Assembly (NCBI GenBank): GCA_004293485.1
Contig: RDYW01000031.1
Coordinates: 1-64,000 of the forward strand
Length of the DNA stretch: 64,000 nucleotides
From: Sphingobacteriales bacterium
GTDB lineage: Bacteria > Bacteroidota > Bacteroidia > Sphingobacteriales > Sphingobacteriaceae
Reading direction: 5' to 3'
Shown: positions 1 through 64,000 of the stretch, piece after piece
Numbering within the stretch: position 1 is the first letter of the stretch
How the letters are laid out: every line of letters starts with the position of its first letter
Notes under the pieces: generated by a model
Seen by the model: the letters and a program-made list of their open reading frames with translations, nothing else
The model's database searches: none
What the model was told of the DNA's origin: nothing
Translations under genes and position numbers: made by a program

Positions 1-1
1 A

Positions 2-91
2 TTAAATAACAGACCTGTAAGAAAATTTGGTTATCTAACTCCTAATGAAGTATTTTTACAGCTTAAGGTAAGTGTTGCACTTATCAGTTGA
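2..91 (+). CDS. IS30-family transposase, C-terminal fragment (cut by window start)
   Basis: The first 29 codons read LNNRPVRKFGYLTPNEVF and so on to a TGA. The pattern NNRPR/VRK-x-GY-x-TPNEVF is the usual C-terminus of IS30-type DDE transposases, which cut and rejoin the ends of their own insertion sequence. The gene continues to the left outside the window, so completeness cannot be judged. The sequence around the stop (gttgcacttatcagttgaac) resembles the terminal repeat seen at the ends of IS30 elements in Bacteroidota, so the element probably ends close to base 95. The matching left repeat is not in the window. Confidence 0.75.
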   Translation, partial: LNNRPVRKFGYLTPNEVFLQLKVSVALIS

Positions 92-298
92 ACACAGCGA
101 TTTTTGAAATATCAAATTTATAACTTAACAGCTGAAGAAATCGCTCTCATTCAAAATACAAAATAAGCGATTCACGAACACAAAAAAACAAACAACAGTG
201 AGTAAATAAAAATTATCTAAAACAACTAAAATCAAAATATACAGCAATTTTAGCAGTAGCCAAAATGAAAAAGCAATAAATGCAATCGTTAATATAAA
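92..298. other. AT-rich gap between the IS end and DUF4175
   Basis: I see no gene here. The short minus-strand ORF of the track is low-complexity, F/L-rich and has no family resemblance. The hexamer GCGATT (or its complement) occurs three times, at about 97, 139 and 167. No TAnnTTTG promoter element was found. The IS terminus therefore lies directly in the region that must hold the promoter of the DUF4175 operon. Confidence 0.5.
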
Positions 299-3200
299 AT
301 GATACCCACGGGCAATTACCAAAACCTGATAAATAAGCTGGATGAGTTTATTAAAAAATACTACCTCAATAAAATTATTAGAGGTGCGGCCTGCCTTGTT
401 GCCTTATTTTTATTGGGATACCTTGCCATTATACTCGCCGAATATTATGGTTACTTTGGTGTAATTACCAAAAATATTGTGTTTTATGGCTTTGCCACAA
501 CTATACTTTTGGCGGCTTATTTTTGGCTGGCAAAGCCTATTTTAAAGTATATAAAAATTAGCAAAACCATTAATTACGAGCAAGCATCGGTAATTATTGG
601 GCAACATTTCCCTGATATTAAGGATAGGCTTTTAAATACATTACAACTTAACAATCAATTACATAACAAGGAAGATAACAGCTTATTAGAAGCCAGCATT
701 CATCAAAAAATTACTACCCTTAGTCCTTTTAAATTTGCCGATGCGGTTACGCTAAGCGAAAATAAAAAATATGCCAAATATGTTTTCCCGCCCCTTGTGG
801 TATTGCTTATCATTGCGCTGGTGGCTCCCAGTATTATTAAAGAGGGTACGTATAGGATAGTAAACCACAATCAAGCATTTGAAAAACCAGCACCTTTTAC
901 GTTTTCGGTAGAAAACAGCCAACTTAGTATAGCACAGGGTGATGATATAGCCTTAAAAATTAAAATTGAAGGAAAAACTGTACCTCAGGATGTGTATGTA
1001 GAAGATGGAACCAATAGCTTTAAAGCCGATAAAATAAACGCTTCAAAATTTACCCATCAGTTTCGTAACCTTCAAAACAGCAAAACCTTTCGCCTTTTTG
1101 CTTTAGGCTATTACTCTAAACCTTTCCATATTGTGGTAAACAAAAAACCCGCTATCAGCAGTTTTGCTATCGAGGTAAAATTTCCTTTATATACCCAAAA
1201 GCGCAACCAAACACTGCAAAACCCAGGCGATATACAAGTACCCGCAGGTACTGTGCTTACATGGAAAATTAAAACCGATAATAGCAATATATTAAACTTT
1301 ATTTGGGGTAAGCGAGGCAAAATTGCCCTTAAAAGCAATAACAATCAGTTTAGCTATACCCAGCGCATCGTATCAAATACCACCTATAGCTTGTTGCCAC
1401 AAAGCCCAACGGTAAGCAATGCCGATGCCCTCAGCTATACCATAACGTGTATAGCCGACCAATATCCTACCATTACTGTAACCGAAATACCCGACTCGCT
1501 TAACAATAAAGTCATTTATTTTAAAGGAAACGTAGGCGACGATTATGGTTTTACGCAGCTAACTTTTAATACCAAAATTAGTAAAAGCACCACCAAAGGA
1601 AATATAGGTTTGGTTAAAAAGATACGCCTTCCTGTAGCCAAAAACGCCGTACAAGATAATTTTTTTTACGCTTGGGAGCTGAGTAAAACAGGGGCACAGC
1701 CGGGCGACGAAATAGAATATTATTTCTCCATTACTGATAATGATGCCGTAAATGGCCCTAAAACCACTAAAAGCCCCATAATGGTTTTTAAATTTATGGA
1801 TAAAGATGCCGCCATAGCGCAGATAGAAAACACTACACAAGCCCTTAATAAAAAAATGCAAACAGCGGGTAAGCATGCCAAGCAAATACAGCAAGCCGCC
1901 CAAAAACTAAGCGAAGAGTTGTTAAGCAAAACCAGCATGGATGCTGATGATAAAAAGCAAGCCGAAGAGCTTATCGAAAAACAAAAACAACTGGAAAACT
2001 TATTGCGAGATATTGAAAAAACAGCGCAAAAAAATCTTATCGAACAAAAAAACACCAACCCCGATAACCGGGCATTGCTAGAAAAACAAAAACAAATTCA
2101 AAACCTTTTTGAAAACGTACTGGACGATAAAACCAAAAAACTATTAGAAAACCTACAAAAACTGATAGACCAAAACAATAAAAACCAGTTAAAAGATGGC
2201 TTGCAACAAATGAAAGCCGATAATAAGGCACTAGAAAAAGAATTTGACCGTATGCTGGAATTATACAAGCAGTTAGCCTTCGACCAAAAACTAGACAATA
2301 CAAAGCAAAAACTTCAAGAGCTTGCTAAAAAACAAGAGGAGCTGAGCAAACAAAATACACCTAACGAGCAGCTTAAAAACCAGCAGGATATAAATAAACA
2401 GTTTGATGAGGTAAAAAAAGATTTAAAAGACCTAGAACAAAAAAGCAAAGAAACCGAAAATAATGACTTTAAAAATCCCGAAAAGGAGCAAAAAGAAATT
2501 GAAAAGGAGATGGCTGGGGCCGAGGAAAGTTTGAAACAAAAGCAAGCAAAATCTGCCGCCAAGCAACAAAAAGAAGCTGCACAAAAAATGACGCAGCTAG
2601 CGCAAAAACTAAGCGAAATGCAAAGCGAAATGGAAAGCCAAGAAAGCAATATAAATGCCCAAGCATTGCGCCTGTTATTAAAAAACTTGCTTAAAGCATC
2701 GTTCGACCAAGAAAATCTATTGATGGCCACCCGAAAAACAGATGTAAACGATGCCCAATTTGTACAACTAGGCAAACGCCAAAAAAACATTGCTAGCAAC
2801 TTAAAAACCATACAAGATAGCTTGTATAGTTTAAGCAAGCGGGTACCGCAAATAAGTGCCACCGTAAACAAAGAAACGCAAAGCATTAATTATCAAATAA
2901 ATAAAACCCTAGAAAACATAACCGAACGCCTGCAAGCCGAAACCTTGCAAAGCCAGCAATACACACTTACGGCCATTAACAACTTGGCTTTAATGCTTAG
3001 CGATGCCCTACAACAATTGCAAAATGCTATGCAAACGGCAAAATCGGGCAAGGGGAAACCTAAGCCAGGTATGCAGCAGCTATCTAAAATGCAGGATGCA
3101 CTAAATAAAAATATGCAAAAAGCCAAACAACAAATGGAGCAACAGGGTGGGCTAAAGCCTGGGCAAAAACCCGGCGAGGGGCAAGGTGGGCAATCCAGCA

Positions 3201-3604
3201 AGGAGTTTTCGCAAATGGCACAGCAACAACAAATGATACGTGAAGCTATGGAAGAATTAAGTAAAAGTGGAAATAAAGCAGGCGGACTGCAAAAAATGGT
3301 AGAAGAGATGAAACAAACCGAAACCGACTTGGTGTATAAACGTATATCGCAGGAGGTAATGCTAAGGCAACAGCAAATACAAACCAAACTATTGGAAGCC
3401 GCAAAAGCCGAACGTGAAAAGGAGCAAGACACCCAAAAACAAAGTACCGCAGCCAAAGAATATGCCCCTAATTTTAACCTGCAATGGCAACAATTTCAGC
3501 AACAAAAAAACAACGATATCGAATATTATAAAACCATATCGCCTGCTTTAAATTATTTTTATAAAAGCAAAGTAGCCACGTATTACAAAAATTTAAAACC
3601 TTAA
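299..3604 (+). CDS. DUF4175 family membrane/coiled-coil protein
   Basis: This 1101-residue protein has two N-terminal membrane helices at about 30-50 and 60-80 and a third near 160-180. An extracytoplasmic beta-rich part follows to about residue 500. A very long K/Q/E-rich coiled coil (about 500-1060) contains a G/P/K/Q-rich linker around 920-965. The N-terminus (NLINKLDEFIKKYY, then a hydrophobic segment) matches DUF4175, a Bacteroidota family with no established function. It starts an operon with a HATPase (4-bp gap) and ybeY, an order I recall as common in this phylum. The architecture suggests an envelope-spanning scaffold or sensor, which is inference. The ATG at 299 gives the usual family N-terminus. 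Confidence 0.85.
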   Translation: MIPTGNYQNLINKLDEFIKKYYLNKIIRGAACLVALFLLGYLAIILAEYYGYFGVITKNIVFYGFATTILLAAYFWLAKPILKYIKISKTINYEQASVIIGQHFPDIKDRLLNTLQLNNQLHNKEDNSLLEASIHQKITTLSPFKFADAVTLSENKKYAKYVFPPLVVLLIIALVAPSIIKEGTYRIVNHNQAFEKPAPFTFSVENSQLSIAQGDDIALKIKIEGKTVPQDVYVEDGTNSFKADKINASKFTHQFRNLQNSKTFRLFALGYYSKPFHIVVNKKPAISSFAIEVKFPLYTQKRNQTLQNPGDIQVPAGTVLTWKIKTDNSNILNFIWGKRGKIALKSNNNQFSYTQRIVSNTTYSLLPQSPTVSNADALSYTITCIADQYPTITVTEIPDSLNNKVIYFKGNVGDDYGFTQLTFNTKISKSTTKGNIGLVKKIRLPVAKNAVQDNFFYAWELSKTGAQPGDEIEYYFSITDNDAVNGPKTTKSPIMVFKFMDKDAAIAQIENTTQALNKKMQTAGKHAKQIQQAAQKLSEELLSKTSMDADDKKQAEELIEKQKQLENLLRDIEKTAQKNLIEQKNTNPDNRALLEKQKQIQNLFENVLDDKTKKLLENLQKLIDQNNKNQLKDGLQQMKADNKALEKEFDRMLELYKQLAFDQKLDNTKQKLQELAKKQEELSKQNTPNEQLKNQQDINKQFDEVKKDLKDLEQKSKETENNDFKNPEKEQKEIEKEMAGAEESLKQKQAKSAAKQQKEAAQKMTQLAQKLSEMQSEMESQESNINAQALRLLLKNLLKASFDQENLLMATRKTDVNDAQFVQLGKRQKNIASNLKTIQDSLYSLSKRVPQISATVNKETQSINYQINKTLENITERLQAETLQSQQYTLTAINNLALMLSDALQQLQNAMQTAKSGKGKPKPGMQQLSKMQDALNKNMQKAKQQMEQQGGLKPGQKPGEGQGGQSSKEFSQMAQQQQMIREAMEELSKSGNKAGGLQKMVEEMKQTETDLVYKRISQEVMLRQQQIQTKLLEAAKAEREKEQDTQKQSTAAKEYAPNFNLQWQQFQQQKNNDIEYYKTISPALNYFYKSKVATYYKNLKP

Positions 3605-3608
3605 TTTT

Positions 3609-4031
3609 ATGCTGGTAGCTATTAAAAAAGAGACTCACCATCTTCAACTTGCTTCAAAGCCCGAAAGCATTGTGGTGCTAGATAACTGGATTAATCAATT
3701 GGTAGCGAGCCACCTAATAAACGAAACATTACACGCCAATATAAGTACCGCACTAAACGAAGCCCTAACAAATGCCATACACCATGGCAATAAACTAAGC
3801 GCAGATAAAACCGTAAATATTTGGGTAAAAATTACCGAAAATAATACCCTATCATTTACAGTAAGCGATGAAGGAAATGGGTTTAATTACCGCACTTTAC
3901 CACAACCCATAAGCCCCGAAAATATCGAAAAATTAACAGGCCGAGGAGTTTTTATCATGCAGCAGCTAGCCCACCAGTGTACGTTTAATGCTCAAGGAAA
4001 CTCAGTGGAATTACATTTTTTATTAGCTTAA
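3609..4031 (+). CDS. ATP-binding protein, RsbW/anti-sigma-type HATPase
   Basis: A single-domain 140-residue GHKL ATPase. It shows the N-box (ALNEALTNAIHHGN, with E and N as Mg/ATP ligands), the G1 box DEGNGF and a G2-like GRGVFIMQQL. Small stand-alone HATPases of this type act as anti-sigma factors or serine kinases of partner-switching modules (RsbW/SpoIIAB), and no histidine-phosphorylation domain is present. The gene lies 4 bp behind DUF4175, so both are almost certainly co-transcribed. No anti-anti-sigma (STAS) or PP2C partner is in the window, so its target is unknown. Confidence 0.85.
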   Translation: MLVAIKKETHHLQLASKPESIVVLDNWINQLVASHLINETLHANISTALNEALTNAIHHGNKLSADKTVNIWVKITENNTLSFTVSDEGNGFNYRTLPQPISPENIEKLTGRGVFIMQQLAHQCTFNAQGNSVELHFLLA

Positions 4032-4072
4032 ATTTAGGCGTTTAAATTCTCAACAACGAAAAAAAATTACCC

Positions 4073-4498
4073 ATGAAAAAGCTCCCCATTTTTTTTTACC
4101 AACAAGAGGTAAGCTATACTTTAAAACATAAAAACAAGCTTCGCCAATGGATAAACCAAACCATATTGCATGAAAAACACCAACTCGAAAGCCTAAATTT
4201 TATTTTTTGTAGCGATAACTATTTACTTACCTTAAACCGCCAATACCTACACCACAATACCTACACCGATATTATTACCTTTGATAACTCCGAAACATCA
4301 GGCTTAATTATAGGCGATATTTTTATCAGCATAGATAGAATTAAAGAAAATGCCAAAACTTTTAATTCCTCGTTTACCAACGAACTTCACCGTGTAATGA
4401 TACATGGCACTTTGCACCTTTTAGGGTATAAGGATAAATCGGCGAAAGCCAAAAAATTAATGACCCAAAAGGAGGATGAATACTTGAGGGAGCGGTAG
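4073..4498 (+). CDS. ybeY: rRNA maturation RNase YbeY
   Basis: YbeY is a zinc-dependent endoribonuclease needed for 16S rRNA 3'-end maturation and ribosome quality control. The 141-residue length is normal. The family signature is present as HGTLHLLGYKDKS. The first two His ligands (HxxxH) are kept, but the position of the third His of the usual HGxLHLxGxDH is Asp here. I recall this substitution as typical of Bacteroidota YbeY rather than a sign of inactivation. It is the last gene of the DUF4175-HATPase operon and converges on sua5. Confidence 0.93.
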   Translation: MKKLPIFFYQQEVSYTLKHKNKLRQWINQTILHEKHQLESLNFIFCSDNYLLTLNRQYLHHNTYTDIITFDNSETSGLIIGDIFISIDRIKENAKTFNSSFTNELHRVMIHGTLHLLGYKDKSAKAKKLMTQKEDEYLRER

Positions 4499-4579
4499 GT
4501 AAGCAATGTTTGTATTACAGCTTATGCAGTATGCTATTTTATTGTAAAGTATAAAATACCGTTGCAAAATTGGTTTATA

Positions 4580-5527
4580 TTATTTTGTACCACGCTCTAA
4601 TCTATCGTTTATAGTACACCCTAAGCCATCATTGGGCATACGTTCGGCTATTATCACATCTAAACCGCAATTATCTAAACGGTGTAAAGCGGCATATAAA
4701 TTACTGGCCGCTTGGGTTAAATTACCATTGGCCGACAGCACCTCTTGGTGGGCAATTGAGTAGCCTTTGTAGTTTTTAAAAAGTAACAAACCAATTTTTA
4801 AATCGCTATACTTACCTATGCTATCGCTTATATTATTACTAAGTATAAGTTTAGTGCGTGGTGCATAATGCTTGCTTAGCATACCAGGTGCTTGGGGTGC
4901 AGCATTATCAAGTGTTTTGGTTTCAAGTATACCTATTACAGCTTCAATAGCCTCTTGGGCAATGGCGCCTAAGCGGTATATTATGGCTTTACCGCTTTCG
5001 AAACCTACGATGGTAGATTCTACACCACTTTGGCATATCCCACCATCCAAAACTAAAGGGCAATGGGTTTTAAAACTGGCTAAAACATGTGCTGCACTAG
5101 TGGGGCTTAATTGCCCAAAAAGGTTGGCACTTGGGGCTGCTAAAGGGTAATCTAGTTGGTTTAGTAGGGCTAAGGCAATAGGATGATTGGGTATGCGAAC
5201 CGCTACTGTATTTTTACCGCCGGTAACCAATAGTGGGATATTTTTGTTTTTATCTAGTACTAAAGTAAGTGGACCCGGCCAAAAAACATTGGCTAATTTA
5301 TATGCAACTTCGGGTATGTTTACAGCTACTTCATCAAGCTTTTGTAGCGATGAAATATGTACAATTAAAGGGTTGTAAAATGGCCTTTGTTTGGTTTCAA
5401 AAATATTTTTTATGGCAGTTTTACTATAAATATTGCCTGCCAAGCCATACACCGTTTCGGTAGGTATGGCTACAATGCCTTGGCTGTTTAGCACTTGTAT
5501 AGCTTTATGTATATGAGGTGTTATCAA
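4580..5527 (-). CDS. sua5: L-threonylcarbamoyladenylate synthase, Sua5 type
   Basis: The enzyme makes threonylcarbamoyl-AMP from Thr, bicarbonate and ATP for the t6A37 modification of ANN-decoding tRNAs. At 315 residues it is the two-domain Sua5/YwlC form. The YrdC domain (1-200) has IPTETVYGLAGN, the KxR motif in TKQRPFYNPL, and APSANLFGQLSPTSA. A linker, APGMLSKHYAPRTKL, leads into the C-terminal Sua5 domain. It is a minus-strand gene convergent with ybeY, and the putative peptidase gene lies 45 bp upstream on the same strand. Confidence 0.95.
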   Translation of the reverse strand: MITPHIHKAIQVLNSQGIVAIPTETVYGLAGNIYSKTAIKNIFETKQRPFYNPLIVHISSLQKLDEVAVNIPEVAYKLANVFWPGPLTLVLDKNKNIPLLVTGGKNTVAVRIPNHPIALALLNQLDYPLAAPSANLFGQLSPTSAAHVLASFKTHCPLVLDGGICQSGVESTIVGFESGKAIIYRLGAIAQEAIEAVIGILETKTLDNAAPQAPGMLSKHYAPRTKLILSNNISDSIGKYSDLKIGLLLFKNYKGYSIAHQEVLSANGNLTQAASNLYAALHRLDNCGLDVIIAERMPNDGLGCTINDRLERGTK

Positions 5528-5572
5528 ACGGAATAATTATTTAATAAGGCTGTATTTTGGGCTAAGTAACAA

Positions 5573-6361
5573 TTAATAGCTATGGTGTTGGCGCCGGGTT
5601 TCGGTTTTTTTATTTTTATACCAAGTCATCATTTCATGTTTAATGGTGTTTTCATTCGTGGTATTATTAAGCAATTGCTTATAGGGCATGTGTTTAATGT
5701 TCATACAATATTGTACCATTACCCAATAATTAAAATATTCTGCTGGTGCAATTGAATTATCTTGTAAGGTAATTCCCCAAGATTTAAAATTATTTTCATT
5801 TAAATAGTGTAAATTATTGTAAACATCTTTTTGGTTTGGTTCTTGCCTTGCAACATATTCTGCATAGCCTTCCCATTTCCAATTATCAATTGCAGCAATT
5901 GGGTTTGAGTGCCAAAACCCTAAATTGTTAAATTGCAAACAATGTGTGATTTCGTGAGCTAACAACTGCGTTAAGTTCCAGTTATAACCATTAATTTCCA
6001 CTGTATTATTGTGGCAGTTCATCTTGCCTAGTAAAACCACTTTATTGTAAAATCCAAAAGCAAACCCTTGCCCTGCAATACCAGATACAATGCTTGGGTA
6101 TACCGAACCTTCGTTTAAGCAAATATCTAGCTTAATATCATGTCGATATAATTCACTTGTTTTCAATAATTCGGTGGCTTTGTTAACATATGAAATTAAT
6201 AAAGGGTTTAGTTTAGAGTGATGATAAATTGTGAAATTTTTATAGGTGGTTTTATTAGCATATACAAATGCTGGATTTAAAATAATTACAAATAAAAGTG
6301 TTGAAATAAATAAACCGGTTACTGTTAGCCTAAAAGCCCATTTTTTAATGTTTCGTTTCAT
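5573..6361 (-). CDS. putative membrane-anchored zinc metallopeptidase (HExxH)
   Basis: A 262-residue protein of no named family that I can identify. Residues 8-35 form a basic-flanked hydrophobic segment, either an uncleaved anchor or a signal peptide. Residues 135-140 read AHEITH, an HExxH zinc site. KWEGYAEYVARQ follows 24 residues later, so E164 could be the third ligand of a gluzincin-type site. Several Asn/Trp/Tyr-rich stretches surround the motif. It is inferred to be an extracytoplasmic metalloprotease, and no substrate can be proposed. It is not obviously linked in function to the neighbouring sua5 or dxs genes. Confidence 0.6.
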   Translation of the reverse strand: MKRNIKKWAFRLTVTGLFISTLLFVIILNPAFVYANKTTYKNFTIYHHSKLNPLLISYVNKATELLKTSELYRHDIKLDICLNEGSVYPSIVSGIAGQGFAFGFYNKVVLLGKMNCHNNTVEINGYNWNLTQLLAHEITHCLQFNNLGFWHSNPIAAIDNWKWEGYAEYVARQEPNQKDVYNNLHYLNENNFKSWGITLQDNSIAPAEYFNYWVMVQYCMNIKHMPYKQLLNNTTNENTIKHEMMTWYKNKKTETRRQHHSY

Positions 6362-6447
6362 TTTTAAGAAGTTGTGTATGTTTTGAGTTCAAAAAAATTT
6401 ACCTTTAATACCTACTTACACAAACAAGGTAAATAATAAAACCATCT

Positions 6448-8379
6448 TTACCCTACCAAGCTATTGGTAACACGGGGTTTTACCAATGATTTTACTGCAT
6501 TTTGTATGGCTTTGGCATCGTAGCCACATTCGTTCCATAATTCGGCTGGTTCGCCATGTTCTATTACGGCATCGGGTATGCCCAATCTTTTTACCTGTGC
6601 GGTGTAGTTGTTATCTACCATAAATTCGATAATTGCGGCACCTATACCACCTTGTAGGCAGCCATCTTCAACGGTAATGATACTTTTAAATTGGGTAAAA
6701 ATATGATGTAAAGTTTTTTCGTCCAATGGTTTTGCAAACCGCATATCGTAATGCGCTGGGTGGTAGCCTTCGGTGTTTAACTCTTGGCAGGCTTTTACGG
6801 CTTCGTTACCTATATGGCCTAATGATAGTATAGCTACATCTTCACCATCGCATATTTTACGGGCAGTACCTATTTCTATGGTTTTAAATGGCCGTTGCCA
6901 ATCAACCAATACGCCGTTACCACGTGGGTATCTTATCGAAAACGGGCCATGTAATGGTTCCAGCTGTGCGGTGTACATTAAGTTGCGCAGTTCTTCTTCG
7001 TTCATAGGGGCACTTACAATCATATTGGGTATGCACCTAAAAAAAGCAATATCATAAGCGCCATGGTGTGTAGGGCCATCGGCACCAGCCATACCAGCCC
7101 TATCAAGGCAAAAAATAACGGGTAGTTTTTGCAAGGCTACATCGTGTATTACTTGGTCGTAAGCCCTTTGCATAAAGGTTGAGTAGATATTGCAAAAAGG
7201 TACCATGCCCTGTGTGGCCAGCCCTGCCGAAAACGTAACAGCATGTTGCTCGGCTATGCCTACATCAAAAGCTCGTTTTGGCATTGCTTTCATCATTATA
7301 TTTAACGAACAGCCCGATGGCATGGCGGGTGTTATGCCTACAATTTTGGGATTTAGTTCGGCAAGCTCAACCATGGTATGGCCAAATACATCTTGGTATT
7401 TGGGCGGTTGCGGTTTTAAGTGAGATGATTTTTTTATCTCGCCCGTAATTTTATCAAACAAGCCTGGGGCATGCCATTTGGTTTGGTCTTTCTCCGCCAA
7501 AGCGTAACCCTTACCTTTTACAGTTACACAATGCAATATTTTGGGGCCGGGTATATGCTTTAAATCGTTGATAACTTTTACCAAATGCGCTACATCATGC
7601 CCATCAATGGGGCCAAAGTATCTAAACTTTAACGACTCGAATAAGTTGCTTTTTTTAAGCAAGGTACCCTTTATACTTTTTTCTATTTTTTTTACCATCT
7701 CGTGGGCATTAGGGCCCAGTTCAGATATTTTGCTTAACACCGCCGAAACATCATCCCGGAAACGGTTATAAGATTTGCTGGTAGTAATATCGGTTAAATA
7801 TTCTTTTAACGCCCCCACATTAGGGTCGATGGACATGCAGTTATCGTTCAGTATTACAAGCAGGTTAGAGTTTTCGATGCCAGCATGGTTTAATGCCTCA
7901 AAGGCCAAGCCCGCCGTCATGGCACCATCGCCTATTACGGCTACATGTTGCCTATCGGTTTCGCCTTTTAATTGCGAAGCCACAGCCATGCCCAATGCCG
8001 CTGATATTGATGTAGATGAGTGCCCCACCCCAAAGGTATCGTACTCGCTTTCGCTACGTTTGGGGAAACCGCTTAATCCTTTATATATACGATTGGTATG
8101 AAAATTTTTTCTACGCCCTGTAAGTATTTTATGGCCGTAAGCTTGGTGGCCTACATCCCAAATAAGCTGGTCGTAAGGCGTATTTAAAATATAATGCAAG
8201 GCTACCGTAAGTTCTACCACGCCTAAGCTAGCACCAAAATGACCGCCATTAACCGATACCACATCGATAATGTATTGCCTTAATTCATTGCAAACAGCTT
8301 TTAATTCTTCGGGTTTAAATTTTTTTAAATCGGAAGGATAAAAAATTTCAGACAATAACTTACCCGCTTGTACTTCCAT
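6448..8379 (-). CDS. dxs: 1-deoxy-D-xylulose-5-phosphate synthase
   Basis: This thiamine-diphosphate transketolase-like enzyme condenses pyruvate with glyceraldehyde 3-phosphate, the entry step of the MEP isoprenoid pathway. The 643 residues carry WDVGHQAYGHKILTGR, the ThDP/Mg motif GDGAMTAGLAFEALNHAG and the Dxs signature LDRAGMAGADGPTHHG. It is a single gene, divergent from aspS across 232 bp, and would feed quinone and carotenoid synthesis (crtI is also in this window). The ATG at 8379 gives a full-length N-terminus. Confidence 0.97.
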   Translation of the reverse strand: MEVQAGKLLSEIFYPSDLKKFKPEELKAVCNELRQYIIDVVSVNGGHFGASLGVVELTVALHYILNTPYDQLIWDVGHQAYGHKILTGRRKNFHTNRIYKGLSGFPKRSESEYDTFGVGHSSTSISAALGMAVASQLKGETDRQHVAVIGDGAMTAGLAFEALNHAGIENSNLLVILNDNCMSIDPNVGALKEYLTDITTSKSYNRFRDDVSAVLSKISELGPNAHEMVKKIEKSIKGTLLKKSNLFESLKFRYFGPIDGHDVAHLVKVINDLKHIPGPKILHCVTVKGKGYALAEKDQTKWHAPGLFDKITGEIKKSSHLKPQPPKYQDVFGHTMVELAELNPKIVGITPAMPSGCSLNIMMKAMPKRAFDVGIAEQHAVTFSAGLATQGMVPFCNIYSTFMQRAYDQVIHDVALQKLPVIFCLDRAGMAGADGPTHHGAYDIAFFRCIPNMIVSAPMNEEELRNLMYTAQLEPLHGPFSIRYPRGNGVLVDWQRPFKTIEIGTARKICDGEDVAILSLGHIGNEAVKACQELNTEGYHPAHYDMRFAKPLDEKTLHHIFTQFKSIITVEDGCLQGGIGAAIIEFMVDNNYTAQVKRLGIPDAVIEHGEPAELWNECGYDAKAIQNAVKSLVKPRVTNSLVG

Positions 8380-8611
8380 TACATTCTTTGTTGATAATCT
8401 CGCAAATTAAACATTTCTTATTAAAACTAATTATACAATTTAATAATGTATTTTGTTTTATTGTTTTTTAAACCCTATTTGCGCTTTAAAAAAGAGATTA
8501 TATTAATGTTTATAGCCGGCATAAAACTATCGCCATTAAAATTTTATTTACTCCTTTGCGCTATATAATTTGGTATATGTATATTCGCAAGCTATTTTTA
8601 AATAATAAACC

Positions 8612-10396
8612 ATGCACCGAACCCATACTTGTGGCCAATTAAACATTAACCACCTTAACCAAAATGTTACCCTAAGTGGCTGGGTACAAAAATCACGCGA
8701 TTTGGGTGGTACTACTTTTATTGATATGCGAGACCGTTATGGCATTACACAATTGGTAATTAACTCCGATGATGAGGAAACCTTGAGGGCAAAAGCCCGT
8801 GAGCTAGGCCGAGAGTTTGTAATAAAAGTTACCGGCCAGGTGGTTGAACGCTCGAACAAAAACCCCAAAATAAGTACTGGCGATATAGAAATTAGGGTTT
8901 TTAGTTTAGATATTTTAAACCAAGCAAAATTGCCACCTTTTATGATTGAGGACGAAACCGACGGAGGCGAAGAGCTACGTATGAAATACCGCTACCTCGA
9001 TTTACGCCGCAACCCTGTACGCAACAACCTTATTTTGCGCCATAAAATGGCCCAAGAAATCAGAAAATATTTAGATTTACAAAATTTTTTAGAAGTAGAA
9101 ACGCCTGTACTTATAAAATCTACACCCGAAGGAGCCCGAGATTTTGTGGTACCTAGCCGAATGAACGCCGGCGAATTTTACGCTTTACCACAATCGCCAC
9201 AAACATTTAAACAATTGCTGATGGTATCTGGTTTCGACCGATATTTCCAAATTGTAAAATGTTTTAGAGATGAAGATTTACGGGCCGACCGCCAGCCCGA
9301 ATTTACGCAAATAGATTGCGAAATGGCTTTTATTGAGCAAGAAGATATTTTAAATGTGTTTGAAGGCTTAACCCGCCATATATTTAAAACAATAAAAGGG
9401 TTAGAGTTTGAGGCTTTTCCAAGGATGCTTTACGCAGATGCGATGCGTTTATACGGCTCCGATAAGCCTGATATACGTTTTGATATGCAATTTGTGGAGC
9501 TAAAAAACGCCACTTTACCAGAAAATGAAGCCCCTCTCCTTTGGATAAGCGGGGGTGAGGCTGGATTTCCGGTTTTTGATAATGCCGAAATGGTGGTAGG
9601 CATAAATGCCAAGGCTTGTGCACATTACACCCGCAAGCAGCTAGATGAACTTACCGATTTTGTAAAACGCCAGCAAATAGGTGCCACAGGCTTAATTTAT
9701 ATGCGCCATAACGATGATGGAAGTTTAAAATCGTCGGTTGATAAATTTTATACCGAAGAGGATTTAAAAAAATGGGCGTTAGCATTTAATAGCCAACCCG
9801 GCGATTTATTGTTGATAATGGCTGGGGCCAAAGATAAAGTACGCAAACAATTAAGCGAACTTCGCTTAGAAATGGGCAACCGCCAGGGCCTGCGAGATAA
9901 AAATAAATTTGCCCCGCTGTGGGTAATAGATTTTCCGTTGTTAGAGTGGGACGAAGAAAGCGAACGCTACCACGCTATGCACCACCCTTTTACATCGCCT
10001 AAGCCCGAAGATATTGTTATGCTAGATACCCACCCTGGCGAAGTGCGGGCAAATGCCTACGATTTAGTAATAAACGGTACCGAAATAGGCGGTGGTTCTA
10101 TCCGTATTCACGATAAAACGCTACAATCGTTAATGTTTAAACACTTGGGCTTTACGCCCGAAGAAGCGCAAAAACAATTTGGATTTTTACTTGAAGCCTT
10201 CGAATATGGCGCACCACCACATGGCGGTATTGCTTTTGGTTTTGATAGGTTGGTATCTGTTTTTGCAGGTTTAGATTCTATTCGTGATGTTATCGCATTT
10301 CCTAAAAACAACTCGGGGCGAGATGTGATGATAGATTCGCCATCAACTATTGATGAAAAACAAATGAAAGAATTGAGTATAAAAACAATGTTGTAA
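8612..10396 (+). CDS. aspS: aspartate-tRNA ligase
   Basis: A class II synthetase of 594 residues. It has the N-terminal OB anticodon-binding fold ([20 protein letters not shown]), motif 2 ([18 protein letters not shown]), the bacterial-type insertion domain, and motif 3 ([10 protein letters not shown]). All catalytic motifs look intact. The oddity lies in the insertion domain. Between FVEL and GFPVFD the protein has about 20 residues where relatives I recall have about 8. The extra part is encoded by a GC-rich repeat-like 36-mer, annotated separately. The gene is monocistronic. Confidence 0.97.
9527..9562 (+). repeat. translated GC-rich repeat inside aspS (12 extra codons)
   Basis: The bases cccctctcctttgga, then a variable middle, then gggggtgaggct closely resemble a palindromic repeat family (CCCCTCTCC-TTTGGA-GAGGGG-TTGGGGTGAGG) that I recall as abundant between genes of many Bacteroidota. 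It fills exactly 12 codons ([12 protein letters not shown]) in the aspS frame. It sits where AspRS homologues have a short surface loop. The 3' GAGAGGGG arm is mutated to taagcg here. The match to the family is from memory, not from a search. Confidence 0.6.
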
Positions 10397-10687
10397 TTTT
10401 TTATTTTGTCGTATTATGAGCTTCCGCTTATACGCAATAGGGCATTAACCACATGCGGGTAACCAATAACAGCTTTAAGTAAAGCATTAGGCAAAATCAA
10501 AAGTAAGTAGAGCTTAACAATAACATTACTTACCCACAAAATAGTGTATTTGATATTAATAAAAATAAAGCGGAAGTAAAATATTAAAACGTGGTTGGGC
10601 TTATAAATAAAAATATCTTAAATAGTAAAAAACCCATTTGTAATTTACTATAAAAATTAGCAATTTAGCAAAAATTTTAGTATTCCT
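10397..10687. other. aspS-hemL intergenic region with an inverted repeat
   Basis: No coding potential is visible. A perfect 9-bp inverted repeat, CTTCCGCTT at 10421 and AAGCGGAAG at 10568, bounds about 156 bp and might be the ends of a decayed palindromic element. A smaller pair (GTAAGTA/TACTTAC) lies inside. The hemL promoter should lie in the last ~100 bp, but I found no exact TAnnTTTG box. Confidence 0.4.
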
Positions 10688-12058
10688 ATGTTTGATTCGA
10701 TAAAAAAAATATTAAACGCAAAAGAAAACGAAACACCATTAAGCTTTGGGCAAAAGCCAGATATTGTACGAGAAAAATCGGCCGAGTTATACCAAAAAGC
10801 CCAACAATATTTTCCTGGAGGAGTAAACTCGCCTGTAAGGGCTTTTAAATCGGTTTATGGTACACCTTTGTTTATACAAAAAGGCGATGGCTGTCGTATT
10901 TGGGATGCCGATGGAAACGAATTTATAGATTTTTGTGCATCGTGGGGACCTTTAATTTTAGGGCACAACAACGCAAAAGTACGTGAAAAAGTAATCGAAG
11001 TAATGCAAAACGGCATGAGCTTTGGTGCACCCACAGCATTAGAAAACCAACTAGCCGAATTGATATTAAAAAACAACAAATACATTGAAAAAATACGATT
11101 CACCAGTTCGGGTACCGAGGCTGTAATGTCGGCCATTAGGTTAGCCCGAGGTGTAGCTAAGCGAGATAAAATTATAAAATTTGAAGGCTGTTACCACGGT
11201 CATTTAGATGCGCTGTTGGTAAAAGCAGGCTCGGGTTTGGTAACCTTTGGCGAAACCTCATCGGCAGGCATACCTAAAGCAGTTGCAGATGAAACCATTG
11301 TGATAGCGCTAAACGATAAAGAAGCGTTATTAGCTGCTTTCGAGCAGTTTAAAGGCGAAATTGCTGCAGTAATTATCGAACCAGTACCAGCCAATAATGG
11401 CTTAATACTACAGCATAAAGAATATTTACAATTTGTACGCGAAATATGTACAAAACAAAATACTTTATTAATTTTTGATGAAGTAATATCGGGCTTTAGA
11501 GTAGGCTTTGAAGGCGCAGCAGGATATTATAGCATACAACCCGATATTATTACTTATGGTAAAATAGTAGGTGGCGGCTTACCAGTGGGTGCTTATGGTG
11601 CCTCGGCAGATATAATGGCTAATATTTCGCCCGAAGGTGCGGTTTACCAAGCAGGCACACTATCGGGCAACCCCGTTGCTATGGCAGCAGGTATTGCCCA
11701 GCTTACCGAATTACTAAAACAGGGTTTTTATAAAGATTTGAACAAAAAAACACTTGAATTTGCCGAATCTATCGAACGCTACGCTACGGCTAAAAACTAT
11801 AAATTAAAAGTGTTTACTATTGGTTCTATTTTTTGGATTGCTTTTACCGATAAAGAAGCAATAAGTGCTTCGGCAGATATTTTACCCGAAAGTATGGATA
11901 AATTTAAACTTATGCATCGCGAACTTTTAAACCGAGGAATATACTTTGGCCCATCGGGTTACGAAGTAGCATTTATTTCGGCGGCACATACCAAAGTAGA
12001 TTTAGAAAAAGCCAAACGAGCCATATTTGAAAGTTTAGATATAGTGTTTAGAAAGTGA
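10688..12058 (+). CDS. hemL: glutamate-1-semialdehyde 2,1-aminomutase
   Basis: A PLP enzyme of the fold-I aminotransferase class that turns glutamate-1-semialdehyde into 5-aminolevulinate in the C5 tetrapyrrole pathway. It shows FPGGVNSPVRAF, FTSSGTEAVMSAIRLAR, the PLP-Asp region IFDEVISGFRVGF and the Schiff-base lysine in ITYGKIVGGGLPVGAYG. At 456 residues it is about 25 longer than usual. The excess is an N-terminal stretch (MFDSIKKILNAKENE) with no obvious role, and no internal ATG would give the short form. It is monocistronic. Confidence 0.96.
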   Translation: MFDSIKKILNAKENETPLSFGQKPDIVREKSAELYQKAQQYFPGGVNSPVRAFKSVYGTPLFIQKGDGCRIWDADGNEFIDFCASWGPLILGHNNAKVREKVIEVMQNGMSFGAPTALENQLAELILKNNKYIEKIRFTSSGTEAVMSAIRLARGVAKRDKIIKFEGCYHGHLDALLVKAGSGLVTFGETSSAGIPKAVADETIVIALNDKEALLAAFEQFKGEIAAVIIEPVPANNGLILQHKEYLQFVREICTKQNTLLIFDEVISGFRVGFEGAAGYYSIQPDIITYGKIVGGGLPVGAYGASADIMANISPEGAVYQAGTLSGNPVAMAAGIAQLTELLKQGFYKDLNKKTLEFAESIERYATAKNYKLKVFTIGSIFWIAFTDKEAISASADILPESMDKFKLMHRELLNRGIYFGPSGYEVAFISAAHTKVDLEKAKRAIFESLDIVFRK

Positions 12059-12386
12059 TCGTTAATTTATATAGTAAACGAAGAGCGATAGTGTTTTAAA
12101 ACAAACTTTAAATTTAATGCGCATGCTGCGTGAGGGTTAAAAGCGTAACAACTTGCCTGGTAGGCAATAATCCCACATCAACAAGGTTTTGTAGCACATA
12201 ACAAAACCCTATACATACACGCCAAGTATTATCCAAAAAAATTGGTTTTTAATTTTACCTAGTTTAGTACAAACGGGTAAAAATTATTGTAAAAAGCAAT
12301 AAATTTATATAAAATTATATACTTAATTTTTCCTCTTCAACATTTTACCTACTTTCACACCCAGCCAAAAAAATTAAACACAGTTA
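12059..12386. other. hemL-aminotransferase gap
   Basis: No gene is seen. A small hairpin (GGTTTTGT-agcacata-ACAAAACC, 12185-12208) lacks a T tract and is at best a weak terminator for hemL. The piece gcgtgagggttaaaagcg near 12130 faintly resembles one end of the palindromic elements annotated at 18453 and 52118, too weakly to call. The sequence before 12387 is T-rich and should contain the promoter of the sugar operon. Confidence 0.35.
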
Positions 12387-13532
12387 ATGATAACCAATAA
12401 TTCGGAAATCCCTATTTCTATGATAAGCCTGCAGCAACAATATGCACAGCAGAAAACAGAAATAAACCAAGCAATAAACCAAGTGCTGCACCGTGGCGAT
12501 TTTATACATGGGCTTGAGGTTAAAGTATTTGAAACCGAATTAGCCAAATACACCAACACAAATAATGTTATAGCTTGCGCCAATGGTACCGATGCCTTAC
12601 AATTGGCCTTAATGAGTTTGGGTATTGGCCCAGGCCACGAGGTTATTATACCCGCTTTTGCTTATGTTTCGGTGGCCGAAGTGCTGGTACTGCTAGGTGC
12701 AACGCCTATATTTGTAGATATAGAAAACGAGTACTTTTTTATTGATGTTACAAAAATAAAACAAGCCATCACACCCAATACCAAAGCAATAATTGCCGTT
12801 CACCTATTTGGGCAAACGGGTAATTTGGCTACTTTAATAGATATTGCGGTTGAACACAATTTATTTATAATTGAGGATAATGCACAGGCTTTGGGTGCAA
12901 GCTATACCTTTAATAACCAAACAAGTTTTTTAGGCAATTGGGGGCACATAGGTTGCACCTCGTTTTTCCCTACCAAAAACCTAGGCTGCTTTGGCGATGG
13001 CGGTGCTGTATTTACCAACGATAAATTGTTGGAACGCAAAATACGCATGATAGCTTCACACGGGCAATCGGTAAAATACCAACACGATTTGGTAGGTATA
13101 AACTCGCGGTTAGATACCCTACAAGCCGCAATATTAAATGTGCGCTTAAAATATCTTACCAAACAACAAAATCATAAAACCGAAATTTACCAATATTATA
13201 GCCAGCAATTGGCCAGTGTAAAGGAAATCATCTTACCTAAAACCAACCCTAATGGTCAGCCAGCCTGGCACCAATTTACCCTACAAGTAAAAAACGGCAA
13301 ACGAGATGCGCTACAAAGTTTTTTATCAAAAAAACAAATCCCATCAATGGTGTACTACCACATCCCCCTGCCAGCGCAAGCTGCGTACAAAAAGGTAGGC
13401 TATACACCCGAAAATTTCCCTATTGCCCAGCAATGTGCTTCCAGTGTGTTATCTTTGCCCTTACATCCTACTTTAAGCAAGCCACAAATAGATAATATTA
13501 TTAATGGCATAAAAGCATTTTATTATGGTTAA
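12387..13532 (+). CDS. DegT/DnrJ/EryC1/StrS sugar aminotransferase (WbpE-like)
   Basis: A PLP-dependent aminotransferase that would convert a nucleotide-linked 3-keto (or 4-keto) sugar to the amino sugar. The 381 residues show ANGTDALQLALMSLGIGPGHEVI, the PLP-stacking region IIEDNAQALGASY, and the active lysine in TSFFPTKNLGCFGDGGAVF. Its best fit is the WbpE/WlbC branch, because the next gene, overlapping by 8 bp, is a WbpD/WlbB-like N-acetyltransferase. That pairing is typical of UDP-2,3-diacetamido-2,3-dideoxyuronate synthesis. The exact sugar is inferred. Confidence 0.88.
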   Translation: MITNNSEIPISMISLQQQYAQQKTEINQAINQVLHRGDFIHGLEVKVFETELAKYTNTNNVIACANGTDALQLALMSLGIGPGHEVIIPAFAYVSVAEVLVLLGATPIFVDIENEYFFIDVTKIKQAITPNTKAIIAVHLFGQTGNLATLIDIAVEHNLFIIEDNAQALGASYTFNNQTSFLGNWGHIGCTSFFPTKNLGCFGDGGAVFTNDKLLERKIRMIASHGQSVKYQHDLVGINSRLDTLQAAILNVRLKYLTKQQNHKTEIYQYYSQQLASVKEIILPKTNPNGQPAWHQFTLQVKNGKRDALQSFLSKKQIPSMVYYHIPLPAQAAYKKVGYTPENFPIAQQCASSVLSLPLHPTLSKPQIDNIINGIKAFYYG

Positions 13533-14106
13533 ACCCGAGGTTTATATACACCCCAGCAGCATGGTTGATGCTGATGTTAGCATTGGCGAAGGCACCAAAA
13601 TTTGGCATTTTTCGCATATATCGGCGCAAGCCAGCATAGGCAAAAACTGTATAATTGGGCAAAATGTATTTATTGGCCATGGGGTAATTATTGGAAATGG
13701 GGTTAAAATACAAAATAATGTATCGGTATATGCCGGGGTAAATATTGAGGATGATGTATTTATAGGCCCATCGGTGGTGTTTACCAATGTAATAAACCCG
13801 CGGGCTTTTATTAATCGGAAGACCGAATTTGTAAAAACAACCCTAAAAAAAGGAGCTACTATAGGCGCAAATAGCACAATAATATGTGGCAATACCATTG
13901 GCAAATATGCCATGATAGGTGCTGGAAGTTTGCTTAGTAAAACTGTAAACGATTACGAACTATGGTACGGTAACCCGGCCCAAAAACACAATTGGGTAGA
14001 TAGGTTTGGCAATAAATTAAATTTTACACCCAATATAAAAACCATAAAAGTGCAAAATTACACCTATACCCTAAACCCCGAAGGCAATGTTAAAGAGCAT
14101 GATTGA
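13525..14106 (+). CDS. left-handed beta-helix sugar N-acetyltransferase (WbpD/WlbB-like)
   Basis: A 193-residue hexapeptide-repeat acetyltransferase. It begins IHPSSMVDADVSIGEGTKIWHFSHI, and rungs of the I-G-x-N/G type run through about residue 150. The IWHFSHI start and the loop at VVFTNVINPRAFINR are characteristic of UDP-3-amino-uronate N-acetyltransferases. The ATG lies inside the aminotransferase stop region (8-bp overlap), implying translational coupling. The product is probably a 3-acetamido sugar for O-antigen or capsule. Confidence 0.88.
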   Translation: MVKPEVYIHPSSMVDADVSIGEGTKIWHFSHISAQASIGKNCIIGQNVFIGHGVIIGNGVKIQNNVSVYAGVNIEDDVFIGPSVVFTNVINPRAFINRKTEFVKTTLKKGATIGANSTIICGNTIGKYAMIGAGSLLSKTVNDYELWYGNPAQKHNWVDRFGNKLNFTPNIKTIKVQNYTYTLNPEGNVKEHD

Positions 14107-14653
14107 AGTAAAAAACACCCTTGTACATCAAGATATTGTTACACATAATTTTGTATGCCATTTACAAAAATGTAAAGGGGCTTGCTGTATCGAAGGCGAT
14201 GCTGGCGCACCATTAGAGGCAGATGAATTGCCTATTTTAGATAAAATATATCCCAAAGTAAAACCTTACATGAACGCCAAAGGCATTGCCACGGTAGAAA
14301 GCGAAGGTACTTATGTTAAAGATTTTGAGGGCGATTTTACCACACCCTGTGTAGATACCAATAAAGAATGTGCGTATGTAATTTGGGAAAACGGGATTAC
14401 CAAATGCGCCATCGAAAAAGCCTACGAAGCGGGAGATATAGATTGGCAAAAACCAATTTCATGCCATTTGTACCCCATACGCATAACCGCTTACCCCGAG
14501 TTTGATACCCTGCATTATGATAGGTGGAGTATTTGCGCTAGTGCCTGTAATTATGGCGATACATTAAAGGTACCCGTGTACAAATTTTTAAAGAAACCCC
14601 TTATAAGAAAATACGGAGAAAGCTGGTTTAATGAGTTAGAAAATAAGATATAA
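14099..14653 (+). CDS. DUF3109 family cysteine-rich protein
   Basis: A conserved Bacteroidota protein of about 184 residues with unknown function. It has regularly spaced cysteines (CHLQKCKGACC near the N-terminus, then single Cys residues and CASAC), suggesting a metal or Fe-S site. I moved the start from the track's 14087 to the ATG at 14099. This gives MIEVKNTLVHQDIV, the usual family start, and an ATGATTGA overlap with the upstream stop. The gene is tied by overlap to sugar genes, but nothing in its sequence links it to polysaccharide synthesis. Confidence 0.85.
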   Translation: MIEVKNTLVHQDIVTHNFVCHLQKCKGACCIEGDAGAPLEADELPILDKIYPKVKPYMNAKGIATVESEGTYVKDFEGDFTTPCVDTNKECAYVIWENGITKCAIEKAYEAGDIDWQKPISCHLYPIRITAYPEFDTLHYDRWSICASACNYGDTLKVPVYKFLKKPLIRKYGESWFNELENKI

Positions 14654-14731
14654 ACACCACCCAAAGCATATTTTTTTTTTACATTTACAGCCACATACTT
14701 ATATATTTTATAAAAACCATTACAAATTAAA

Positions 14732-15871
14732 ATGAGCAAAAGCGCATTAATCACTGGTATAACAGGGCAAGATGGTGCCTACTTGGCCGAATTTTTATTA
14801 AAAAAAGGCTATACCGTACATGGTTTAAAAAGACGCTCCTCACTTTTTAATACCGATAGAATAGACCATCTTTACCAAGACCAACACGATAATAATGTAA
14901 AACTAACTTTACATTATGGCGATTTAACCGATAGCACCAATCTTATAGGCCTAATACAACAAACCCAGCCCGACGAAATTTACAACCTAGCCGCCATGAG
15001 CCATGTTAAAGTAAGTTTTGATACACCCGAATATACCGCCAATGCCGATGGAATAGGCACCTTACGTATTTTAGAAGCTGTACGCTTATTGGGCTTAACG
15101 CAAAAAACCAGAATTTATCAAGCCTCTACCTCCGAGCTGTATGGCTTAGTACAAGCTGTACCACAATCCGAAAAAACACCATTTTACCCACGCTCGCCGT
15201 ACGCAGTAGCAAAAATGTACGCCTACTGGATAACCGTAAACTACCGCGAAGCCTATAATATGTATGCCTGCAACGGTATTTTATTTAACCACGAAAGCCC
15301 TATACGTGGCGAAACTTTTGTAACACGTAAAATTACCCGGGGCGCAACCAAAATTGCCTTGGGTTTACAAAACTGTTTATATTTAGGAAATTTATCGTCG
15401 CAGCGAGATTGGGGACATGCCAAAGATTATGTAGAAGCCATGTGGCTGATATTACAACAAGATACGCCCGAAGATTTTGTAATTGCAACAGGAGTAACCA
15501 CCACCGTACGCGAGTTTGTTAAAATGGCTTTCGCCGAGCTAGGCATCGAGGTTGAATTTAGTGGTAAACACGAACACGAAAAAGGCGTAATTATTGATGT
15601 AGATGAGGCTATTACCCAAAGTTTAGGCTTAAACCCAGATGCCCTAAAACCAGGGCAAACAGTGGTAAAAGTAGATCCTAAATATTACCGCCCTACCGAG
15701 GTAGAATTATTAATAGGCGACCCTACAAAATCAAATACCAAACTAGGCTGGATACCCAAATACGATTTAGCAGCTTTGGTAAAAGATATGATTCGGTCGG
15801 ATTTACATCTCACCAAAAAAGACCAATACTTAAAACAAGGTGGTTACCAAACCATGAATTATTTTGAATAA
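14732..15871 (+). CDS. gmd: GDP-mannose 4,6-dehydratase
   Basis: A short-chain dehydrogenase/reductase that makes GDP-4-keto-6-deoxymannose, the precursor of GDP-fucose, GDP-rhamnose and perosamine. The NAD(P)-binding motif is [15 protein letters not shown], followed by the Gmd-specific GLKRRSS. The catalytic Tyr/Lys lie in [15 protein letters not shown], and a TSE-type site lies in ASTSELYG. The 379 residues are full length. No GDP-fucose synthase (fcl) follows, so the downstream enzyme is elsewhere or the end sugar differs. The SLBB export gene starts 26 bp later. Confidence 0.96.
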
Positions 15872-15897
15872 CCACCAAGCATAAACCAATTATATAC

Positions 15898-18402
15898 ATG
15901 AAAATTAAAAGAATACTCGTATTGCTTTTAGTATTTGTTACAGCAATTGCTTTAACAGGTAAAGCACAAAACATCAACGAAAAAAATTTTTCGACCCTTA
16001 AGGTTGATGATTTAACCGATAATCAAATTATGCAGTTTATGCAACAGGTGCAGGCATCAGGGCTTAGCGATGCACAGCTAGAACAAGTTGCCGCCGCCAA
16101 AGGAATGAATAGTGTTGAGATTGCTAAACTGAGAGAAAGGGTAGAAAAACTAGGTAAAACAACAAAAAATAAAACCGAAACCAATAAAACCACCACTATT
16201 AAAGGCCGTAAAGTAGCTAATGATAATGAGCCAGAAAACCCTGATGAGTTAGACTTGGCTGCCAAAAACGATAAAATACAAAGCCAAGCCGATATGGCTT
16301 TAACCGCCTTAAAATCTAAAATATTTGGTCGTGATTTGTTTGCAAACGCCAAAGCCGGTTTTGAACCTAACCTACGCCTAGCCACACCCAAAAACTACGT
16401 TATAGGCACCGACGACGAAATATTAATTGATATATACGGCTACTCCGAAGCCAATTACCAGCTAAAAGTATCGCCCGAAGGCACTGTAAATATTCCTTAT
16501 ATAGGTGTTGTAAATGTATCGGGCTTAACTATTGAAGCCGCTACCGCCCGTATAAAAAGCAAGTTAACGCCTGTATATAAAGGCCTTGCAGCTGGCAATA
16601 CAAAACTTAGCGTAAATATTGGCAATATACGCAGCGTAAAAGTGATAGTAACAGGCGAAGTTACCAAGCCCGGCACTTACACCTTGCCTTCGCTGGCAAC
16701 CGTATTTAATGCGCTATACTCATCGGGCGGCCCATCCGAAAACGGCTCGTTCCGTAATATCGAAGTAATAAGGGCGGGTAAAAAAATTGCCATTTTAGAT
16801 ATTTACGACTTTTTACTAAAAGGCGAACTAAAAAATAATGTACGCCTGCAAGACCAAGATATAATACGCATACCCACCTACCTTAGCCGGGTAGAAATGC
16901 TAGGCGAAATTAAACGCCCCGCTATTTTTGAGATGAAAAACGGCGAAGATTTAAACGCCCTATTAGCATTTGCTGGGGGCTTTACCGAGCGGGCTTACAA
17001 AGCCCGCATACGGGTGTTAAAAAATACCAATACCGAACGAAAAATTATTGATGTTACCCAAAACCAATTTGACACCTACCAGCCACAAAGTGGCGATAAA
17101 CTATATGTAAACGAAATATTAGATAGGTTTGAAAACCGTGTAAGCATTACTGGTGCCATATTTCGCCCTGGCGAATACGAATTACAAGCAGGCTTAACGC
17201 TTAAAAATTTAATAAACAAAGCCGAAGGATTAAAAGAAGACGCATTTTTAAACCGAGCCTATATTACACGCCTATTGCCCGATTTAAACACACAGTTAAT
17301 CTCCGTTGATTTACAAAAAATAATGAACGGCCAAGCCGATGATATTTCGCTAAAACGTGAAGACGAAATTACCATCTCTTCTATTTTTGATTTAAAGGAA
17401 GAATTTAATGTTACCATTGATGGCGAAGTGCGTGAACCCGGTAAATTTAACTATGCCGATAATATGAGTTTAGAAGCCTTGATTATTAAAGCGGGTGGGT
17501 TTAAAGAAGCCGCCACAGGTAAACGGGTAGAAGTATCAAGGCGGGTAAAAAATAGCGATGCCACCTCTACATCGGCCATCACCTCCGAAGTTTTTCAAAT
17601 TGATATTAACCAAGATTTATCAAGCAATACCGCTAGTTTTGTATTAAAACCTTACGATATTGTAACTGTACGTTCGTCGCCAGGTTACGAAAAACAAAAA
17701 CAAGTACGCATTGATGGCGAAGTAATGTACCCAGGCTACTATACCATTACCCGAAAAGACGAACGCATATCCGATTTAGTAAAACGAGCTGGCGGCTTAA
17801 CCGCTTTGGCCTATACCAATGGCGCATCGCTTAAACGAGCCTCTAACCTCGAAACCCAATTAGACCAAGAAAAAGAACAGCAAAAACTATTGCAGTTTAA
17901 AAAAATGCAAAGCAATGGCAAAGATACCACCCGCAATAACGATATAGAAAATAAAGTGTTGCGTAACGATTTTGTGGGCATTAACCTTACTAAAATATTA
18001 GATAAACCAGGCAAAAGGCAAGATTTGTTTTTAGAAAGTGGCGATGTACTAAACGTACCCAAGCAGTTACAAACCGTAAAAGTAAGTGGCCAAGTATTAT
18101 CACCTAATACAGTGGTGTATGTAAAAACCAAAGGCTTTAAACAATATATTTCCAATGCAGGCGGTTTTTCGCAAGGGGCATTAAAATCACGGGCTTATAT
18201 TATTTATGCCAATGGGGCGGTTAAAAGCACTAAAAAATTCTTGTTTTTTAACAATTTCCCGGTTGTAGAAACGGGTGCCGAAATTTTTGTACCCAAACGG
18301 GAAGAAAAAAACAAAATGACTGCCGCCGAAGTAGTGGGCATTACCACAGGCGTAGCATCATTAGGTGCCATTATTTTGGGGGTTTTAAATTTAATGAAGT
18401 AG
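15898..18402 (+). CDS. SLBB-domain polysaccharide export protein (Wza-like, long form)
   Basis: An outer-membrane-associated polysaccharide exporter of 834 residues with a signal peptide (VTAIALTGKAQ). A low-complexity helical region (about 25-130) is followed by a Poly_export domain (YVIGTDDEILIDIYGYSE, near 160-240). Several SLBB beta-grasp repeats follow, each with a V-x-G-E/A-V/I-x-x-P-G core. A C-terminal hydrophobic helix (VVGITTGVASLGAIILGV) ends the protein. E. coli Wza has about 380 residues, so this is the long Bacteroidota type. There is no lipobox. No Wzc kinase or Wzy/Wzx is in the window. Confidence 0.92.
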   Translation: MKIKRILVLLLVFVTAIALTGKAQNINEKNFSTLKVDDLTDNQIMQFMQQVQASGLSDAQLEQVAAAKGMNSVEIAKLRERVEKLGKTTKNKTETNKTTTIKGRKVANDNEPENPDELDLAAKNDKIQSQADMALTALKSKIFGRDLFANAKAGFEPNLRLATPKNYVIGTDDEILIDIYGYSEANYQLKVSPEGTVNIPYIGVVNVSGLTIEAATARIKSKLTPVYKGLAAGNTKLSVNIGNIRSVKVIVTGEVTKPGTYTLPSLATVFNALYSSGGPSENGSFRNIEVIRAGKKIAILDIYDFLLKGELKNNVRLQDQDIIRIPTYLSRVEMLGEIKRPAIFEMKNGEDLNALLAFAGGFTERAYKARIRVLKNTNTERKIIDVTQNQFDTYQPQSGDKLYVNEILDRFENRVSITGAIFRPGEYELQAGLTLKNLINKAEGLKEDAFLNRAYITRLLPDLNTQLISVDLQKIMNGQADDISLKREDEITISSIFDLKEEFNVTIDGEVREPGKFNYADNMSLEALIIKAGGFKEAATGKRVEVSRRVKNSDATSTSAITSEVFQIDINQDLSSNTASFVLKPYDIVTVRSSPGYEKQKQVRIDGEVMYPGYYTITRKDERISDLVKRAGGLTALAYTNGASLKRASNLETQLDQEKEQQKLLQFKKMQSNGKDTTRNNDIENKVLRNDFVGINLTKILDKPGKRQDLFLESGDVLNVPKQLQTVKVSGQVLSPNTVVYVKTKGFKQYISNAGGFSQGALKSRAYIIYANGAVKSTKKFLFFNNFPVVETGAEIFVPKREEKNKMTAAEVVGITTGVASLGAIILGVLNLMK

Positions 18403-18452
18403 GGGAAATGATACTTTCTGATGAAATAAAATTTAATTCAGATATATTATTT

Positions 18453-18550
18453 GGGCGTTCCCCCCAAAAGGGGCGGGCTATCCGTTGCAAGTCCTTAAAA
18501 ACTTCGTTGCTCTTCGTTTTCTGCGGGCTTTCCACTACTATCCCTAACGC
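18453..18550. repeat. palindromic intergenic element, copy 1
   Basis: A 98-bp GC-rich island in AT-rich surroundings, starting GGGCGTTCCCCCC and ending CTATCCCTAACGC. The ends GCGTT/AACGC are inverted. A CCCC-aaaa-GGGG hairpin lies near the left end. The motif GGGC-N-WTCC is repeated three times (gggcgttcc, gggctatcc, gggctttcc). The copy at 52118 shares length, ends and the CTWTCCGYT core. Such elements are, as I recall, dispersed in Sphingobacteriaceae genomes. This copy ends 15 bp before the dehydrogenase ATG. Confidence 0.7.
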
Positions 18551-18565
18551 AACTTGTGCTACACT

Positions 18566-19849
18566 ATGAAAAAACCAGTAATTGCTATCATAGGTTTAGG
18601 TTACGTAGGGTTACCCTTAGCAGTGGCTTTTGCAAAATATTACAACGTAATAGGCTTCGATACTAACCCAAGCCGTGTAACCCAACTACAAAACGGTAAC
18701 GATACCACTTTCGAAATTACTAGCGAAGAGCTTTTAGAGGTTCAAAAAAACAACAAAAATAATATTGGGCTAACCTGTACCCCTAACCCCAAGGAGCTTA
18801 AAAAATCCAATATTTTTATCATCACCGTACCTACACCAGTTGATAAAAATAACGGCCCCGATTTAACCGCCCTCATTGGCGCAAGCCAAACCGTAGCACA
18901 ATACTTAAAACCCAACGACATAGTAATATACGAAAGCACCGTATACCCTGGAGCTACCGAAGAGGTGTGCGTACCTGTTTTACAAACACAATCGGGCTTA
19001 ACCCATAACCAGCAATTTTTTACAGGCTATTCGCCCGAACGTATAAATCCTGGCGATAAAGTGCGCACTTTAACCAATATATTAAAGATAACTTCAGGCT
19101 CTAATGCAGATACTGCCGAAAAAATAGACCAACTATACAAAACCATTATTACCGCAGGCACTTTTAAAGTAAGCAGTATAAAAGTTGCCGAAGCCACCAA
19201 AGTGATAGAAAACTGCCAACGCGATGTTAACATTGCTTTTGTAAACGAGCTTTCTAAAATATTTAACCGCTTAGGGATAGAAACATACGAAGTGCTAGAA
19301 GCCGCCGCCACCAAATGGAATTTTTTAAACTTTACGCCAGGTTTAGTAGGCGGCCATTGCATAGGGGTTGACCCTTACTACCTAGCCCAAAAAGCCCAAG
19401 AAGTAGGCTACCACCCCGAAATTATATTGGCCGCCCGAAGGCTAAACGACGGCATGGGTACCTATATAGCCACCGAAACCATTAAAACAATGGTTAAAAA
19501 AGGTATCAATTGCAACAAAGGCAAGGTATTAATAATGGGTTTTACCTTTAAAGAAAACTGCCCCGATGTACGCAATACCCGCGTAATTGATATGGTAAAC
19601 GAACTAAAAAAATACCACCTTAACCTAAGTATTTACGACCCACTAGCCAACACCCACGAAGTAAAATCCGAGTACGGTATTGATTTAATAAACCAAATAC
19701 CTACCCAATATTTTGATGCCATAATTATAGCCGTAGGCCACACCCAGTTTAAAACAATGGATATTGTGGCGTTTAAGAAAAATAAAAATGCCGTTATTGT
19801 AGATGTAAAAAGTATTTTAGATAAACACCTTAGCGATTTTAGGTTGTAA
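18566..19849 (+). CDS. UDP-N-acetylhexosamine 6-dehydrogenase (WbpO/TviB/VipA-like)
   Basis: An NAD-dependent nucleotide-sugar dehydrogenase that oxidises C6 of a UDP-HexNAc to the uronic acid. It shows the Rossmann GLGYVGLPLAVAFA, ESTVYPGATEEVCVPVL, GYSPERINPGD and the catalytic cysteine in GGHCIGVDPYYLA. These fit the TviB/WbpO branch rather than UDP-glucose dehydrogenase. The track begins at a TTG (18554); the ATG at 18566 gives the natural MKKPVIAIIGLG start and is preferred. Its leader contains the palindromic element. With the aminotransferase and acetyltransferase upstream it could serve a diacetamido-uronate pathway. Confidence 0.93.
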   Translation: MKKPVIAIIGLGYVGLPLAVAFAKYYNVIGFDTNPSRVTQLQNGNDTTFEITSEELLEVQKNNKNNIGLTCTPNPKELKKSNIFIITVPTPVDKNNGPDLTALIGASQTVAQYLKPNDIVIYESTVYPGATEEVCVPVLQTQSGLTHNQQFFTGYSPERINPGDKVRTLTNILKITSGSNADTAEKIDQLYKTIITAGTFKVSSIKVAEATKVIENCQRDVNIAFVNELSKIFNRLGIETYEVLEAAATKWNFLNFTPGLVGGHCIGVDPYYLAQKAQEVGYHPEIILAARRLNDGMGTYIATETIKTMVKKGINCNKGKVLIMGFTFKENCPDVRNTRVIDMVNELKKYHLNLSIYDPLANTHEVKSEYGIDLINQIPTQYFDAIIIAVGHTQFKTMDIVAFKKNKNAVIVDVKSILDKHLSDFRL

Positions 19850-20156
19850 ATATATGCTATGCTTTTACAGCACTAGCGAACGTTAAACTAACCTACTTAG
19901 CGGTGCAATATGTTTAAAGTAATCAAATTTAAAATCCAAAATGAGAGGATAATTTTTAAATAATTTGAACCATAAATGCTAAGCTAACAGGGTAAAAATA
20001 TTAACAAGTAAGGGCATATTACCCAAAATTATTTATGCACTTAACTAGCCATTGCGTTGCAATATTATTCATTATGGTATAAAATAGCGGCGAAGCCATA
20101 GGTGGTTTATTCGTAAATTTTTTACTATTTAGCCTAGCCAATAAAAGGGTAAGGCT
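19850..20156. other. convergent gap, no features recognised
   Basis: The dehydrogenase (+) and the glycosyltransferase (-) converge here. I see no ORF with family resemblance, no repeat of note and no convincing terminator stem in these 307 AT-rich bases. Confidence 0.4.
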
Positions 20157-21059
20157 TTAACCCATTTTATTTTTTAAAAACCGTAAAACCCTTTTTATCA
20201 TATTTCCTTTTCTTTTACTTAAAAAAGTTTTAATAAGGGCGTATGCTTGTTTGTTTTCGTGGATGAGGGTAGGAAAATACTCGATTTGTTTTTGGTGAAT
20301 AGTAACCGAGTAGGTTTTTTCGATGTTAGAGTGTATGCCAGTGCCATCGTGGCCTATGTTATGTACCAACGATTTGCTGGGGTTAAGCGTAAGCCCTCCT
20401 TTAAGAAAAATAGAGGCGTACCAGCGTATGGCCCACGAATTGTTTTTGCCTTTTTTAAATTCTTGCATTTGTTTCCAAAAGTTCATGGTGCCATCAATAG
20501 CAAAATCATTTATTTTTTGTGTATCAAATTGAGCTATTAAATGATTGATATCAGGGTTAAAATTTACCCATGCTCGCTGCCAAGTAGCCCAACCCCAGCT
20601 GTGTGCGGCTCGGTATACAAAAGTTTGAGGCAAAGTATCGGCACCAGCCAAAGGGTACATATAGGCGCTTATGTGCATTAGTTTTTCTTGGTTTTGGTAT
20701 CGGTTTAATGCTTCGTTAAAGTAGGTAAGGGTGTATTTAGAGCTTAACAAATCGTCTTCGAAAACAATTACTTTACCATAAATATTTACCAGCTGCGTTA
20801 CACCAGTTATAATAGAATTAGCTAAACCCAAATTAGTTTTTTGTTCGGTAATGTGAATGTTTTTAAAACCCGTGGTGTGTTTTATTAGTTGGCGTACTTG
20901 GTTTACAGCATTTTGCTGGCTGGGGGTTTTTGCCGCATCCGAAAATATGTATAGCCTACTTTCATCGGCCAGTAAATTTTTTTGTAAAAATTTTAGGGTG
21001 CGGCGTGTGTGTTCGGGGCGGTTATATACAAATAGGGCTATAGGAGAAAAACCAGACAT
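20157..21059 (-). CDS. GT-A fold glycosyltransferase (GT2/GNT-I-like)
   Basis: A 300-residue soluble glycosyltransferase. The N-terminus (IALFVYNRPEHTRRTLKFL) is the usual nucleotide-sugar beta strand. The metal-binding acidic motif is in VIVFEDDLLSS, and a conserved SWGWATWQRAW follows near residue 170. The basic tail (LSKRKGNMIKRVLRFLKNK) may bind membrane. The EDD motif and the WGWATW block are shared with the GNT-I-like group often annotated in surface-glycan loci. The sugar donor is unknown. It lies 85 bp downstream of the Gfo/Idh gene on the same strand. Confidence 0.8.
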   Translation of the reverse strand: MSGFSPIALFVYNRPEHTRRTLKFLQKNLLADESRLYIFSDAAKTPSQQNAVNQVRQLIKHTTGFKNIHITEQKTNLGLANSIITGVTQLVNIYGKVIVFEDDLLSSKYTLTYFNEALNRYQNQEKLMHISAYMYPLAGADTLPQTFVYRAAHSWGWATWQRAWVNFNPDINHLIAQFDTQKINDFAIDGTMNFWKQMQEFKKGKNNSWAIRWYASIFLKGGLTLNPSKSLVHNIGHDGTGIHSNIEKTYSVTIHQKQIEYFPTLIHENKQAYALIKTFLSKRKGNMIKRVLRFLKNKMG

Positions 21060-21144
21060 AATAGTTATTGTAGCAAAATTAAAAACGTTTTGGTTCTATT
21101 AAATGGCCAAGTTATACATTTACATTTTAATTTGCGTTGGGTAT

Positions 21145-22179
21145 TCAAATATCGTTGCGCACTAATATTTCTAGTTGCGCCAAAATATCATTAGGGCTTA
21201 TAAAATAAGGCTTATTGTGTACAATGGTTAAAAAAACTTGATTATATAGTTCCATATAATTTCCTTTGGGCGATGGTATGCTTTGGGTAATAGTTTGGCC
21301 TGTATCGTTAATATAGCATAGGCTAGCTTCGTTGTTGGGTTTTTCTATCCCGTAGTGTTTATCGGTTGGGCTTATGCCTGCTATTAGTTGGTTTTCTTGT
21401 TCGTCGGCCCGTGTTTTGGTAAATGTACCATGGGTGCCGTATATGGTAAAAGCTGCTTTTGGCTTTAAAACCAGCATATTGGTAGTAATAAATACGTTTT
21501 TACTATCGGTGTAATGTAGGTGTGCATGGGCAAAATCATCCACCTGCGAGTGTAACCTAAATTGGCCATAGGTTTTAGTAAAACTTTGGGGTGGCCCAAA
21601 AAGGGCGATGGCTTGGTCGATTACATGTGCGCCTAAATCGTAAAATATACCAGCTGCGGGTAGGGGGGTTTCTTTAAATTTTTTTGGGCTTATGGTATTT
21701 TTAAATCGATCAAACCGTACATGGGCTTCGGTAATTTTGCCTAATTTCCCACTTTGTATTACGGCTTTTGTGGTTAAAAAATCGCTATCAAACCTACGGT
21801 TTTGGTAGGCCATTACGTGTAGGTTTTGGGCTTTTCCTAGTGCAAAAAGTTGTTTGGCTTGGCTTGGGTTTGTGCAAAATGGTTTTTCTATTAATACGTG
21901 TTTGCCCGCATACAGCGCTTGCCTAGCAAATTCGAAATGGGTATAGTTGGGTGTATTTATAATTACGAGTTGTATTTGGCTATCGGCCAAAAGGTGTTGG
22001 ATGTTTGCGTAGCTTATAATGTGGGGATAGTCTTTTTTGGCTTCGTTTTTGTTTCTTTCTAAAACTGCATATAAATCAAAATTAGGGTTACAATGTATAA
22101 ACGGTGCGTGAAACACTTTGCCCGACATTCCGTAGGCTAATAAAGCGGTTTTAATAGGTTTTGTGGGGTTATGAGGCAT
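21145..22179 (-). CDS. Gfo/Idh/MocA family oxidoreductase (YdgJ/YvaA-like)
   Basis: An NAD(P)-dependent sugar/inositol oxidoreductase of 344 residues. The N-terminus, ALLAYGMSGKVFHAPFI, is typical of the YdgJ/scyllo-inositol dehydrogenase group. The catalytic EKP motif is present (HVLIEKPFC), and FYDLGAHVIDQA supplies the Asp/His pair. Its sequence style points away from WbpB/WlbA, so I do not assign it to the diacetamido-sugar pathway despite the neighbourhood. The substrate is unknown. Confidence 0.87.
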   Translation of the reverse strand: MPHNPTKPIKTALLAYGMSGKVFHAPFIHCNPNFDLYAVLERNKNEAKKDYPHIISYANIQHLLADSQIQLVIINTPNYTHFEFARQALYAGKHVLIEKPFCTNPSQAKQLFALGKAQNLHVMAYQNRRFDSDFLTTKAVIQSGKLGKITEAHVRFDRFKNTISPKKFKETPLPAAGIFYDLGAHVIDQAIALFGPPQSFTKTYGQFRLHSQVDDFAHAHLHYTDSKNVFITTNMLVLKPKAAFTIYGTHGTFTKTRADEQENQLIAGISPTDKHYGIEKPNNEASLCYINDTGQTITQSIPSPKGNYMELYNQVFLTIVHNKPYFISPNDILAQLEILVRNDI

Positions 22180-22368
22180 TTGGGTTTAGGGTAAAGCGAT
22201 TATTTTTTGTTGTAATTTTAATCATTTTGGCCAATGCTATTTGGGTATTTATGTTTTAACTATTGCTACAGCTTTTATGCCGAAAGTAATGGTGGGCAAC
22301 AAGCACCCTAAAAATGTATAAAATCAAACAGTTGTACTTTATTATGCCTTATTTTTACAACAAAAAAA

Positions 22369-22947
22369 TTATAGCCCTATGTTTAAATTTTTCTCAATAT
22401 AATCTATCAGGCTATGTATTATTTTTATGTGTATTTCTTGCACCCTATCGGCATAATCGGAGTGGGGAGCCCTAATTTCAATATCGCAAAGCGAAGCCAT
22501 TTTTCCGCCGGTTTTACCGGTTAAGGCTATAATTTTTATGTTTTTTTGTTTGGCTGCGGCTATTGCATTTAATACATTTTGCGAATTTCCGCTGGTACTT
22601 ATGGCTAATAAAACATCACCAGGATTACCCAAAGCCTCTATATATCTTGAAAAAATATACTCGAAACCGTAATCGTTGCCTACACAAGTAATGTGCGAAG
22701 CATCGGAGATTGATAGTGCTGGCAGTGCCACCCTATCGTATTTATACCGCCCCGATAGCTCTTCGGCAAAGTGCATAGCATCGCACATTGAGCCTCCATT
22801 GCCACAGCTTATAATTTTGTTTCCAAGTTGTATGGCATCCAAAATTATATTGCCCGCTTGGGCTATTTTTACAAAGTTTTCATCGTTAGATAAAAAAGTG
22901 TTTAATAGTTGTTGCGCTTCGGCAAAATGAGCTTTTATGCTTTGCAT
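22369..22947 (-). CDS. gmhA: D-sedoheptulose-7-phosphate isomerase
   Basis: A SIS-domain isomerase that makes D-glycero-D-manno-heptose 7-phosphate, the first step of ADP-heptose (LPS inner core) or GDP-heptose synthesis. The 192 residues show [22 protein letters not shown], the SIS loop [15 protein letters not shown], and the C-terminal [16 protein letters not shown]. The zinc and catalytic positions look kept. It is the last gene of dsbD-pfkA-gmhA, 9 bp behind pfkA. Co-transcription with phosphofructokinase is interesting because both handle sugar phosphates. No gmhB or hldE is in the window. Confidence 0.93.
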
Positions 22948-22956
22948 TTTTATGTT

Positions 22957-23940
22957 TTATAACGATAGTATCTCCACAATTTTCAACATTTTATCGCTAA
23001 TATCTTCGATATGTTTTACCGCTGCAGCAAAAGGGGTGTATGCCACATTGTTATGTACCAGGCCTAGCATTTCGCCTTTTCGGCCTTTTAGCAATTGCTC
23101 TACTGCGCATACGCCAAGCTTGCTGGCCATTACCCTATCCATGCAAGTAGGTTTGCCGCCACGTTGTAAGTGGCCTAATACCGATACTCGGGTATCGTAG
23201 TTAGGAAATTTTTCTCGCACCATTTCGCCTATACGCATACCAAAACCACCATCTTCTTCGTCTTCGCCTACCATAATAATTTTCGATGATTTATAACGCC
23301 TACCCATTTCTAACCGCTTAATTAAAAAGTTAAAATCGCGTTTAGAGTCGGGTATTAACACCGAATCGGCACCAACGCCAATAGCACTTCTAAGGGCAAT
23401 TAATCCGTTATCGCGGCCCATAACTTCAACAATAAACAAACGGTCGTGAGATTCGGCCGTATCTCTAATTTTATCTACCGCATTTACTACAGTATTAATA
23501 GCTGTATCGTAACCTATGGTAAAATCGGTACCGTACAAATCGTTATCAATAGTGCCAGGTATGCCCATAATAGGCATTTTATACTCTTTACCAAAAATAT
23601 CTACCCCTACAAAAGTACCATCGCCACCAATGGCTATAAGGGCATCAATGTTTGCTGCTTTTAAATTATCGTAAGCTTTTTTTCGGCCTTCGGGGGTTTT
23701 AAAGGCTGGGCATCGGCTAGTTTTTAAAATAGTGCCTCCACGGTGTATGGTATTGGCTACCGAGTGCACATCCATATCTTTAAACTCGCCTTGTATCATC
23801 CCTTCAAAACCTTTCATAATACCTACCACATCTACTTTGTGGTACAATGCTGTTCGTACTACGGCCCTTATGGCGGCGTTCATGCCTGGGGCATCGCCTC
23901 CCGATGTAAATACACCTATTTTTTTAATATCGGTTTTCAT
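22957..23940 (-). CDS. pfkA: ATP-dependent 6-phosphofructokinase
   Basis: The committing step of glycolysis, fructose 6-phosphate to fructose 1,6-bisphosphate. The 327 residues are the bacterial PFK-1 length. The ATP site is GVFTSGGDAPGMNAAIRAVVR, and GGDGTFVG carries the Gly that marks ATP rather than pyrophosphate use. The catalytic base is in GTIDNDLYGTD, and EVMGRDNG belongs to the substrate site. Start and dsbD stop overlap as ATGA, so it is coupled to dsbD and followed closely by gmhA. Confidence 0.97.
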   Translation of the reverse strand: MKTDIKKIGVFTSGGDAPGMNAAIRAVVRTALYHKVDVVGIMKGFEGMIQGEFKDMDVHSVANTIHRGGTILKTSRCPAFKTPEGRKKAYDNLKAANIDALIAIGGDGTFVGVDIFGKEYKMPIMGIPGTIDNDLYGTDFTIGYDTAINTVVNAVDKIRDTAESHDRLFIVEVMGRDNGLIALRSAIGVGADSVLIPDSKRDFNFLIKRLEMGRRYKSSKIIMVGEDEEDGGFGMRIGEMVREKFPNYDTRVSVLGHLQRGGKPTCMDRVMASKLGVCAVEQLLKGRKGEMLGLVHNNVAYTPFAAAVKHIEDISDKMLKIVEILSL

Positions 23941-25973
23941 TTTTGTTGTGTTTTGTATGCCAATTTTCCGCTATCCAAAAAATTGATATAGTTATTTATA
24001 TCTAAATTAAAAGCTTGGGGCAAATTTAATACCTTTTGTTGGTTATTTATTATCACATAATAAGGTTGTGAGTTGGTATTAAACATTTTTGCCTGCAAAT
24101 CGCTCCATTTTTGGCCTATAGTTTTTATTTTTTTGTTAGATAATATTGAAATATACTGCTCTGGTTCGGGTAAATCGGTTTTATCATCCACGTAAAGTGA
24201 AACAATAACAAAATCGTTGTGCAAACGCTTTAAAATTTCGCGTTCGCTCCAAACGGCGGCTTCCATTTTGCGGCAATTTACGCAGCTATGCCCTGTAAAG
24301 TCTATCAATAAAGGTTTATTAACTTTTGTGGCGTAAGCTAGTGCTTCATCGTAATCAAAAAAAACATCAAGCCCTAAAGGTGCTTTAAATTTATCGCTAT
24401 ATTTTTTATTCCCTTTCGGGGGATGATTTGCTGGCGTTAGTGCAGCGGTATATAAATCGAAATCTTGCGATGTTTGGGGGGGCAGCCATGCGCTGATGCT
24501 TTTTAAAGGCGCACCCCAAAGGCCAGGCACCATGTACAGCGTAAACGAAAATACCAAAATAGCCATAAACAAACGTGGTATTGAAAGGTAAGAAACCTCA
24601 TTATCGTGGGCAAATTTTATTTTTCCTAGCAGGTAAAATCCCAAAAGGGCAAAAATAACTATCCATAGCGATAAGAAAATTTCGCGGTCTAACATATCAA
24701 CATGGTAGGCCAAATCTACGTTTGATAAAAATTTAAGGGCGAAGGCAAGTTCTAAAAAGCCCAAAACCACTTTTACGTTATTTAGCCATCCGCCCGATTT
24801 GGGTAACGATTTTAACCAAGCCGGGAAAGCGGCAAACAGCGTAAATGGTATGGCCAATGCTAACGAAAAACCAAACATACCCATGGCTGGGGCTAGCCTA
24901 CTGCCTGTAGTTGCGGCATCAACCAAAAGGGTACCTATAATAGGGCCAGTGCAAGAAAACGAAACCAAAGCCAATAAAAAAGCCATAAAAAATATGCCTG
25001 TGTAACCTTGTTTTTCCGACTGTGTATCTATTTTATTTATCCAAGCGGCAGGCAGTGTAATATCAAATGCCCCAAAAAACGAAACTGCAAAAACTACCAA
25101 TAAGGCAAAAAAACCGAAGTTAAAAATACCATTACTGGCCATTTCGTTTAATGCGGCCGAGCCAAACAAAACGCTAACAAACATACCCAAAGCCACATAA
25201 ATGGCCACAATAGATAAACCGTAAATGCCTGCCAACTGTATGGTTTTTAGTTTATTGCCCGCTTTTTTGGTAAAATAACTTACTGTAAGTGGTAACATAG
25301 GGAAAATGCAAGGCATTATTAAAGCCAGCATACCACCCAAAAAGCCTGTTAAAAATATTAGCCATAAGCTTTGTTGTTGTTGTATTTTTGGTAAATAAAT
25401 TGGGCTGCTTTTTTTAGCAATAGGGGTGTGTATAGTTTTATTAACCGTATTAATGGGGTTTGCAATGCCGATTTTGGGGATATTAATGGTGCTTTTTACC
25501 TCAATTTTTGACCTTTTATTCAGGCTTTTTACCTCAAAATTAAATGGGGTTTCGGTGGGCGGTAGGCAGCTTTTATCGTTACATACCATATACTCGTAAC
25601 TGCCTGTAATGGTGTTTTGGGGCGATATGGTTTTTATACGCTGGGTAAAGTAAACGGTGTTTATATGCCAATTTATAGGCATATTAAAGTTTTTATCGAA
25701 GGCCGAAATTGGTTTGGGGCTTTCGGTAACTTGGCCTACTAGGGTATAATTTTTGTTTTTACTAAATGTAAACGAAGTTGGCACAGGCCCGCCATCGGCA
25801 ATATGTAAGCCGTAAAGATGCCAACCAGCATCAAGTGTGGCTTTAAAAATTAAATCGGTGTAGGTATTATTTATTTTTTTTTGGCTTAGCTCCCAGTGTA
25901 TAGGGTTTATTATTTGTGCCATCCCCGAAAGGGAAACAAGTATAAAATAAAATAAAAAAAATATTTTTTTCAT
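23937..25973 (-). CDS. dsbD: thiol:disulfide interchange protein DsbD
   Basis: Transfers electrons from cytoplasmic thioredoxin to periplasmic thiols. The 678 residues have three parts. A signal peptide and an N-terminal DsbD-alpha-like domain (about 20-150) contain the stretch DAGWHLYG. A central eight-helix CcdA-like domain (about 205-480) has redox cysteines in LIMPCIFPMLP and SFSCTGPIIG. A C-terminal thioredoxin domain has the CVNC active site (DFTGHSCVNCRKME). A Pro/Lys-rich linker (HPPKGNKKY) joins the last two. It is first in an operon with pfkA and gmhA, with ATGA overlap. Confidence 0.94.
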   Translation of the reverse strand: MKKIFFLFYFILVSLSGMAQIINPIHWELSQKKINNTYTDLIFKATLDAGWHLYGLHIADGGPVPTSFTFSKNKNYTLVGQVTESPKPISAFDKNFNMPINWHINTVYFTQRIKTISPQNTITGSYEYMVCNDKSCLPPTETPFNFEVKSLNKRSKIEVKSTINIPKIGIANPINTVNKTIHTPIAKKSSPIYLPKIQQQQSLWLIFLTGFLGGMLALIMPCIFPMLPLTVSYFTKKAGNKLKTIQLAGIYGLSIVAIYVALGMFVSVLFGSAALNEMASNGIFNFGFFALLVVFAVSFFGAFDITLPAAWINKIDTQSEKQGYTGIFFMAFLLALVSFSCTGPIIGTLLVDAATTGSRLAPAMGMFGFSLALAIPFTLFAAFPAWLKSLPKSGGWLNNVKVVLGFLELAFALKFLSNVDLAYHVDMLDREIFLSLWIVIFALLGFYLLGKIKFAHDNEVSYLSIPRLFMAILVFSFTLYMVPGLWGAPLKSISAWLPPQTSQDFDLYTAALTPANHPPKGNKKYSDKFKAPLGLDVFFDYDEALAYATKVNKPLLIDFTGHSCVNCRKMEAAVWSEREILKRLHNDFVIVSLYVDDKTDLPEPEQYISILSNKKIKTIGQKWSDLQAKMFNTNSQPYYVIINNQQKVLNLPQAFNLDINNYINFLDSGKLAYKTQQK

Positions 25974-26065
25974 TGTTGCAAATATCGGAAATTGAATTTA
26001 GGTTTTTTTGAGGAAATGTGATTAATTTTTATGTAACGGAATTTAAATTTGCACTTTTGTAAATG

Positions 26066-27292
26066 CTATAAGTTTTCTTTTACATCGTTAAAATGCTGCA
26101 TGCTCCACCTGGCACTTATGCCCGATGCTATAACCGAAACCAAAAGTACCGTAAAAAACACCATTACAAAATCTTTTATTTTTAACACAATGGGGTATGA
26201 TGAAACCAACAAATTACCTTCGCCCATGCTTATTAGGCCAAATTTTTGCTGCAATAAGCAAAAGCATAGGCCAGCTACAATACCCGCCAAGCATCCTAGT
26301 ACACAAATCATCATTCCTTCAAAAAAAAATATTTGTGCTACCATACTTTTATCGGCCCCTAAGCCGGCCAACAAGGCAATATCCTTTTTTTTATCAATTA
26401 CCAGCATGGTAAGCGAGCCAATAATATTAAATATGGCTATTACCAATACAAAAGTAAGCATAAAATAAACCGCCCATTTTTCGGTATTTAGTATTTTATA
26501 TAGTACTGCATTTTGTTGTATTTGGTTTTTTATCACTATATTTTTACCCACATTAGGTTTAATTTTTGAAATAAACTTATCGGCAGCATCTTTGTTTTTA
26601 AGGTTAATTTCTATTGCCGAAACGTTAAAAGGTTCGTTTAACAGTGCTCGGGCAATGGGCAGGGGAATAAAAACTATATCGTCCCAATCTTGCCCCGACT
26701 GAAAAACCCCTACCGGAAAAAGGCTTTTTACATTAAATTCATCTACCCCAGCAATTGAAATTGAAACACCTTTTTTTGGCGAGTATATTTGTAAGCCTCT
26801 AATACGGTCGTTTACATTAATGCCCAAATTGTACTGTACATTGGCCCCCACTACGGCATAGTTTTGGTTGTTTTCGTTAAGTATAAAATTGCCTTGCACC
26901 ATTACAGTATCTAATTGGGTGTTGGCCATAAAAGCATTATCTACGCCTTTTATGCGTCCAATAAACTGTCTTTCATCGTACCTAAGTAATGATTTTTCTT
27001 GCAAAACCAGTGTAAAGGCTTGTATGTTGGTTTCTTTTTTTAAATCTTGCAAATAGGGGATACGTGGGTCGAAAGTTTTGCCAATTGCGGGCTCTAACCG
27101 TATATCGGGTGTAAATGTGCTGTACATGCGTAACACCAAGCCTTCGAAACCATTAAATACTGAAAGTATAATAATAAGTGCCGCACTACCCACAAAAACG
27201 CCTAGCATACTTATGCCCGAAATAATGTTGATAGCATGGGTGCTTTTTTTTGAAAAAAGATACCTTTTGGCTATGTATAAAGCGGTATTCAA
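26066..27292 (-). CDS. LolC/LolE-like ABC transporter permease
   Basis: An FtsX/MacB-type permease of 408 residues with one N-terminal helix (about 22-44), a periplasmic MacB-like domain (about 45-265), and three helices in the last third. The N-terminus (YIAKRYLFSKKSTHAINIISGISMLGVFVG) is the typical LolC/E start, so a role in lipoprotein release from the inner membrane is likely. No cognate ATPase (lolD) is adjacent. It is 2 bp behind the MBL hydrolase gene, so the two are co-transcribed. Confidence 0.87.
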   Translation of the reverse strand: MNTALYIAKRYLFSKKSTHAINIISGISMLGVFVGSAALIIILSVFNGFEGLVLRMYSTFTPDIRLEPAIGKTFDPRIPYLQDLKKETNIQAFTLVLQEKSLLRYDERQFIGRIKGVDNAFMANTQLDTVMVQGNFILNENNQNYAVVGANVQYNLGINVNDRIRGLQIYSPKKGVSISIAGVDEFNVKSLFPVGVFQSGQDWDDIVFIPLPIARALLNEPFNVSAIEINLKNKDAADKFISKIKPNVGKNIVIKNQIQQNAVLYKILNTEKWAVYFMLTFVLVIAIFNIIGSLTMLVIDKKKDIALLAGLGADKSMVAQIFFFEGMMICVLGCLAGIVAGLCFCLLQQKFGLISMGEGNLLVSSYPIVLKIKDFVMVFFTVLLVSVIASGISARWSMQHFNDVKENL

Positions 27293-27294
27293 AA

Positions 27295-27933
27295 TTAAAT
27301 TAAATATGGGTTGTGTAACTTTTCGTAGCCAATAGTAGTAGGCCTACCATGGCCAGCATGTACTACTACATTATCGGGCAAAGGCATCAGTTGGGTTTTT
27401 ATACTGGTTATAAGCTGTTGGTGGTTGCCTCCGGGCAAATCGCTACGGCCTATACTGCCATAAAACAATATATCGCCCCCAATTAAAAAAGCATCATTAG
27501 GGCTGTAAAAGCACAAATGCCCAGGCGAATGCCCAGGCGAAAATATAGTTTGCAGCTGGCTGTTACCAAATTTTATGAGCCCTGTTTCGGGCAATAATAC
27601 TTCGGGTAAGGGCGATAATTCGTAATTAAACCCTTGTTGCGGTGCGTACGATGGTACGGCTTGCAATAAAGGCAATTCGTTTTTGTGTAACTGTGGCTTT
27701 AGTTTATAGGTATCAAATATAAATTTATTTCCCAGCACATGGTCTATATGGCAATGGGTATTTAGCAATAGCTGCGGCACAAGTTTTTTATTTTTTATAA
27801 AATTAACCAGTACATTTTGTTCGGCTCCGGTGTACATCCCGGGATCTATAATTACGCATTGCAAGCTATCGTCGTATAAAATATAGGTGTTTTCTTGATA
27901 TGGGTTATGGGTAAAATGTTGTACAAAAATCAT
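27295..27933 (-). CDS. MBL-fold metallo-hydrolase (glyoxalase II-like)
   Basis: A 212-residue metallo-beta-lactamase-fold hydrolase. The metal motif HxHxDH is in LLNTHCHIDHVLGN, another His in FSPGHSPGHLCFY, the bridging Asp in IGGDILFYGSIGRSDLPGG, and a last His in VVHAGHGRPTT. This matches the YcbL/GloB-type group of small thioester hydrolases. The physiological substrate is not clear. It is upstream of and nearly abutting the LolC/E permease gene. Confidence 0.9.
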   Translation of the reverse strand: MIFVQHFTHNPYQENTYILYDDSLQCVIIDPGMYTGAEQNVLVNFIKNKKLVPQLLLNTHCHIDHVLGNKFIFDTYKLKPQLHKNELPLLQAVPSYAPQQGFNYELSPLPEVLLPETGLIKFGNSQLQTIFSPGHSPGHLCFYSPNDAFLIGGDILFYGSIGRSDLPGGNHQQLITSIKTQLMPLPDNVVVHAGHGRPTTIGYEKLHNPYLI

Positions 27934-28010
27934 GTGAACAAAATTACTATTAATTGTTTAAAAGTTTAGTGGGTGATTTTATGAGGAAAGGTTTAAAATA
28001 AATTTAAACT

Positions 28011-28241
28011 TTATTTGCTCGGTTTTTTTAAACTTTTAATAACCGTATATAAACTTATGCATACGCCCATTAAGCTAAATATAGCGGTATAAATAGGCGT
28101 TTGGGCAGCTGTATTTTCATCTATTTTATAACCAACATAAGCTAATAGGCCTATAATACCTATCATTTGAAACCCCATACTGCTATATTGTGTATAGCTT
28201 TTAATATTATTTTTGGTGTGATGCTTGTTGGGTGTTTTCAT
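28011..28241 (-). CDS. AtpZ/AtpI family small membrane protein
   Basis: The 76-residue form has a Lys/Asn-rich cytoplasmic N-terminus followed by two membrane helices (MGFQMIGIIGLLAYVGYKIDE and YTAIFSLMGVCISLYTVIKSL). YVGYKID followed by a second helix is the AtpZ signature, a cofactor often encoded before the F1Fo ATP synthase. I prefer the ATG at 28241 (MKTPNKHHTKNN) over the track's 28289, which adds an unlikely hydrophobic leader. No atp operon is adjacent; it sits divergently next to porW. Confidence 0.82.
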   Translation of the reverse strand: MKTPNKHHTKNNIKSYTQYSSMGFQMIGIIGLLAYVGYKIDENTAAQTPIYTAIFSLMGVCISLYTVIKSLKKPSK

Positions 28242-28354
28242 GTAAAAAAAGATGGGTTGTAATTTGAACTTACTTATACAAACAATCAAATTTAAGATGA
28301 TTTTTTTTAATCTACATTTAATGAGCTAAAAATAGATGCTAATTAATATCTTTA

Positions 28355-28387
28355 TTGGCTTTTATAAAACAATATTATATACGTTTG
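28355..28387 (+). promoter_or_regulatory. Bacteroidota-type promoter of porW operon
   Basis: TTG at 28355 and TACGTTTG at 28380 fit the -33 TTG / -7 TAnnTTTG consensus, with 22 bp between them. Transcription would begin about 28 bp before the TTG start codon of porW. Confidence 0.55.
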
Positions 28388-28422
28388 CTCGTAACTAAAC
28401 ATAGCACATTAAAATTTTAACA

Positions 28423-31305
28423 TTGAAATTAACGTTTAAAAAATACTTACTTTTTGTTTTAGGATTTTTAGCAATAGTTGTGTACAGCAGTTGTAGCTCG
28501 CAAAACCCCGGGTATATAGGCCGTAAAATACAAAACCTAACCGCCCATTACAATATATATTTTAATGCCAAAGAAGGATTAAAAGAAAGTGAAGAAAAAA
28601 TTAAAACCACCTATAAAGAAAATTATGCCGAGTTGCTAGATATTTACCCCATACCTACCGAGCAAACCGCCCAAGAACAAACCGCCCCACTAAACGAGGT
28701 AATAAAGCGAGCCAATACTATTGCCTTAAAAAAAAGTGCGAGCACTTGGGTAGATGATGCCTATTTATTACTGGCAAGATCGGAATATTATAAAGGCAAC
28801 TTTTTTAATGCTTCAGAGTATTTTAGCTATGTAAGTTTAACGTATCCTAAAGAAACAAAAAACCGATTAGAAGCCCTTATCGGGGATGCCAAAACCAACT
28901 TGGCCATGGATAGGTTGCCCGAAGCCGACTCGTTATTAAACGAAGCAAAAAATATAAAAAGCAAGCATCACCAAAGCAACTTAAACGCCCTACTTGCACA
29001 AGCAGCCGTAAACCATAACGATTATAATGCGGCGGTAAACTATTTAAAAACAGCCATTAAACTTTGCAAAAATAAGTTTGATAAAATAAGGTGGACATTT
29101 ATTTTGGCACAGCTCGAAGAAAACATAGGTGCTAAAACCGATGCTTATACTCATTACACCCGCGTGGTTAAAAGTAATGCTTCGTACGAATTATCGTTTA
29201 TGGCCAACCTTTACCGCATTAAAGTAAAAGAGGAAGAAAAAGGTATTGCATTTGATAAAATAGCTACCCTAAAAAAATTAATAAAAGATGATAAAAATGT
29301 AGAATTTATTGATCAAATACATTACCAAATAGGAAACGCCTACCTCGAAAAAGGGAAAAGAAACTTGGCTATAACAAGCTACAAAAAATCTACTGCTACT
29401 ACCCCAGGTAGCGAACAACAAAAAGGATTATCGTTTTTAAAACTTGCCGAAATTAATTTCGATACGTTAAAAAATTATGTACAATCGCAAATTTATTATG
29501 ATAGCACCTTACAATTTTTGCCCAAAGAAAGTATGGGTTATGCCCAGATAGAAAAAAAAGCCAAAAACCTACAATACCTTGCCGATAGGTTACAAATTAT
29601 ATCACGCGAAGACGAAATGTTGGCCCTTGCGGCCCTGCCCGATAGCATAAGAAACAAAAAAATAAGTGCCATTATTATATCACAACTAAAAGAAGTTAGA
29701 AAAAAAGATTCACTTTCGGCCAACGAATTAATGCCCCTTAATCCACTCAATAACACAAATACTACAAAATCTACTGGTGCTTTTTATTTTAATAACTCTA
29801 GTGCAATAAGCCAAGGAATACTTGAGTTTAACAAACGATGGGGTAAAAGAAAGCTAAGCGACAACTGGCGTATAAGTGCCGTTGCCGAAAACGCCAGTCA
29901 AAATGCACTAACCATGCTCGACCCCGACCAAGCTACCCCCACTTTAGCTAAGGTAAGCAGCAACCCCGATTCGTTAAAAGCCAACTATTTGCGTGATGTA
30001 CCTCTTACACAAGAAGCTAAAGATAAAGCCAATTTAAAAGTATTAACCGCTTTTTACGAAATATCTAATTTTTATAAAGATGTATTAAACGATAACCAAG
30101 CAGCAATACAATCGTTCGAAGAATTATTAAAACGCTACCCCGAAAGCGATTATACAGCAGGTATTTATTACCAATTATTCCGTTTATATAGCGAAACCGA
30201 TAAAACAAAAGCCGAGGACTACAAAAATTTATTGCTACAAAAATATCCTAAAACCGATTTTGCCCGTACCATTACCGACCCCGATTTTGGCAAAGCAAAA
30301 GAATTACAAGCCGCAGCCTTAAATACCTATTACGAAAACGTTTTCGAATTATATAACAACAACAATTTTAACGAAGTAATGGTTAAAATTAGCGAAGCCA
30401 AAGTAACTTTTGCTGCCGATAGCAGCAATATGCTACCTCCGCAATTTATGTATATAAATGTGTTAGCTTTGGGGCATTTGCAAAGCATCAACCCATTTTT
30501 ATCCGAATTAGAAAACATTACCAAAACCTATCCTAGCGATACAACCCTAGTGCCAAGAGTATTAAAACAAATAGCCTACATTAAACAAAACAAAGCAATT
30601 TTTGATGCCCGTAAGTTTGCCCTTGAACCCTTACCAACGGAAGATAGCAACCTGCCCGAACAAAAAAGATACACCAGCCCAAGGGAGGTAAAATATATAT
30701 TTGAAGATGACTATGATGCCGAGCCATTAGTAACCAAAAAAAATAAAAAAGAAACGAAACCCCAAACCAACGCACCTAAAGTGCCAGAAAAAATAATACC
30801 AACCAACTTTAAAGATTCGGTAATAAATGCTGCTATTGTAAAACAAAACAAAGTTGTACCCAATAATGGTGTAAAAAATTATGAAGCTATAACACCCCCA
30901 GCACCTATTGCCCCAAGCGAAATAAAGTTTGAAGATGGTATTCGACAAAAGCAAGCTATTGTTATTAACGTTTTGGATAGGTCGTTAAATATTGCCAAAT
31001 CGTTTGCTGGCATAAGTAAATATTTTTATAGTAAATTTAATTCCGAAACTTTAGTAATGGTAATTAAAGAGCTTGAAAAAGGTAATAAGCTTATAATTAT
31101 AAAAGGCGATTTTTATGGTACCGACCGCACCAAAATAATATTAGACGAATTTAAACTTAACGCAGCCGAATATATTACTATGCCAGCCTATAAGTACAAT
31201 ACGTTTATAATATCGGAAATAAACCTTGGCCTTATAAACTCGCAAAACGCCCTAGATCAGTATTTAAAATATTTAAAATTAGCTAAAAAAGATGCCAATA
31301 AATAA
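28423..31305 (+). CDS. porW: type IX secretion system lipoprotein PorW/SprE
   Basis: A TPR-rich periplasmic lipoprotein that in gliding and porphyromonad relatives links the type IX motor/export machinery. The 960 residues have a lipobox (VVYSSCSSQ, Cys near residue 24), then the family start GYIGRKIQNLTAHYNIYFNAKEGL. TPR repeats run through about 130-720, and the C-terminal domain is conserved. The start codon is TTG: an in-frame TAG lies seven codons upstream with no ATG between. Its expected cargo, a T9SS-sorted protein, lies at 41144. The PBP1A gene overlaps its end by 14 bp. Confidence 0.88.
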   Translation: MKLTFKKYLLFVLGFLAIVVYSSCSSQNPGYIGRKIQNLTAHYNIYFNAKEGLKESEEKIKTTYKENYAELLDIYPIPTEQTAQEQTAPLNEVIKRANTIALKKSASTWVDDAYLLLARSEYYKGNFFNASEYFSYVSLTYPKETKNRLEALIGDAKTNLAMDRLPEADSLLNEAKNIKSKHHQSNLNALLAQAAVNHNDYNAAVNYLKTAIKLCKNKFDKIRWTFILAQLEENIGAKTDAYTHYTRVVKSNASYELSFMANLYRIKVKEEEKGIAFDKIATLKKLIKDDKNVEFIDQIHYQIGNAYLEKGKRNLAITSYKKSTATTPGSEQQKGLSFLKLAEINFDTLKNYVQSQIYYDSTLQFLPKESMGYAQIEKKAKNLQYLADRLQIISREDEMLALAALPDSIRNKKISAIIISQLKEVRKKDSLSANELMPLNPLNNTNTTKSTGAFYFNNSSAISQGILEFNKRWGKRKLSDNWRISAVAENASQNALTMLDPDQATPTLAKVSSNPDSLKANYLRDVPLTQEAKDKANLKVLTAFYEISNFYKDVLNDNQAAIQSFEELLKRYPESDYTAGIYYQLFRLYSETDKTKAEDYKNLLLQKYPKTDFARTITDPDFGKAKELQAAALNTYYENVFELYNNNNFNEVMVKISEAKVTFAADSSNMLPPQFMYINVLALGHLQSINPFLSELENITKTYPSDTTLVPRVLKQIAYIKQNKAIFDARKFALEPLPTEDSNLPEQKRYTSPREVKYIFEDDYDAEPLVTKKNKKETKPQTNAPKVPEKIIPTNFKDSVINAAIVKQNKVVPNNGVKNYEAITPPAPIAPSEIKFEDGIRQKQAIVINVLDRSLNIAKSFAGISKYFYSKFNSETLVMVIKELEKGNKLIIIKGDFYGTDRTKIILDEFKLNAAEYITMPAYKYNTFIISEINLGLINSQNALDQYLKYLKLAKKDANK

Positions 31306-33526
31306 CCTTAACCTCGTTGATATAAAGCGGTACAACAAAATATTTTGGAAAATTATATTCGCTTTTGTTGCTTTTTTTGTACTCCTTATAGGTGTTACAT
31401 GGCTAGGTTTATTTGGCCCTTTACCTTCGTTTAGGGATTTAGAGCATCCTAAAAGTAACCAAGCATCCGTTATTTATAGTCAAGATAAAACCGAACTGGG
31501 TAACTACTTTGTTCAAAACAGGTCGAGCGTACGTTACCAAGATATTAACCCTATACTAATAAATACATTAATAGCTACCGAGGACACCCGTTTTCAAGAC
31601 CATTCGGGCATTGATTTTCAGCGAACTTTTACCATTATTTTTTACAACCTAGTAGGTAAAAAACAAGGAGCCAGCACCATTACACAGCAGTTGGCCCTTA
31701 ATTTATTTTCGAAAGAAGGCAGGCAAAAATCATTCTTAAAAAGAATACCCCAAAAGCTAAAAGAATTAATAGTTGCCGTACGCCTCGAACGAAATTATAC
31801 CAAAGAAGAAATTATTACCATGTATTTAAACACGGTAGATTTTGGCAACAATGCTTATGGCATAAAATCGGCCGCTAAAACATATTTTAATACCAGCCCC
31901 AAAAACTTAAATCCAGCCCAAGCTGCGGTATTAATAGGCATTTTAAAGGGTACGTCCATGTATTCGCCCACCCGTAACCCACAGCGATCATTGGCTAGGC
32001 GAAACTTAATATTGGGCAAACTGGCCGATGCAGGTTACATTACTCAAACCGAAGCCGAGGAGCTAAAAAAACAAGAGCTAGGTTTACATTTTAACCCATC
32101 ATCGCACAACGAAGGTATGGCTACCTATTTTAGAGCCATACTAAAGCAAGATATTCAAAAAACATTTGAAGAACTTGCTATTACCAAAGCCGATGGTACA
32201 CCCTACGACCTAGACCGCGACGGCCTAAAAATTTATACCACCATAAACGCCAAAATGCAACAATATGCCGAAGAAGCACAACGCGAGTATATGCAAGATT
32301 TGCAACAGCAGTTTACCAAACATTGGCAAAATAAAAACCCGTTTAAAGGCCACGAAAACCTTTTGATACAAGGCATGAAACGATCAGACAGGTATAAAGC
32401 CTTAAAAGAAGACGGAAAATCGGACGAAGAAATAAAAACCGATTTTAATACCCCACAGCAAATGGAACTGTTTACTTGGAAAGGAAACATTACCGCTACC
32501 CTTACCCCCCTAGATTCGATAAAATATTATAAAATGTTTTTACGTAATGCCATGATGAGCATGGACCCTATTACAGGCGAAGTACGGGCATGGGTAGGAG
32601 GTATAAATTTCGAACATTTTAAGTACGACCAAGTACAAATGGGAACACGCCAAGTAGGCTCCACCGCCAAACCTTTTACCTATGCCGTAGGTATCGATAA
32701 TGGTTTTTCGCCCTGCTATAAAGTAAACAATGTACCCGTAACTATTGATGGTTACGGCACCGAACCTTGGACACCAAGGGCTTATAACCCCATACCCGGT
32801 GCTATTACGTTGCGCAAAGCATTGGCCAATTCGCAAAACTTTGTAACCGCTTGGGTAATGAAACAAGTACAACCTACCGTAGTTGCCCAACTTATTAAAC
32901 GGATGGGTATTACTACCGATGTGCCTGCCGTACCTTCTATTTGCTTGGGTACTTTTAATGCTTCGGTATATGATATGGCTGGAGCATACAGCGCATTTGT
33001 AAACCACGGCGTATGGACAGAGCCCATTTACCTTACCCGCATTGAAGATAAAAACGGAAACGTATTGTACGAACGTAAACCCAAAATAGTTGTAGCCCTT
33101 AACGAACAAACTGCTTACACCATGACCTATATGCTAAAAGGTGTAGTGCAAGAGGGTACTGGGCGTCGCTTACAATTCAAATATGGTTTATACAACCCCA
33201 TTGGTGGTAAAACGGGTACTACTAACGATAATTCGGATGGCTGGTTTATGGGCATTACTCCACAACTGGTAGCAGGCGTATGGACGGGGTGCGAAGACCG
33301 AGATATACATTTTCGCACCACTAATCTGGGCGAAGGTGCCAATACAGCATTGCCTATTTTTGGCCTGTTTATGCAAAAAGTATATGCCGATAAAAGCTTA
33401 GGAATTACTAAAAACGATTTTGAAGCACCCAAAGGCGGCAGTAACATAACCCTCGATTGTAACCAATATCAAAACACCCAAGGTGCAGCACTTGAAACCC
33501 CAGCCGACGAAAGGTTAAATTTTTAA
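31292..33526 (+). CDS. class A penicillin-binding protein (PBP1A-like)
   Basis: A bifunctional peptidoglycan synthase of 744 residues: an N-terminal membrane anchor (about 15-40), then a GT51 glycosyltransferase and a transpeptidase. GT51 shows ATEDTRFQDHSGIDFQ and GASTITQQLALNLF. The transpeptidase has SxxK in GSTAKPFTYAV, SxN in NSQNFVTAW, and KTG in GGKTGTTND. All catalytic motifs are present. It overlaps porW by 14 bp and is followed 9 bp later by hemW, so the three form one operon. Confidence 0.94.
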   Translation: MPINNLNLVDIKRYNKIFWKIIFAFVAFFVLLIGVTWLGLFGPLPSFRDLEHPKSNQASVIYSQDKTELGNYFVQNRSSVRYQDINPILINTLIATEDTRFQDHSGIDFQRTFTIIFYNLVGKKQGASTITQQLALNLFSKEGRQKSFLKRIPQKLKELIVAVRLERNYTKEEIITMYLNTVDFGNNAYGIKSAAKTYFNTSPKNLNPAQAAVLIGILKGTSMYSPTRNPQRSLARRNLILGKLADAGYITQTEAEELKKQELGLHFNPSSHNEGMATYFRAILKQDIQKTFEELAITKADGTPYDLDRDGLKIYTTINAKMQQYAEEAQREYMQDLQQQFTKHWQNKNPFKGHENLLIQGMKRSDRYKALKEDGKSDEEIKTDFNTPQQMELFTWKGNITATLTPLDSIKYYKMFLRNAMMSMDPITGEVRAWVGGINFEHFKYDQVQMGTRQVGSTAKPFTYAVGIDNGFSPCYKVNNVPVTIDGYGTEPWTPRAYNPIPGAITLRKALANSQNFVTAWVMKQVQPTVVAQLIKRMGITTDVPAVPSICLGTFNASVYDMAGAYSAFVNHGVWTEPIYLTRIEDKNGNVLYERKPKIVVALNEQTAYTMTYMLKGVVQEGTGRRLQFKYGLYNPIGGKTGTTNDNSDGWFMGITPQLVAGVWTGCEDRDIHFRTTNLGEGANTALPIFGLFMQKVYADKSLGITKNDFEAPKGGSNITLDCNQYQNTQGAALETPADERLNF

Positions 33527-33535
33527 ATACCCCCG

Positions 33536-34678
33536 ATGGCAGGCATATATATTCACATTCCTTTTTGTAAAAAAGCTTGCCATTACTGCGATTTCCATTT
33601 TAGCACCTCATTACAATACAAGCAAGAAATATTAGAGGCTATTGGTAAAGAAATTAAGCTACAAAAAAATTATTTAGGTCAGCAAATTATCAACACCATT
33701 TATATTGGTGGTGGTACGCCTTCGGTTTTATCGGGGAGCGATTTAAGTAAAATAATAGCCAGCATACAAGAAAACTTTAACCTTGCACCCGATGCCGAAA
33801 TTACCATAGAAGCTAACCCAGATGATTTGAATAATCAAAAAATAAAAGAAATAAAGCAAACAGCTATCAATAGATTTAGCATTGGCGTACAATCTTTTTT
33901 TGACAACGATTTAAAATGGATGAACAGGGCACACCAAGCCACCGAAGCCGAAGCCGCCATAAAACGAGCCCAAGATAATGGCTTTACCAATATTAATATC
34001 GATTTAATTTACGGTTTCCCCTTATTATCTCAACAAAAATGGGAAACCAATTTGCAAAAAGCCATCAATTATCAAGTGCCCCATATATCGGCTTATGCCC
34101 TTACGGTAGAACCCAAAACCGCCCTAGCCGCCTTTATCAACACCCAAAAACAAGCACCTATTAATGATGAACAAAGCACCAAACATTTTTTAATTTCTAT
34201 GGATACCTTGTGCCAAGCAGGCTACAAGCATTACGAAATATCTAATTTTTCCCTTCTGGGGATGCAAAGCCGGCACAATACCAACTATTGGAAAGGCGTA
34301 CATTACTTGGGCATTGGCCCATCGGCACATTCGTATAACGGCTATAGCAGGCAGTGGAACCTGGCCAATAATGTGGGCTATTTATCGGCCTTAGCCAAAC
34401 ACCAAATACCCCATACCATTGAACAGCTAACTACAGAAAACCTAATTAACGAGTTTATTATGATTAATTTACGTACCCATCGGGGCATAAATTTAGATAC
34501 AATAGGCGCAACATTTGGCACCCATGTTATACAGCATATTTTAAACCAAGCCCAAGTGCCATTAGATAAGGGGCTTATACAAATTAACAACAATACGATT
34601 ACCCTTAGCCGTACTGGTAAATTATATGCCGATGCTATTGCCGCCGATTTGTTTGTAGAAGAAAATTTTAAGAGATAA
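33536..34678 (+). CDS. hemW: radical SAM heme chaperone HemW
   Basis: A 380-residue radical-SAM protein related to coproporphyrinogen dehydrogenase that binds heme and delivers it to respiratory enzymes. The N-terminus is MAGIYIHIPFCKKACHYCDF, with CxxxCxxC for the 4Fe-4S cluster and the extra Cys-free spacing typical of HemW. IGGGTPSVL, ANPDD and SIGVQSF are SAM-binding parts. The HemN C-terminal domain is present. It is the last gene of the porW operon and is followed by a hairpin. Confidence 0.93.
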   Translation: MAGIYIHIPFCKKACHYCDFHFSTSLQYKQEILEAIGKEIKLQKNYLGQQIINTIYIGGGTPSVLSGSDLSKIIASIQENFNLAPDAEITIEANPDDLNNQKIKEIKQTAINRFSIGVQSFFDNDLKWMNRAHQATEAEAAIKRAQDNGFTNINIDLIYGFPLLSQQKWETNLQKAINYQVPHISAYALTVEPKTALAAFINTQKQAPINDEQSTKHFLISMDTLCQAGYKHYEISNFSLLGMQSRHNTNYWKGVHYLGIGPSAHSYNGYSRQWNLANNVGYLSALAKHQIPHTIEQLTTENLINEFIMINLRTHRGINLDTIGATFGTHVIQHILNQAQVPLDKGLIQINNNTITLSRTGKLYADAIAADLFVEENFKR

Positions 34679-34715
34679 GAAAATGTTAGTATTTGTATAA
34701 ATGAAGCAAAGTAAC

Positions 34716-34762
34716 ACACCGATGGGCTATGGTTTGCCTAAAAGAAAAAACCCTTCGGTGTT
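34716..34762. terminator. putative terminator after hemW
   Basis: ACACCGATGGG and CCCTTCGGTGT pair over 10 of 11 bases around a 25-base A-rich loop. It lies between convergent hemW (+) and the esterase gene (-). There is no long T tract, so strength is uncertain. Confidence 0.4.
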
Positions 34763-34856
34763 TCGTTAATTGTGATTTAAAAAGTTTGGGCTTTGTAATT
34801 TTAATTTTTTTGATGCTTTAGTTTTGTACATATTTTCAAAAAACTAATAAAATAGC

Positions 34857-35585
34857 TTAAAAATACAACCAAACCATATCTTTCCAATAGGGTGGTTTGT
34901 GTGCTTCTTGTTCCCAAATTATAAAATTGTGGTTAATTTTTTTTTTGTTTAAAATGGTAGTTAGGTAGATATTGTTTTCTAAAAAGGCATCGGTTTTGCC
35001 AATGGCAATGGTAATATCAAGCTTAGATATAGCTTTTAAAATTTTTGTATCGTTTAGGTTATTTAAAAATTGGTTAGGCATATTATAGTATATCGTATCA
35101 TTAAAGAAGCCGTTAAAAAGGTCGTTAAAATCGCCCATTTTTTTCGTTAAATCGTATCTGCCACTCATACCTACAACTTTATTAAATAGTTTAGGGTGGC
35201 GCAAAGCGATATTTACTGCATGAAAAGCACCCATGCTACAGCCTGCCACAATTTTGTAAGCGTTTTTATTTTTTTTGTTTACAAACGGAATTACTTCTTT
35301 AATAATATAGTTTTCGTAATGTACATGGCGGTTTATTTTTTCTTCGGGAAATTTTTCATTGCTGTAAAAACTTTCTTTATCAATACTATCTACACAATAT
35401 ATTTGTAGCAGGCCTGCGTTTATTTTATCGTGTAATTTATCCAGTACGCCCCAGTTTTCGTAATCGTAAAACCTAGCACCACGGGTAGGAAAAAACAATA
35501 CCGCATGGCCTGCATGGCCAAATACCAGCAGTTCCATTTCTTTATTTAAAATGGGGCTAAACCATGTATGATATTCTCTAACCAT
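34857..35585 (-). CDS. alpha/beta-hydrolase, putative esterase (EstD-like)
   Basis: A 242-residue single-domain hydrolase of the 'putative esterase' family. The nucleophile elbow is VAGCSMGAFHAVN, a plausible Asp is in IAIGKTDAFLEN, and the His is in EQEAHKPPYWKDM, giving a complete triad. There is no signal peptide, so it is probably cytoplasmic. The N-terminus (EYHTWFSPILNKEMELLVFG) fits the group that includes S-formylglutathione hydrolase-like and mycolyltransferase-like folds. It is third in a minus-strand cluster behind an SGNH hydrolase and a haloperoxidase-like gene. Confidence 0.82.
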   Translation of the reverse strand: MVREYHTWFSPILNKEMELLVFGHAGHAVLFFPTRGARFYDYENWGVLDKLHDKINAGLLQIYCVDSIDKESFYSNEKFPEEKINRHVHYENYIIKEVIPFVNKKNKNAYKIVAGCSMGAFHAVNIALRHPKLFNKVVGMSGRYDLTKKMGDFNDLFNGFFNDTIYYNMPNQFLNNLNDTKILKAISKLDITIAIGKTDAFLENNIYLTTILNKKKINHNFIIWEQEAHKPPYWKDMVWLYF

Positions 35586-35635
35586 TGATTTTTTTAAAAC
35601 TATAAAAGCAAAAATAGGCGGTAGTTAATTTTTTA

Positions 35636-36241
35636 TTAAATTTTTATACAACAAGTTTCAATAGCATTGCTTACAATTTTTTTCCACAATTTGTAGCCCT
35701 CTGTACTTAAATGTAAGCCATCGGTATCAAAATATTTTTTTTCAGGGTAGCCGTTTGCGTCTAGCATATTATCATAAATATTAATAAAATGCCAGTTTGG
35801 GTATAGTTTATTAATTTCGTTTTCAATTAATGTGTTGGTGTATTTAATTTTATCAATCAATTCCCAGCGGCTTATACTTGGCTTTATAGAAATAAAATAA
35901 AAAGGAATATTGCCCAACTGCTTATTTGCTTGTGCTACCAATTGTTTAAAAAACATAAATACCTCTTCGGGTTTTTTACCATCGCCAATATCGTTATCGC
36001 CGGCATATACAACCATACGGTGGGGCTTGTAATTGGCTACTAGCCTATCAAAAAACCAAACACAGGCGGCTAAAGTAGAGCCACCAAAACCCAAATTTAA
36101 AGGACGAATATCTTTAAAATCTTGTTCTAAGGTATCCCACAGCCTTATTGACGAACTTCCATAAAATATCGTTTGTGGCAATGTTGCCAATTGTTTGTTT
36201 TTAATTTCTAATGCTTTAACTTCTTCTTCGTACCAAATCAT
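35636..36241 (-). CDS. SGNH/GDSL hydrolase family protein
   Basis: A 201-residue hydrolase with the SGNH blocks. Block I is FYGSSSIRLWDTL (nucleophile Ser), block II the Gly in GFGGSTLAACVW, block III the Asn in YAGDNDIGDG, and block V the Asp/His pair in DGLHLSTEGY. There is no signal peptide. Such enzymes de-esterify lipids or glycans; the substrate here is unknown. It starts 3 bp after the haloperoxidase-like gene, so the two are translationally close. Confidence 0.87.
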   Translation of the reverse strand: MIWYEEEVKALEIKNKQLATLPQTIFYGSSSIRLWDTLEQDFKDIRPLNLGFGGSTLAACVWFFDRLVANYKPHRMVVYAGDNDIGDGKKPEEVFMFFKQLVAQANKQLGNIPFYFISIKPSISRWELIDKIKYTNTLIENEINKLYPNWHFINIYDNMLDANGYPEKKYFDTDGLHLSTEGYKLWKKIVSNAIETCCIKI

Positions 36242-36244
36242 ATA

Positions 36245-37573
36245 TTATTTAACTTTCATTCGTAGTTTTTTAACTACCAAGTTACCAATGCGTACCCCAC
36301 AGCGGTTGCCCTCGATACATGAATATTCAAAATGGATTAAACCGTAAAATCTTGCCAAAATATTTTCGGCAGCGGCCTGCCTAAACGATGTATACGAGCG
36401 CTGTTTTATCCCAAATGCTTCTTCAGAGTTATCGGTATAGGCAAAATTATCGCCATATACACTGCTTAAAGTTTCGGCCGCAGCAGCCGATATGGTGGAG
36501 TGCCCAGCGGTATACTCCGGAAATGGTGGTGTTTGTATATAGGGCAACCAATCTTTATCAAAATATTTATTAATTACGGTTTCGGGTCGGGCGGTATTGT
36601 AGGTGTATTTGGCTTGCCAGCAGGCTATAAAAGCATCGTAAAGTGCAATAGCAGTTTTGGTGTAGCCTGTTAAGGTAGTGCCAAAATCGGCCTTAGCCTG
36701 CTGCGATGATATGCCACATATATTCATCCAATGGCCAGGTGGCGAAAACTTTTTGGTGCTAAACATAGCGTGGCCTATAACGTTTAATTTAAATGGGTTA
36801 TCGTCCCAAAATAGTGCTATATGTTTTTGTTCGTTGCTAAGTTTTTTTGAAACAGTTATTAATTTTTGCACCTCTTTATGATAGGCACTGTTTTTATTTT
36901 TAATGTCAAATGTGTATGGTGGGGGTGGTAAAAATTGTTTACTGCTATCTAAAACCATAGTGCGTAACTGCCCCCAGTGTGGCTCTACGGCGCTGGCATA
37001 GGCTGCGGGGGTGGGTATCCAAGTGCCATTGGCATTGGTAACCGTATAGGCAGGCATACTTCGGCTTTGCAAGTATTTATCGTTTTTACTCCACTTTAAT
37101 ACGGCATTTGCAATGGTATCGGCCCAAGCCAACGAATTATTTAACACCTCGCTAGGCATGCCAACGCTATCGGCCAAATGCGTTAATTGCGCTACACATT
37201 CATCTAACGAACCCGCTGGAAATGTTACCGCATTACCCACACGGCATAGGGCTATTAAGGCCGAAAATTCGAAATCGTACGATTTGTTTTTATCGGGTTT
37301 AGGCAATGTACTTAAGCCATTTAATTGTCCTGCAAGGCTTTGGTAATTTTTATTAGCCACACTAAAAGCCTCGTAAGCAGCAATGGTAGCATACGCATAG
37401 TTGCGAGATGCCACAGGTGGGGTAAAATTATTATCTAAAATTACTTCGTTAAGCTTTTTTACAGTTTCGCGTAACAGCAATGGCTTGTTTAATTTATTTT
37501 GGTACTGCTTATCAATGTTACACGAAGTATACAAAAGCACTACCCATAAAAAGCCTATAATTTTTTGGAACAT
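36245..37573 (-). CDS. vanadium-dependent haloperoxidase / PAP2-fold lipoprotein
   Basis: A 442-residue protein with a lipobox-like start (VLLYTSCNID) and the three-part acid-phosphatase/vanadium-haloperoxidase site: KYTYNTARP (KxxxxxxRP), EYTAGHSTIS (GHS), and a late ARFYGLIHFEYS (R-x5-H). The arrangement of long helices matches the vanadium haloperoxidase group found in Bacteroidota. It could bind vanadate and oxidise halides, or act as a phosphatase; sequence alone does not decide. It leads a three-gene minus-strand cluster with two esterase-type hydrolases. Confidence 0.83.
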   Translation of the reverse strand: MFQKIIGFLWVVLLYTSCNIDKQYQNKLNKPLLLRETVKKLNEVILDNNFTPPVASRNYAYATIAAYEAFSVANKNYQSLAGQLNGLSTLPKPDKNKSYDFEFSALIALCRVGNAVTFPAGSLDECVAQLTHLADSVGMPSEVLNNSLAWADTIANAVLKWSKNDKYLQSRSMPAYTVTNANGTWIPTPAAYASAVEPHWGQLRTMVLDSSKQFLPPPPYTFDIKNKNSAYHKEVQKLITVSKKLSNEQKHIALFWDDNPFKLNVIGHAMFSTKKFSPPGHWMNICGISSQQAKADFGTTLTGYTKTAIALYDAFIACWQAKYTYNTARPETVINKYFDKDWLPYIQTPPFPEYTAGHSTISAAAAETLSSVYGDNFAYTDNSEEAFGIKQRSYTSFRQAAAENILARFYGLIHFEYSCIEGNRCGVRIGNLVVKKLRMKVK

Positions 37574-37722
37574 AAAATTTAAAAATTTAGAAGATGTATT
37601 TAAAATTATAAATATAAAGCAATTTATACACGAGGGTGTGATTGTTAAAATATTTTTTTAAAATTTAACCTAACAATCATGCGCCTAAACGTTATTTTGT
37701 GGCATTAAATTAATACTTATAC

Positions 37723-39522
37723 ATGCTTAAATCAATCTTACATTATACCTTTACTTTTTTAACCCTTATTTTTAGTGTTGCTTTAGGGCAAGCACAAAAC
37801 TATAATGAGCTAGCTAATTTTAATTCCGCAGCACAAAGTACTGTAGTACTAAATAATCAAAATCAAATTATCCCCTTAAAAAACCTACAATTACTAAAAC
37901 TAGCGAGCATACATTTTGGGTCTAAATACGCCATTGTTTTTGATAGTATTTTAAACAAATTTGTACAAGCATCCCGTATCAACGGCAATCAATACCAAAA
38001 AAATAAATTTTTTAACAGCCTCGAAAGCCAAGTTTCAACCTATAATACCGTAATTATTTCGCTCGATAATTCCTCGGTTTTAAACAGTGAAACACTAAAA
38101 TTTATAGCCTTACTTGCCCAGCGTAAGCAAGTAATTATTTCCCTTAGCGGGGATGATAAAAACCTAGCACTATTAGATGGGCTGGACTGCCCCATTATTT
38201 TTTGTAGCCTTGCAACGCCCGAGAGTGCCTCTTTTACAGCCCAATTAATTTTTGGCGGCGTAACTTGTAAAAATCAATTGGCAAGCACTATTTCGAAAAA
38301 ATTTATAAAAGGCATGGGAGCCTATGTTGAAAAATGTAGATTTAAATTTACCCACCCCGAAGATGAAAACATGAACGCTAATAATTTAAACCCTATTGAT
38401 GCCATTGTTGCCGAAGCAATACAAGCAAAAGCCACCCCAGGGGCAGTTGTTTTTGTGGCCAAAAACGGAAAAGTTATTTTTAACAAAGCCTATGGCTACC
38501 ACACGTATAAAAACCTAACGCCCGAAAGTGTAGCTGATATTTTTGATTTGGCATCGGTAAGTAAGCTGGCCACTACAACAGTAGCTATGCGCTTGTACGA
38601 AACAGGAAAACTAAATTTAGATACCGTAATAAGTGCCTACCTGCCCGAAACCATCAATACCAATAAACAAAATATAAAAGTACGCGAACTGTTGCTACAC
38701 CAAGCTGGGCTAGTGCCGTTTATCCCTTTTTACGAACGTTTAAAAATTGGCGATTACTCCCGCAAGCCCTCCGAATATTTTAATGTGCAAGTTGCCGATA
38801 GTTTTTATGTTAGTAAAAATTATTTTAAAAATACCATGTGGCCTGCCATGCTTAATAGCCCCTTAAAAAACCGCGGAACTTACGTTTACAGCGATTTAAG
38901 TATGTATTTTATGCAACAAATTATCGAAAATATATGCCAGCAACCGCTCGAAGATTATTTACAAGCCCAATTTTTTAAACCATTAGGTATGTGCAGTACA
39001 GGTTATTACCCTCGCCAGCAATTTAATAAAGCCCTTATTGTACCTACCGAACAGGATACATATTTTAGAAAAACATTATTGTGGGGTTTTGTACACGACC
39101 AAGGTGCTGCCCTACTAGGTGGCGTAGCTGGCCATGCAGGCCTGTTTTCGAACGCTACCGATTTAGCTATTTTATTTCAAATGATGCTAAACGGAGGCAG
39201 CTACGGTGGCATGCAATATTTAAAGCCCGAAACCATAGCACTTTTTACCAGCAAGCAATCGGCAGTAAGTAGGCGTGGCTTAGGTTTTGATAGATGGGAC
39301 CCTAACCTTACTAAAGAATACCCATCGAAATATGCTAGCAAAAACACCTTTGGCCATACAGGTTACACGGGTACTTGTGTATGGGTAGATGCCGAGCAAA
39401 ATCTGATTTACATTTTTTTATCAAACAGGGTACACCCTAAGGTAAACAATAAAATATCGGACCTTAAAATTAGAACCCGCATTTTAGATACAATTTATAA
39501 AGCAATTTACACATCGAATTAA
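37723..39522 (+). CDS. serine hydrolase (class C beta-lactamase fold) with GH3-C remnant
   Basis: A secreted 599-residue protein with a signal peptide to about residue 25 (ALGQAQ). Residues 30-205 (VVLNNQNQIIPLKNL and onwards) resemble the C-terminal half of GH3 beta-N-acetylglucosaminidases. Residues 225-590 are a beta-lactamase/PBP4* domain with SxxK at 278-281 (ASVSK), YSD in place of YxN, and HTG in FGHTGYTG. Relatives of about 1000 residues carry a full GH3 catalytic domain before this region; here that domain is absent, so only the serine hydrolase should be active. It probably trims cell-wall or D-amino-acid peptides. Confidence 0.8.
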   Translation: MLKSILHYTFTFLTLIFSVALGQAQNYNELANFNSAAQSTVVLNNQNQIIPLKNLQLLKLASIHFGSKYAIVFDSILNKFVQASRINGNQYQKNKFFNSLESQVSTYNTVIISLDNSSVLNSETLKFIALLAQRKQVIISLSGDDKNLALLDGLDCPIIFCSLATPESASFTAQLIFGGVTCKNQLASTISKKFIKGMGAYVEKCRFKFTHPEDENMNANNLNPIDAIVAEAIQAKATPGAVVFVAKNGKVIFNKAYGYHTYKNLTPESVADIFDLASVSKLATTTVAMRLYETGKLNLDTVISAYLPETINTNKQNIKVRELLLHQAGLVPFIPFYERLKIGDYSRKPSEYFNVQVADSFYVSKNYFKNTMWPAMLNSPLKNRGTYVYSDLSMYFMQQIIENICQQPLEDYLQAQFFKPLGMCSTGYYPRQQFNKALIVPTEQDTYFRKTLLWGFVHDQGAALLGGVAGHAGLFSNATDLAILFQMMLNGGSYGGMQYLKPETIALFTSKQSAVSRRGLGFDRWDPNLTKEYPSKYASKNTFGHTGYTGTCVWVDAEQNLIYIFLSNRVHPKVNNKISDLKIRTRILDTIYKAIYTSN

Positions 39523-39583
39523 TTTTTAATCAAAATGTTGGCTCATATTATTACCTTTATGCTTGTTAATTAATGTATAAATT

Positions 39584-40054
39584 ATGAATAAACTATTATC
39601 TATTTTTGCCTTAACCGCTTTTTTTTGTTTTGCCTGCTCGCCAAAAATAAGCCGTACTACCAATACCAAAATTGATGCTTTAACCGTTGAGGGTAAGATT
39701 TTAGAAAAAAACACAAAAATAAATAACCTAAATTTAGACATCGAAAAACTACGCTTAGATATGATAAGCCTTACCCGCGATATTACAAACGCGACTGATA
39801 GTGCAGGTAAATCGGCGGTTAAATCCAAAGAAGCAACCCTAGATATGAAAAATAAAATTGGCGATTTAGGCAAAGCTGCTACCGCCGATATTACCGCCGA
39901 AACAGCTGCTAAAGATGCCCGTAAAGTGTATAAACTAAATAATAAGTTATCAAAAATGCGTGAAAACGAACAAGATATTTTGCTTCAAATCTCAACGTTA
40001 TCAAAAGAGGTGGAGGTGTTAAAAACCGAAAAACGAAACGTACCTAATAATTAA
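39584..40054 (+). CDS. small coiled-coil lipoprotein
   Basis: 156 residues with a lipoprotein signal (FFCFACSPK, Cys at 18), then almost entirely heptad-patterned helix rich in K, D, A and L. No named domain is recognised. It resembles Lpp-like or YfgI-like periplasmic coiled coils only in general character. It stands alone, 61 bp after the serine hydrolase. Confidence 0.65.
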   Translation: MNKLLSIFALTAFFCFACSPKISRTTNTKIDALTVEGKILEKNTKINNLNLDIEKLRLDMISLTRDITNATDSAGKSAVKSKEATLDMKNKIGDLGKAATADITAETAAKDARKVYKLNNKLSKMRENEQDILLQISTLSKEVEVLKTEKRNVPNN

Positions 40055-40204
40055 AACAAATAAGGCTTAAATTTTTGTAGGTTAAATTAAGCCCTTTGTT
40101 ATTAATTTCCTAAAAAAATTAATAACTAAATACTTGTGTATAGGCTATTTTATAATTGAAGTATAGTAGATATACAGGTTGCTAAAAAAATGCGGGTAAA
40201 AAAA

Positions 40205-40630
40205 TTATTTTGTATTGTACCTGCCCACTGCTTTTTTCATTTTACTTACCGATAATGAAGATAATGGCAACGAAACCCCTATTAATGCAGCCCCACTAAC
40301 AACAAGAGGTACATTAAAATCGGCTTGACTTAAATAACTATTAAGGCCAAAACCCACACAAATACCTCCTACAACGGCTGTAATACGGCTTATAAGTTTT
40401 GCATTTTGGGCTTGCTTTAATAAAACAGTATTTTGGTTATCTATGTTTAGCATTGTACGTATTTTACGAATATCTACATTATTACTGCCTCCATAACTGT
40501 ATTTAACGCCTTTCCAGATATTGCCATGTAGGGTAATAGGTTTGTTTAAAGAAATTTTAGTGCTATCGGTTTGGGCTTTACAAAGCAAAAAAGAGCCTAT
40601 AAATAAGATTACAAAAACAAATTTTTTCAT
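40205..40630 (-). CDS. hypothetical exported protein with two C-terminal helices
   Basis: 141 residues with a clear signal peptide (VFVILFIGSFLLCKAQ). A short polar middle has YSYGGSNNVDIRKIRTML, and two hydrophobic helices span about 80-100 and 108-127. I do not recognise the family. The early part LNKPITLHGNIWKGVKYSYGG looks like a conserved lineage motif. It is a single gene. Confidence 0.6.
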   Translation of the reverse strand: MKKFVFVILFIGSFLLCKAQTDSTKISLNKPITLHGNIWKGVKYSYGGSNNVDIRKIRTMLNIDNQNTVLLKQAQNAKLISRITAVVGGICVGFGLNSYLSQADFNVPLVVSGAALIGVSLPLSSLSVSKMKKAVGRYNTK

Positions 40631-40762
40631 TATAAATAGTTTAAAAATGGTAATAAATACTAAATAATACTGAGTGGAAATGTAGCTATTTTTTTATCAA
40701 TAATAGCACTAAAATTTTTGATGTAATTTAAGAATGCGAAACCATTATATGAACGTTTAAAT

Positions 40763-40812
40763 TTATTTTTTTAAATGCTCTTGGTTAAAGCCATGAACAT
40801 TTAAAAAAATAA
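40763..40812. repeat. perfect 15-bp inverted repeat
   Basis: TTATTTTTTTAAATG (40763-40777) and CATTTAAAAAAATAA (40798-40812) are exact reverse complements around a 20-base loop. It lies downstream of the T9SS cargo/PID-CTERM operon on minus and could end its transcription, though no separate T tract follows. Confidence 0.6.
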
Positions 40813-40869
40813 GAATAATAAAGGGGTGATAATTTTCAGAATTTTAAATAAAAAAAATCATATTTGGTT

Positions 40870-41130
40870 TTATAGCTTTGATGAGCTAGTTGCCTTAGTT
40901 TTATTTTTTCTTAAAATAAAATAAGTAAAACCTATAGATAATGCCATTAGAACGTATAAGCTATCATCGATAGGTAAATCAATGTCGTTACAGTCTATAA
41001 GCTCAAAAGGATCAAGAGGATTTGGGCAAAGCCCAGGGTCGGGGTCGGCGTATATTTTATTGGTTGCACCAATAAATAAAAGAAAAGTAATAAATAATAT
41101 TTTAATAGTTTTTTTTAAACGATTGTACAT
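40870..41130 (-). CDS. small PID-CTERM-like membrane protein
   Basis: 86 residues: a basic signal peptide (ILFITFLLFIGATNKIYA), a short D/P-rich mature part with two cysteines (GLCPNPLDPFELIDCND), then LPIDDS, a hydrophobic helix and a basic tail (LRKNKTK). PID + helix + basic residues is the layout of the PID-CTERM putative sorting signal I recall from Bacteroidota. It begins 13 bp after the stop of the 1443-residue type IX cargo gene and is surely co-transcribed with it. Function unknown. Confidence 0.6.
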   Translation of the reverse strand: MYNRLKKTIKILFITFLLFIGATNKIYADPDPGLCPNPLDPFELIDCNDIDLPIDDSLYVLMALSIGFTYFILRKNKTKATSSSKL

Positions 41131-41143
41131 TGTTGATTATATT

Positions 41144-44100
41144 TTATTCTTTGATAAATTTACCTGTATAAATAATTCTGTTGGTTATAAAATCCCTTAT
41201 TTTAAGGAGGTAAATACCAGTTGATAAATCCGAAACATCTCTTGAGACATCGCTTTGATTAACGTTTTCGTAGCTTTTTACAAGCTTACCATTCATATCA
41301 TAAATCTGAATGTTTTTAGCATTAGCGGCTAATGTCCGGATGGCAATATTAATTACATTTTTAACAGCAGTAGGGTAAATGCTAACCAAATTTGATGGTT
41401 CTAAATCATAATTTACATATATAGCATCGGTATAAGTATAATTTCTATCAGTACTTACAACTTTTAATCTATAATAATTTAAGCCTTTAAATGGGTTAGC
41501 ATCTAAATGCGAATAATTTAACAACATACTACTGTTGCCACTAAGTTTTAATCTTTTTAATGATGTAAAATTTATTCCATCTAACGATTTTTCAATAATA
41601 CAACTATCGGCATTGGCTTCTAGGGCAGATGACCACGAAATTAAGTTTCCAGAGTTTAGTTTCTTTACTTTAAAGTCGGTAGTTATCATCGCTCTTTGCT
41701 TCATTAACAAAACAAACCTATTATTACCAAAAGTAGCCTTATTGTTTTTATCAATAGTAAAGTTGTATTTGTTATTGGCGGTATCTATTCTAGTAAATGT
41801 TTTTAAATAATTATCTTTTAAAACCAGCTCTTTGCTAGGCACTATATCTTTAATTTCGTTGAAATTTAATTTAAGTTTATCGTTGCTTGTTATCGAAGCT
41901 ACTGCTATTTTAATTTCTTCAACTCTATCTAAATTGGGCATAAAATTTATACACACATTTTTATTATCGGCGGTTAAGGTACTGGTACCCAATACGCTGT
42001 TAGCATTATAAGGAGCATCGTAGCCCATATAGTTTGCATCGTTTTTATCACCAAATACGGTTGTGGCTTGTTCGTAATTAAGCGTATCTTGTATAAAGTA
42101 ACGCAAAACTTTATCGGTGTTTGCAGGTATGTTATTTATATTTGCTAAAGCTAAGGATGCGTTGCGTGTGCTTAATAATCTTACAGGGTATACACCTGCC
42201 GATTTATGCGACTCTCTGAAAGTAACGCTGCCAGCAGCATTTATTCTAACATAAAAACCTTGTCCTGGTTGTATATTTCTTAAATCATCAGGTATATTGC
42301 TCGAGCCAAATACTGCAAGTGGGTTGGTAGTATTATTATTATAACCACCACTGTGCACAGCATATCCATCTCTGGTTTTTTTAACAACGCATAAATAATC
42401 ATCTACTATGGGGTTATCGGCCCTAAATGCTGCAAAATTTAAAGTAGATGGATAAGGATTGCCTAACAAATGAAAGCCTGCATACGCATCGGTACCTGCA
42501 TTGGTTCGGGTAAGCCCAGCGTAAGTAATGTTTCCTTTATTAATATTTCCTATGTAGGTTGCAGTCCAATCTTCAACGGGTGCAAATACTTCTCCTGGCG
42601 CATCGTTGGTTTTACTGGGCGCTGGGCTAGCTGTGGCACTGTTGCTTTTGTTACCACGATAAAAAAAGAAATATCCACGCCCAATAGTTGCAGCTTCGTT
42701 AATATTTTTTATTGTAGCATAAGATGTTGTAGGCGTACCAATTTCTACATATCTAAGTAGTGTAGTAGCAAAAGGTGCTTTTACCCCTCCTTCATCAAAA
42801 CCATTAGCTACACCACCCGGGCCAGTAATTACAAACCTATCTCTCATTTTTCTAAAAAAATTATTAGGGAAAGCTACCTCTTGTATTGGGCTTGAAATCA
42901 TTCTTGTGCCTCTATAATTTAGATAAAAGCCACCTGTAAAAAACGACTGTACATTTACATCGCCAGTAATATTTGATGAACCTGCCGTAATTACACCAAT
43001 ACTTGAGCTTGTTGTTGCGGTACTTAGCATAACCAAGTTGCCGTTACTTGCAATAGTGCCGGCAATAGGGTTTACAGTATTGGTAATTTGTACCTCGTTA
43101 CCCAAGGTAACACTACCTGTACCACGGTTAATAGTAAGGTTATTTAACCTGTTAGTGGTGCCTAAGCTAAGGGGCACAAAATCAGCAGGGCCAGTGCCAT
43201 AGCTTTTGCCTGGGGTAGTTTGGTCGAAAAATAAAGTACCCATATTGCCCTCTAAACCACCAATAAAAATATCGGTTGCACCGTTGGCTCTAAGCGAGTT
43301 AGCGTTGCTCCCTGTAAATGTGCCGTTTAAAGTCATCACTTGCGGCGTACCGATAATAAATTTACCGTTGGTAAGTGTGCAAGCACCATTTACGGTAAAA
43401 GCTTGTTGGCCAGTAACATTCGAGGTGTTATCTATGGTAAGGTTGCGAACGGTAAGTAAATCAGGGTCGGTAGTAAATACGCCTGTGTTTTGCGCAGCTG
43501 CCCCGTTGTAGTGTAAGTTAGCGTCGGAGCTAAAATAACGTTGCCCTGTTTGTATACTGCCAGTAGCTCCGCTAGAGTTTATACCTGCTAAATTAGCCGT
43601 ACGAACTGTACCACCAAAATTGAGCGAAAATAAGCCTCCCGGCCCTGGGCTGCTTATTATCTTTGTGGCATCAAAAACCAATGTACCTTCATCATCTACC
43701 TCAAAAGATTCGGCACCATTATTAAGTTCGAAATTATTGGTTAGCGTACTTACACTTGGGTAAACTACATGAAAGCTTACTTCGGTATTGCTGCTACCAG
43801 CTGTAGTGTTAAAAATATTTTGCGTATTGCCATTAAAGTTTATTTGGCCAAACGAACCACTAGTACTAGGGTTTGAAGATTTTATGATGCCATTGGTTTT
43901 TGTAAAATTACCGCCTACATTAAGTTTAACCGATTTATCGTCGATGTTGTCGGCACTCGAAAAATCTAATATACCATCGGTAAAAATTAAATTACCTGTA
44001 ACGGTATGGCTATGCGTTGCACCTGGCCCTAAACTGGTATTATTTAACCTAAGCGTACCGTTTGTATTAGGAAGTGTAGCCGGAGCAGGATATGCTGCCG

Positions 44101-45475
44101 CAGATGAAGGCGAACCTGGCGCAGCTTGACCTATAATTAGGTCACCTGCTGTAATGCTGGCGGCAGGGTTAAAAGAAAAAATACCCCCATTGCCTGCTGT
44201 GGCATCTTGCGGATTCCAAACATATATTTCACCAGCAGTAACATTTTCGTTAAAAAAAGCTGTACCAACATCTTTGTCGAGGCATAAATATCCTAACGTA
44301 TTTATGGTGCCATAATTATGCGTACCATCTGTACCGCTTATGTGTATTCGTGAGCCTAATACACCCGTTAATTCACCTCCAGCACTTGTAACTAAATCTT
44401 TAAATAAATCTATACGGCACCCGTTGTTAATATTTACCCTACCCGAACCTGTAATTTCTAAAGTACAAAACATTTTACACTGAGGGGTGCTCCAAGTACC
44501 ATATGGGGCTGGTAAGGGGTTAACTTGCACCGGTATTACATTATCAATATTTATAATGGCGTTATCGGCTACCCTTATAGTAAGCGGGCTGCCAGGAATA
44601 GAGTAATTATCTGTCTTAAAATTATCATTTATAGATGAGCGGGTACGTGGAGAAGTGGTAAAATCTTTGAACTCTAATACTGCACTTGGCCCAAAAGTTG
44701 GGTTACCCGAGCTGTAGGCATCACCTTGTATTGAAAATATTCCATTTACGGTAGGCGTACTGCCAAAACTTTTTAATCCAGCGTTAGAAAATGTAAGATT
44801 TGCATAAGTAAAATTGGTTGGCACCATGCCACTTTGATTACCCTGACCGTTTATATTAATTACATTACCCGGATTAACCGCATAGGTTGGGCTTCCGCTT
44901 GCTGAAATAACAAACGTACTTGATATACCTATGGTACCTGCTGGTAGGGTAATGGTAGCGCCTGCTCTGTTGCCAGAAATAGTTAAATCGCCATAATTTA
45001 CTGCTGGTATGGTTATATTGCCAGTACCTGCAAAATCTACCTTGCTTTGTCGCAAAAAAGTAGTACTTAATGTACCTAAATTGGGTATGGTATTGCTTTG
45101 TATGGTTAAGGCGTGGTTTATAAATAATCCTTTACCTTCACTAATATTTACAGTTGCATTAACTATTGAACCTGCTGAAGTGATGGTTAAATGAGTAAAA
45201 GTCCAGGTAGCTGGGGTGTTGTTTCCTATTTGTACAATGGTGTTGGTGCCTAATGTCCAAGTTGTAGCAAGCGAAAGTGTGAGATCAGCGGTTACCGATG
45301 AGATAATAAAAGTGTCGGCTCCTGTAAAATTTGCAGGTGCGGTACCTGTACCCGTTTCTAAGTCATCCCAACTTGATAACACATCTAAATTCCCTGAACC
45401 ATTAAAATAATAAGTGGCCGAAAACCCTTTGCTGCTTAGTATTACCAAAAAGATAAAAAGTAAAATTTTTTTCAT
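41144..45475 (-). CDS. large secreted protein with type IX (type A) sorting domain
   Basis: 1443 residues with a signal peptide (FLVILSSKGFSA). Residues 20-900 are a long run of Gly/Thr/Asn-rich beta strands with recurring phrases such as LTI-x-G/N and FNGNTQNIF, suggesting a right-handed beta-helix or adhesin-like passenger. A middle part (near 880-1130) shows the FFRKMRDRFVITGPGGVANGFDEGG phrase common in T9SS cargo of this group. A fibronectin-like segment precedes the C-terminal sorting domain (VSIYPTAVKNVINIAI...QIYDMNGKLVKSY...GIYLLKI). It should be exported by the system that includes PorW. Function is probably surface adhesion or coating, inferred. Confidence 0.85.
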   Translation of the reverse strand: MKKILLFIFLVILSSKGFSATYYFNGSGNLDVLSSWDDLETGTGTAPANFTGADTFIISSVTADLTLSLATTWTLGTNTIVQIGNNTPATWTFTHLTITSAGSIVNATVNISEGKGLFINHALTIQSNTIPNLGTLSTTFLRQSKVDFAGTGNITIPAVNYGDLTISGNRAGATITLPAGTIGISSTFVISASGSPTYAVNPGNVININGQGNQSGMVPTNFTYANLTFSNAGLKSFGSTPTVNGIFSIQGDAYSSGNPTFGPSAVLEFKDFTTSPRTRSSINDNFKTDNYSIPGSPLTIRVADNAIINIDNVIPVQVNPLPAPYGTWSTPQCKMFCTLEITGSGRVNINNGCRIDLFKDLVTSAGGELTGVLGSRIHISGTDGTHNYGTINTLGYLCLDKDVGTAFFNENVTAGEIYVWNPQDATAGNGGIFSFNPAASITAGDLIIGQAAPGSPSSAAAYPAPATLPNTNGTLRLNNTSLGPGATHSHTVTGNLIFTDGILDFSSADNIDDKSVKLNVGGNFTKTNGIIKSSNPSTSGSFGQINFNGNTQNIFNTTAGSSNTEVSFHVVYPSVSTLTNNFELNNGAESFEVDDEGTLVFDATKIISSPGPGGLFSLNFGGTVRTANLAGINSSGATGSIQTGQRYFSSDANLHYNGAAAQNTGVFTTDPDLLTVRNLTIDNTSNVTGQQAFTVNGACTLTNGKFIIGTPQVMTLNGTFTGSNANSLRANGATDIFIGGLEGNMGTLFFDQTTPGKSYGTGPADFVPLSLGTTNRLNNLTINRGTGSVTLGNEVQITNTVNPIAGTIASNGNLVMLSTATTSSSIGVITAGSSNITGDVNVQSFFTGGFYLNYRGTRMISSPIQEVAFPNNFFRKMRDRFVITGPGGVANGFDEGGVKAPFATTLLRYVEIGTPTTSYATIKNINEAATIGRGYFFFYRGNKSNSATASPAPSKTNDAPGEVFAPVEDWTATYIGNINKGNITYAGLTRTNAGTDAYAGFHLLGNPYPSTLNFAAFRADNPIVDDYLCVVKKTRDGYAVHSGGYNNNTTNPLAVFGSSNIPDDLRNIQPGQGFYVRINAAGSVTFRESHKSAGVYPVRLLSTRNASLALANINNIPANTDKVLRYFIQDTLNYEQATTVFGDKNDANYMGYDAPYNANSVLGTSTLTADNKNVCINFMPNLDRVEEIKIAVASITSNDKLKLNFNEIKDIVPSKELVLKDNYLKTFTRIDTANNKYNFTIDKNNKATFGNNRFVLLMKQRAMITTDFKVKKLNSGNLISWSSALEANADSCIIEKSLDGINFTSLKRLKLSGNSSMLLNYSHLDANPFKGLNYYRLKVVSTDRNYTYTDAIYVNYDLEPSNLVSIYPTAVKNVINIAIRTLAANAKNIQIYDMNGKLVKSYENVNQSDVSRDVSDLSTGIYLLKIRDFITNRIIYTGKFIKE

Positions 45476-45485
45476 ATCTATATAA

Positions 45486-45710
45486 TTAAGAAAGGTGTAA
45501 TAATTGGTATGTAAATGGGATATTGGTAAAATCGAAAACTTTTATAAACAACTTATTACCTGAACTGTAATTTACAATTTTTGAATGTATTGAGTTTGGA
45601 TACAACACTAATGCCAGGTTTTTTACATTTGAAAATTTAAAACCAAAACATAACAATTTGCTTTTGCAAAAAGCAAATACACATGAACAAAGGAATAATC
45701 CTTTTAGCAT
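45486..45710 (-). pseudogene. possible remnant of a type IX sorting-domain protein
   Basis: The 74-codon ORF contains ALVLYPNSIHSKIVNY followed by KLFIKVFDFTN. This resembles the LYPNP...IxVFDxTG core of type A sorting domains, but the terminal GxYxxxI part is missing and the N-terminus is Cys/Phe-rich nonsense. It lies 10 bp upstream of the intact cargo gene on the same strand. It may be the decayed end of an earlier tandem cargo gene, or chance. Confidence 0.35.
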
Positions 45711-46031
45711 AAGTTTAAAATTATTGGTTTAGTTATTGGTTTAATATTGCGCCTACAAAGCAATTGTTGTAGCGTAATTGTTACAAATATATTTAATTAA
45801 AATGTAAGTTTAAACTCCGATGTATATATTTTAAAAAAAAACTATTAAACAAAGTGTTTTTGGGCTTTTTTAGGAGTTTGAATTTTCCACAAAATGTTTA
45901 TAACATTTAATGGCGGCGTAAATTTAGGGTTATTATTGTTATTTTTAAAATGAATATACTTTTTTTTAGCTATTAAATTATCAAAATAAGCAAAACAAAA
46001 AACTATTATTTTGATTTAATTCGTAAAATAT
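45711..46031. other. gap upstream of crtI
   Basis: No gene is seen. There is a 12-bp tandem direct repeat, TTATTGGTTTAG/TTATTGGTTTAA, at 45723-45746 and two copies of AATTGTT nearby, possible regulator sites. The last 70 bases are very A/T-rich and end with TATTTTG 17 bp before the crtI ATG, one base short of the TAnnTTTG consensus. Confidence 0.35.
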
Positions 46032-47513
46032 ATGGAGCACAAAAATATACACATTATAGGCTCGGGTTTTGCTGGGTTAACCGCCGCAGCCTTATTAGCC
46101 AAAAAAGGTTACAATGTTACAATACTCGAAAAAAACAAGCAACCTGGTGGTCGGGCCGGAGTATGGCAAAGCAATGGTTTTACCTTTGACATGGGGCCTA
46201 GTTGGTACTGGATGCCCGATGTTTTCGAAAATTATTTCGCCTTGTTTGGTAAAAAACCTAGCGATTATTACCAACTAAAAAGGCTAGATCCTGCCTATCG
46301 CCTTTATTTTGATGGAAACGAAATAATGGATATACCCGCCAATATGCAGCAACTTGAGGCCTTATTTGAAAGCTACGAAGCAGGAAGCACAGCAGCGTTA
46401 AGAAAATTTATGGCCCAAGCGGCCTATAAATACAAAACGGCTATGAGCGATTATGTTTTTAGGCCTTCGCATAGTATTACCGAATTTTTGGATGTTAAAT
46501 TGATATTGCAAAGCTTGCGTATTCACATGTTAAAGCCAATGAGTAAACATGTAAAATCGTATTTTAAAAATCCCAAACTTATAAAACTATTAGAATTTCC
46601 GGTATTGTTTTTAGGGGCAACCGCCCAAAAAATACCTGCCATGTACAGCCTTATGAACTATGCCGACCTTGCCCTTGGCACTTGGTACCCTATGGGTGGC
46701 ATGAACAAAATTGTGCAAGCTATGGTTAAAGTTGCCGAAGAAAACGGCGTGAAAACTTTACTAAACACCGAGGTATTAAACATTAAAATTGAAAATGGCA
46801 AAGCCGTAGAACTTATTACCAACAAAGGAAATTATACAACCGACTTTGTGGTGGCTGCTGCCGATTACCAACACATAGACCAAAAATTATTAACCAAACC
46901 GTATCAAAATTACAGCCCACACTATTGGCAAAGCCGTACCATGTCGCCTTCTAGTTTATTATTTTATGTTGGCTTAAACCAAAAAGTTAATCACATAAAA
47001 CACCATAACCTGTTTTTTGATGAAGATTTAGACCAACACGCCAAAGAAATTTATGATAACCCACAATGGCCTAGTAAACCCCTTTTTTATGTTTGCGCTT
47101 CATCGCTTAGCGATACAACGGTAGCCCCCCCAAATACGGAAAACTTATTTTTTTTAATTCCATTAGCACCAGGCCTTAGCGATACCCCCGAGCTAAGAGA
47201 AAAATATTACCACTTAATAATGGATAGGTTTGAGCGCATAACTGGCAATATTATCCGTGGCAACGAAATAGTTAAACGTAGCTTTGCCATGAACGATTTT
47301 GAAACCGAATACCATTCGTACAAAGGGAATGCTTACGGTTTAGCAAATACTTTGACTCAAACCGCATTTTTAAAACCCAGTATGCGTAATAAAAAAGTGG
47401 CCAACCTATTGTATTCAGGGCAATTAACAGTACCTGGGCCAGGGGTGCCGCCAGCAATTATATCGGGGCAGGTAGTGGCTACCGAAGCAAGTAAATATTT
47501 ACAAAAAATGTGA
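46032..47513 (+). CDS. crtI: phytoene desaturase (CrtI family)
   Basis: An FAD-dependent carotenoid desaturase of 493 residues that turns phytoene into lycopene/neurosporene. The dinucleotide site is IIGSGFAGLTAAALLAKKGY, followed by GGRAGVW and FDMGPSWYWMPDVF. The C-terminal carotenoid-oxidoreductase signature is NLLYSGQLTVPGPGVPPAIISGQ. It is full length and typical of Bacteroidota CrtI. Unusually it stands alone: no crtB, crtY or CarH/MerR regulator is adjacent. Confidence 0.93.
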   Translation: MEHKNIHIIGSGFAGLTAAALLAKKGYNVTILEKNKQPGGRAGVWQSNGFTFDMGPSWYWMPDVFENYFALFGKKPSDYYQLKRLDPAYRLYFDGNEIMDIPANMQQLEALFESYEAGSTAALRKFMAQAAYKYKTAMSDYVFRPSHSITEFLDVKLILQSLRIHMLKPMSKHVKSYFKNPKLIKLLEFPVLFLGATAQKIPAMYSLMNYADLALGTWYPMGGMNKIVQAMVKVAEENGVKTLLNTEVLNIKIENGKAVELITNKGNYTTDFVVAAADYQHIDQKLLTKPYQNYSPHYWQSRTMSPSSLLFYVGLNQKVNHIKHHNLFFDEDLDQHAKEIYDNPQWPSKPLFYVCASSLSDTTVAPPNTENLFFLIPLAPGLSDTPELREKYYHLIMDRFERITGNIIRGNEIVKRSFAMNDFETEYHSYKGNAYGLANTLTQTAFLKPSMRNKKVANLLYSGQLTVPGPGVPPAIISGQVVATEASKYLQKM

Positions 47514-47583
47514 AAAAATGGACTTAATGGCTAAAATTATTAATTAGTAGTAAAATGTTAGCTTACATTTATGAGTAATAAAA

Positions 47584-48270
47584 CTACAGCCCAAAAACAT
47601 ATTCTACTATATTGGCCCCCATTTTTAATGCTTTTTGTCGGCTTGCTTGTGTGTCTTCGGGATAAGTGCCAAAATCTTCCCAACCGTTACCCAAATCGCA
47701 CTCGTAGGTATAAAAACAAATAATTTTACTTTTGTAAATTAAGGCAAAACCTTGTGGGCGTTTGCCATCGTGTTCGTGTATTTTGGGCAGGCCTTTTGTA
47801 AACTTATAGGTTTGGTTATAAATGGCGTGGGTGGGTGGTAGTTCTACAAAATCAAGCTCGGGGAATACTTTTTTCATTTGCGGGCGTATAAATTTATCTA
47901 AGCCGTAATTATCGTCGATATGTAAAAAACCGCCCCCAAGTAAGTAATTGCGCATATTTATTGTTTCTTGCTTATTAAAAGTTATATTACCATGGCCTGT
48001 TAAATATACTAATGGATAGTTAAAAATTTCGGTACTGCTGGCTTCAACAATGGCTTCGTTAGGGTAAAAATTGGTTTTTATATTTTGGTTGCAAAAGCTT
48101 ATAAGGTTAGGTAAGGCGGTACGGTTAGCATACCAATCGCCGCCGCCGTTGTATTTTAATTTGGCCATTTTATAGCTTGGCTGTGCGTACAATGCCTGTT
48201 TACCAAACAGTATTAAGCCCCCTAATAAAATAATATTTATTAAAAAAGCGACTATTTTTTTTACTTTCAT
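47584..48270 (-). CDS. DUF4159 family protein
   Basis: A 228-residue exported or anchored protein (hydrophobic 8-25). The conserved core VYLTGHGNITFNKQE, LLGGGFLHIDDNYGLD and WEDFGTYPEDT fits DUF4159, which has a glutamine-amidotransferase-like fold. In relatives it is often near MoxR/BatA-type genes, which are absent here. It sits 4 bp after rsmE on the same strand, so the two are co-transcribed. Confidence 0.88.
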   Translation of the reverse strand: MKVKKIVAFLINIILLGGLILFGKQALYAQPSYKMAKLKYNGGGDWYANRTALPNLISFCNQNIKTNFYPNEAIVEASSTEIFNYPLVYLTGHGNITFNKQETINMRNYLLGGGFLHIDDNYGLDKFIRPQMKKVFPELDFVELPPTHAIYNQTYKFTKGLPKIHEHDGKRPQGFALIYKSKIICFYTYECDLGNGWEDFGTYPEDTQASRQKALKMGANIVEYVFGL

Positions 48271-48274
48271 AAAA

Positions 48275-48976
48275 TTATCGGTTTAAATAATTTATTTCGA
48301 AACAGGCGGCTAAAGCTGCAGTTTCGGTGCGTAAACGGGTGTTTCCTAAGGTAATGGGTTTAAATCCGTTTTGTTGTGCTGCGGTAATTTCGCTGGCCGA
48401 AAAATCGCCCTCGGGGCCTATTAAAATTAAGTATTTTTGGTGTGGGATAAAATTGGTTTTGATAGCTTGCTTATCAAAATTATGGCAATGGGCTATAAAT
48501 TTAGCATCCGCCGAAGCGTGATGTAAAAAATTAGTATAAGTAAGGGCTTGGTTAAGTATTGGGTGGTAGGCTGTTAGCGTTTGCTTTACTGCTGATGTTA
48601 TTATTTTTATGGCTCGTTCGATTTTTATTTCTTTACGTTCGCTGTGTTCGCAAATAATGGGTGTTATTTCATCAATGCCTATTTCGGTGGCTTTTTCTAA
48701 AAACCATTCGAGGCGTTCGGTATTTTTGGTGGGCGCAATAGCTATGTGTAGGTAATGGTTTCGCTGCCCATACTGCTTTTGGTGGTGTATAATGTTTAAT
48801 GTGGTTCGTTTGGGGTGATTGTTGGTAATTTTGGCTAGGTAAAAGCCGCCTTTTCCGTCGATTAAATGTACTTCATCGTTAATTTTTAGGCGCAATACTT
48901 TTATGCAATGTTTGCTTTCGTCTTCGTTTAGCTGGTAGGTTTGGCCAACAATATCTGGGGTGTAAAATAGGTGCAT
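48275..48976 (-). CDS. rsmE: 16S rRNA (uracil1498-N3)-methyltransferase
   Basis: A SPOUT-class methyltransferase of 233 residues that methylates U1498 of 16S rRNA using SAM. An N-terminal PUA-like domain (to about 70) is followed by the knotted domain, with LILIGPEGDFSASEI and LGNTRLRTETAALAA forming the SAM pocket. It is full length. It is first in a two-gene operon with the DUF4159 gene. Confidence 0.95.
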   Translation of the reverse strand: MHLFYTPDIVGQTYQLNEDESKHCIKVLRLKINDEVHLIDGKGGFYLAKITNNHPKRTTLNIIHHQKQYGQRNHYLHIAIAPTKNTERLEWFLEKATEIGIDEITPIICEHSERKEIKIERAIKIITSAVKQTLTAYHPILNQALTYTNFLHHASADAKFIAHCHNFDKQAIKTNFIPHQKYLILIGPEGDFSASEITAAQQNGFKPITLGNTRLRTETAALAACFEINYLNR

Positions 48977-49119
48977 ATTGGGTGTTTTTTTAGGAAATTA
49001 TAAGTTAAGGTTTATTTAAAAATACACTGTCACTTTAAGTGTGTAAGTTAAAAAATTTTCAGAATAACTTTTTAATTCACATACTTTGTGAAACACTATC
49101 AGAATCTAAACTTGATAGC

Positions 49120-49383
49120 TTATATCAATTGTCCTACTTTGTTTACTACTTTATACTTTAAATTATTAAACTCATTAAAATGTGCTTTACCACATTTTAT
49201 TTTCATTTGTTCGTCTGCACTTAATTTTGACAAATCCACTATTGGAGTTCCAGTATCTTTAGTTTCTGCCACAAAATATACTTTTATATCATTTTCAAAT
49301 ACAATTGCCCAATCAGGGTTATAGTTTCCTATCGGTGTTGGTATTTTAAACCGATTGGGTAATTTGAAATAAAATTTTATTTG
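49120..49383 (-). pseudogene. type III restriction endonuclease (Res), C-terminal fragment
   Basis: This minus-strand reading frame is not in the ORF track. It gives 87 residues: IKFYFKLPNRFKIPTPIG, then YNPDWAIVF, YFVAETKDTG, and KIKCGKAHF near the end. This is the nuclease end of type III Res subunits. It keeps the PD...ExK catalytic motif (PDW and ETK), but all of the helicase part, about 800 or more residues, is missing. A TAG at 49384-49386 closes the frame upstream and there is no start codon. It is a dead remnant. Confidence 0.8.
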
Positions 49384-49556
49384 CTAGCTACTTTCGCAGT
49401 CTTTAGCACATAGCGTTCGTTAGCAAAGTTTATGTCTTCGCCAAGTGTGGCTTTTAGCTTTCCCCAATCTAGTTGCCCTTCGGCAAATGCTTCGGGTAAA
49501 AGTGCTTTTAAGGCTTTTAATTTTTGTTGTTGGGGTGTAAGGCTAGTTCCTTCCAT
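49377..49556 (-). pseudogene. type III DNA methyltransferase (Mod), N-terminal fragment
   Basis: A 59-codon ORF too short for the track. MEGTSLTPQQQKLKAL, then PEAFAEGQLDWGKLKATLGE and DINFANERYVL, is the normal N-terminus of type III Mod proteins, which continue NWAGKSDAF. Here it switches after ERYVL to KTAKVASK and a stop. It runs directly into the Res fragment in another frame. So the 5' end of mod and the 3' end of res are joined, with the rest of both genes deleted. Confidence 0.8.
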
Positions 49557-49717
49557 ATTTTAGTTGTGATTTGTGTTCGCAATTTAGTTTTTTTTGAAAA
49601 AAATATTATTTGTAATGTACAACTAAAACACACTTGTAAAACGTTTGGGTAGTGGGTTTAGGTGCGCAGCAAGGCTAACCAAAGTAAATGGCACTAAAGC
49701 ACCTTAACACAAAAAAA

Positions 49718-49761
49718 ATCCACCAAAAATTTAAAGCTTTAACCTTAAACTTTTGATGGAT
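49718..49761 (-). terminator. rho-independent terminator of the BI-1 operon
   Basis: Read on the minus strand, ATCCATCAAAAGTTTAA pairs with TTAAATTTTTGGTGGAT (two or three mismatches) and is followed by TTTTTTTT. It lies 57 bp after the Bax-inhibitor-1 stop codon. Confidence 0.7.
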
Positions 49762-49817
49762 ATAATTTAATTCAAAAATTTTTTTGCGGCAGCAAATCAA
49801 AAATCTGCAATCAAAAA

Positions 49818-50546
49818 TTATCTTCTGTTGCCAAATACCCTTAACATGCTTAAAAATAGGTTTATGAAATCAAGATAAAGGGTTAAAGCACCCATTAGTA
49901 CCATTTTGCTTGTGCTGGCATCGCCAAACTCTATGCCTGCACCTATGCGTTTTAGTTTTTGTACATCGTAGGCGGTTAAACCTGTAAATACTATAATACC
50001 TACAAAACTAATAATGTACTGCATTTGGCTGCTACCCAAAAACATATTAACCACTGATGCAATTACCATGCCTAATAATGCCATGGTTAATAAGCTGCCT
50101 AGCTTGGTTAAATCGGTATCGGTAGTGTAACCCAACACGGCCATTACTCCAAAAAGTAACGATGATGATAAAAATACGCCAGTTATTGAGCCCGATGTGT
50201 ACAACAAAAATATAAAACTAAGGCTTATACCCATAGTGGTGGCAAAGGCAATAAATAAAAACATCATTACCGGGTACGCTATTTTATTTATACCGAACGA
50301 CATAATAAGCATAAACGCCAGCGGTGCAAACATTACAATAGTACCTAAGCCTGTACGGCGGCCAGTTTCCATATCAATAAGTAAGCTTAAAAGCGATACA
50401 TCGTTTGCAAATAATGTGGCACATAAAGTGGATATGCCTAGCGCTACAAACATCCAAGCGAAAACTTTGGCAATAAATTTTTTAGAAGCATCTGCGTTTA
50501 CATCAACGTAGTTTGCGTATTCAATTTTTTGAGTGTTGTTTGTCAT
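49818..50546 (-). CDS. Bax inhibitor-1/YccA family membrane protein
   Basis: A 242-residue seven-helix membrane protein of the BI-1 (TMBIM) family, pH-sensitive Ca2+ leak channels in the bacterial homologue. Helices lie at about 28-48, 70-90, 95-115, 120-140, 150-170, 178-198 and 215-235. The family signature is in FVGIIVFTGLTAYDVQKLKRIG, whose Asp belongs to the conserved di-aspartyl region. It is the last gene of the murQ operon (25-bp gap) and is followed by a strong terminator. Confidence 0.92.
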   Translation of the reverse strand: MTNNTQKIEYANYVDVNADASKKFIAKVFAWMFVALGISTLCATLFANDVSLLSLLIDMETGRRTGLGTIVMFAPLAFMLIMSFGINKIAYPVMMFLFIAFATTMGISLSFIFLLYTSGSITGVFLSSSLLFGVMAVLGYTTDTDLTKLGSLLTMALLGMVIASVVNMFLGSSQMQYIISFVGIIVFTGLTAYDVQKLKRIGAGIEFGDASTSKMVLMGALTLYLDFINLFLSMLRVFGNRR

Positions 50547-50571
50547 AATTTTTTTTTAATGATGTTCAAAT

Positions 50572-51138
50572 TTAATGTAATCTTTTTAATATTTGGTTTT
50601 CTATAAGTAAAAAAAACTGGGCTGGTTTTAATTGTCGCCAGTTTACATTATCTAAATTTCCGCCAAAGTTAATATAGTAATCAAGGTTGTTTATTTTAAA
50701 TTCATCTATTACATGTGGCCTAAAATTTATGCCTGCTATCCAACCATCTTCAAGGTCTTGAAACCATTCTTCGTAATAACAATCGTCGGAGGTATGAAAA
50801 TTAAGTATGTTTTCGCCTAGTAAAATAAATTTATGTATGCCTTGTGCAATTAAGGTTTCTAGTATTTCACGCTTTAGCAACATAATATCGTTATTAATAG
50901 CATCGTTCCACTCGCCTATAAATTCGATAATGGCGTATTTACCCTCGTAATCTACAAACAAAATTTTAAGGTACAACGTTTGCGAACCAAAGTAATCCCA
51001 TTGTGGGTGAATAAGGTAATTGTAAATTTGCTTATCAAAAGTAAATTCGTTGTATTGGGTATTGTATAAAGGCGAAAGTTCATCCTCGGCGGCTACATAA
51101 TCATCACGCCAGCGGTAATAAGGTTCAATATCATGCAT
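50572..51138 (-). CDS. conserved hypothetical protein (188 aa)
   Basis: A soluble, acidic and aromatic-rich protein with no signal peptide or membrane helix. WRDDYVAAEDELSPLYN, IEFIGEWNDAINNDIMLLKR, HKFILLGENILNFHTSDDCYYEEW and INFGGNLDNVNWRQLKP read like conserved blocks of a lineage-specific family. I do not recognise the function. It begins 6 bp after murQ and ends 25 bp before the BI-1 gene, so it belongs to this operon. Confidence 0.7.
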   Translation of the reverse strand: MHDIEPYYRWRDDYVAAEDELSPLYNTQYNEFTFDKQIYNYLIHPQWDYFGSQTLYLKILFVDYEGKYAIIEFIGEWNDAINNDIMLLKREILETLIAQGIHKFILLGENILNFHTSDDCYYEEWFQDLEDGWIAGINFRPHVIDEFKINNLDYYINFGGNLDNVNWRQLKPAQFFLLIENQILKRLH

Positions 51139-51144
51139 GGGTGT

Positions 51145-51960
51145 TTAGTGTAAAGTGGCTAAAAATGCTTCAACAGCTTTACGCACACTTCCGTGTAGGT
51201 TAAGTAATTTTTGCGCTTTTTCTTCATTTAAACCAGTTTCGTTCATTATCATAAGTGTACCACGTTGCACCAGTTTATTATTGGTTAATTGCATATCAAC
51301 CATACGGTTACCTTTAACCTTGCCTAGCTTTATCATTACAGCCGTACTTAGCATATTTAAAACAAGTTTTTGGGCGGTACCAGCTTTCATGCGGGTACTA
51401 CCAGTTACAAACTCGGGGCCTACCACTACCTCTATGGGTATATTAGCTACTTGGGCAACGGGGCTTTGGCTATTACACACAATGCAAGCGGTTAATATGC
51501 CGTGTTGTTGCGCCATTTTTAATCCACCTATCACATAAGGGGTAGTGCCCGATGCTGCCAAGCCAACTAAAATATCGCTGCTATTGATGTTATATTTTTG
51601 TACATCATGCCAAGCTTGTTGGGTATTATCTTCTGCATTTTCTACGGCTTTACGTATTGCGCTATCGCCCCCGGCAATAATGCCAACAACAGTATTAAAT
51701 GCTACACCAAAAGTGGGCGGGCATTCCGATGCGTCTAGTATGCCTAGCCTTCCGCTGGTACCAGCACCAATATAAAACAAACGTCCCCCATTTTTCATAC
51801 GTTCAACTGCAGCGTCAACCAAAAGGGCTATTTGTGGAATCGTTTTTTGTACTGCCAAAGCCACAGTTTGGTCTTCGGTATTTATGTAGGATAAAAGCGA
51901 TATCACCGATTGGTTTTCTAAATCAGTGTATAACGATTCTTGTTCGGTAGTTTTTTCCAT
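51145..51960 (-). CDS. murQ: N-acetylmuramic acid 6-phosphate etherase
   Basis: Cleaves the lactyl ether of MurNAc-6-P to GlcNAc-6-P and D-lactate in cell-wall recycling. The SIS domain shows IGAGTSGRLGILDASECPPTFG and GLAASGTTPYVIGGL. The catalytic region includes GPEFVTGSTRMKAGTAQKLVLNML. At 271 residues it is slightly shorter than the usual ~300 but ends normally in a small helical domain. It leads an operon with the unknown 188-aa gene and BI-1. No MurK/AnmK or MurNAc transporter is adjacent. Confidence 0.95.
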   Translation of the reverse strand: MEKTTEQESLYTDLENQSVISLLSYINTEDQTVALAVQKTIPQIALLVDAAVERMKNGGRLFYIGAGTSGRLGILDASECPPTFGVAFNTVVGIIAGGDSAIRKAVENAEDNTQQAWHDVQKYNINSSDILVGLAASGTTPYVIGGLKMAQQHGILTACIVCNSQSPVAQVANIPIEVVVGPEFVTGSTRMKAGTAQKLVLNMLSTAVMIKLGKVKGNRMVDMQLTNNKLVQRGTLMIMNETGLNEEKAQKLLNLHGSVRKAVEAFLATLH

Positions 51961-51984
51961 TTGATAGGGTTTAATTTTTCATTT

Positions 51985-51992
51985 CAAAATTA
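51985..51992 (-). promoter_or_regulatory. -7 element upstream of murQ
   Basis: Minus-strand TAATTTTG matches the Bacteroidota TAnnTTTG -7 box, 25 bp before the murQ ATG. No clear TTG is found at -33, so this is a partial match. Confidence 0.4.
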
Positions 51993-52117
51993 CAAAACAT
52001 TTGGGCGTATTTAAGGCATATTTATTGTAAAATTAAGGTAGAAATATTTTTTTTAAATCATGCCAAACCATGTATTACCACACCATATAATATGTTAATA
52101 TTTTTTTAATGTATAAT

Positions 52118-52217
52118 GGCGTTTTAACACGCTTTCCGCTATATCTTTTTTTGTTTATATGCCCCAACCCAAGGGGCTGCTTTAGCAAAAAAAGGATACC
52201 GCTGCAATCGTTAACGC
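52118..52217. repeat. palindromic intergenic element, copy 2
   Basis: A 100-bp element beginning GGCGTTTTAACACGCTTTCC and ending GCAATCGTTAACGC. The ends GCGTT/AACGC are inverted. A stem pairs ATCTTTTTTTG with CAAAAAAAGGAT. The loop holds a second hairpin, GCCCC-aacccaa-GGGGC. It shares length, ends and a CTTTCCGCT core with the copy at 18453. It lies between murQ and the GH2-like gene, about 200 bp before the latter. The track's small minus ORF here is a shadow of the repeat. Confidence 0.7.
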
Positions 52218-52387
52218 ACCCCAAAGGCATAGCATTGGGCAAAAAACCAAGGTATTGCCACAAAGCGGCTTTATTTAAACAGTAATGTATAACAGCTACC
52301 AATACACAAGTTTTAACCTATTTTTATTAGGCTGTTTTTTTACCGCCATTTCACAAATCGTAGCACCTAAAAAATGCTTTAAATTTT

Positions 52388-52395
52388 TACATTTG
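52388..52395 (+). promoter_or_regulatory. -7 element upstream of the GH2-like gene
   Basis: TACATTTG matches the TAnnTTTG consensus exactly and lies 26 bp before the ATG. A -33 TTG at proper spacing is not evident. Confidence 0.4.
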
Positions 52396-52421
52396 ATTTT
52401 TTTTGCAAACAACCCCATAAC

Positions 52422-55400
52422 ATGAAAACTACTTTCGTTGCATTATTGGTATTCAACCTATTGTTTATTAATGCCTCTGCACAACAACCCATAAATAACT
52501 ACCCCATACAGCAGCTTACAACTACCCGAGCCGAAATTTTATTAAACAATAAATGGCTTTTTCAGCCAGCTATAAACCAAGCCACCGAAAAACCCTTAGC
52601 CGCTAATTGGGATAGCATACAAGTACCTTCATCTTGGTACTCCAAATTCGAGGTCGATTCTTTTAAAGCAAGCAACATCCAAAACAAGCAACAACTCAAA
52701 AACCTTTCGCGGGCTTGGTACCAAACTACCGTATTTATCCCAGCCAACTGGAAAAATAATAGCACCCTTTTACAACTATGTAAGGTTTCTACCGATGCCA
52801 TTATTTACATAAATGGCCAGCAAGCGGGTACAATACAATGGTACACAGGCCAAGTTGATGTTTCTAAATATGTAAAATATGGCCAACAAAACCAAATACG
52901 CATATTGGTAATAGCCACCGCCAACGAAGGCGAAATCCCAGTATTAATGGGTACGGCCACCACACAAGTTACGTTTACCAAAGCAACTTTAGAAACTAGG
53001 GGCATTACGGGCGATGTTATTTTATCATCCCACCCAAAAAATACGTTTATAAACGATGTATTTGTACAGTCATCCGTAAGGCAAAGTAAAGTGGCGTTAG
53101 ATGTAGAAATTATTGGGATTAAAAAAGCCTCCAATGTTTCGGTTACTGCGCAAATGTGTAACCAACAAGGCCTTGCCGAAAAAACATTTACAACAAATAT
53201 CAGCCTTATGGCGCAAGATACCCAAACCGTAAAACTAGCCTTCGATTGGCAAAACCCCCGTTTATGGGATTTGGATAAACCCGAACTTTATACCCTAAAA
53301 CTTAAAATTGTAGGCAAAAGCAGTATTGATGATGAATATGCACAAGCGTTTGGCTTCCGCGAATTTTGGATTGATGGCAAACATTTTTTTCTTAACGGAA
53401 AAAAAATAAACCTTAGGCCGCATTTATTTGTAGGTGGTAATGGGATGGACGAATTGATTGATGCCAGTATAGACGGTATCCGTAAAAACGGTTTTAACAT
53501 TAGCGAAATATGGCCCAATAACTTTGATAAACGAGGTTTTTTAGAACACTCGGAGCAAATGATGGCTAGGGCCGATAAAAAAGGCTTTTTATTAATGGGT
53601 GTAGCCCTGCCTTTTATAGATTATTTGTTAGATAAAAGCTGGAAATTTCAATGGGATAAACCCGAGGTAAAAATAGCTTACGAAAAACGTATGCGTATTG
53701 ATTTACGCCGCAACCGTAACCACCCATCGGTAGTAATGTGGACTACATCGGGCAATTTTTTCGGCGATACGCAAGATCAAAACCCCTTTAATATAGGCCG
53801 TACCAATTGGATAAAAAATAACCCACCGTTTCAAAAAAATGCCACTGCGGGCATCGAAGCCATCAACATTATCAAAAAAAACGACCCTACCCGCCCCGTG
53901 TTTACCCACCACGGTACTTACGTAGGCGATGTGCATACGCTTAACTTTTACCTTGGTTTTTCGCCACTGCAAGAGCGGGAAGAATGGATGTCGTTTTATT
54001 CCCAAAATGGGCAAATACCTTTTATTGGGATAGAGTTTGGCACACCTTTGTATTGCGATTTTTTGCGTGGCCGCAATGGCTTTGGCAGCAATATTAAAAC
54101 CGAACCGCTGATAACCGAATTTACAGCCGCTTACCTAGGCGATAAAGCCTACCAAACCGAGCCTGCCTATTATAAAAATTATATCAAAAATAATTTTATC
54201 TCGGGGCAAACTTACCGAGAAATGGGAAGTTCATCTATCGAAAAAATATGGTCGTTTCAGCAATTACAAGCCCTATTTACTAAAAACACTTGGCGCAGTT
54301 GGCGGGCGTATGATATGCCTGGTGGTATGCTTCCTTGGGCAAGCGGACACGGCTATACCCGTACCGATAGTGCCAATACGCAGGTAAAAATGCCGCCTTT
54401 TGCATTAGGGCGCAAAGGTTGGTATTACCCTACTGCCATATATGCAGATATTTATGATAAACAACCGCCAGCCTACACCATACAAGAGGGCGGCAAAGCA
54501 CTCGTTCAAAATAACAACGCTACACTGGCTTATATTGCAGGTGCAAGCGAGGCTTTTACCGAAAAAGCACATTCGTTTAGCCCCAGCCAAGTGGTCGAAA
54601 AACAATTATTCTTTTTTAACGATACCCGCCAAGTGCAAAAATGTGTGTGGAGCTACAGCGTTTCGGTAGCTGGTAAAACTATCTCCCAATATGCTGGCGA
54701 ATGCTTGGTGCCTGTGGGCGATAAAAAAACCGAACGTATTTTATTTACTATTCCATCTCAAATTACTGGCTTTAAAGCCGATGGCAACGTAATATTAAAT
54801 GCACAAATTGGAACCATAAACCATACCGATACTTTGCATTTTAGGGTTTTTAATAAGCAAGCCATTACTGGCGATAAACAAGTTTATATTTACGACCCTG
54901 TGGGGAAAACCAGCCAAATGCTTGTAAATTTGGGATATAGCCTAAAAACTTGGGCTGGTGAAGCTAATATTCCGTTAATAATTATTGGCCGAGAGGTGCT
55001 TTCCCAAAAATATAAATTGCCATTGCCCTTGCAAGCATTTATACAAAACGGAGGCAAGGCAATTGTATTTAACCAGCAAGATAGCGTGTTAGAAAAAAGC
55101 GGCTTTAGGGTAGCCAAATATGTTTCTCGCTACGTTTTTCCTATCAAAAACAACCCCATTACCCAGCAGCTAGATGAGCTAGATTTACGCAACTGGGCAG
55201 GTATAGGCACTATAAATACCGCCTACCCCGATTATATGAACAATAGCTACCAAAAATCGCCCGACGATTCGCCCATTTACGGCTGGCACTGGGGCAACCG
55301 AGGTAGTGTAGCTACCAATGCAATAGAAAAACCACATCACAGCGGCTGGAAACCTTTATTAGAATGCGAATTTGATATGGCTTACTCGCCTTTAATGGAA

Positions 55401-56693
55401 CTAAATTACGGCAAAGGAAAGCTAATATGGTGCAGCTTAGATGTAGAAGACCACGCCGATAAAGACCCCGTAGCCCAAATACTTACCCAACAATTAATAA
55501 CGTACGCACAAAAAACCATACCAGCCGTACGCAACCGAAAAACGATTTTTATAGGCAACAGCCAACAAAATAAATTGCTGGATGATGTAGGCCTTAACTA
55601 TACCCAAAGCAATACCGTAGAAACCGATGCCGATTTAATTATCTGCGGAAGCGTAAACCCCCTACAACAAAAAAACCTGTTATTATATGTACAAAACGGC
55701 GGCAAGGTTTTTATAATGCCACAAGCAAAGGCGGGTAATTATTTTGGTGTTGATTATAGCTTAGAAGCTAATTTTGATGGAGGTAAAACCATTCCTAATA
55801 TACCTATAACCAATGGATTGTCTTTATCCGATATTAGGTACCGTACCCCAACGCCATCAATACTATTAAACAAAGGGTGTACTATCGCTTTGGGCGGATT
55901 GTTGGGCGAAAAAAAGATAGGCAAAGGCCAATTGGTGTATTGCCAACTAAACCCCAACCACTTTAATGCCGATACACTTACCTATAACCGTTATACCCGA
56001 TGGCGGCAAACCCGAGCCTTTACCCAAATATTAAGCAATATGGGTGCTTCGTTTGTGTGCGATAGCAATATTTTTAGCGAAGAAAAAAAAGAAATTTACA
56101 GCATTGATTTAGATAAAACCGTGTGGAACGCAAAAATGACCATTACTTTACCCGCCGTAAAAGACGTGGCCGATAAATACAAAGACCCCGGCATAAGCCC
56201 CACCGCACTCGAACTTATTAAAACCGATGCCGATGAAACAGGCATGATAAACACCAATATACCACTTACACCCGCCGATGAGTTGTATAACGATTTACAA
56301 TCTAAAGATGGCGAAGCCGTGTTTAGAAAAACCATAACCCTGCCCGATAATATGGCGGGTAAAGATTTATTGCTACACTTAGCCGTAATTGATGATTTTG
56401 ATAATACCTATTTTAATGGTGTATTAATAGGGTACACCGATGATAAAACCACCGATACCTGGAACTTTAACCGTACTTATACCATACCAGCCAAACTGGT
56501 AAAGGCAGGCAAAAACGTACTCGCTGTTCGGGCTTTCGACTGGTACGGCGGTGGCGGTATGTTAAGTGTATCGCCCAAGCGAGAAATTATTTTAAAAGAT
56601 ACAAATGTTAAAAAAGCCGTTGGCTTATACCATAACGATTATAGAACCGATTTCGAATTGGGCGATAACCCGTTTAGGTATTTTAGGTGGTGA
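52422..56693 (+). CDS. large GH2-like secreted glycosidase or glycan-binding protein
   Basis: 1423 residues with a signal peptide (LLFINASAQ). Residues 40-210 are a GH2 sugar-binding jelly roll (WLFQP, IQVPSSWYS, AWYQTTVFIP), then an immunoglobulin-like domain (about 210-310, ending LWDLDKPELYTLKLKI). A TIM-barrel-like domain (about 310-640) carries HPSVVMWTTSGNFFGD and PFIGIEFGTP. The latter could hold the nucleophile Glu, near 537. At the acid/base position GH2 enzymes read GNE; here it is GNF. About 830-1200 looks like two ThuA/GATase-like folds, and 1250-1410 is another jelly roll. It precedes susC/susD on the same strand. Confidence 0.78.
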   Translation: MKTTFVALLVFNLLFINASAQQPINNYPIQQLTTTRAEILLNNKWLFQPAINQATEKPLAANWDSIQVPSSWYSKFEVDSFKASNIQNKQQLKNLSRAWYQTTVFIPANWKNNSTLLQLCKVSTDAIIYINGQQAGTIQWYTGQVDVSKYVKYGQQNQIRILVIATANEGEIPVLMGTATTQVTFTKATLETRGITGDVILSSHPKNTFINDVFVQSSVRQSKVALDVEIIGIKKASNVSVTAQMCNQQGLAEKTFTTNISLMAQDTQTVKLAFDWQNPRLWDLDKPELYTLKLKIVGKSSIDDEYAQAFGFREFWIDGKHFFLNGKKINLRPHLFVGGNGMDELIDASIDGIRKNGFNISEIWPNNFDKRGFLEHSEQMMARADKKGFLLMGVALPFIDYLLDKSWKFQWDKPEVKIAYEKRMRIDLRRNRNHPSVVMWTTSGNFFGDTQDQNPFNIGRTNWIKNNPPFQKNATAGIEAINIIKKNDPTRPVFTHHGTYVGDVHTLNFYLGFSPLQEREEWMSFYSQNGQIPFIGIEFGTPLYCDFLRGRNGFGSNIKTEPLITEFTAAYLGDKAYQTEPAYYKNYIKNNFISGQTYREMGSSSIEKIWSFQQLQALFTKNTWRSWRAYDMPGGMLPWASGHGYTRTDSANTQVKMPPFALGRKGWYYPTAIYADIYDKQPPAYTIQEGGKALVQNNNATLAYIAGASEAFTEKAHSFSPSQVVEKQLFFFNDTRQVQKCVWSYSVSVAGKTISQYAGECLVPVGDKKTERILFTIPSQITGFKADGNVILNAQIGTINHTDTLHFRVFNKQAITGDKQVYIYDPVGKTSQMLVNLGYSLKTWAGEANIPLIIIGREVLSQKYKLPLPLQAFIQNGGKAIVFNQQDSVLEKSGFRVAKYVSRYVFPIKNNPITQQLDELDLRNWAGIGTINTAYPDYMNNSYQKSPDDSPIYGWHWGNRGSVATNAIEKPHHSGWKPLLECEFDMAYSPLMELNYGKGKLIWCSLDVEDHADKDPVAQILTQQLITYAQKTIPAVRNRKTIFIGNSQQNKLLDDVGLNYTQSNTVETDADLIICGSVNPLQQKNLLLYVQNGGKVFIMPQAKAGNYFGVDYSLEANFDGGKTIPNIPITNGLSLSDIRYRTPTPSILLNKGCTIALGGLLGEKKIGKGQLVYCQLNPNHFNADTLTYNRYTRWRQTRAFTQILSNMGASFVCDSNIFSEEKKEIYSIDLDKTVWNAKMTITLPAVKDVADKYKDPGISPTALELIKTDADETGMINTNIPLTPADELYNDLQSKDGEAVFRKTITLPDNMAGKDLLLHLAVIDDFDNTYFNGVLIGYTDDKTTDTWNFNRTYTIPAKLVKAGKNVLAVRAFDWYGGGGMLSVSPKREIILKDTNVKKAVGLYHNDYRTDFELGDNPFRYFRW

Positions 56694-57112
56694 TGAAAAG
56701 CAAAAATTCAAAAATTCTTTTTACATACGCTGAGTAAAACGAAGAGTATCTGTATTACCACCATTTTAATATAAATGTAGTATTTATTAATATTTATGCC
56801 TTTTTATACGATATTTATTGCTTCAAAGCAAAGCTAATTTTGTTTAAATTTTTTTCCACAAAAACCTACATTATCCTCTTTTTACGTCTTTAAAGGCAAT
56901 TGTTGCATATTTTTAAGCCAAAATAACACAATATTATGCCAATATAATTTTAATTTAAGTAATTCCATGTTTCTACTTTTACCTATTGGATTTATAGCAG
57001 TTATTTCATAATAATTTAGCAAAAAACTTAAAATTTTTAACATATTTTAACCTTGTTTTTTTGTGAGATAAACCACATAACCATTTAAACCAAATTTTAA
57101 ACAAATTTTTAT
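56694..57112. other. leader region of the susC/susD pair
   Basis: 419 AT-rich bases with no gene. TAATTTTG at 56835 is an exact -7 match, but the nearest TTG upstream is only 14 bp away and the start codon is 270 bp further on. The susC promoter is therefore not fixed. The long leader leaves room for regulation. Confidence 0.4.
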
Positions 57113-60040
57113 ATGAACCAATTTAAACAAAATTTTATTGGGTTTTTTGTTTTTGCAACTTTATTTATAATGCAAATCTCCCTTGCCCATGCACAAGAAA
57201 CTGTTACTGTAAAAGGAACAGTTGTGGATGAAAAAAACGAACCATTAATAGGCGTAAGCATTGGTATTAGCGGTAGCCAAGGCGGCACCCGTACTGATGT
57301 AAATGGTAACTTCCAATTGGTAGTACCCGCCAAAGCAAAAAACCTTAAATTTTCGTACATCGGGTTCGATAGCAAAACAGTAGTTATATCGGCCAATATG
57401 AAAGTTAAAATGTTAGCCGCTAGTAATACCTTAGATGATGTTGTAGTAACAGGTTACCAAACCCAAAAGAAAAAAGAACTTACCAGCGCAGTTGCCAATA
57501 TTACTTCTAAAGATTTTAACCAAGGTAACGTAACCAATTCTATATTACAAATACAAGGAAAGGTATCGGGTTTATCAATTGTACAATCGTCAGGTAATCC
57601 CAACGATAACCCTACCATTCGTTTACGTGGGCAAACATCACTTTATGGCAACCAAAATCCTTTAATTGTGGTAGATGGAGTTCAGTTAGAAAATATCGAC
57701 CAGTTAAGCAATATCCCACCGGGCGATATTGCCTCTTACGATGTGTTAAAAGACGCTTCGGCAACATCTATATATGGTACCCGAGGTGCCAATGGAGTAA
57801 TTATTGTTACCACTAAGCGAGGTAAAGCAGGCGAACCTAAATTAGAATACCAAGGCCTAGTGGCAGTAGATAATCAAGCTAAATTTAGAGGGTTATTAAA
57901 TGCAAGTCAATGGAAACAAGTGAGTAATTCAAATGGTGGTACCGAATTTGATAACAATGGCGATAGCAATTGGGAAAAAGCAATGGTACGTACAGCTTAT
58001 ACGCAAAACCATACTGTGGCACTTTCGGGCGGAAATAAAGGCTTTACTTACCGTGGTGCTTTAAATTACATCAATCAAGACAACATTATTTTAAATGGTG
58101 GAAGAAATCAAATAGGCATACGCTTTTTTGCCCAACAAAAGGCATTAAACGATAAACTTGATTTACAATTGGGTATATCAAACTCTATTACTACAAGAAA
58201 AAATGCCAATGGCGAACCTCAAAAAGTGAACAGGCTATCACCAGCTTTATCAATTTTTAATCCCGATGGTAGCTATAATTCTTTTAATTTATCTACACAA
58301 CTAACTAACATTGTACAGCAACAAGCACAAAGAACCGATGTGGCTAAAGAAAACTATTCACAGTATTTTGGATCCGCAAAATTAGAAATTTTACCTGGCT
58401 TAAAAACTGGCGTTGCGGGTACTATGACTCTTTTTAATAGAAAACAAGAAATATTTAACCCAACGTATAATATTACGCAAAATAATGCAGAAATAAATAC
58501 AAGTGGGAGCGATAGCTACAGGGGCGAAATTAATGCATCTTACGATAAATCATTTGGAAAACATAATTTTAGTGCTTTAGCCCTTTACGAGTATAATTAT
58601 TTTATAAATAGTTCATTTAACGGGAAAGCAAGAAACATCACTTACGACTTTTTTAAAATGAATGTTTTACAAGCTAGTAAATTTTTAGATCGTGATATTT
58701 TTTCAGAAAAAGCAGAGAATTTTTTGATTTCAACTTTAGGAAAGCTTTCTTACAATTACGATAACAGATACTACATTACAGGAAGTATACGAAGAGATGG
58801 ATCATCTAAATTTGGTGCCAACAATAGGTGGGGTAATTTTATAGCTACCAATGCTGCTTGGAGAATTACGCAAGAAAAATGGATGAAAGATGTTTTATGG
58901 ATTAACGATTTAAAACTAAGGGTAGGCTATGGCGAAACAGGTAACCAAGATGCACTAACCGAATACCAATCGATAAGGTTACGTAAGGTGGTAGGGAACA
59001 ATAATCCTGGCCAATCAGACGAAACCATTATTTATGATTTAGCGCAAAACGAAAATGCAGACTTGCAATGGGAAACTAGAAAAGGTAGAAACGTAGGTTT
59101 GGACTTTGCCTTTTTTAATAGCCGTTTAAGTGGTGATATCAACTATTTTAATGATATTACTAAAAAATTATTATTTGAATACGAAACCGCATTTGCCCTA
59201 CCATTACCAGCAGAAGGAGGAAGGCCTGCTGGGCAATATGTATTGGCTAACGTAGGCGAACTTTCGAACAAAGGCTTAGAGCTAGCTTTAAATTTTAGAG
59301 CAGTACAGAAAAAAGCCTTTTCGTGGACAATATCTGGCCAAATATCGGGCGTAAGAACAAAAGTAGAAAAGTTAGAGGACGGCAGCGGTAAATATACACG
59401 ACCAGCAGGCGGTGTAATTGCTGGTAAACAAAATTTTACAGGTTTAGAAATTACTTTTTTAAGCGAAGGGCAAGTTCCTTTTGCTATGCGTGTACCTAAG
59501 TTTGCAGGCTTAGATGCAACTGGTAAACAATTGGTTGATAGTACTTCTATGGGTTATTTAGACCCCTCACCACGTTTTAATTACGGGGTAAATAACTCTT
59601 TCACTTACAAAAACTTTAGTTTAAGCTTTTTTGTACGAGGTGTTTCGGGTATCAAAATATACAACAATAATGCCCAAAATGTACAAACAAATGCTCGGGA
59701 AAGAATTATTGGTTTTGGAGAAAATACTACACAGGCAGGTTTAGATGCGAACATAAATGATAAGATAGTAGTTTCAGACCGTTGGATAGAAAATGGATCG
59801 TTTTTAAGGTTAGATAACGCAACCATTGGTTACACATTTAATAAATTAAAAAGTATTTCTAATTTGCGTTTGTTTGTTTCTGCCAATAATTTATTTGTGA
59901 TTACCAAATTTTCTGGCCTAGACCCTGAAGTACAAAATGCATCTAGATTTTCGCAAGGAGCTACCAATAACTATTTAAATAACGAAGAAGGTACTCCACG
60001 TACAAGGTCTTTTTCTTTTGGTATAAATGCTTCTTTTTAA
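57113..60040 (+). CDS. SusC/RagA family TonB-dependent outer-membrane receptor
   Basis: A 22-strand outer-membrane transporter for oligosaccharides or other ligands, energised by TonB. The 975 residues have a signal peptide (ISLAHAQ), then a carboxypeptidase-regulatory-like domain (VKGTVVDEKNEPLIGVSI to about 110). The plug domain follows (DDVVVTGYQTQKKKELTSAV, SIYGTRGANGVIIVTTKRG), then the beta barrel to the terminal Phe. There is no N-terminal STN domain, so no sigma/anti-sigma signalling is expected. susD follows after 23 bp. Confidence 0.96.
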   Translation: MNQFKQNFIGFFVFATLFIMQISLAHAQETVTVKGTVVDEKNEPLIGVSIGISGSQGGTRTDVNGNFQLVVPAKAKNLKFSYIGFDSKTVVISANMKVKMLAASNTLDDVVVTGYQTQKKKELTSAVANITSKDFNQGNVTNSILQIQGKVSGLSIVQSSGNPNDNPTIRLRGQTSLYGNQNPLIVVDGVQLENIDQLSNIPPGDIASYDVLKDASATSIYGTRGANGVIIVTTKRGKAGEPKLEYQGLVAVDNQAKFRGLLNASQWKQVSNSNGGTEFDNNGDSNWEKAMVRTAYTQNHTVALSGGNKGFTYRGALNYINQDNIILNGGRNQIGIRFFAQQKALNDKLDLQLGISNSITTRKNANGEPQKVNRLSPALSIFNPDGSYNSFNLSTQLTNIVQQQAQRTDVAKENYSQYFGSAKLEILPGLKTGVAGTMTLFNRKQEIFNPTYNITQNNAEINTSGSDSYRGEINASYDKSFGKHNFSALALYEYNYFINSSFNGKARNITYDFFKMNVLQASKFLDRDIFSEKAENFLISTLGKLSYNYDNRYYITGSIRRDGSSKFGANNRWGNFIATNAAWRITQEKWMKDVLWINDLKLRVGYGETGNQDALTEYQSIRLRKVVGNNNPGQSDETIIYDLAQNENADLQWETRKGRNVGLDFAFFNSRLSGDINYFNDITKKLLFEYETAFALPLPAEGGRPAGQYVLANVGELSNKGLELALNFRAVQKKAFSWTISGQISGVRTKVEKLEDGSGKYTRPAGGVIAGKQNFTGLEITFLSEGQVPFAMRVPKFAGLDATGKQLVDSTSMGYLDPSPRFNYGVNNSFTYKNFSLSFFVRGVSGIKIYNNNAQNVQTNARERIIGFGENTTQAGLDANINDKIVVSDRWIENGSFLRLDNATIGYTFNKLKSISNLRLFVSANNLFVITKFSGLDPEVQNASRFSQGATNNYLNNEEGTPRTRSFSFGINASF

Positions 60041-60063
60041 AAACATAATATAATAATAAATAT

Positions 60064-61728
60064 ATGAAAACCTTACTTTTTAAAATTTACTTTTTATTTT
60101 TTATCGGCCTTATTACCATATCAGGCTGTACCAAGCTTGAGTCGAAAATATATAGCCGCCTACCTACCGAAGAGTTTTTTGCCGATCCTAAAGCGGTGGA
60201 TAATGCCCAAGATTTGGTTACTATCGCAATGCCAGAATTGGGCAATGGTGAGCAAATTCGCTTGTCTAACGCCTCAGGCGGGCAATTGTTAAATCTTTTT
60301 AATAGGCAAACAGACAATTCTTCGTCATACATGAAAGATGCTTACCTTCATAATTTTGATAAAAATCTGAGAAAGCAACCTTGGAATTTAATGTGGACAC
60401 GCGACTTTTATGCTGGGATAAGCAAAGCTAATTTAACATTAGCAGAGCTAGAATCTTTAAAAACTAAATCAAAAAATATTAGAAAAGTAATTGCAGATAT
60501 TAAAGTAGCTAGGGCATATTTCTTTTTACAAGTTTTAGATTGTTTTGGAAATGCTCCTTTAGACACCTTGTTTGGTGCCGACCCTAAAACCGTTAAAACT
60601 AATTCGAGGCTAGAAATATATAACTTTGTTGAAAAAGAGTTAAGAGAAAATATTCCTTTTTTAGACACACGCACCAACCCCAAAAATCGCATGAACAAAT
60701 ATGTGGGTTATGCAATGTTAGCACAACTATATTTAAATGCTCAGGTATATTCTGGTACAGCCGCTTGGGATAAAGTGGTTGCACCTTGCGATAGTGTTTT
60801 AAAAGGACCATATAGCTTAACTAGCAATTACTTTAGTAACTTCGAAGAAGAAAATGCAACTTCTGAAAATATGCTGCTAGCTTTTCGTAATATAGGTAAA
60901 GTTAATACCTTTATTCTCGAAAACTTACACGAAAAAGGGGCTCCAGCAATTGGCGTAAAAGGAGCAGGTTGGTCGGCTTTTGTGGGTTCTGCCGATGCCT
61001 ATAATATTTACGATGCAGCCGATAAGCGAAGAAATATGTGGTTAGTAGGGCCTCAACGCGAGGCTGCTGGAAGCGAACGTATCATTGATGGTGTACCTAA
61101 TACAGGCCCACTAATTAAATTTATTGCTAAAGTTAGGGTACCAGGTTCAGTTCCTGTAAGAGTAATAGATTCATTAGTTACTTTAAATCATCAAGTAGCT
61201 ACACCTCGCTTTGGTATAACTGTTAATAATCCAAGACTTGCAGATCTTGAAATCGAAAGAATGGTAGGGGTTCGTAATGTAAAGTATTATCCTAAAAGCG
61301 GAATAGTATTACAGAACGAACAAATGTCAAATGATTATGTGTTGTTAAGATTGGCAGATGTTATTTTAATGAAAGCCGAAGCATTAGTGCGTTTAGGTAA
61401 CTCCAGTGCTGCTAAAGCTGAGTTAGATAAAATAACTACAAGGGCTTATGGTAGCAGCAATTTTAATATACTTAACCCGACTATTGAAGACATATATAAC
61501 GAAAGGTACAGAGAGTTTATGTGGGAGGGGCACTCTCGTAGAGATAATATAAGATTCGAAATTGCCAATCCCTCTACCCCTTACTGGTCTAAAGCAAGGC
61601 CACCGCTTAAGCCAAACGCCGATACTGGGCCAATCGGACCAGGTAGGTTTAACAATATGTTGTATCCAATTCCAGCGGAGCAGTTGTTATTAAACCCCCG
61701 CTTAGTACAAAATCCAGGTTATAACTAA
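60064..61728 (+). CDS. RagB/SusD family nutrient-binding lipoprotein
   Basis: The surface lid of the SusC transporter, 554 residues. The lipobox is TISGCTKLE (Cys near 21), followed by YSRLPTEEFFADPKAVDNAQD. TPR-like SusD helices follow (ADIKVARAYFFLQVLDCFGNAPLDTLFG), and YPIPAEQLLLNPRLVQNPGYN is the classic SusD C-terminus. It is paired with susC and is closed by a strong terminator. The ligand is unknown. Confidence 0.96.
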   Translation: MKTLLFKIYFLFFIGLITISGCTKLESKIYSRLPTEEFFADPKAVDNAQDLVTIAMPELGNGEQIRLSNASGGQLLNLFNRQTDNSSSYMKDAYLHNFDKNLRKQPWNLMWTRDFYAGISKANLTLAELESLKTKSKNIRKVIADIKVARAYFFLQVLDCFGNAPLDTLFGADPKTVKTNSRLEIYNFVEKELRENIPFLDTRTNPKNRMNKYVGYAMLAQLYLNAQVYSGTAAWDKVVAPCDSVLKGPYSLTSNYFSNFEEENATSENMLLAFRNIGKVNTFILENLHEKGAPAIGVKGAGWSAFVGSADAYNIYDAADKRRNMWLVGPQREAAGSERIIDGVPNTGPLIKFIAKVRVPGSVPVRVIDSLVTLNHQVATPRFGITVNNPRLADLEIERMVGVRNVKYYPKSGIVLQNEQMSNDYVLLRLADVILMKAEALVRLGNSSAAKAELDKITTRAYGSSNFNILNPTIEDIYNERYREFMWEGHSRRDNIRFEIANPSTPYWSKARPPLKPNADTGPIGPGRFNNMLYPIPAEQLLLNPRLVQNPGYN

Positions 61729-61750
61729 TCTTTAGTCCACCTTATCATTC

Positions 61751-61787
61751 AAAGGAAAAATACCCTAGGCGGTATTTTTCCTTTTTT
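61751..61787 (+). terminator. strong rho-independent terminator after susD
   Basis: AAAGGAAAAATACC and GGTATTTTTCCTTT pair perfectly over 14 bp around CTAGGC and end in a T run. It lies 22 bp after the susD stop, so the CRTAC1 gene behind it, starting only 32 bp later, is partly uncoupled. Confidence 0.85.
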
Positions 61788-61818
61788 ATTTCTATCCCTT
61801 TTCATAGGTTTGTTAAAT

Positions 61819-64000
61819 ATGAAGCATTCCTTTTTTATCAGCCTTATATTTATTGCTAGCTTTTGCATTATAAGTTGCAAAAGTAAAACCAATACCAAGC
61901 CTCTTTTTAAAACGCTACCTAGCACCGCCACAGGCATCACCTTTATCAATACCGTAAACTATAGTCACAATTTTAATGTATTTAACTACCGTAATTTTTA
62001 TAATGGCGCAGGTGTAGCCATTGGCGATATAAATAACGATGGCCTAGCCGATGTTTTTTTTACCGCCAACCAAGGCAATAACAAGCTATACCTCAATAAA
62101 GGAAATTGGAAATTCGAAGATATTACCGCAAAAGCAGGGGTAAAAGGCATACATAAATGGCATACAGGCGTAAGCATGGTTGATATTAATGCCGATGGTT
62201 GGCTAGATATATATGTATGTAATAGTGGCGATATTAACGGCGACGATAAAGCCAACGAATTATACATTAACCAACAAAACGGTACTTTTAAAGAGCAAGC
62301 ACAGCAATATGGCTTAAACGATAAAGGGCTATCAACCCATGCCGCATTTTTTGATTACGACCACGATGGTGATTTAGATTGTTACATCCTCAACAACAGT
62401 TACCGCCCCATAGAGAGTTTTGGCTTTAGCGTAAAATTACGTTACGAACGAGATGCCCTAGGGGGGCACCGCTTATACCGAAACGATAAATCTAAATTTG
62501 TAGATGTAAGCGAAAAGGCAGGTATTTATGGCAGTGCCATTGGCTTTGGCTTAGGCCTAAGTGTGGGCGATGTAAATAACGATGGCTGGGACGATATATA
62601 TGTATCGAACGATTTTTTTGAAAAAGATTACCTATACATCAACCAAAAAAATGGCACATTTAAAGAAGTTATTGCCGATGCTATGGGGCATATAAGCCAA
62701 GCATCTATGGGCTCCGATATGATGGATGTAAATAACGATGGCTACCTCGATATTTTTACTACCGATATGCTGCCCGAACCCGATGTTAAGCTAAAAACCA
62801 CCACCGTGTTTGATGATTATAACCTATCAAATGCCAAAATACGAAGCGATTTTCACCATCAGTTTGCCGCCAATTGTTTACAGCTAAACAACGGCGATGG
62901 TACCTTTAGCGAAGTAGCAGCTTACGCAGGGGTAAACGCTACCGACTGGAGCTGGGGTGCCTTATCATTCGATTTTAATAACGATGGCTGGAAAGATTTA
63001 TTTGTAAGCAATGGCATTAGTAAAGACCTTACCGACCAAGATTTTTTAAATTATTTTAGCAGTAGTGTGGTTATGGATAATGCCAAGGCGGGTATTGTAG
63101 ATTTTGAGGGAATGCTAAACAAAATGAAATCGAACCCAATACCCAATTACGGTTTTATCAATCAAAAAAACCTAACCTTTAAAAACGCTACGCTTGAAAT
63201 GGGTTTTGATGCCCCAAGTTTTAGCAATGGTGCCGCTTATGGCGATTTAGATAACGATGGCGATTTAGATTTAGTGGTTAACAACGAAAACGCCGAAGCT
63301 TTTGTTTACCGAAATACAGCTTCTGAAACACTAAAAACCAACTTTTTAAAAGTAAAACTTAAAGGGCACTCGCCCAATACTTTTGGCTACGGTGTTAGGG
63401 TAACTATTTATTCCAAAAATGACATACAAGTTTTGCAGCAAATGCCTAGCAGGGGTTTCCAAAGTTCGGTAGAGCCCATACTTAATTTTGGCCTGGGTAA
63501 CACAAAACAAATAGATAGCCTAGTAGTGCTGTGGCCTAATTTAAAAACACAATCAATCAAAAATATAATTGGCAATAAAACAATAGTGCTACAACAAGCC
63601 AATGCACATCAAAAATTTGAACCTCAGAAAGTATCAGGCAACCCTTTTTTCAACCCATTAAAAGTATCCCAATTTATTGCTGGCAACATCCTACACAAAG
63701 AAAACAATTTTATTGATTTTAATATCGAAAGGCTTATACCCAAAATGCTATCGGCCGATGGCCCTAAAATAACCGTTGCCGATGTAAACGGCGACGGTCT
63801 CGATGATTTTTTAATAGGAGCTGCCAAAGGCGATGTAAATAAACTTTTTTTGGCTTTGCCCAATGGCAAAGGCTTTAAACTAAGCATACAGCCCGTACTG
63901 CAAATGCCCAATGCAAGCGACAATACCGATGCAGTTTTTTTAGATGCCGATAATGATGGTGATAAGGATTTTCTGTTGGTGTATGGCGGTAACGAAGATA
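61819..64000 (+). CDS. CRTAC1/FG-GAP (VCBS) repeat lipoprotein with ASPIC/UnbV domain, partial
   Basis: Open to the window end, hence missing from the track. 727 codons are visible from the ATG at 61819. A lipoprotein signal (ASFCIISCKSK) is followed by a seven-bladed beta-propeller with Ca-binding DxNxDGxxD-type repeats (DINNDGLAD, DINADGWLD, DYDHDGDLD, DVNNDGWDD, DLDNDGDLD). An ASPIC/UnbV domain (VTIYSKNDIQVLQQMPSRGFQSS to LVVLWPN) follows near residues 510-590. A second propeller begins (DVNGDGLDD, DADNDGDKD). Such proteins accompany SusC/D pairs and are presumed surface glycan- or protein-binding. Confidence 0.88.
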   Translation, partial: MKHSFFISLIFIASFCIISCKSKTNTKPLFKTLPSTATGITFINTVNYSHNFNVFNYRNFYNGAGVAIGDINNDGLADVFFTANQGNNKLYLNKGNWKFEDITAKAGVKGIHKWHTGVSMVDINADGWLDIYVCNSGDINGDDKANELYINQQNGTFKEQAQQYGLNDKGLSTHAAFFDYDHDGDLDCYILNNSYRPIESFGFSVKLRYERDALGGHRLYRNDKSKFVDVSEKAGIYGSAIGFGLGLSVGDVNNDGWDDIYVSNDFFEKDYLYINQKNGTFKEVIADAMGHISQASMGSDMMDVNNDGYLDIFTTDMLPEPDVKLKTTTVFDDYNLSNAKIRSDFHHQFAANCLQLNNGDGTFSEVAAYAGVNATDWSWGALSFDFNNDGWKDLFVSNGISKDLTDQDFLNYFSSSVVMDNAKAGIVDFEGMLNKMKSNPIPNYGFINQKNLTFKNATLEMGFDAPSFSNGAAYGDLDNDGDLDLVVNNENAEAFVYRNTASETLKTNFLKVKLKGHSPNTFGYGVRVTIYSKNDIQVLQQMPSRGFQSSVEPILNFGLGNTKQIDSLVVLWPNLKTQSIKNIIGNKTIVLQQANAHQKFEPQKVSGNPFFNPLKVSQFIAGNILHKENNFIDFNIERLIPKMLSADGPKITVADVNGDGLDDFLIGAAKGDVNKLFLALPNGKGFKLSIQPVLQMPNASDNTDAVFLDADNDGDKDFLLVYGGNED

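Follow-up and report, generated by a model that had tools for sequence, protein, structure and literature searches.

The aspS gene and its insert

The window that we analyzed, a stretch of 64,000 nucleotides from a Sphingobacteriales genome (G000), contains the aspartyl-tRNA synthetase (AspRS) gene aspS at positions 8612..10396 of the forward strand. This 594-amino acid ORF, with the Pfam tRNA-synt_2, GAD and OB-fold domains, is matched in 59 of 60 relatives and is host to an insert. Bases 9527-9562 of the same strand, GAAGCCCCTCTCCTTTGGATAAGCGGGGGTGAGGCT, occupy exactly 12 in-frame codons (residues 306-317), which confirms the coordinates and ORF of the initial annotation. A profile match and the identity to intact copies mark the segment as a palindromic element in what we call the A orientation, in a decayed state. 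The profile match (G000:C25:9531-9562) has E=3e-8, the copy itself being one of the 26 rows on which the profile was trained, and 32 of 36 nucleotides are identical to the intact elements in the aspS genes of G008 and G005. The 5' arm, CCCCTCTCC (9531..9539, forward strand), is intact and occurs once in the window versus 0.01 times expected. It retains CCTCTCC, whereas the 3' arm (9543..9549, forward strand) has changed from GGAGAGG to GGATAAG, as seen by comparison with loci L042, L043 and L046; the palindrome proposed for 9527-9562 therefore stands in one arm but is decayed here. The outer end of the element is a conserved tail, GGGGGTGAGG (9551..9560, forward strand), located by exact match and by the boundaries of the family. 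Other matches of this tail in the window's genome (L010 exact; L015, L018, L019 and L020 with one mismatch) were rejected as unrelated sequence.

The 12-codon segment is real, but the altered region is wider than the 36 bp first delimited, because the preceding 24 bp (9503..9526, forward strand; residues 298-305) also replace ancestral sequence. Those 24 bp encode a leader, KNATLPEN, and aligning A-type, B-type and empty loci by codon indicates that leader and palindrome together replace an ancestral NDIVKGFG; the leader is present with the palindrome in all A-type copies. Where relatives without the insert read FVELNDIVKGFGFPVFD, this protein has a 30-residue stretch, which makes it 13 residues longer on balance. 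A gap of 13 residues lies opposite the insert in the closest solved AspRS, 6wom_A. In an AlphaFold2 model (mean pLDDT 75.9) the insert is part of a coil (residues 300-319) that has a strand on one side and a helix on the other.

States of the AspRS loop among relatives

Across 30 aspS loci, the window's own and those of relatives, three forms of the loop were seen: an empty form (FVELNDIVKGFGFPVFD), form A (FVELKNSTLPxxEAPLLWRGGGEA-FPVFD) and form B (FV-SLTPTLSEGEGE-DLVKGFGFPVFD). Forms A and B are the same palindrome read from opposite strands, CCTCTCCTTTGGAGAGGCGGGGGTGAGGCT in A and AGCCTCACCCCAGCCCTCTCCGAAGGAGAGGGAG in B. The short loop that had been proposed for relatives is borne out by the 19 of the 30 fetched loci that have no insert, and the 12 residues are thus far from universal. 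Form A is decayed in the window, decayed too in G006, and nearly unrecognizable in G004. Undecayed inserts are palindrome DNA on either strand, and copies in the genus lie both within and between genes, as expected of the dispersed palindrome originally suspected within AspRS.

On an aspS tree built with the insert removed, the A, B and empty states need eight changes; A and B each account for at least four of the label changes. All three states occur at branch lengths of 0.01-0.04: A in G009, B in G014, and empty in G013 and G011. The alignments show the AspRS segment to be an in-frame, stop-free insert in a loop of the enzyme, which close relatives have, lack or have in reverse. Among G005, G008 and G009 the 36-nucleotide core is identical at 35-36 of 36 positions, compared with 54-65% identity at third codon positions; such conservation could reflect a recent insertion, exchange among copies or a constraint acting on the DNA. 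Horizontal transfer with co-converted flanks seemed likely on visual inspection but was set aside, a windowed test of G014 versus G013 not being significant (7/90 differences in the flanks, a level that 19% of windows attain). Two MAG records, L120 and L141, titled Bdellovibrio sp. and Bifidobacterium breve, contain a Bacteroidota-type aspS, and their titles or bins are probably wrong.

The palindrome family and its in-frame copies

The element is an asymmetric palindrome of 34 bp, CTCCCTCTCC-TTY-GGAGAGGG-YY-GGGGTGAGGCT, of which the left part can also be written CTCC-CTCTCC. A stack of 76 copies has sharp 34-bp edges by information content, with no conservation in the flanks. Neither a target-site duplication nor a target consensus is visible in these stacked flanks, where local base changes blur the boundaries, and the consensus, which starts CTCC and ends with GGGGTGAGGCT, bears neither a GTAG nor a CGTC tag at its ends. 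The strict pattern gave 66 matches in 13 of the 18 genomes of the genus, with none for a reversed-pattern control; across the family it is matched in 45 of 151 genomes and 10 of 25 genera. A profile search detected 1-51 copies in each of the other genus genomes and exactly two in the window's genome, the aspS copy (one of the 26 training rows) and one at G000:C83:4557-4591. The idea that the 36-mer recurs in this genome accordingly holds for the family but not for the exact 36-mer, which has no second match. The second copy is held by a gene on contig C83 (L229:421-3879, reverse strand) for a 1152-amino acid Eco57I/MmeI-like restriction-modification protein. In the same protein there is an in-frame Y1_Tnp (RAYT-like) stretch immediately ahead of the methylase motif NPPY. 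Elsewhere, four tandem copies of the element with a spacing of ~134 bp were found at G139:C1:578749-579177.

Our own tally counts 64 separate strict places in the genus genomes; 48 lie in read-through frames of at least 150 amino acids, 28 being internal, 16 N-terminal and 4 C-terminal. Host identities were checked with Pfam and NCBIfam on representatives. The internal copies are in leuS (9), aspS (7), metH (3), argC (3), miaB (3), valS (2) and a restriction enzyme gene (1), and they use five of the six reading frames. These data show the same palindrome in frame within many other housekeeping genes of the genus. Some of the N-terminal copies may precede the real start codon. At the N-termini of murD and argB (e.g. 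L155, L167 and L151), GTGAGGCT of the element could provide the start codon, GTG (MRLVILGAGES in MurD), and some of these copies may therefore be leader sequence rather than peptide.

Composites with a DUF559 nuclease domain

While the leuS hosts of the element were being examined, a DUF559 domain was first seen within the editing domain of leucyl-tRNA synthetase (LeuRS). DUF559 (Pfam PF04480) is a Vsr-like nuclease family of the PD-(D/E)XK type, and one embedded copy also matches the Vsr model weakly. Two LeuRS sites contain the domain in frame, as do IcmF, a ligase-associated DEXH helicase (TIGR04121) and a type ISP restriction enzyme, and domain scans detected related composites in MetH, HsdR, IleRS and RecJ. 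Fusions at a terminus exist as well: DUF559 is joined to HisF at the N-terminus of the latter, and in L379 it follows a PurL-type amidotransferase domain on the C-terminal side. The HisF fusions (L273, L280, L321, L323, L326, L334, L335 and L336) come from several Sphingobacteriaceae genera and carry a different palindrome; their linker (SPFRGLGG and similar) has the look of a translated palindrome.

In the family sample, 34 of 123 DUF559 matches are in frames of at least 430 amino acids. The strict element lies within ~450 bp of 12 DUF559 matches where 0.10 would be expected, an excess of ~100-fold over chance, although it is beside only 11 of the 34 long-frame copies and 1 of 65 short ones. 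When the matching is relaxed, most embedded copies (LeuRS, IcmF, helicase) are flanked on both sides by the inverted palindrome or a close variant, the outer ends of the pair being GCCTCACCC...GGGTGAGGC. Terminal inverted repeats are shared by the element and the nuclease composites at L270, L320, L369, L372 and L388, which shows the same palindrome as the inverted terminal repeats of composites with DUF559 cargo, in frame in the host ORF. Many further DUF559 copies, including standalone genes, are accompanied by hairpins that are related but not the same in sequence. Because 11 of 18 standalone DUF559 genes also have terminal inverted repeats, embedding and repeats are separate features. Many solo palindromes are far from any DUF559 gene, and the window's genome has no DUF559 match.

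Residues E16, D44, E55, D57 and H61 of DUF559 are invariant in 31 copies. The embedded copies form one clade (support 93/93), in which the icmF copies are nested among those of leuS with moderate support (90/75). In a LeuRS model (mean pLDDT 70) the DUF559 domain has alpha/beta elements of its own, and the low-confidence linkers are the translated palindromes. Pfam detected no Hint or splicing domain in two sets of ten host proteins, and the DUF559/palindrome insert seems to remain in the host protein without splicing.

Intermediate states in LeuRS and argC

Four states were found at the second LeuRS site: empty, one end, both ends, and both ends with the nuclease. The empty site is AAATATAAA-GACGAA-TATGAGTAC in G008, with G000 and G002 similar. 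G007 has a single right end, G017 has both ends without the nuclease, and both ends together with DUF559 occur in G050 and G229, which belong to two further families; the boundaries are the same across states or within one codon. Among the argC genes, that of G014 contains a left end and that of G003 a right end, and in G015 the palindrome is complete, with its two arms. It is this series at LeuRS site 2 and argC that connects solo palindromes, the AspRS insert among them, with the nuclease-bearing composites. The leuS gene of the window's genome is clean.

Other inserts were seen in leuS. In the window's closest relatives (L265-L267, from G016, G006 and G004), DUF559 is flanked by another palindrome family, translated as NPPQPPEGGS / TPPSGAGG. 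At the LeuRS CP1 site, which is a DUF559 site in relatives, a different GC-rich repeat (GSVVGSRKTAGNGLQTSSF; RPTSEVGSQDSSDLRLRTSDL) is present in L340, L360 and L362 (G012, G013 and G009), so the site attracts several repeat families. The leuS genes of G013, G014, G009 and G003 (L360-L363) have unrelated, species-specific in-frame inserts of ~50-90 residues at one site after FVYR.

Discussion

We place a probability of roughly 0.6 on the AspRS insert being a translated, decaying fossil, the solo end of a nuclease-linked palindrome; the part of this reading that we infer is that the DUF559 nuclease drives the spread. In the model, DUF559 would cut or nick its target, and the element would be copied into the site during repair, with minor gain or loss of bases nearby. 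The 34-bp length is not divisible by three, and insertion sites have lost a few host codons. Internal deletion would produce derivatives with two ends or one, and selection would leave only those inserts that are stop-free and in frame in tolerant surface loops. With no DUF559 match in the window's genome, its copies would be stranded and decaying; that absence, the clean LeuRS and the presence of two copies point to the element being a fossil there. Several observations count against this reading: no transposition was seen, the stacked flanks gave neither a target-site duplication nor a target consensus, many solo copies are remote from DUF559 genes, most DUF559 copies lack a strict element alongside and many of these have hairpins of other sequence, the HisF fusions have their own palindrome, the icmF nesting is only moderately supported, and the co-conversion test at aspS was negative. 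The initial reading of the AspRS segment, a mobile palindrome accommodated as a peptide insert, is supported by the comparative sequence data, but mobility is better seen in relatives than in the window's genome, because the latter has a decayed fossil and one sister copy.

The excess of the element beside DUF559, ~100-fold above chance, has to be set against the alternative that it is a classical REP mobilized by a RAYT, a REP-associated transposase of the Y1/HUH type, with DUF559 no more than one further gene that comes to sit beside palindromes. Y1_Tnp proteins, including RAYT-sized ones, are encoded in 18 of 18 genus genomes, RAYT subclasses with atypical REPs have been published for Bacteroidota (PMC6006769), and the gene holding the second copy of the window's genome, L229, also contains a Y1_Tnp-like stretch. 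Apart from that restriction gene, however, the element is in the flanks of 0 of 55 Y1_Tnp/RAYT loci, one other match having 4 mismatches, and it has none of the GTAG or CGTC tags at its ends. We consider mobilization by RAYT quite improbable. That the palindrome spreads by an unidentified route, such as template switching, hairpin-primed repair or recombination between copies, and that DUF559 is a flanked passenger is also unlikely in our view. Such a route would sit well with the lack of a target-site duplication, the variable net length of inserts and the few host codons lost at the site, and also with the LeuRS CP1 site, which is occupied by several repeat families for which no enzyme has been identified. 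But the embedded DUF559 domains form their own clade with conserved residues intact, and their presence in at least eight unrelated host genes, mostly between inverted hairpins, is more than the capture of cargo predicts.

It is scarcely credible that the insert is ordinary loop variation at the protein level with an accidental likeness to a palindrome. The AspRS loop does vary, the copy in the window has decayed, and the predicted coil is of moderate confidence only, but the DNA of the insert is that of a dispersed repeat, which is found in both orientations and in more than one reading frame, and its core is conserved far beyond the third codon positions of aspS. Copies elsewhere in the genus already disfavor loop variation.

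The fossil nuclease-linked palindrome that we favor has several known counterparts. Rickettsia palindromic elements (RPEs; Ogata et al. 2000, reviewed in PMC2229807) are in-frame palindromes of 105-146 bp in conserved genes. The comparison with them made at the outset is apt: the Bacteroidota element is likewise in frame in conserved genes, stop-free in the frames used, also intergenic, and tolerated by the host enzyme. It is absent from orthologs with an empty aspS or leuS, as is typical of RPEs, and has further copies in metH, argC, miaB and valS. It differs from RPEs in its length of 34 bp, in its bacterial phylum and in forming the terminal repeat of nuclease composites. Some REPs are also known to lie within ORFs (PMC3733652). 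REPs and REPINs with RAYT (PMC3733652, PMC6006769, PMC3116915) resemble the element in being asymmetric hairpins, single or in inverted pairs, that flank a nuclease-type gene. Their enzyme, however, is a HUH tyrosine transposase rather than a PD-(D/E)XK/Vsr-like DUF559, and they have a GTAG/CGTC tag and are mostly intergenic, in contrast to the untagged element, most of whose genus copies are in coding frames. RAYT-REP systems are nevertheless its nearest functional analog. MITEs and RUP (PMC2229807, PMC10969869) are also short and non-autonomous and have ends in common with a larger nuclease-bearing partner; for the element, no target-site duplication is seen and the larger partner is itself embedded in host genes.

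A search of open-access papers by title and abstract, with most subscription journals outside its coverage, returned no link between DUF559 and palindromes, and for Bacteroidota in-frame palindromes or a LeuRS nuclease domain the open literature held nothing closer than PMC3733652. In-frame palindromes are known, as Rickettsia RPEs and intragenic REPs, and the nuclease link, for which no report was found, makes a serious case for a new element class. We give even odds to the full form of this proposal: a class of mobile element in which a DUF559 nuclease between hairpin inverted repeats would insert, unspliced, as a translated domain in conserved genes, with solo palindromes as non-autonomous copies or scars. 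Its repeats would be open in most reading frames, and its host genes often essential. Inteins with homing endonucleases likewise place a nuclease domain in frame in conserved, often essential proteins at recurrent sites; the DUF559 inserts are alike in placement and differ in that no Hint domain was found in the scanned hosts.

We know of no mobilizing enzyme for the Rickettsia elements and, to our knowledge, none has been identified for any protein-coding palindrome since they were described. A palindrome common to a nuclease-bearing element, together with intermediate states at one site, makes the question of the mobilizer directly testable. If our proposal is true, the DUF559 element would be a nuclease-driven counterpart of RAYT-REP, living in coding sequence. 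Essential enzymes such as LeuRS, IleRS and AspRS appear to accommodate a translated repeat or a nuclease domain of foreign origin with no splicing domain in sight, which is of relevance for annotation, for structural work on these synthetases, and for the origin of new protein segments.

Follow-up and report, generated by a model that had tools for sequence, protein, structure and literature searches.

A 100-bp palindrome in a Sphingobacteriaceae genome belongs to Flavo-1, a family listed as small RNA that may be a dispersed DNA hairpin

What is the imperfect palindrome that lies at 52118-52217 of the window (the whole stretch of 64,000 nucleotides analysed here), and what kind of entity does a sequence like this, which encodes nothing, represent? 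An earlier note, made from the letters of the window, described a 100-bp palindrome running from GGCGTT to AACGC with a T7/A7 stem and a nested GCCCC/GGGGC hairpin, and we find each of these parts exactly as described (Table 1). What that note missed is that the element belongs to a catalogued family: cmscan matches Rfam RF01705 (Flavo-1) to the minus strand at 52121-52245 with 51.3 bits (gathering score 42), and this is the sole above-cut-off Rfam match in the window. Taken by itself, the copy is not striking. Its folding energy is unremarkable (as DNA, the plus strand reaches z = -1.5 and is matched by 14 of 200 shuffles), and the bare end pattern is too unspecific to serve as a test of family membership, since GGCGTT-N60..89-AACGC matches the genome 33 times as against 19 times for the same pattern read backwards. 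Because the folding energy is unexceptional and the end pattern only weakly enriched, the reality of the element rests on its family, and through the family it is beyond chance: the Rfam match exceeds a curated cut-off, the genome holds 23 copies, 14 control genomes hold none, and the stems covary extensively.

Table 1. Positions of the Flavo-1 copies in the window, of the parts of the 52118 copy, and of the insertion-sequence-like repeat in related genomes
Feature	Position	Strand	Basis and remarks
Second, divergent Flavo-1-like copy	18454-18550	-	cmscan 18467-18564(-), 29.9 bits, under the cut-off of 42; 7/7 stem pairs (L053)
Flavo-1 hairpin element, core copy	52118-52217	- (folding strand = minus)	cmscan RF01705; 7/7 tested stem pairs form (L039)
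Left terminal stem GCGTT	52119-52123		partner 52213-52217; family alternatives GCGTG/CACGC, GCGCT/AGCGC, GCATT/AATGC, GCGTA/TACGT
Right terminal stem AACGC	52213-52217		partner 52119-52123; in other copies (G004/G006) interrupted by an insertion sequence
Left inner arm ACG-C-TT-TCC-GC-TAT-ATC (stem segments and mismatch loops)	52129-52145		covarying stem; Rfam structure line
Right inner arm GAT-ACC-GC-TGC-AA-T-CGT	52195-52211		covarying stem; Rfam structure line
T7 of distal stem	52146-52152		pairs with A7 at 52187-52193; read from sequence
Nested apical hairpin GCCCC-aacccaa-GGGGC	52161-52177		GCCCC 52161-52165, GGGGC 52173-52177; sequence and fold
Insertion-sequence-like repeat adjoining Flavo-1	G004: L327, L329, L352, L356-L362; G006: L353, L363		

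The second copy in the window is 97 bp long, lies directly upstream of an open reading frame that starts at 18567, and has the same ends as the 52118 copy, with CTATCCGTT vs CTTTCCGCT at 52118. On its own it fails the gathering score of RF01705 (29.9 bits), although its stem is the same. The earlier note had placed the two copies in one class with constant ends and a variable middle, and this description needs to be adjusted: the two copies do share their ends, but across 91 copies of the family the ends change together in matched pairs; the apical part does vary freely, and is often made of other small palindromes, but two internal loops within the stem remain constant. The distal stem differs among copies and yet is palindromic in most of them.

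These statements come from the arms of 91 copies, taken by sequence anchors that are independent of pairing; a handful of divergent, unanchorable copies were left out, and the few copies that the pattern mis-anchored were kept in the count as failures. At seven stem positions 613 of 637 standard pairs form, compared with a mean of 446 and a maximum of 476 over 2000 shuffles of the partners. Counting only the 37 distinct arm pairs, 237 of 259 pair cells form (shuffle maximum 187). A single stem position is occupied by three types of pair in nearly equal numbers (A-T 31, T-A 30, G-C 29), and the terminal stem covaries as well (GCGTT/AACGC 45, GCGTG/CACGC 5, GCGCT/AGCGC 2, GCATT/AATGC 1, GCGTA/TACGT 1), so that the conserved, covarying secondary structure by which RF01705 is defined is present in these 91 copies and seven pairs. 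What stays constant is unpaired: one C.T mismatch plus two 3x3 loops, which read TNC/TNC on the strand of the earlier note and GNA/GNA on the opposite, Flavo-1 strand. Of the two loops the outer is strict and the inner one looser; the anchors were biased towards these letters, though the Rfam consensus agrees with them. With DNA parameters, 78 of the 91 copies give a better fold for the Flavo-1 strand than for its complement, an asymmetry that would point to one folded single strand (ssDNA or RNA) over a double-stranded binding site.

Now we consider how the family is distributed. The window's genome, a member of the Pedobacter group of the Sphingobacteriaceae, has 23 Flavo-1 matches (19 of them above the cut-off), and its congeners have 6, 7, 8, 9, 39, 44, 52, 106 and 119 copies. 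Matches occur in 45 of the 297 genomes of a phylum sample, with the highest copy numbers in one genus (g32), which we infer to be Flavobacterium. Copy number is lineage-specific. Within the window's genome the 23 copies are essentially all intergenic (one overlaps an open frame of 142 codons, itself doubtful), show no excess between convergent genes, and have no preferred orientation relative to co-directional neighbour genes (6 same, 9 opposite). Plasmid and phage collections gave no match to the one 78-bp Flavobacterium Flavo-1 query used.

Orthologous sites with and without the element, as expected of a mobile element, are found both in the window's genus and among Flavobacterium species, and either gain or loss could have produced them. 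At one Flavobacterium locus (L170, in G061) the core is present, whereas in six other species the flanks are continuous and the core is missing; the two states differ by ~70 bp. Another locus (L166) is empty in four species. Three loci of the window's genus are filled in the window's genome and in G016 and empty in G006, where the missing segment is longer than the palindrome (~180 bp or more). The more distant G004 is also filled at the L036 locus, and for this reason loss in G006 is probable there. A constant 180-bp unit with outer arms, considered from a few loci of this genus, is not borne out by the copies in G017. In that genome 20 copies have flanks that are unrelated outside ATTTGGGCGTT...AACGCAAA and a median best-paralogue core identity of 0.90, which together indicate recent spread. 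Movement is slow in a quartet of species (G009, G011, G013, G014; 85-95% identical), because five loci are common to all four; other loci are confined to some of these species. Candidate empty sites in the quartet were set aside, their flanks being rearranged or filled by other inserts.

At one intergenic site, Flavo-1 is present in three species (L095, L094, L118) and the fourth (L142, G014:C1:3211349-3212202) has instead a ~440-bp insert that encodes an apparent four-helix-bundle protein of the 23S intervening sequence type. A copy in the window's genome (L044) and one in G016 (L311) have near-identical left flanks and cores and diverge strongly just to the right of AACGC; the G016 copy carries an extra CCTGCCTACGCAGGCAGG palindrome inside its left end that L044 lacks. 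Around the 52118 element itself synteny is broken and the neighbourhood is rearranged in relatives: murQ and the gene at 52422 lie on different contigs in G016 and G006, which leaves no orthologous site to compare. At the sites compared in Flavobacterium and the window's genus we saw no transposition event and no target-site duplication; at 73-90% flank identity no duplication is definable, and no autonomous partner with the same ends was found. A lack of further copies and of empty sites among relatives would have spoken against the earlier note, and both exist. Its idea of a palindrome that is mobile but non-autonomous is probably correct in kind, given the further copies, the lack of coding content and the filled and empty sites.

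Nine Flavo-1 copies of two related genomes also adjoin an insertion sequence. The first sign of it was a pair of G004 copies followed by identical sequence from the same base. The insertion-sequence-like repeat, with the end GTTAGTTTGCATAAGTAAAAAATAATACTG..., has eight copies in G004 and one in G006, both of them MAGs, and 9/9 of these are joined to nine different Flavo-1 copies at the same base, after CGTTAAC and before C. About 210 bp from its end, the G006 copy contains a decayed 21-residue reading frame, FTIIAGIDVSKLKLDMSIVTH, which we take to resemble the start of IS110-family transposases; this very short piece has no Pfam, NCBIfam or PDB match. The non-coding end of the repeat contains CGTCGTTAA, identical to the Flavo-1 target stem (9 nt; 3 of 500 shuffles are as good), as expected for an IS110 guide RNA. 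An exact genome-wide scan for an intact copy returned only assemblies that were already known. IS110 elements are described as using a guide RNA (PMC11208160, PMC11187229) and REPs as targets of IS110/IS1111 insertion sequences (PMC1525189; ISPpu9, PMC8450116). The insertion sequence in Flavo-1 is probably of IS110 type and specific to Flavo-1, which we offer as a lead and not as proof.

Which enzyme might mobilise the hairpin itself? The earlier note suggested a RAYT-like enzyme, and the obvious candidate is TnpA_REP subclass 2.6 (RAYT group 5), which is specific to Bacteroidetes and is reported to have atypical flanking structures with repeats elsewhere in the genome (PMC6006769). Genomes rich in Flavo-1 often carry subclass-2.6 genes, and among the ~25 subclass-2.6 loci that we collected Flavo-1 lies at about 0.5-0.7 kb at three independent ones. 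Over the whole collection, however, only 3 of ~21 independent loci have Flavo-1 within 1 kb of the gene, and so does 1 of the 19 Y1 loci used as controls; when the flanks of 19 RAYT loci are read directly, most genes are hugged by other, unrelated palindromes, e.g. GCTAGCGCGAGCTTCTAGCTCGTGCC. Flavo-1 thus does not flank a cognate RAYT gene as the REP of a RAYT does. Nor does it have GT[AG]G at the hairpin foot, where the listed copies begin TAGCC/GGGCGTT; this foot is also missing from subclass 2.6 REPs (PMC6006769). Two genomes with at least 15 Flavo-1 copies each (G257 and G177) have no Y1_Tnp match at all, and the window's genome has no RAYT of the subclass-2.6 type. Subclass 2.6 as the cognate enzyme, suggested by the few nearby pairs, was accordingly rejected on the 19 flanks and the scans of loci and controls; that Flavo-1 is the REP of these RAYTs is highly improbable, and the mobilising enzyme is probably a different one. 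The subclass-2.6 genes of Pedobacter and Flavobacterium (flanks L244-L280) have several distinct gene-specific palindromes of their own, together with tandem duplications of gene fragments.

The Y1 genes of the window's genome amount to two. One is a subclass-1.2-like Y1_Tnp (G000:C22:16992-17333, L054; motif YIKNQKSHH). It lies just downstream of a different frame's 3' end, and that frame looks like the C-terminal portion of a Type IIG enzyme. The other is a Y1 transposase (HUH) domain (G000:C83:3447-3620, L055) within a continuous frame of >1,050 codons that resembles a Type IIG restriction-modification enzyme. The subclass-1.2-like gene was rejected as the mobiliser: genes of the same general type occur in G038, which is without Flavo-1 in the phylum sample, and the type is absent from several Flavo-1-rich genomes.

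It is important to set this picture against the way in which the family is currently listed. Rfam gives RF01705 the type 'Gene; sRNA', the family has been described as a probable RNA with no known function (Weinberg et al. 2010, PMC2864571), and a review counts it as one of the most abundant families of sRNA (PMC9029176). If Flavo-1 were a set of many paralogous genes for small structured RNAs, this would explain the strong covariation and the GNA/GNA loops, both typical of structured RNA; the loops, in suiting RNA too, count against a mobile hairpin. It would explain far less well why some genomes have at least 119 copies and some relatives none, why the copies have no orientation bias relative to neighbouring genes, and why orthologous sites differ in presence and absence; in a F. 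psychrophilum transcriptome study, moreover, Flavo-1 hits lie in sense or in antisense without distinction, and many fall outside transcribed regions (PMC9723704). The filled and empty sites, the flanks and core identity in G017, the intergenic and unoriented copies and the published transcriptome therefore favour dispersed mobile DNA; we regard an RNA gene family as unlikely and the listing as sRNA as probably wrong. The segments missing from G006, which exceed the palindrome, and some similarity of the outer arms (such as CTAAGTT, shared by the two arms of the orthologue in G004) would suit a larger MITE belonging to a DDE-type insertion sequence, a MITE of which the palindrome is the mere centre. 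This is quite unlikely: flanks in G017 and Flavobacterium diverge at the palindrome ends, one insertion measures ~70 bp, and G006 probably lost its L036 copy rather than never having it. We consider it very unlikely, finally, that Flavo-1 is a dispersed protein-binding or transcription-terminating palindrome maintained by selection and spread by occasional duplication; intergenic location and symmetric structure speak for such a role, but the window's genome shows no enrichment between convergent genes, copy number varies ~20-fold within the genus, and the conserved strand-specific mismatches would be needless in a double-stranded site.

The reading that we consider rather likely is that Flavo-1 is a non-autonomous dispersed DNA hairpin, REP-/MITE-like in its behaviour, and not an RNA gene. 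As such, the Flavo-1 strand would adopt its fold in single-stranded DNA, as during replication, for instance, and the looped stem would be recognised by a transposase or nuclease that acts in trans and moves or copies the unit. Compensatory change conserves the stem on either side of the two constant GNA/GNA internal loops, which favour the fold of one strand over the other; the apical part, free to vary, gathers other small palindromes. Once dispersed, the element serves as a landing site for the IS110-like insertion sequence. A bolder form of this proposal, in which the transposable hairpin is moved by a non-Y1/RAYT enzyme (perhaps through an RNA or ssDNA intermediate) and a dedicated, RNA-guided IS110-type insertion sequence lands on it, is possible though doubtful. 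The openly searchable literature that mentions Flavo-1, in the parts accessible to us, contains no treatment of it as a mobile element. If the dispersed-hairpin reading is true, a family annotated as sRNA across many Flavobacteriia and Sphingobacteriia would become mobile DNA, and sRNA counts and annotations would change with it. It would also supply a test case for how long imperfect hairpins retain specific internal mismatches, possibly a new, non-RAYT route for the spread of short palindromes, and, through the insertion-sequence landing site, a direct link to RNA-guided target choice by IS110.

Among known systems, Flavo-1 resembles MITEs in being non-autonomous, intergenic and bounded by short terminal inverted repeats, and differs from them in having no autonomous relative that shares its ends, no established target-site duplication, and ends that covary and are not fixed. 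With REPs and REPINs (RAYT, TnpA_REP) it shares the short, intergenic, imperfect hairpin with conserved mismatches, the many copies, the lack of autonomy and the role of a site-specific insertion-sequence target; it departs from them in lacking the GT[AG]G foot, in its greater length (about 76-130 bp), in its other conserved internal loops and in the absence of an associated RAYT among those found. The insertion sequence, for its part, behaves like IS110/IS1111 elements that insert into REPs in that it occupies one exact Flavo-1 position in all of its copies; the target here is Flavo-1, and the transposase is known only as a decayed 21-residue fragment. The closest comparison is with Rfam RF01705 itself, which is the same sequence and structure family and whose cut-off the 52118 copy passes. 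To that model the copies of the Pedobacter group add the terminal stem GCGTT/AACGC and longer, nested apical hairpins, and where the Rfam entry describes a probable RNA, the evidence gathered here points to dispersed DNA.
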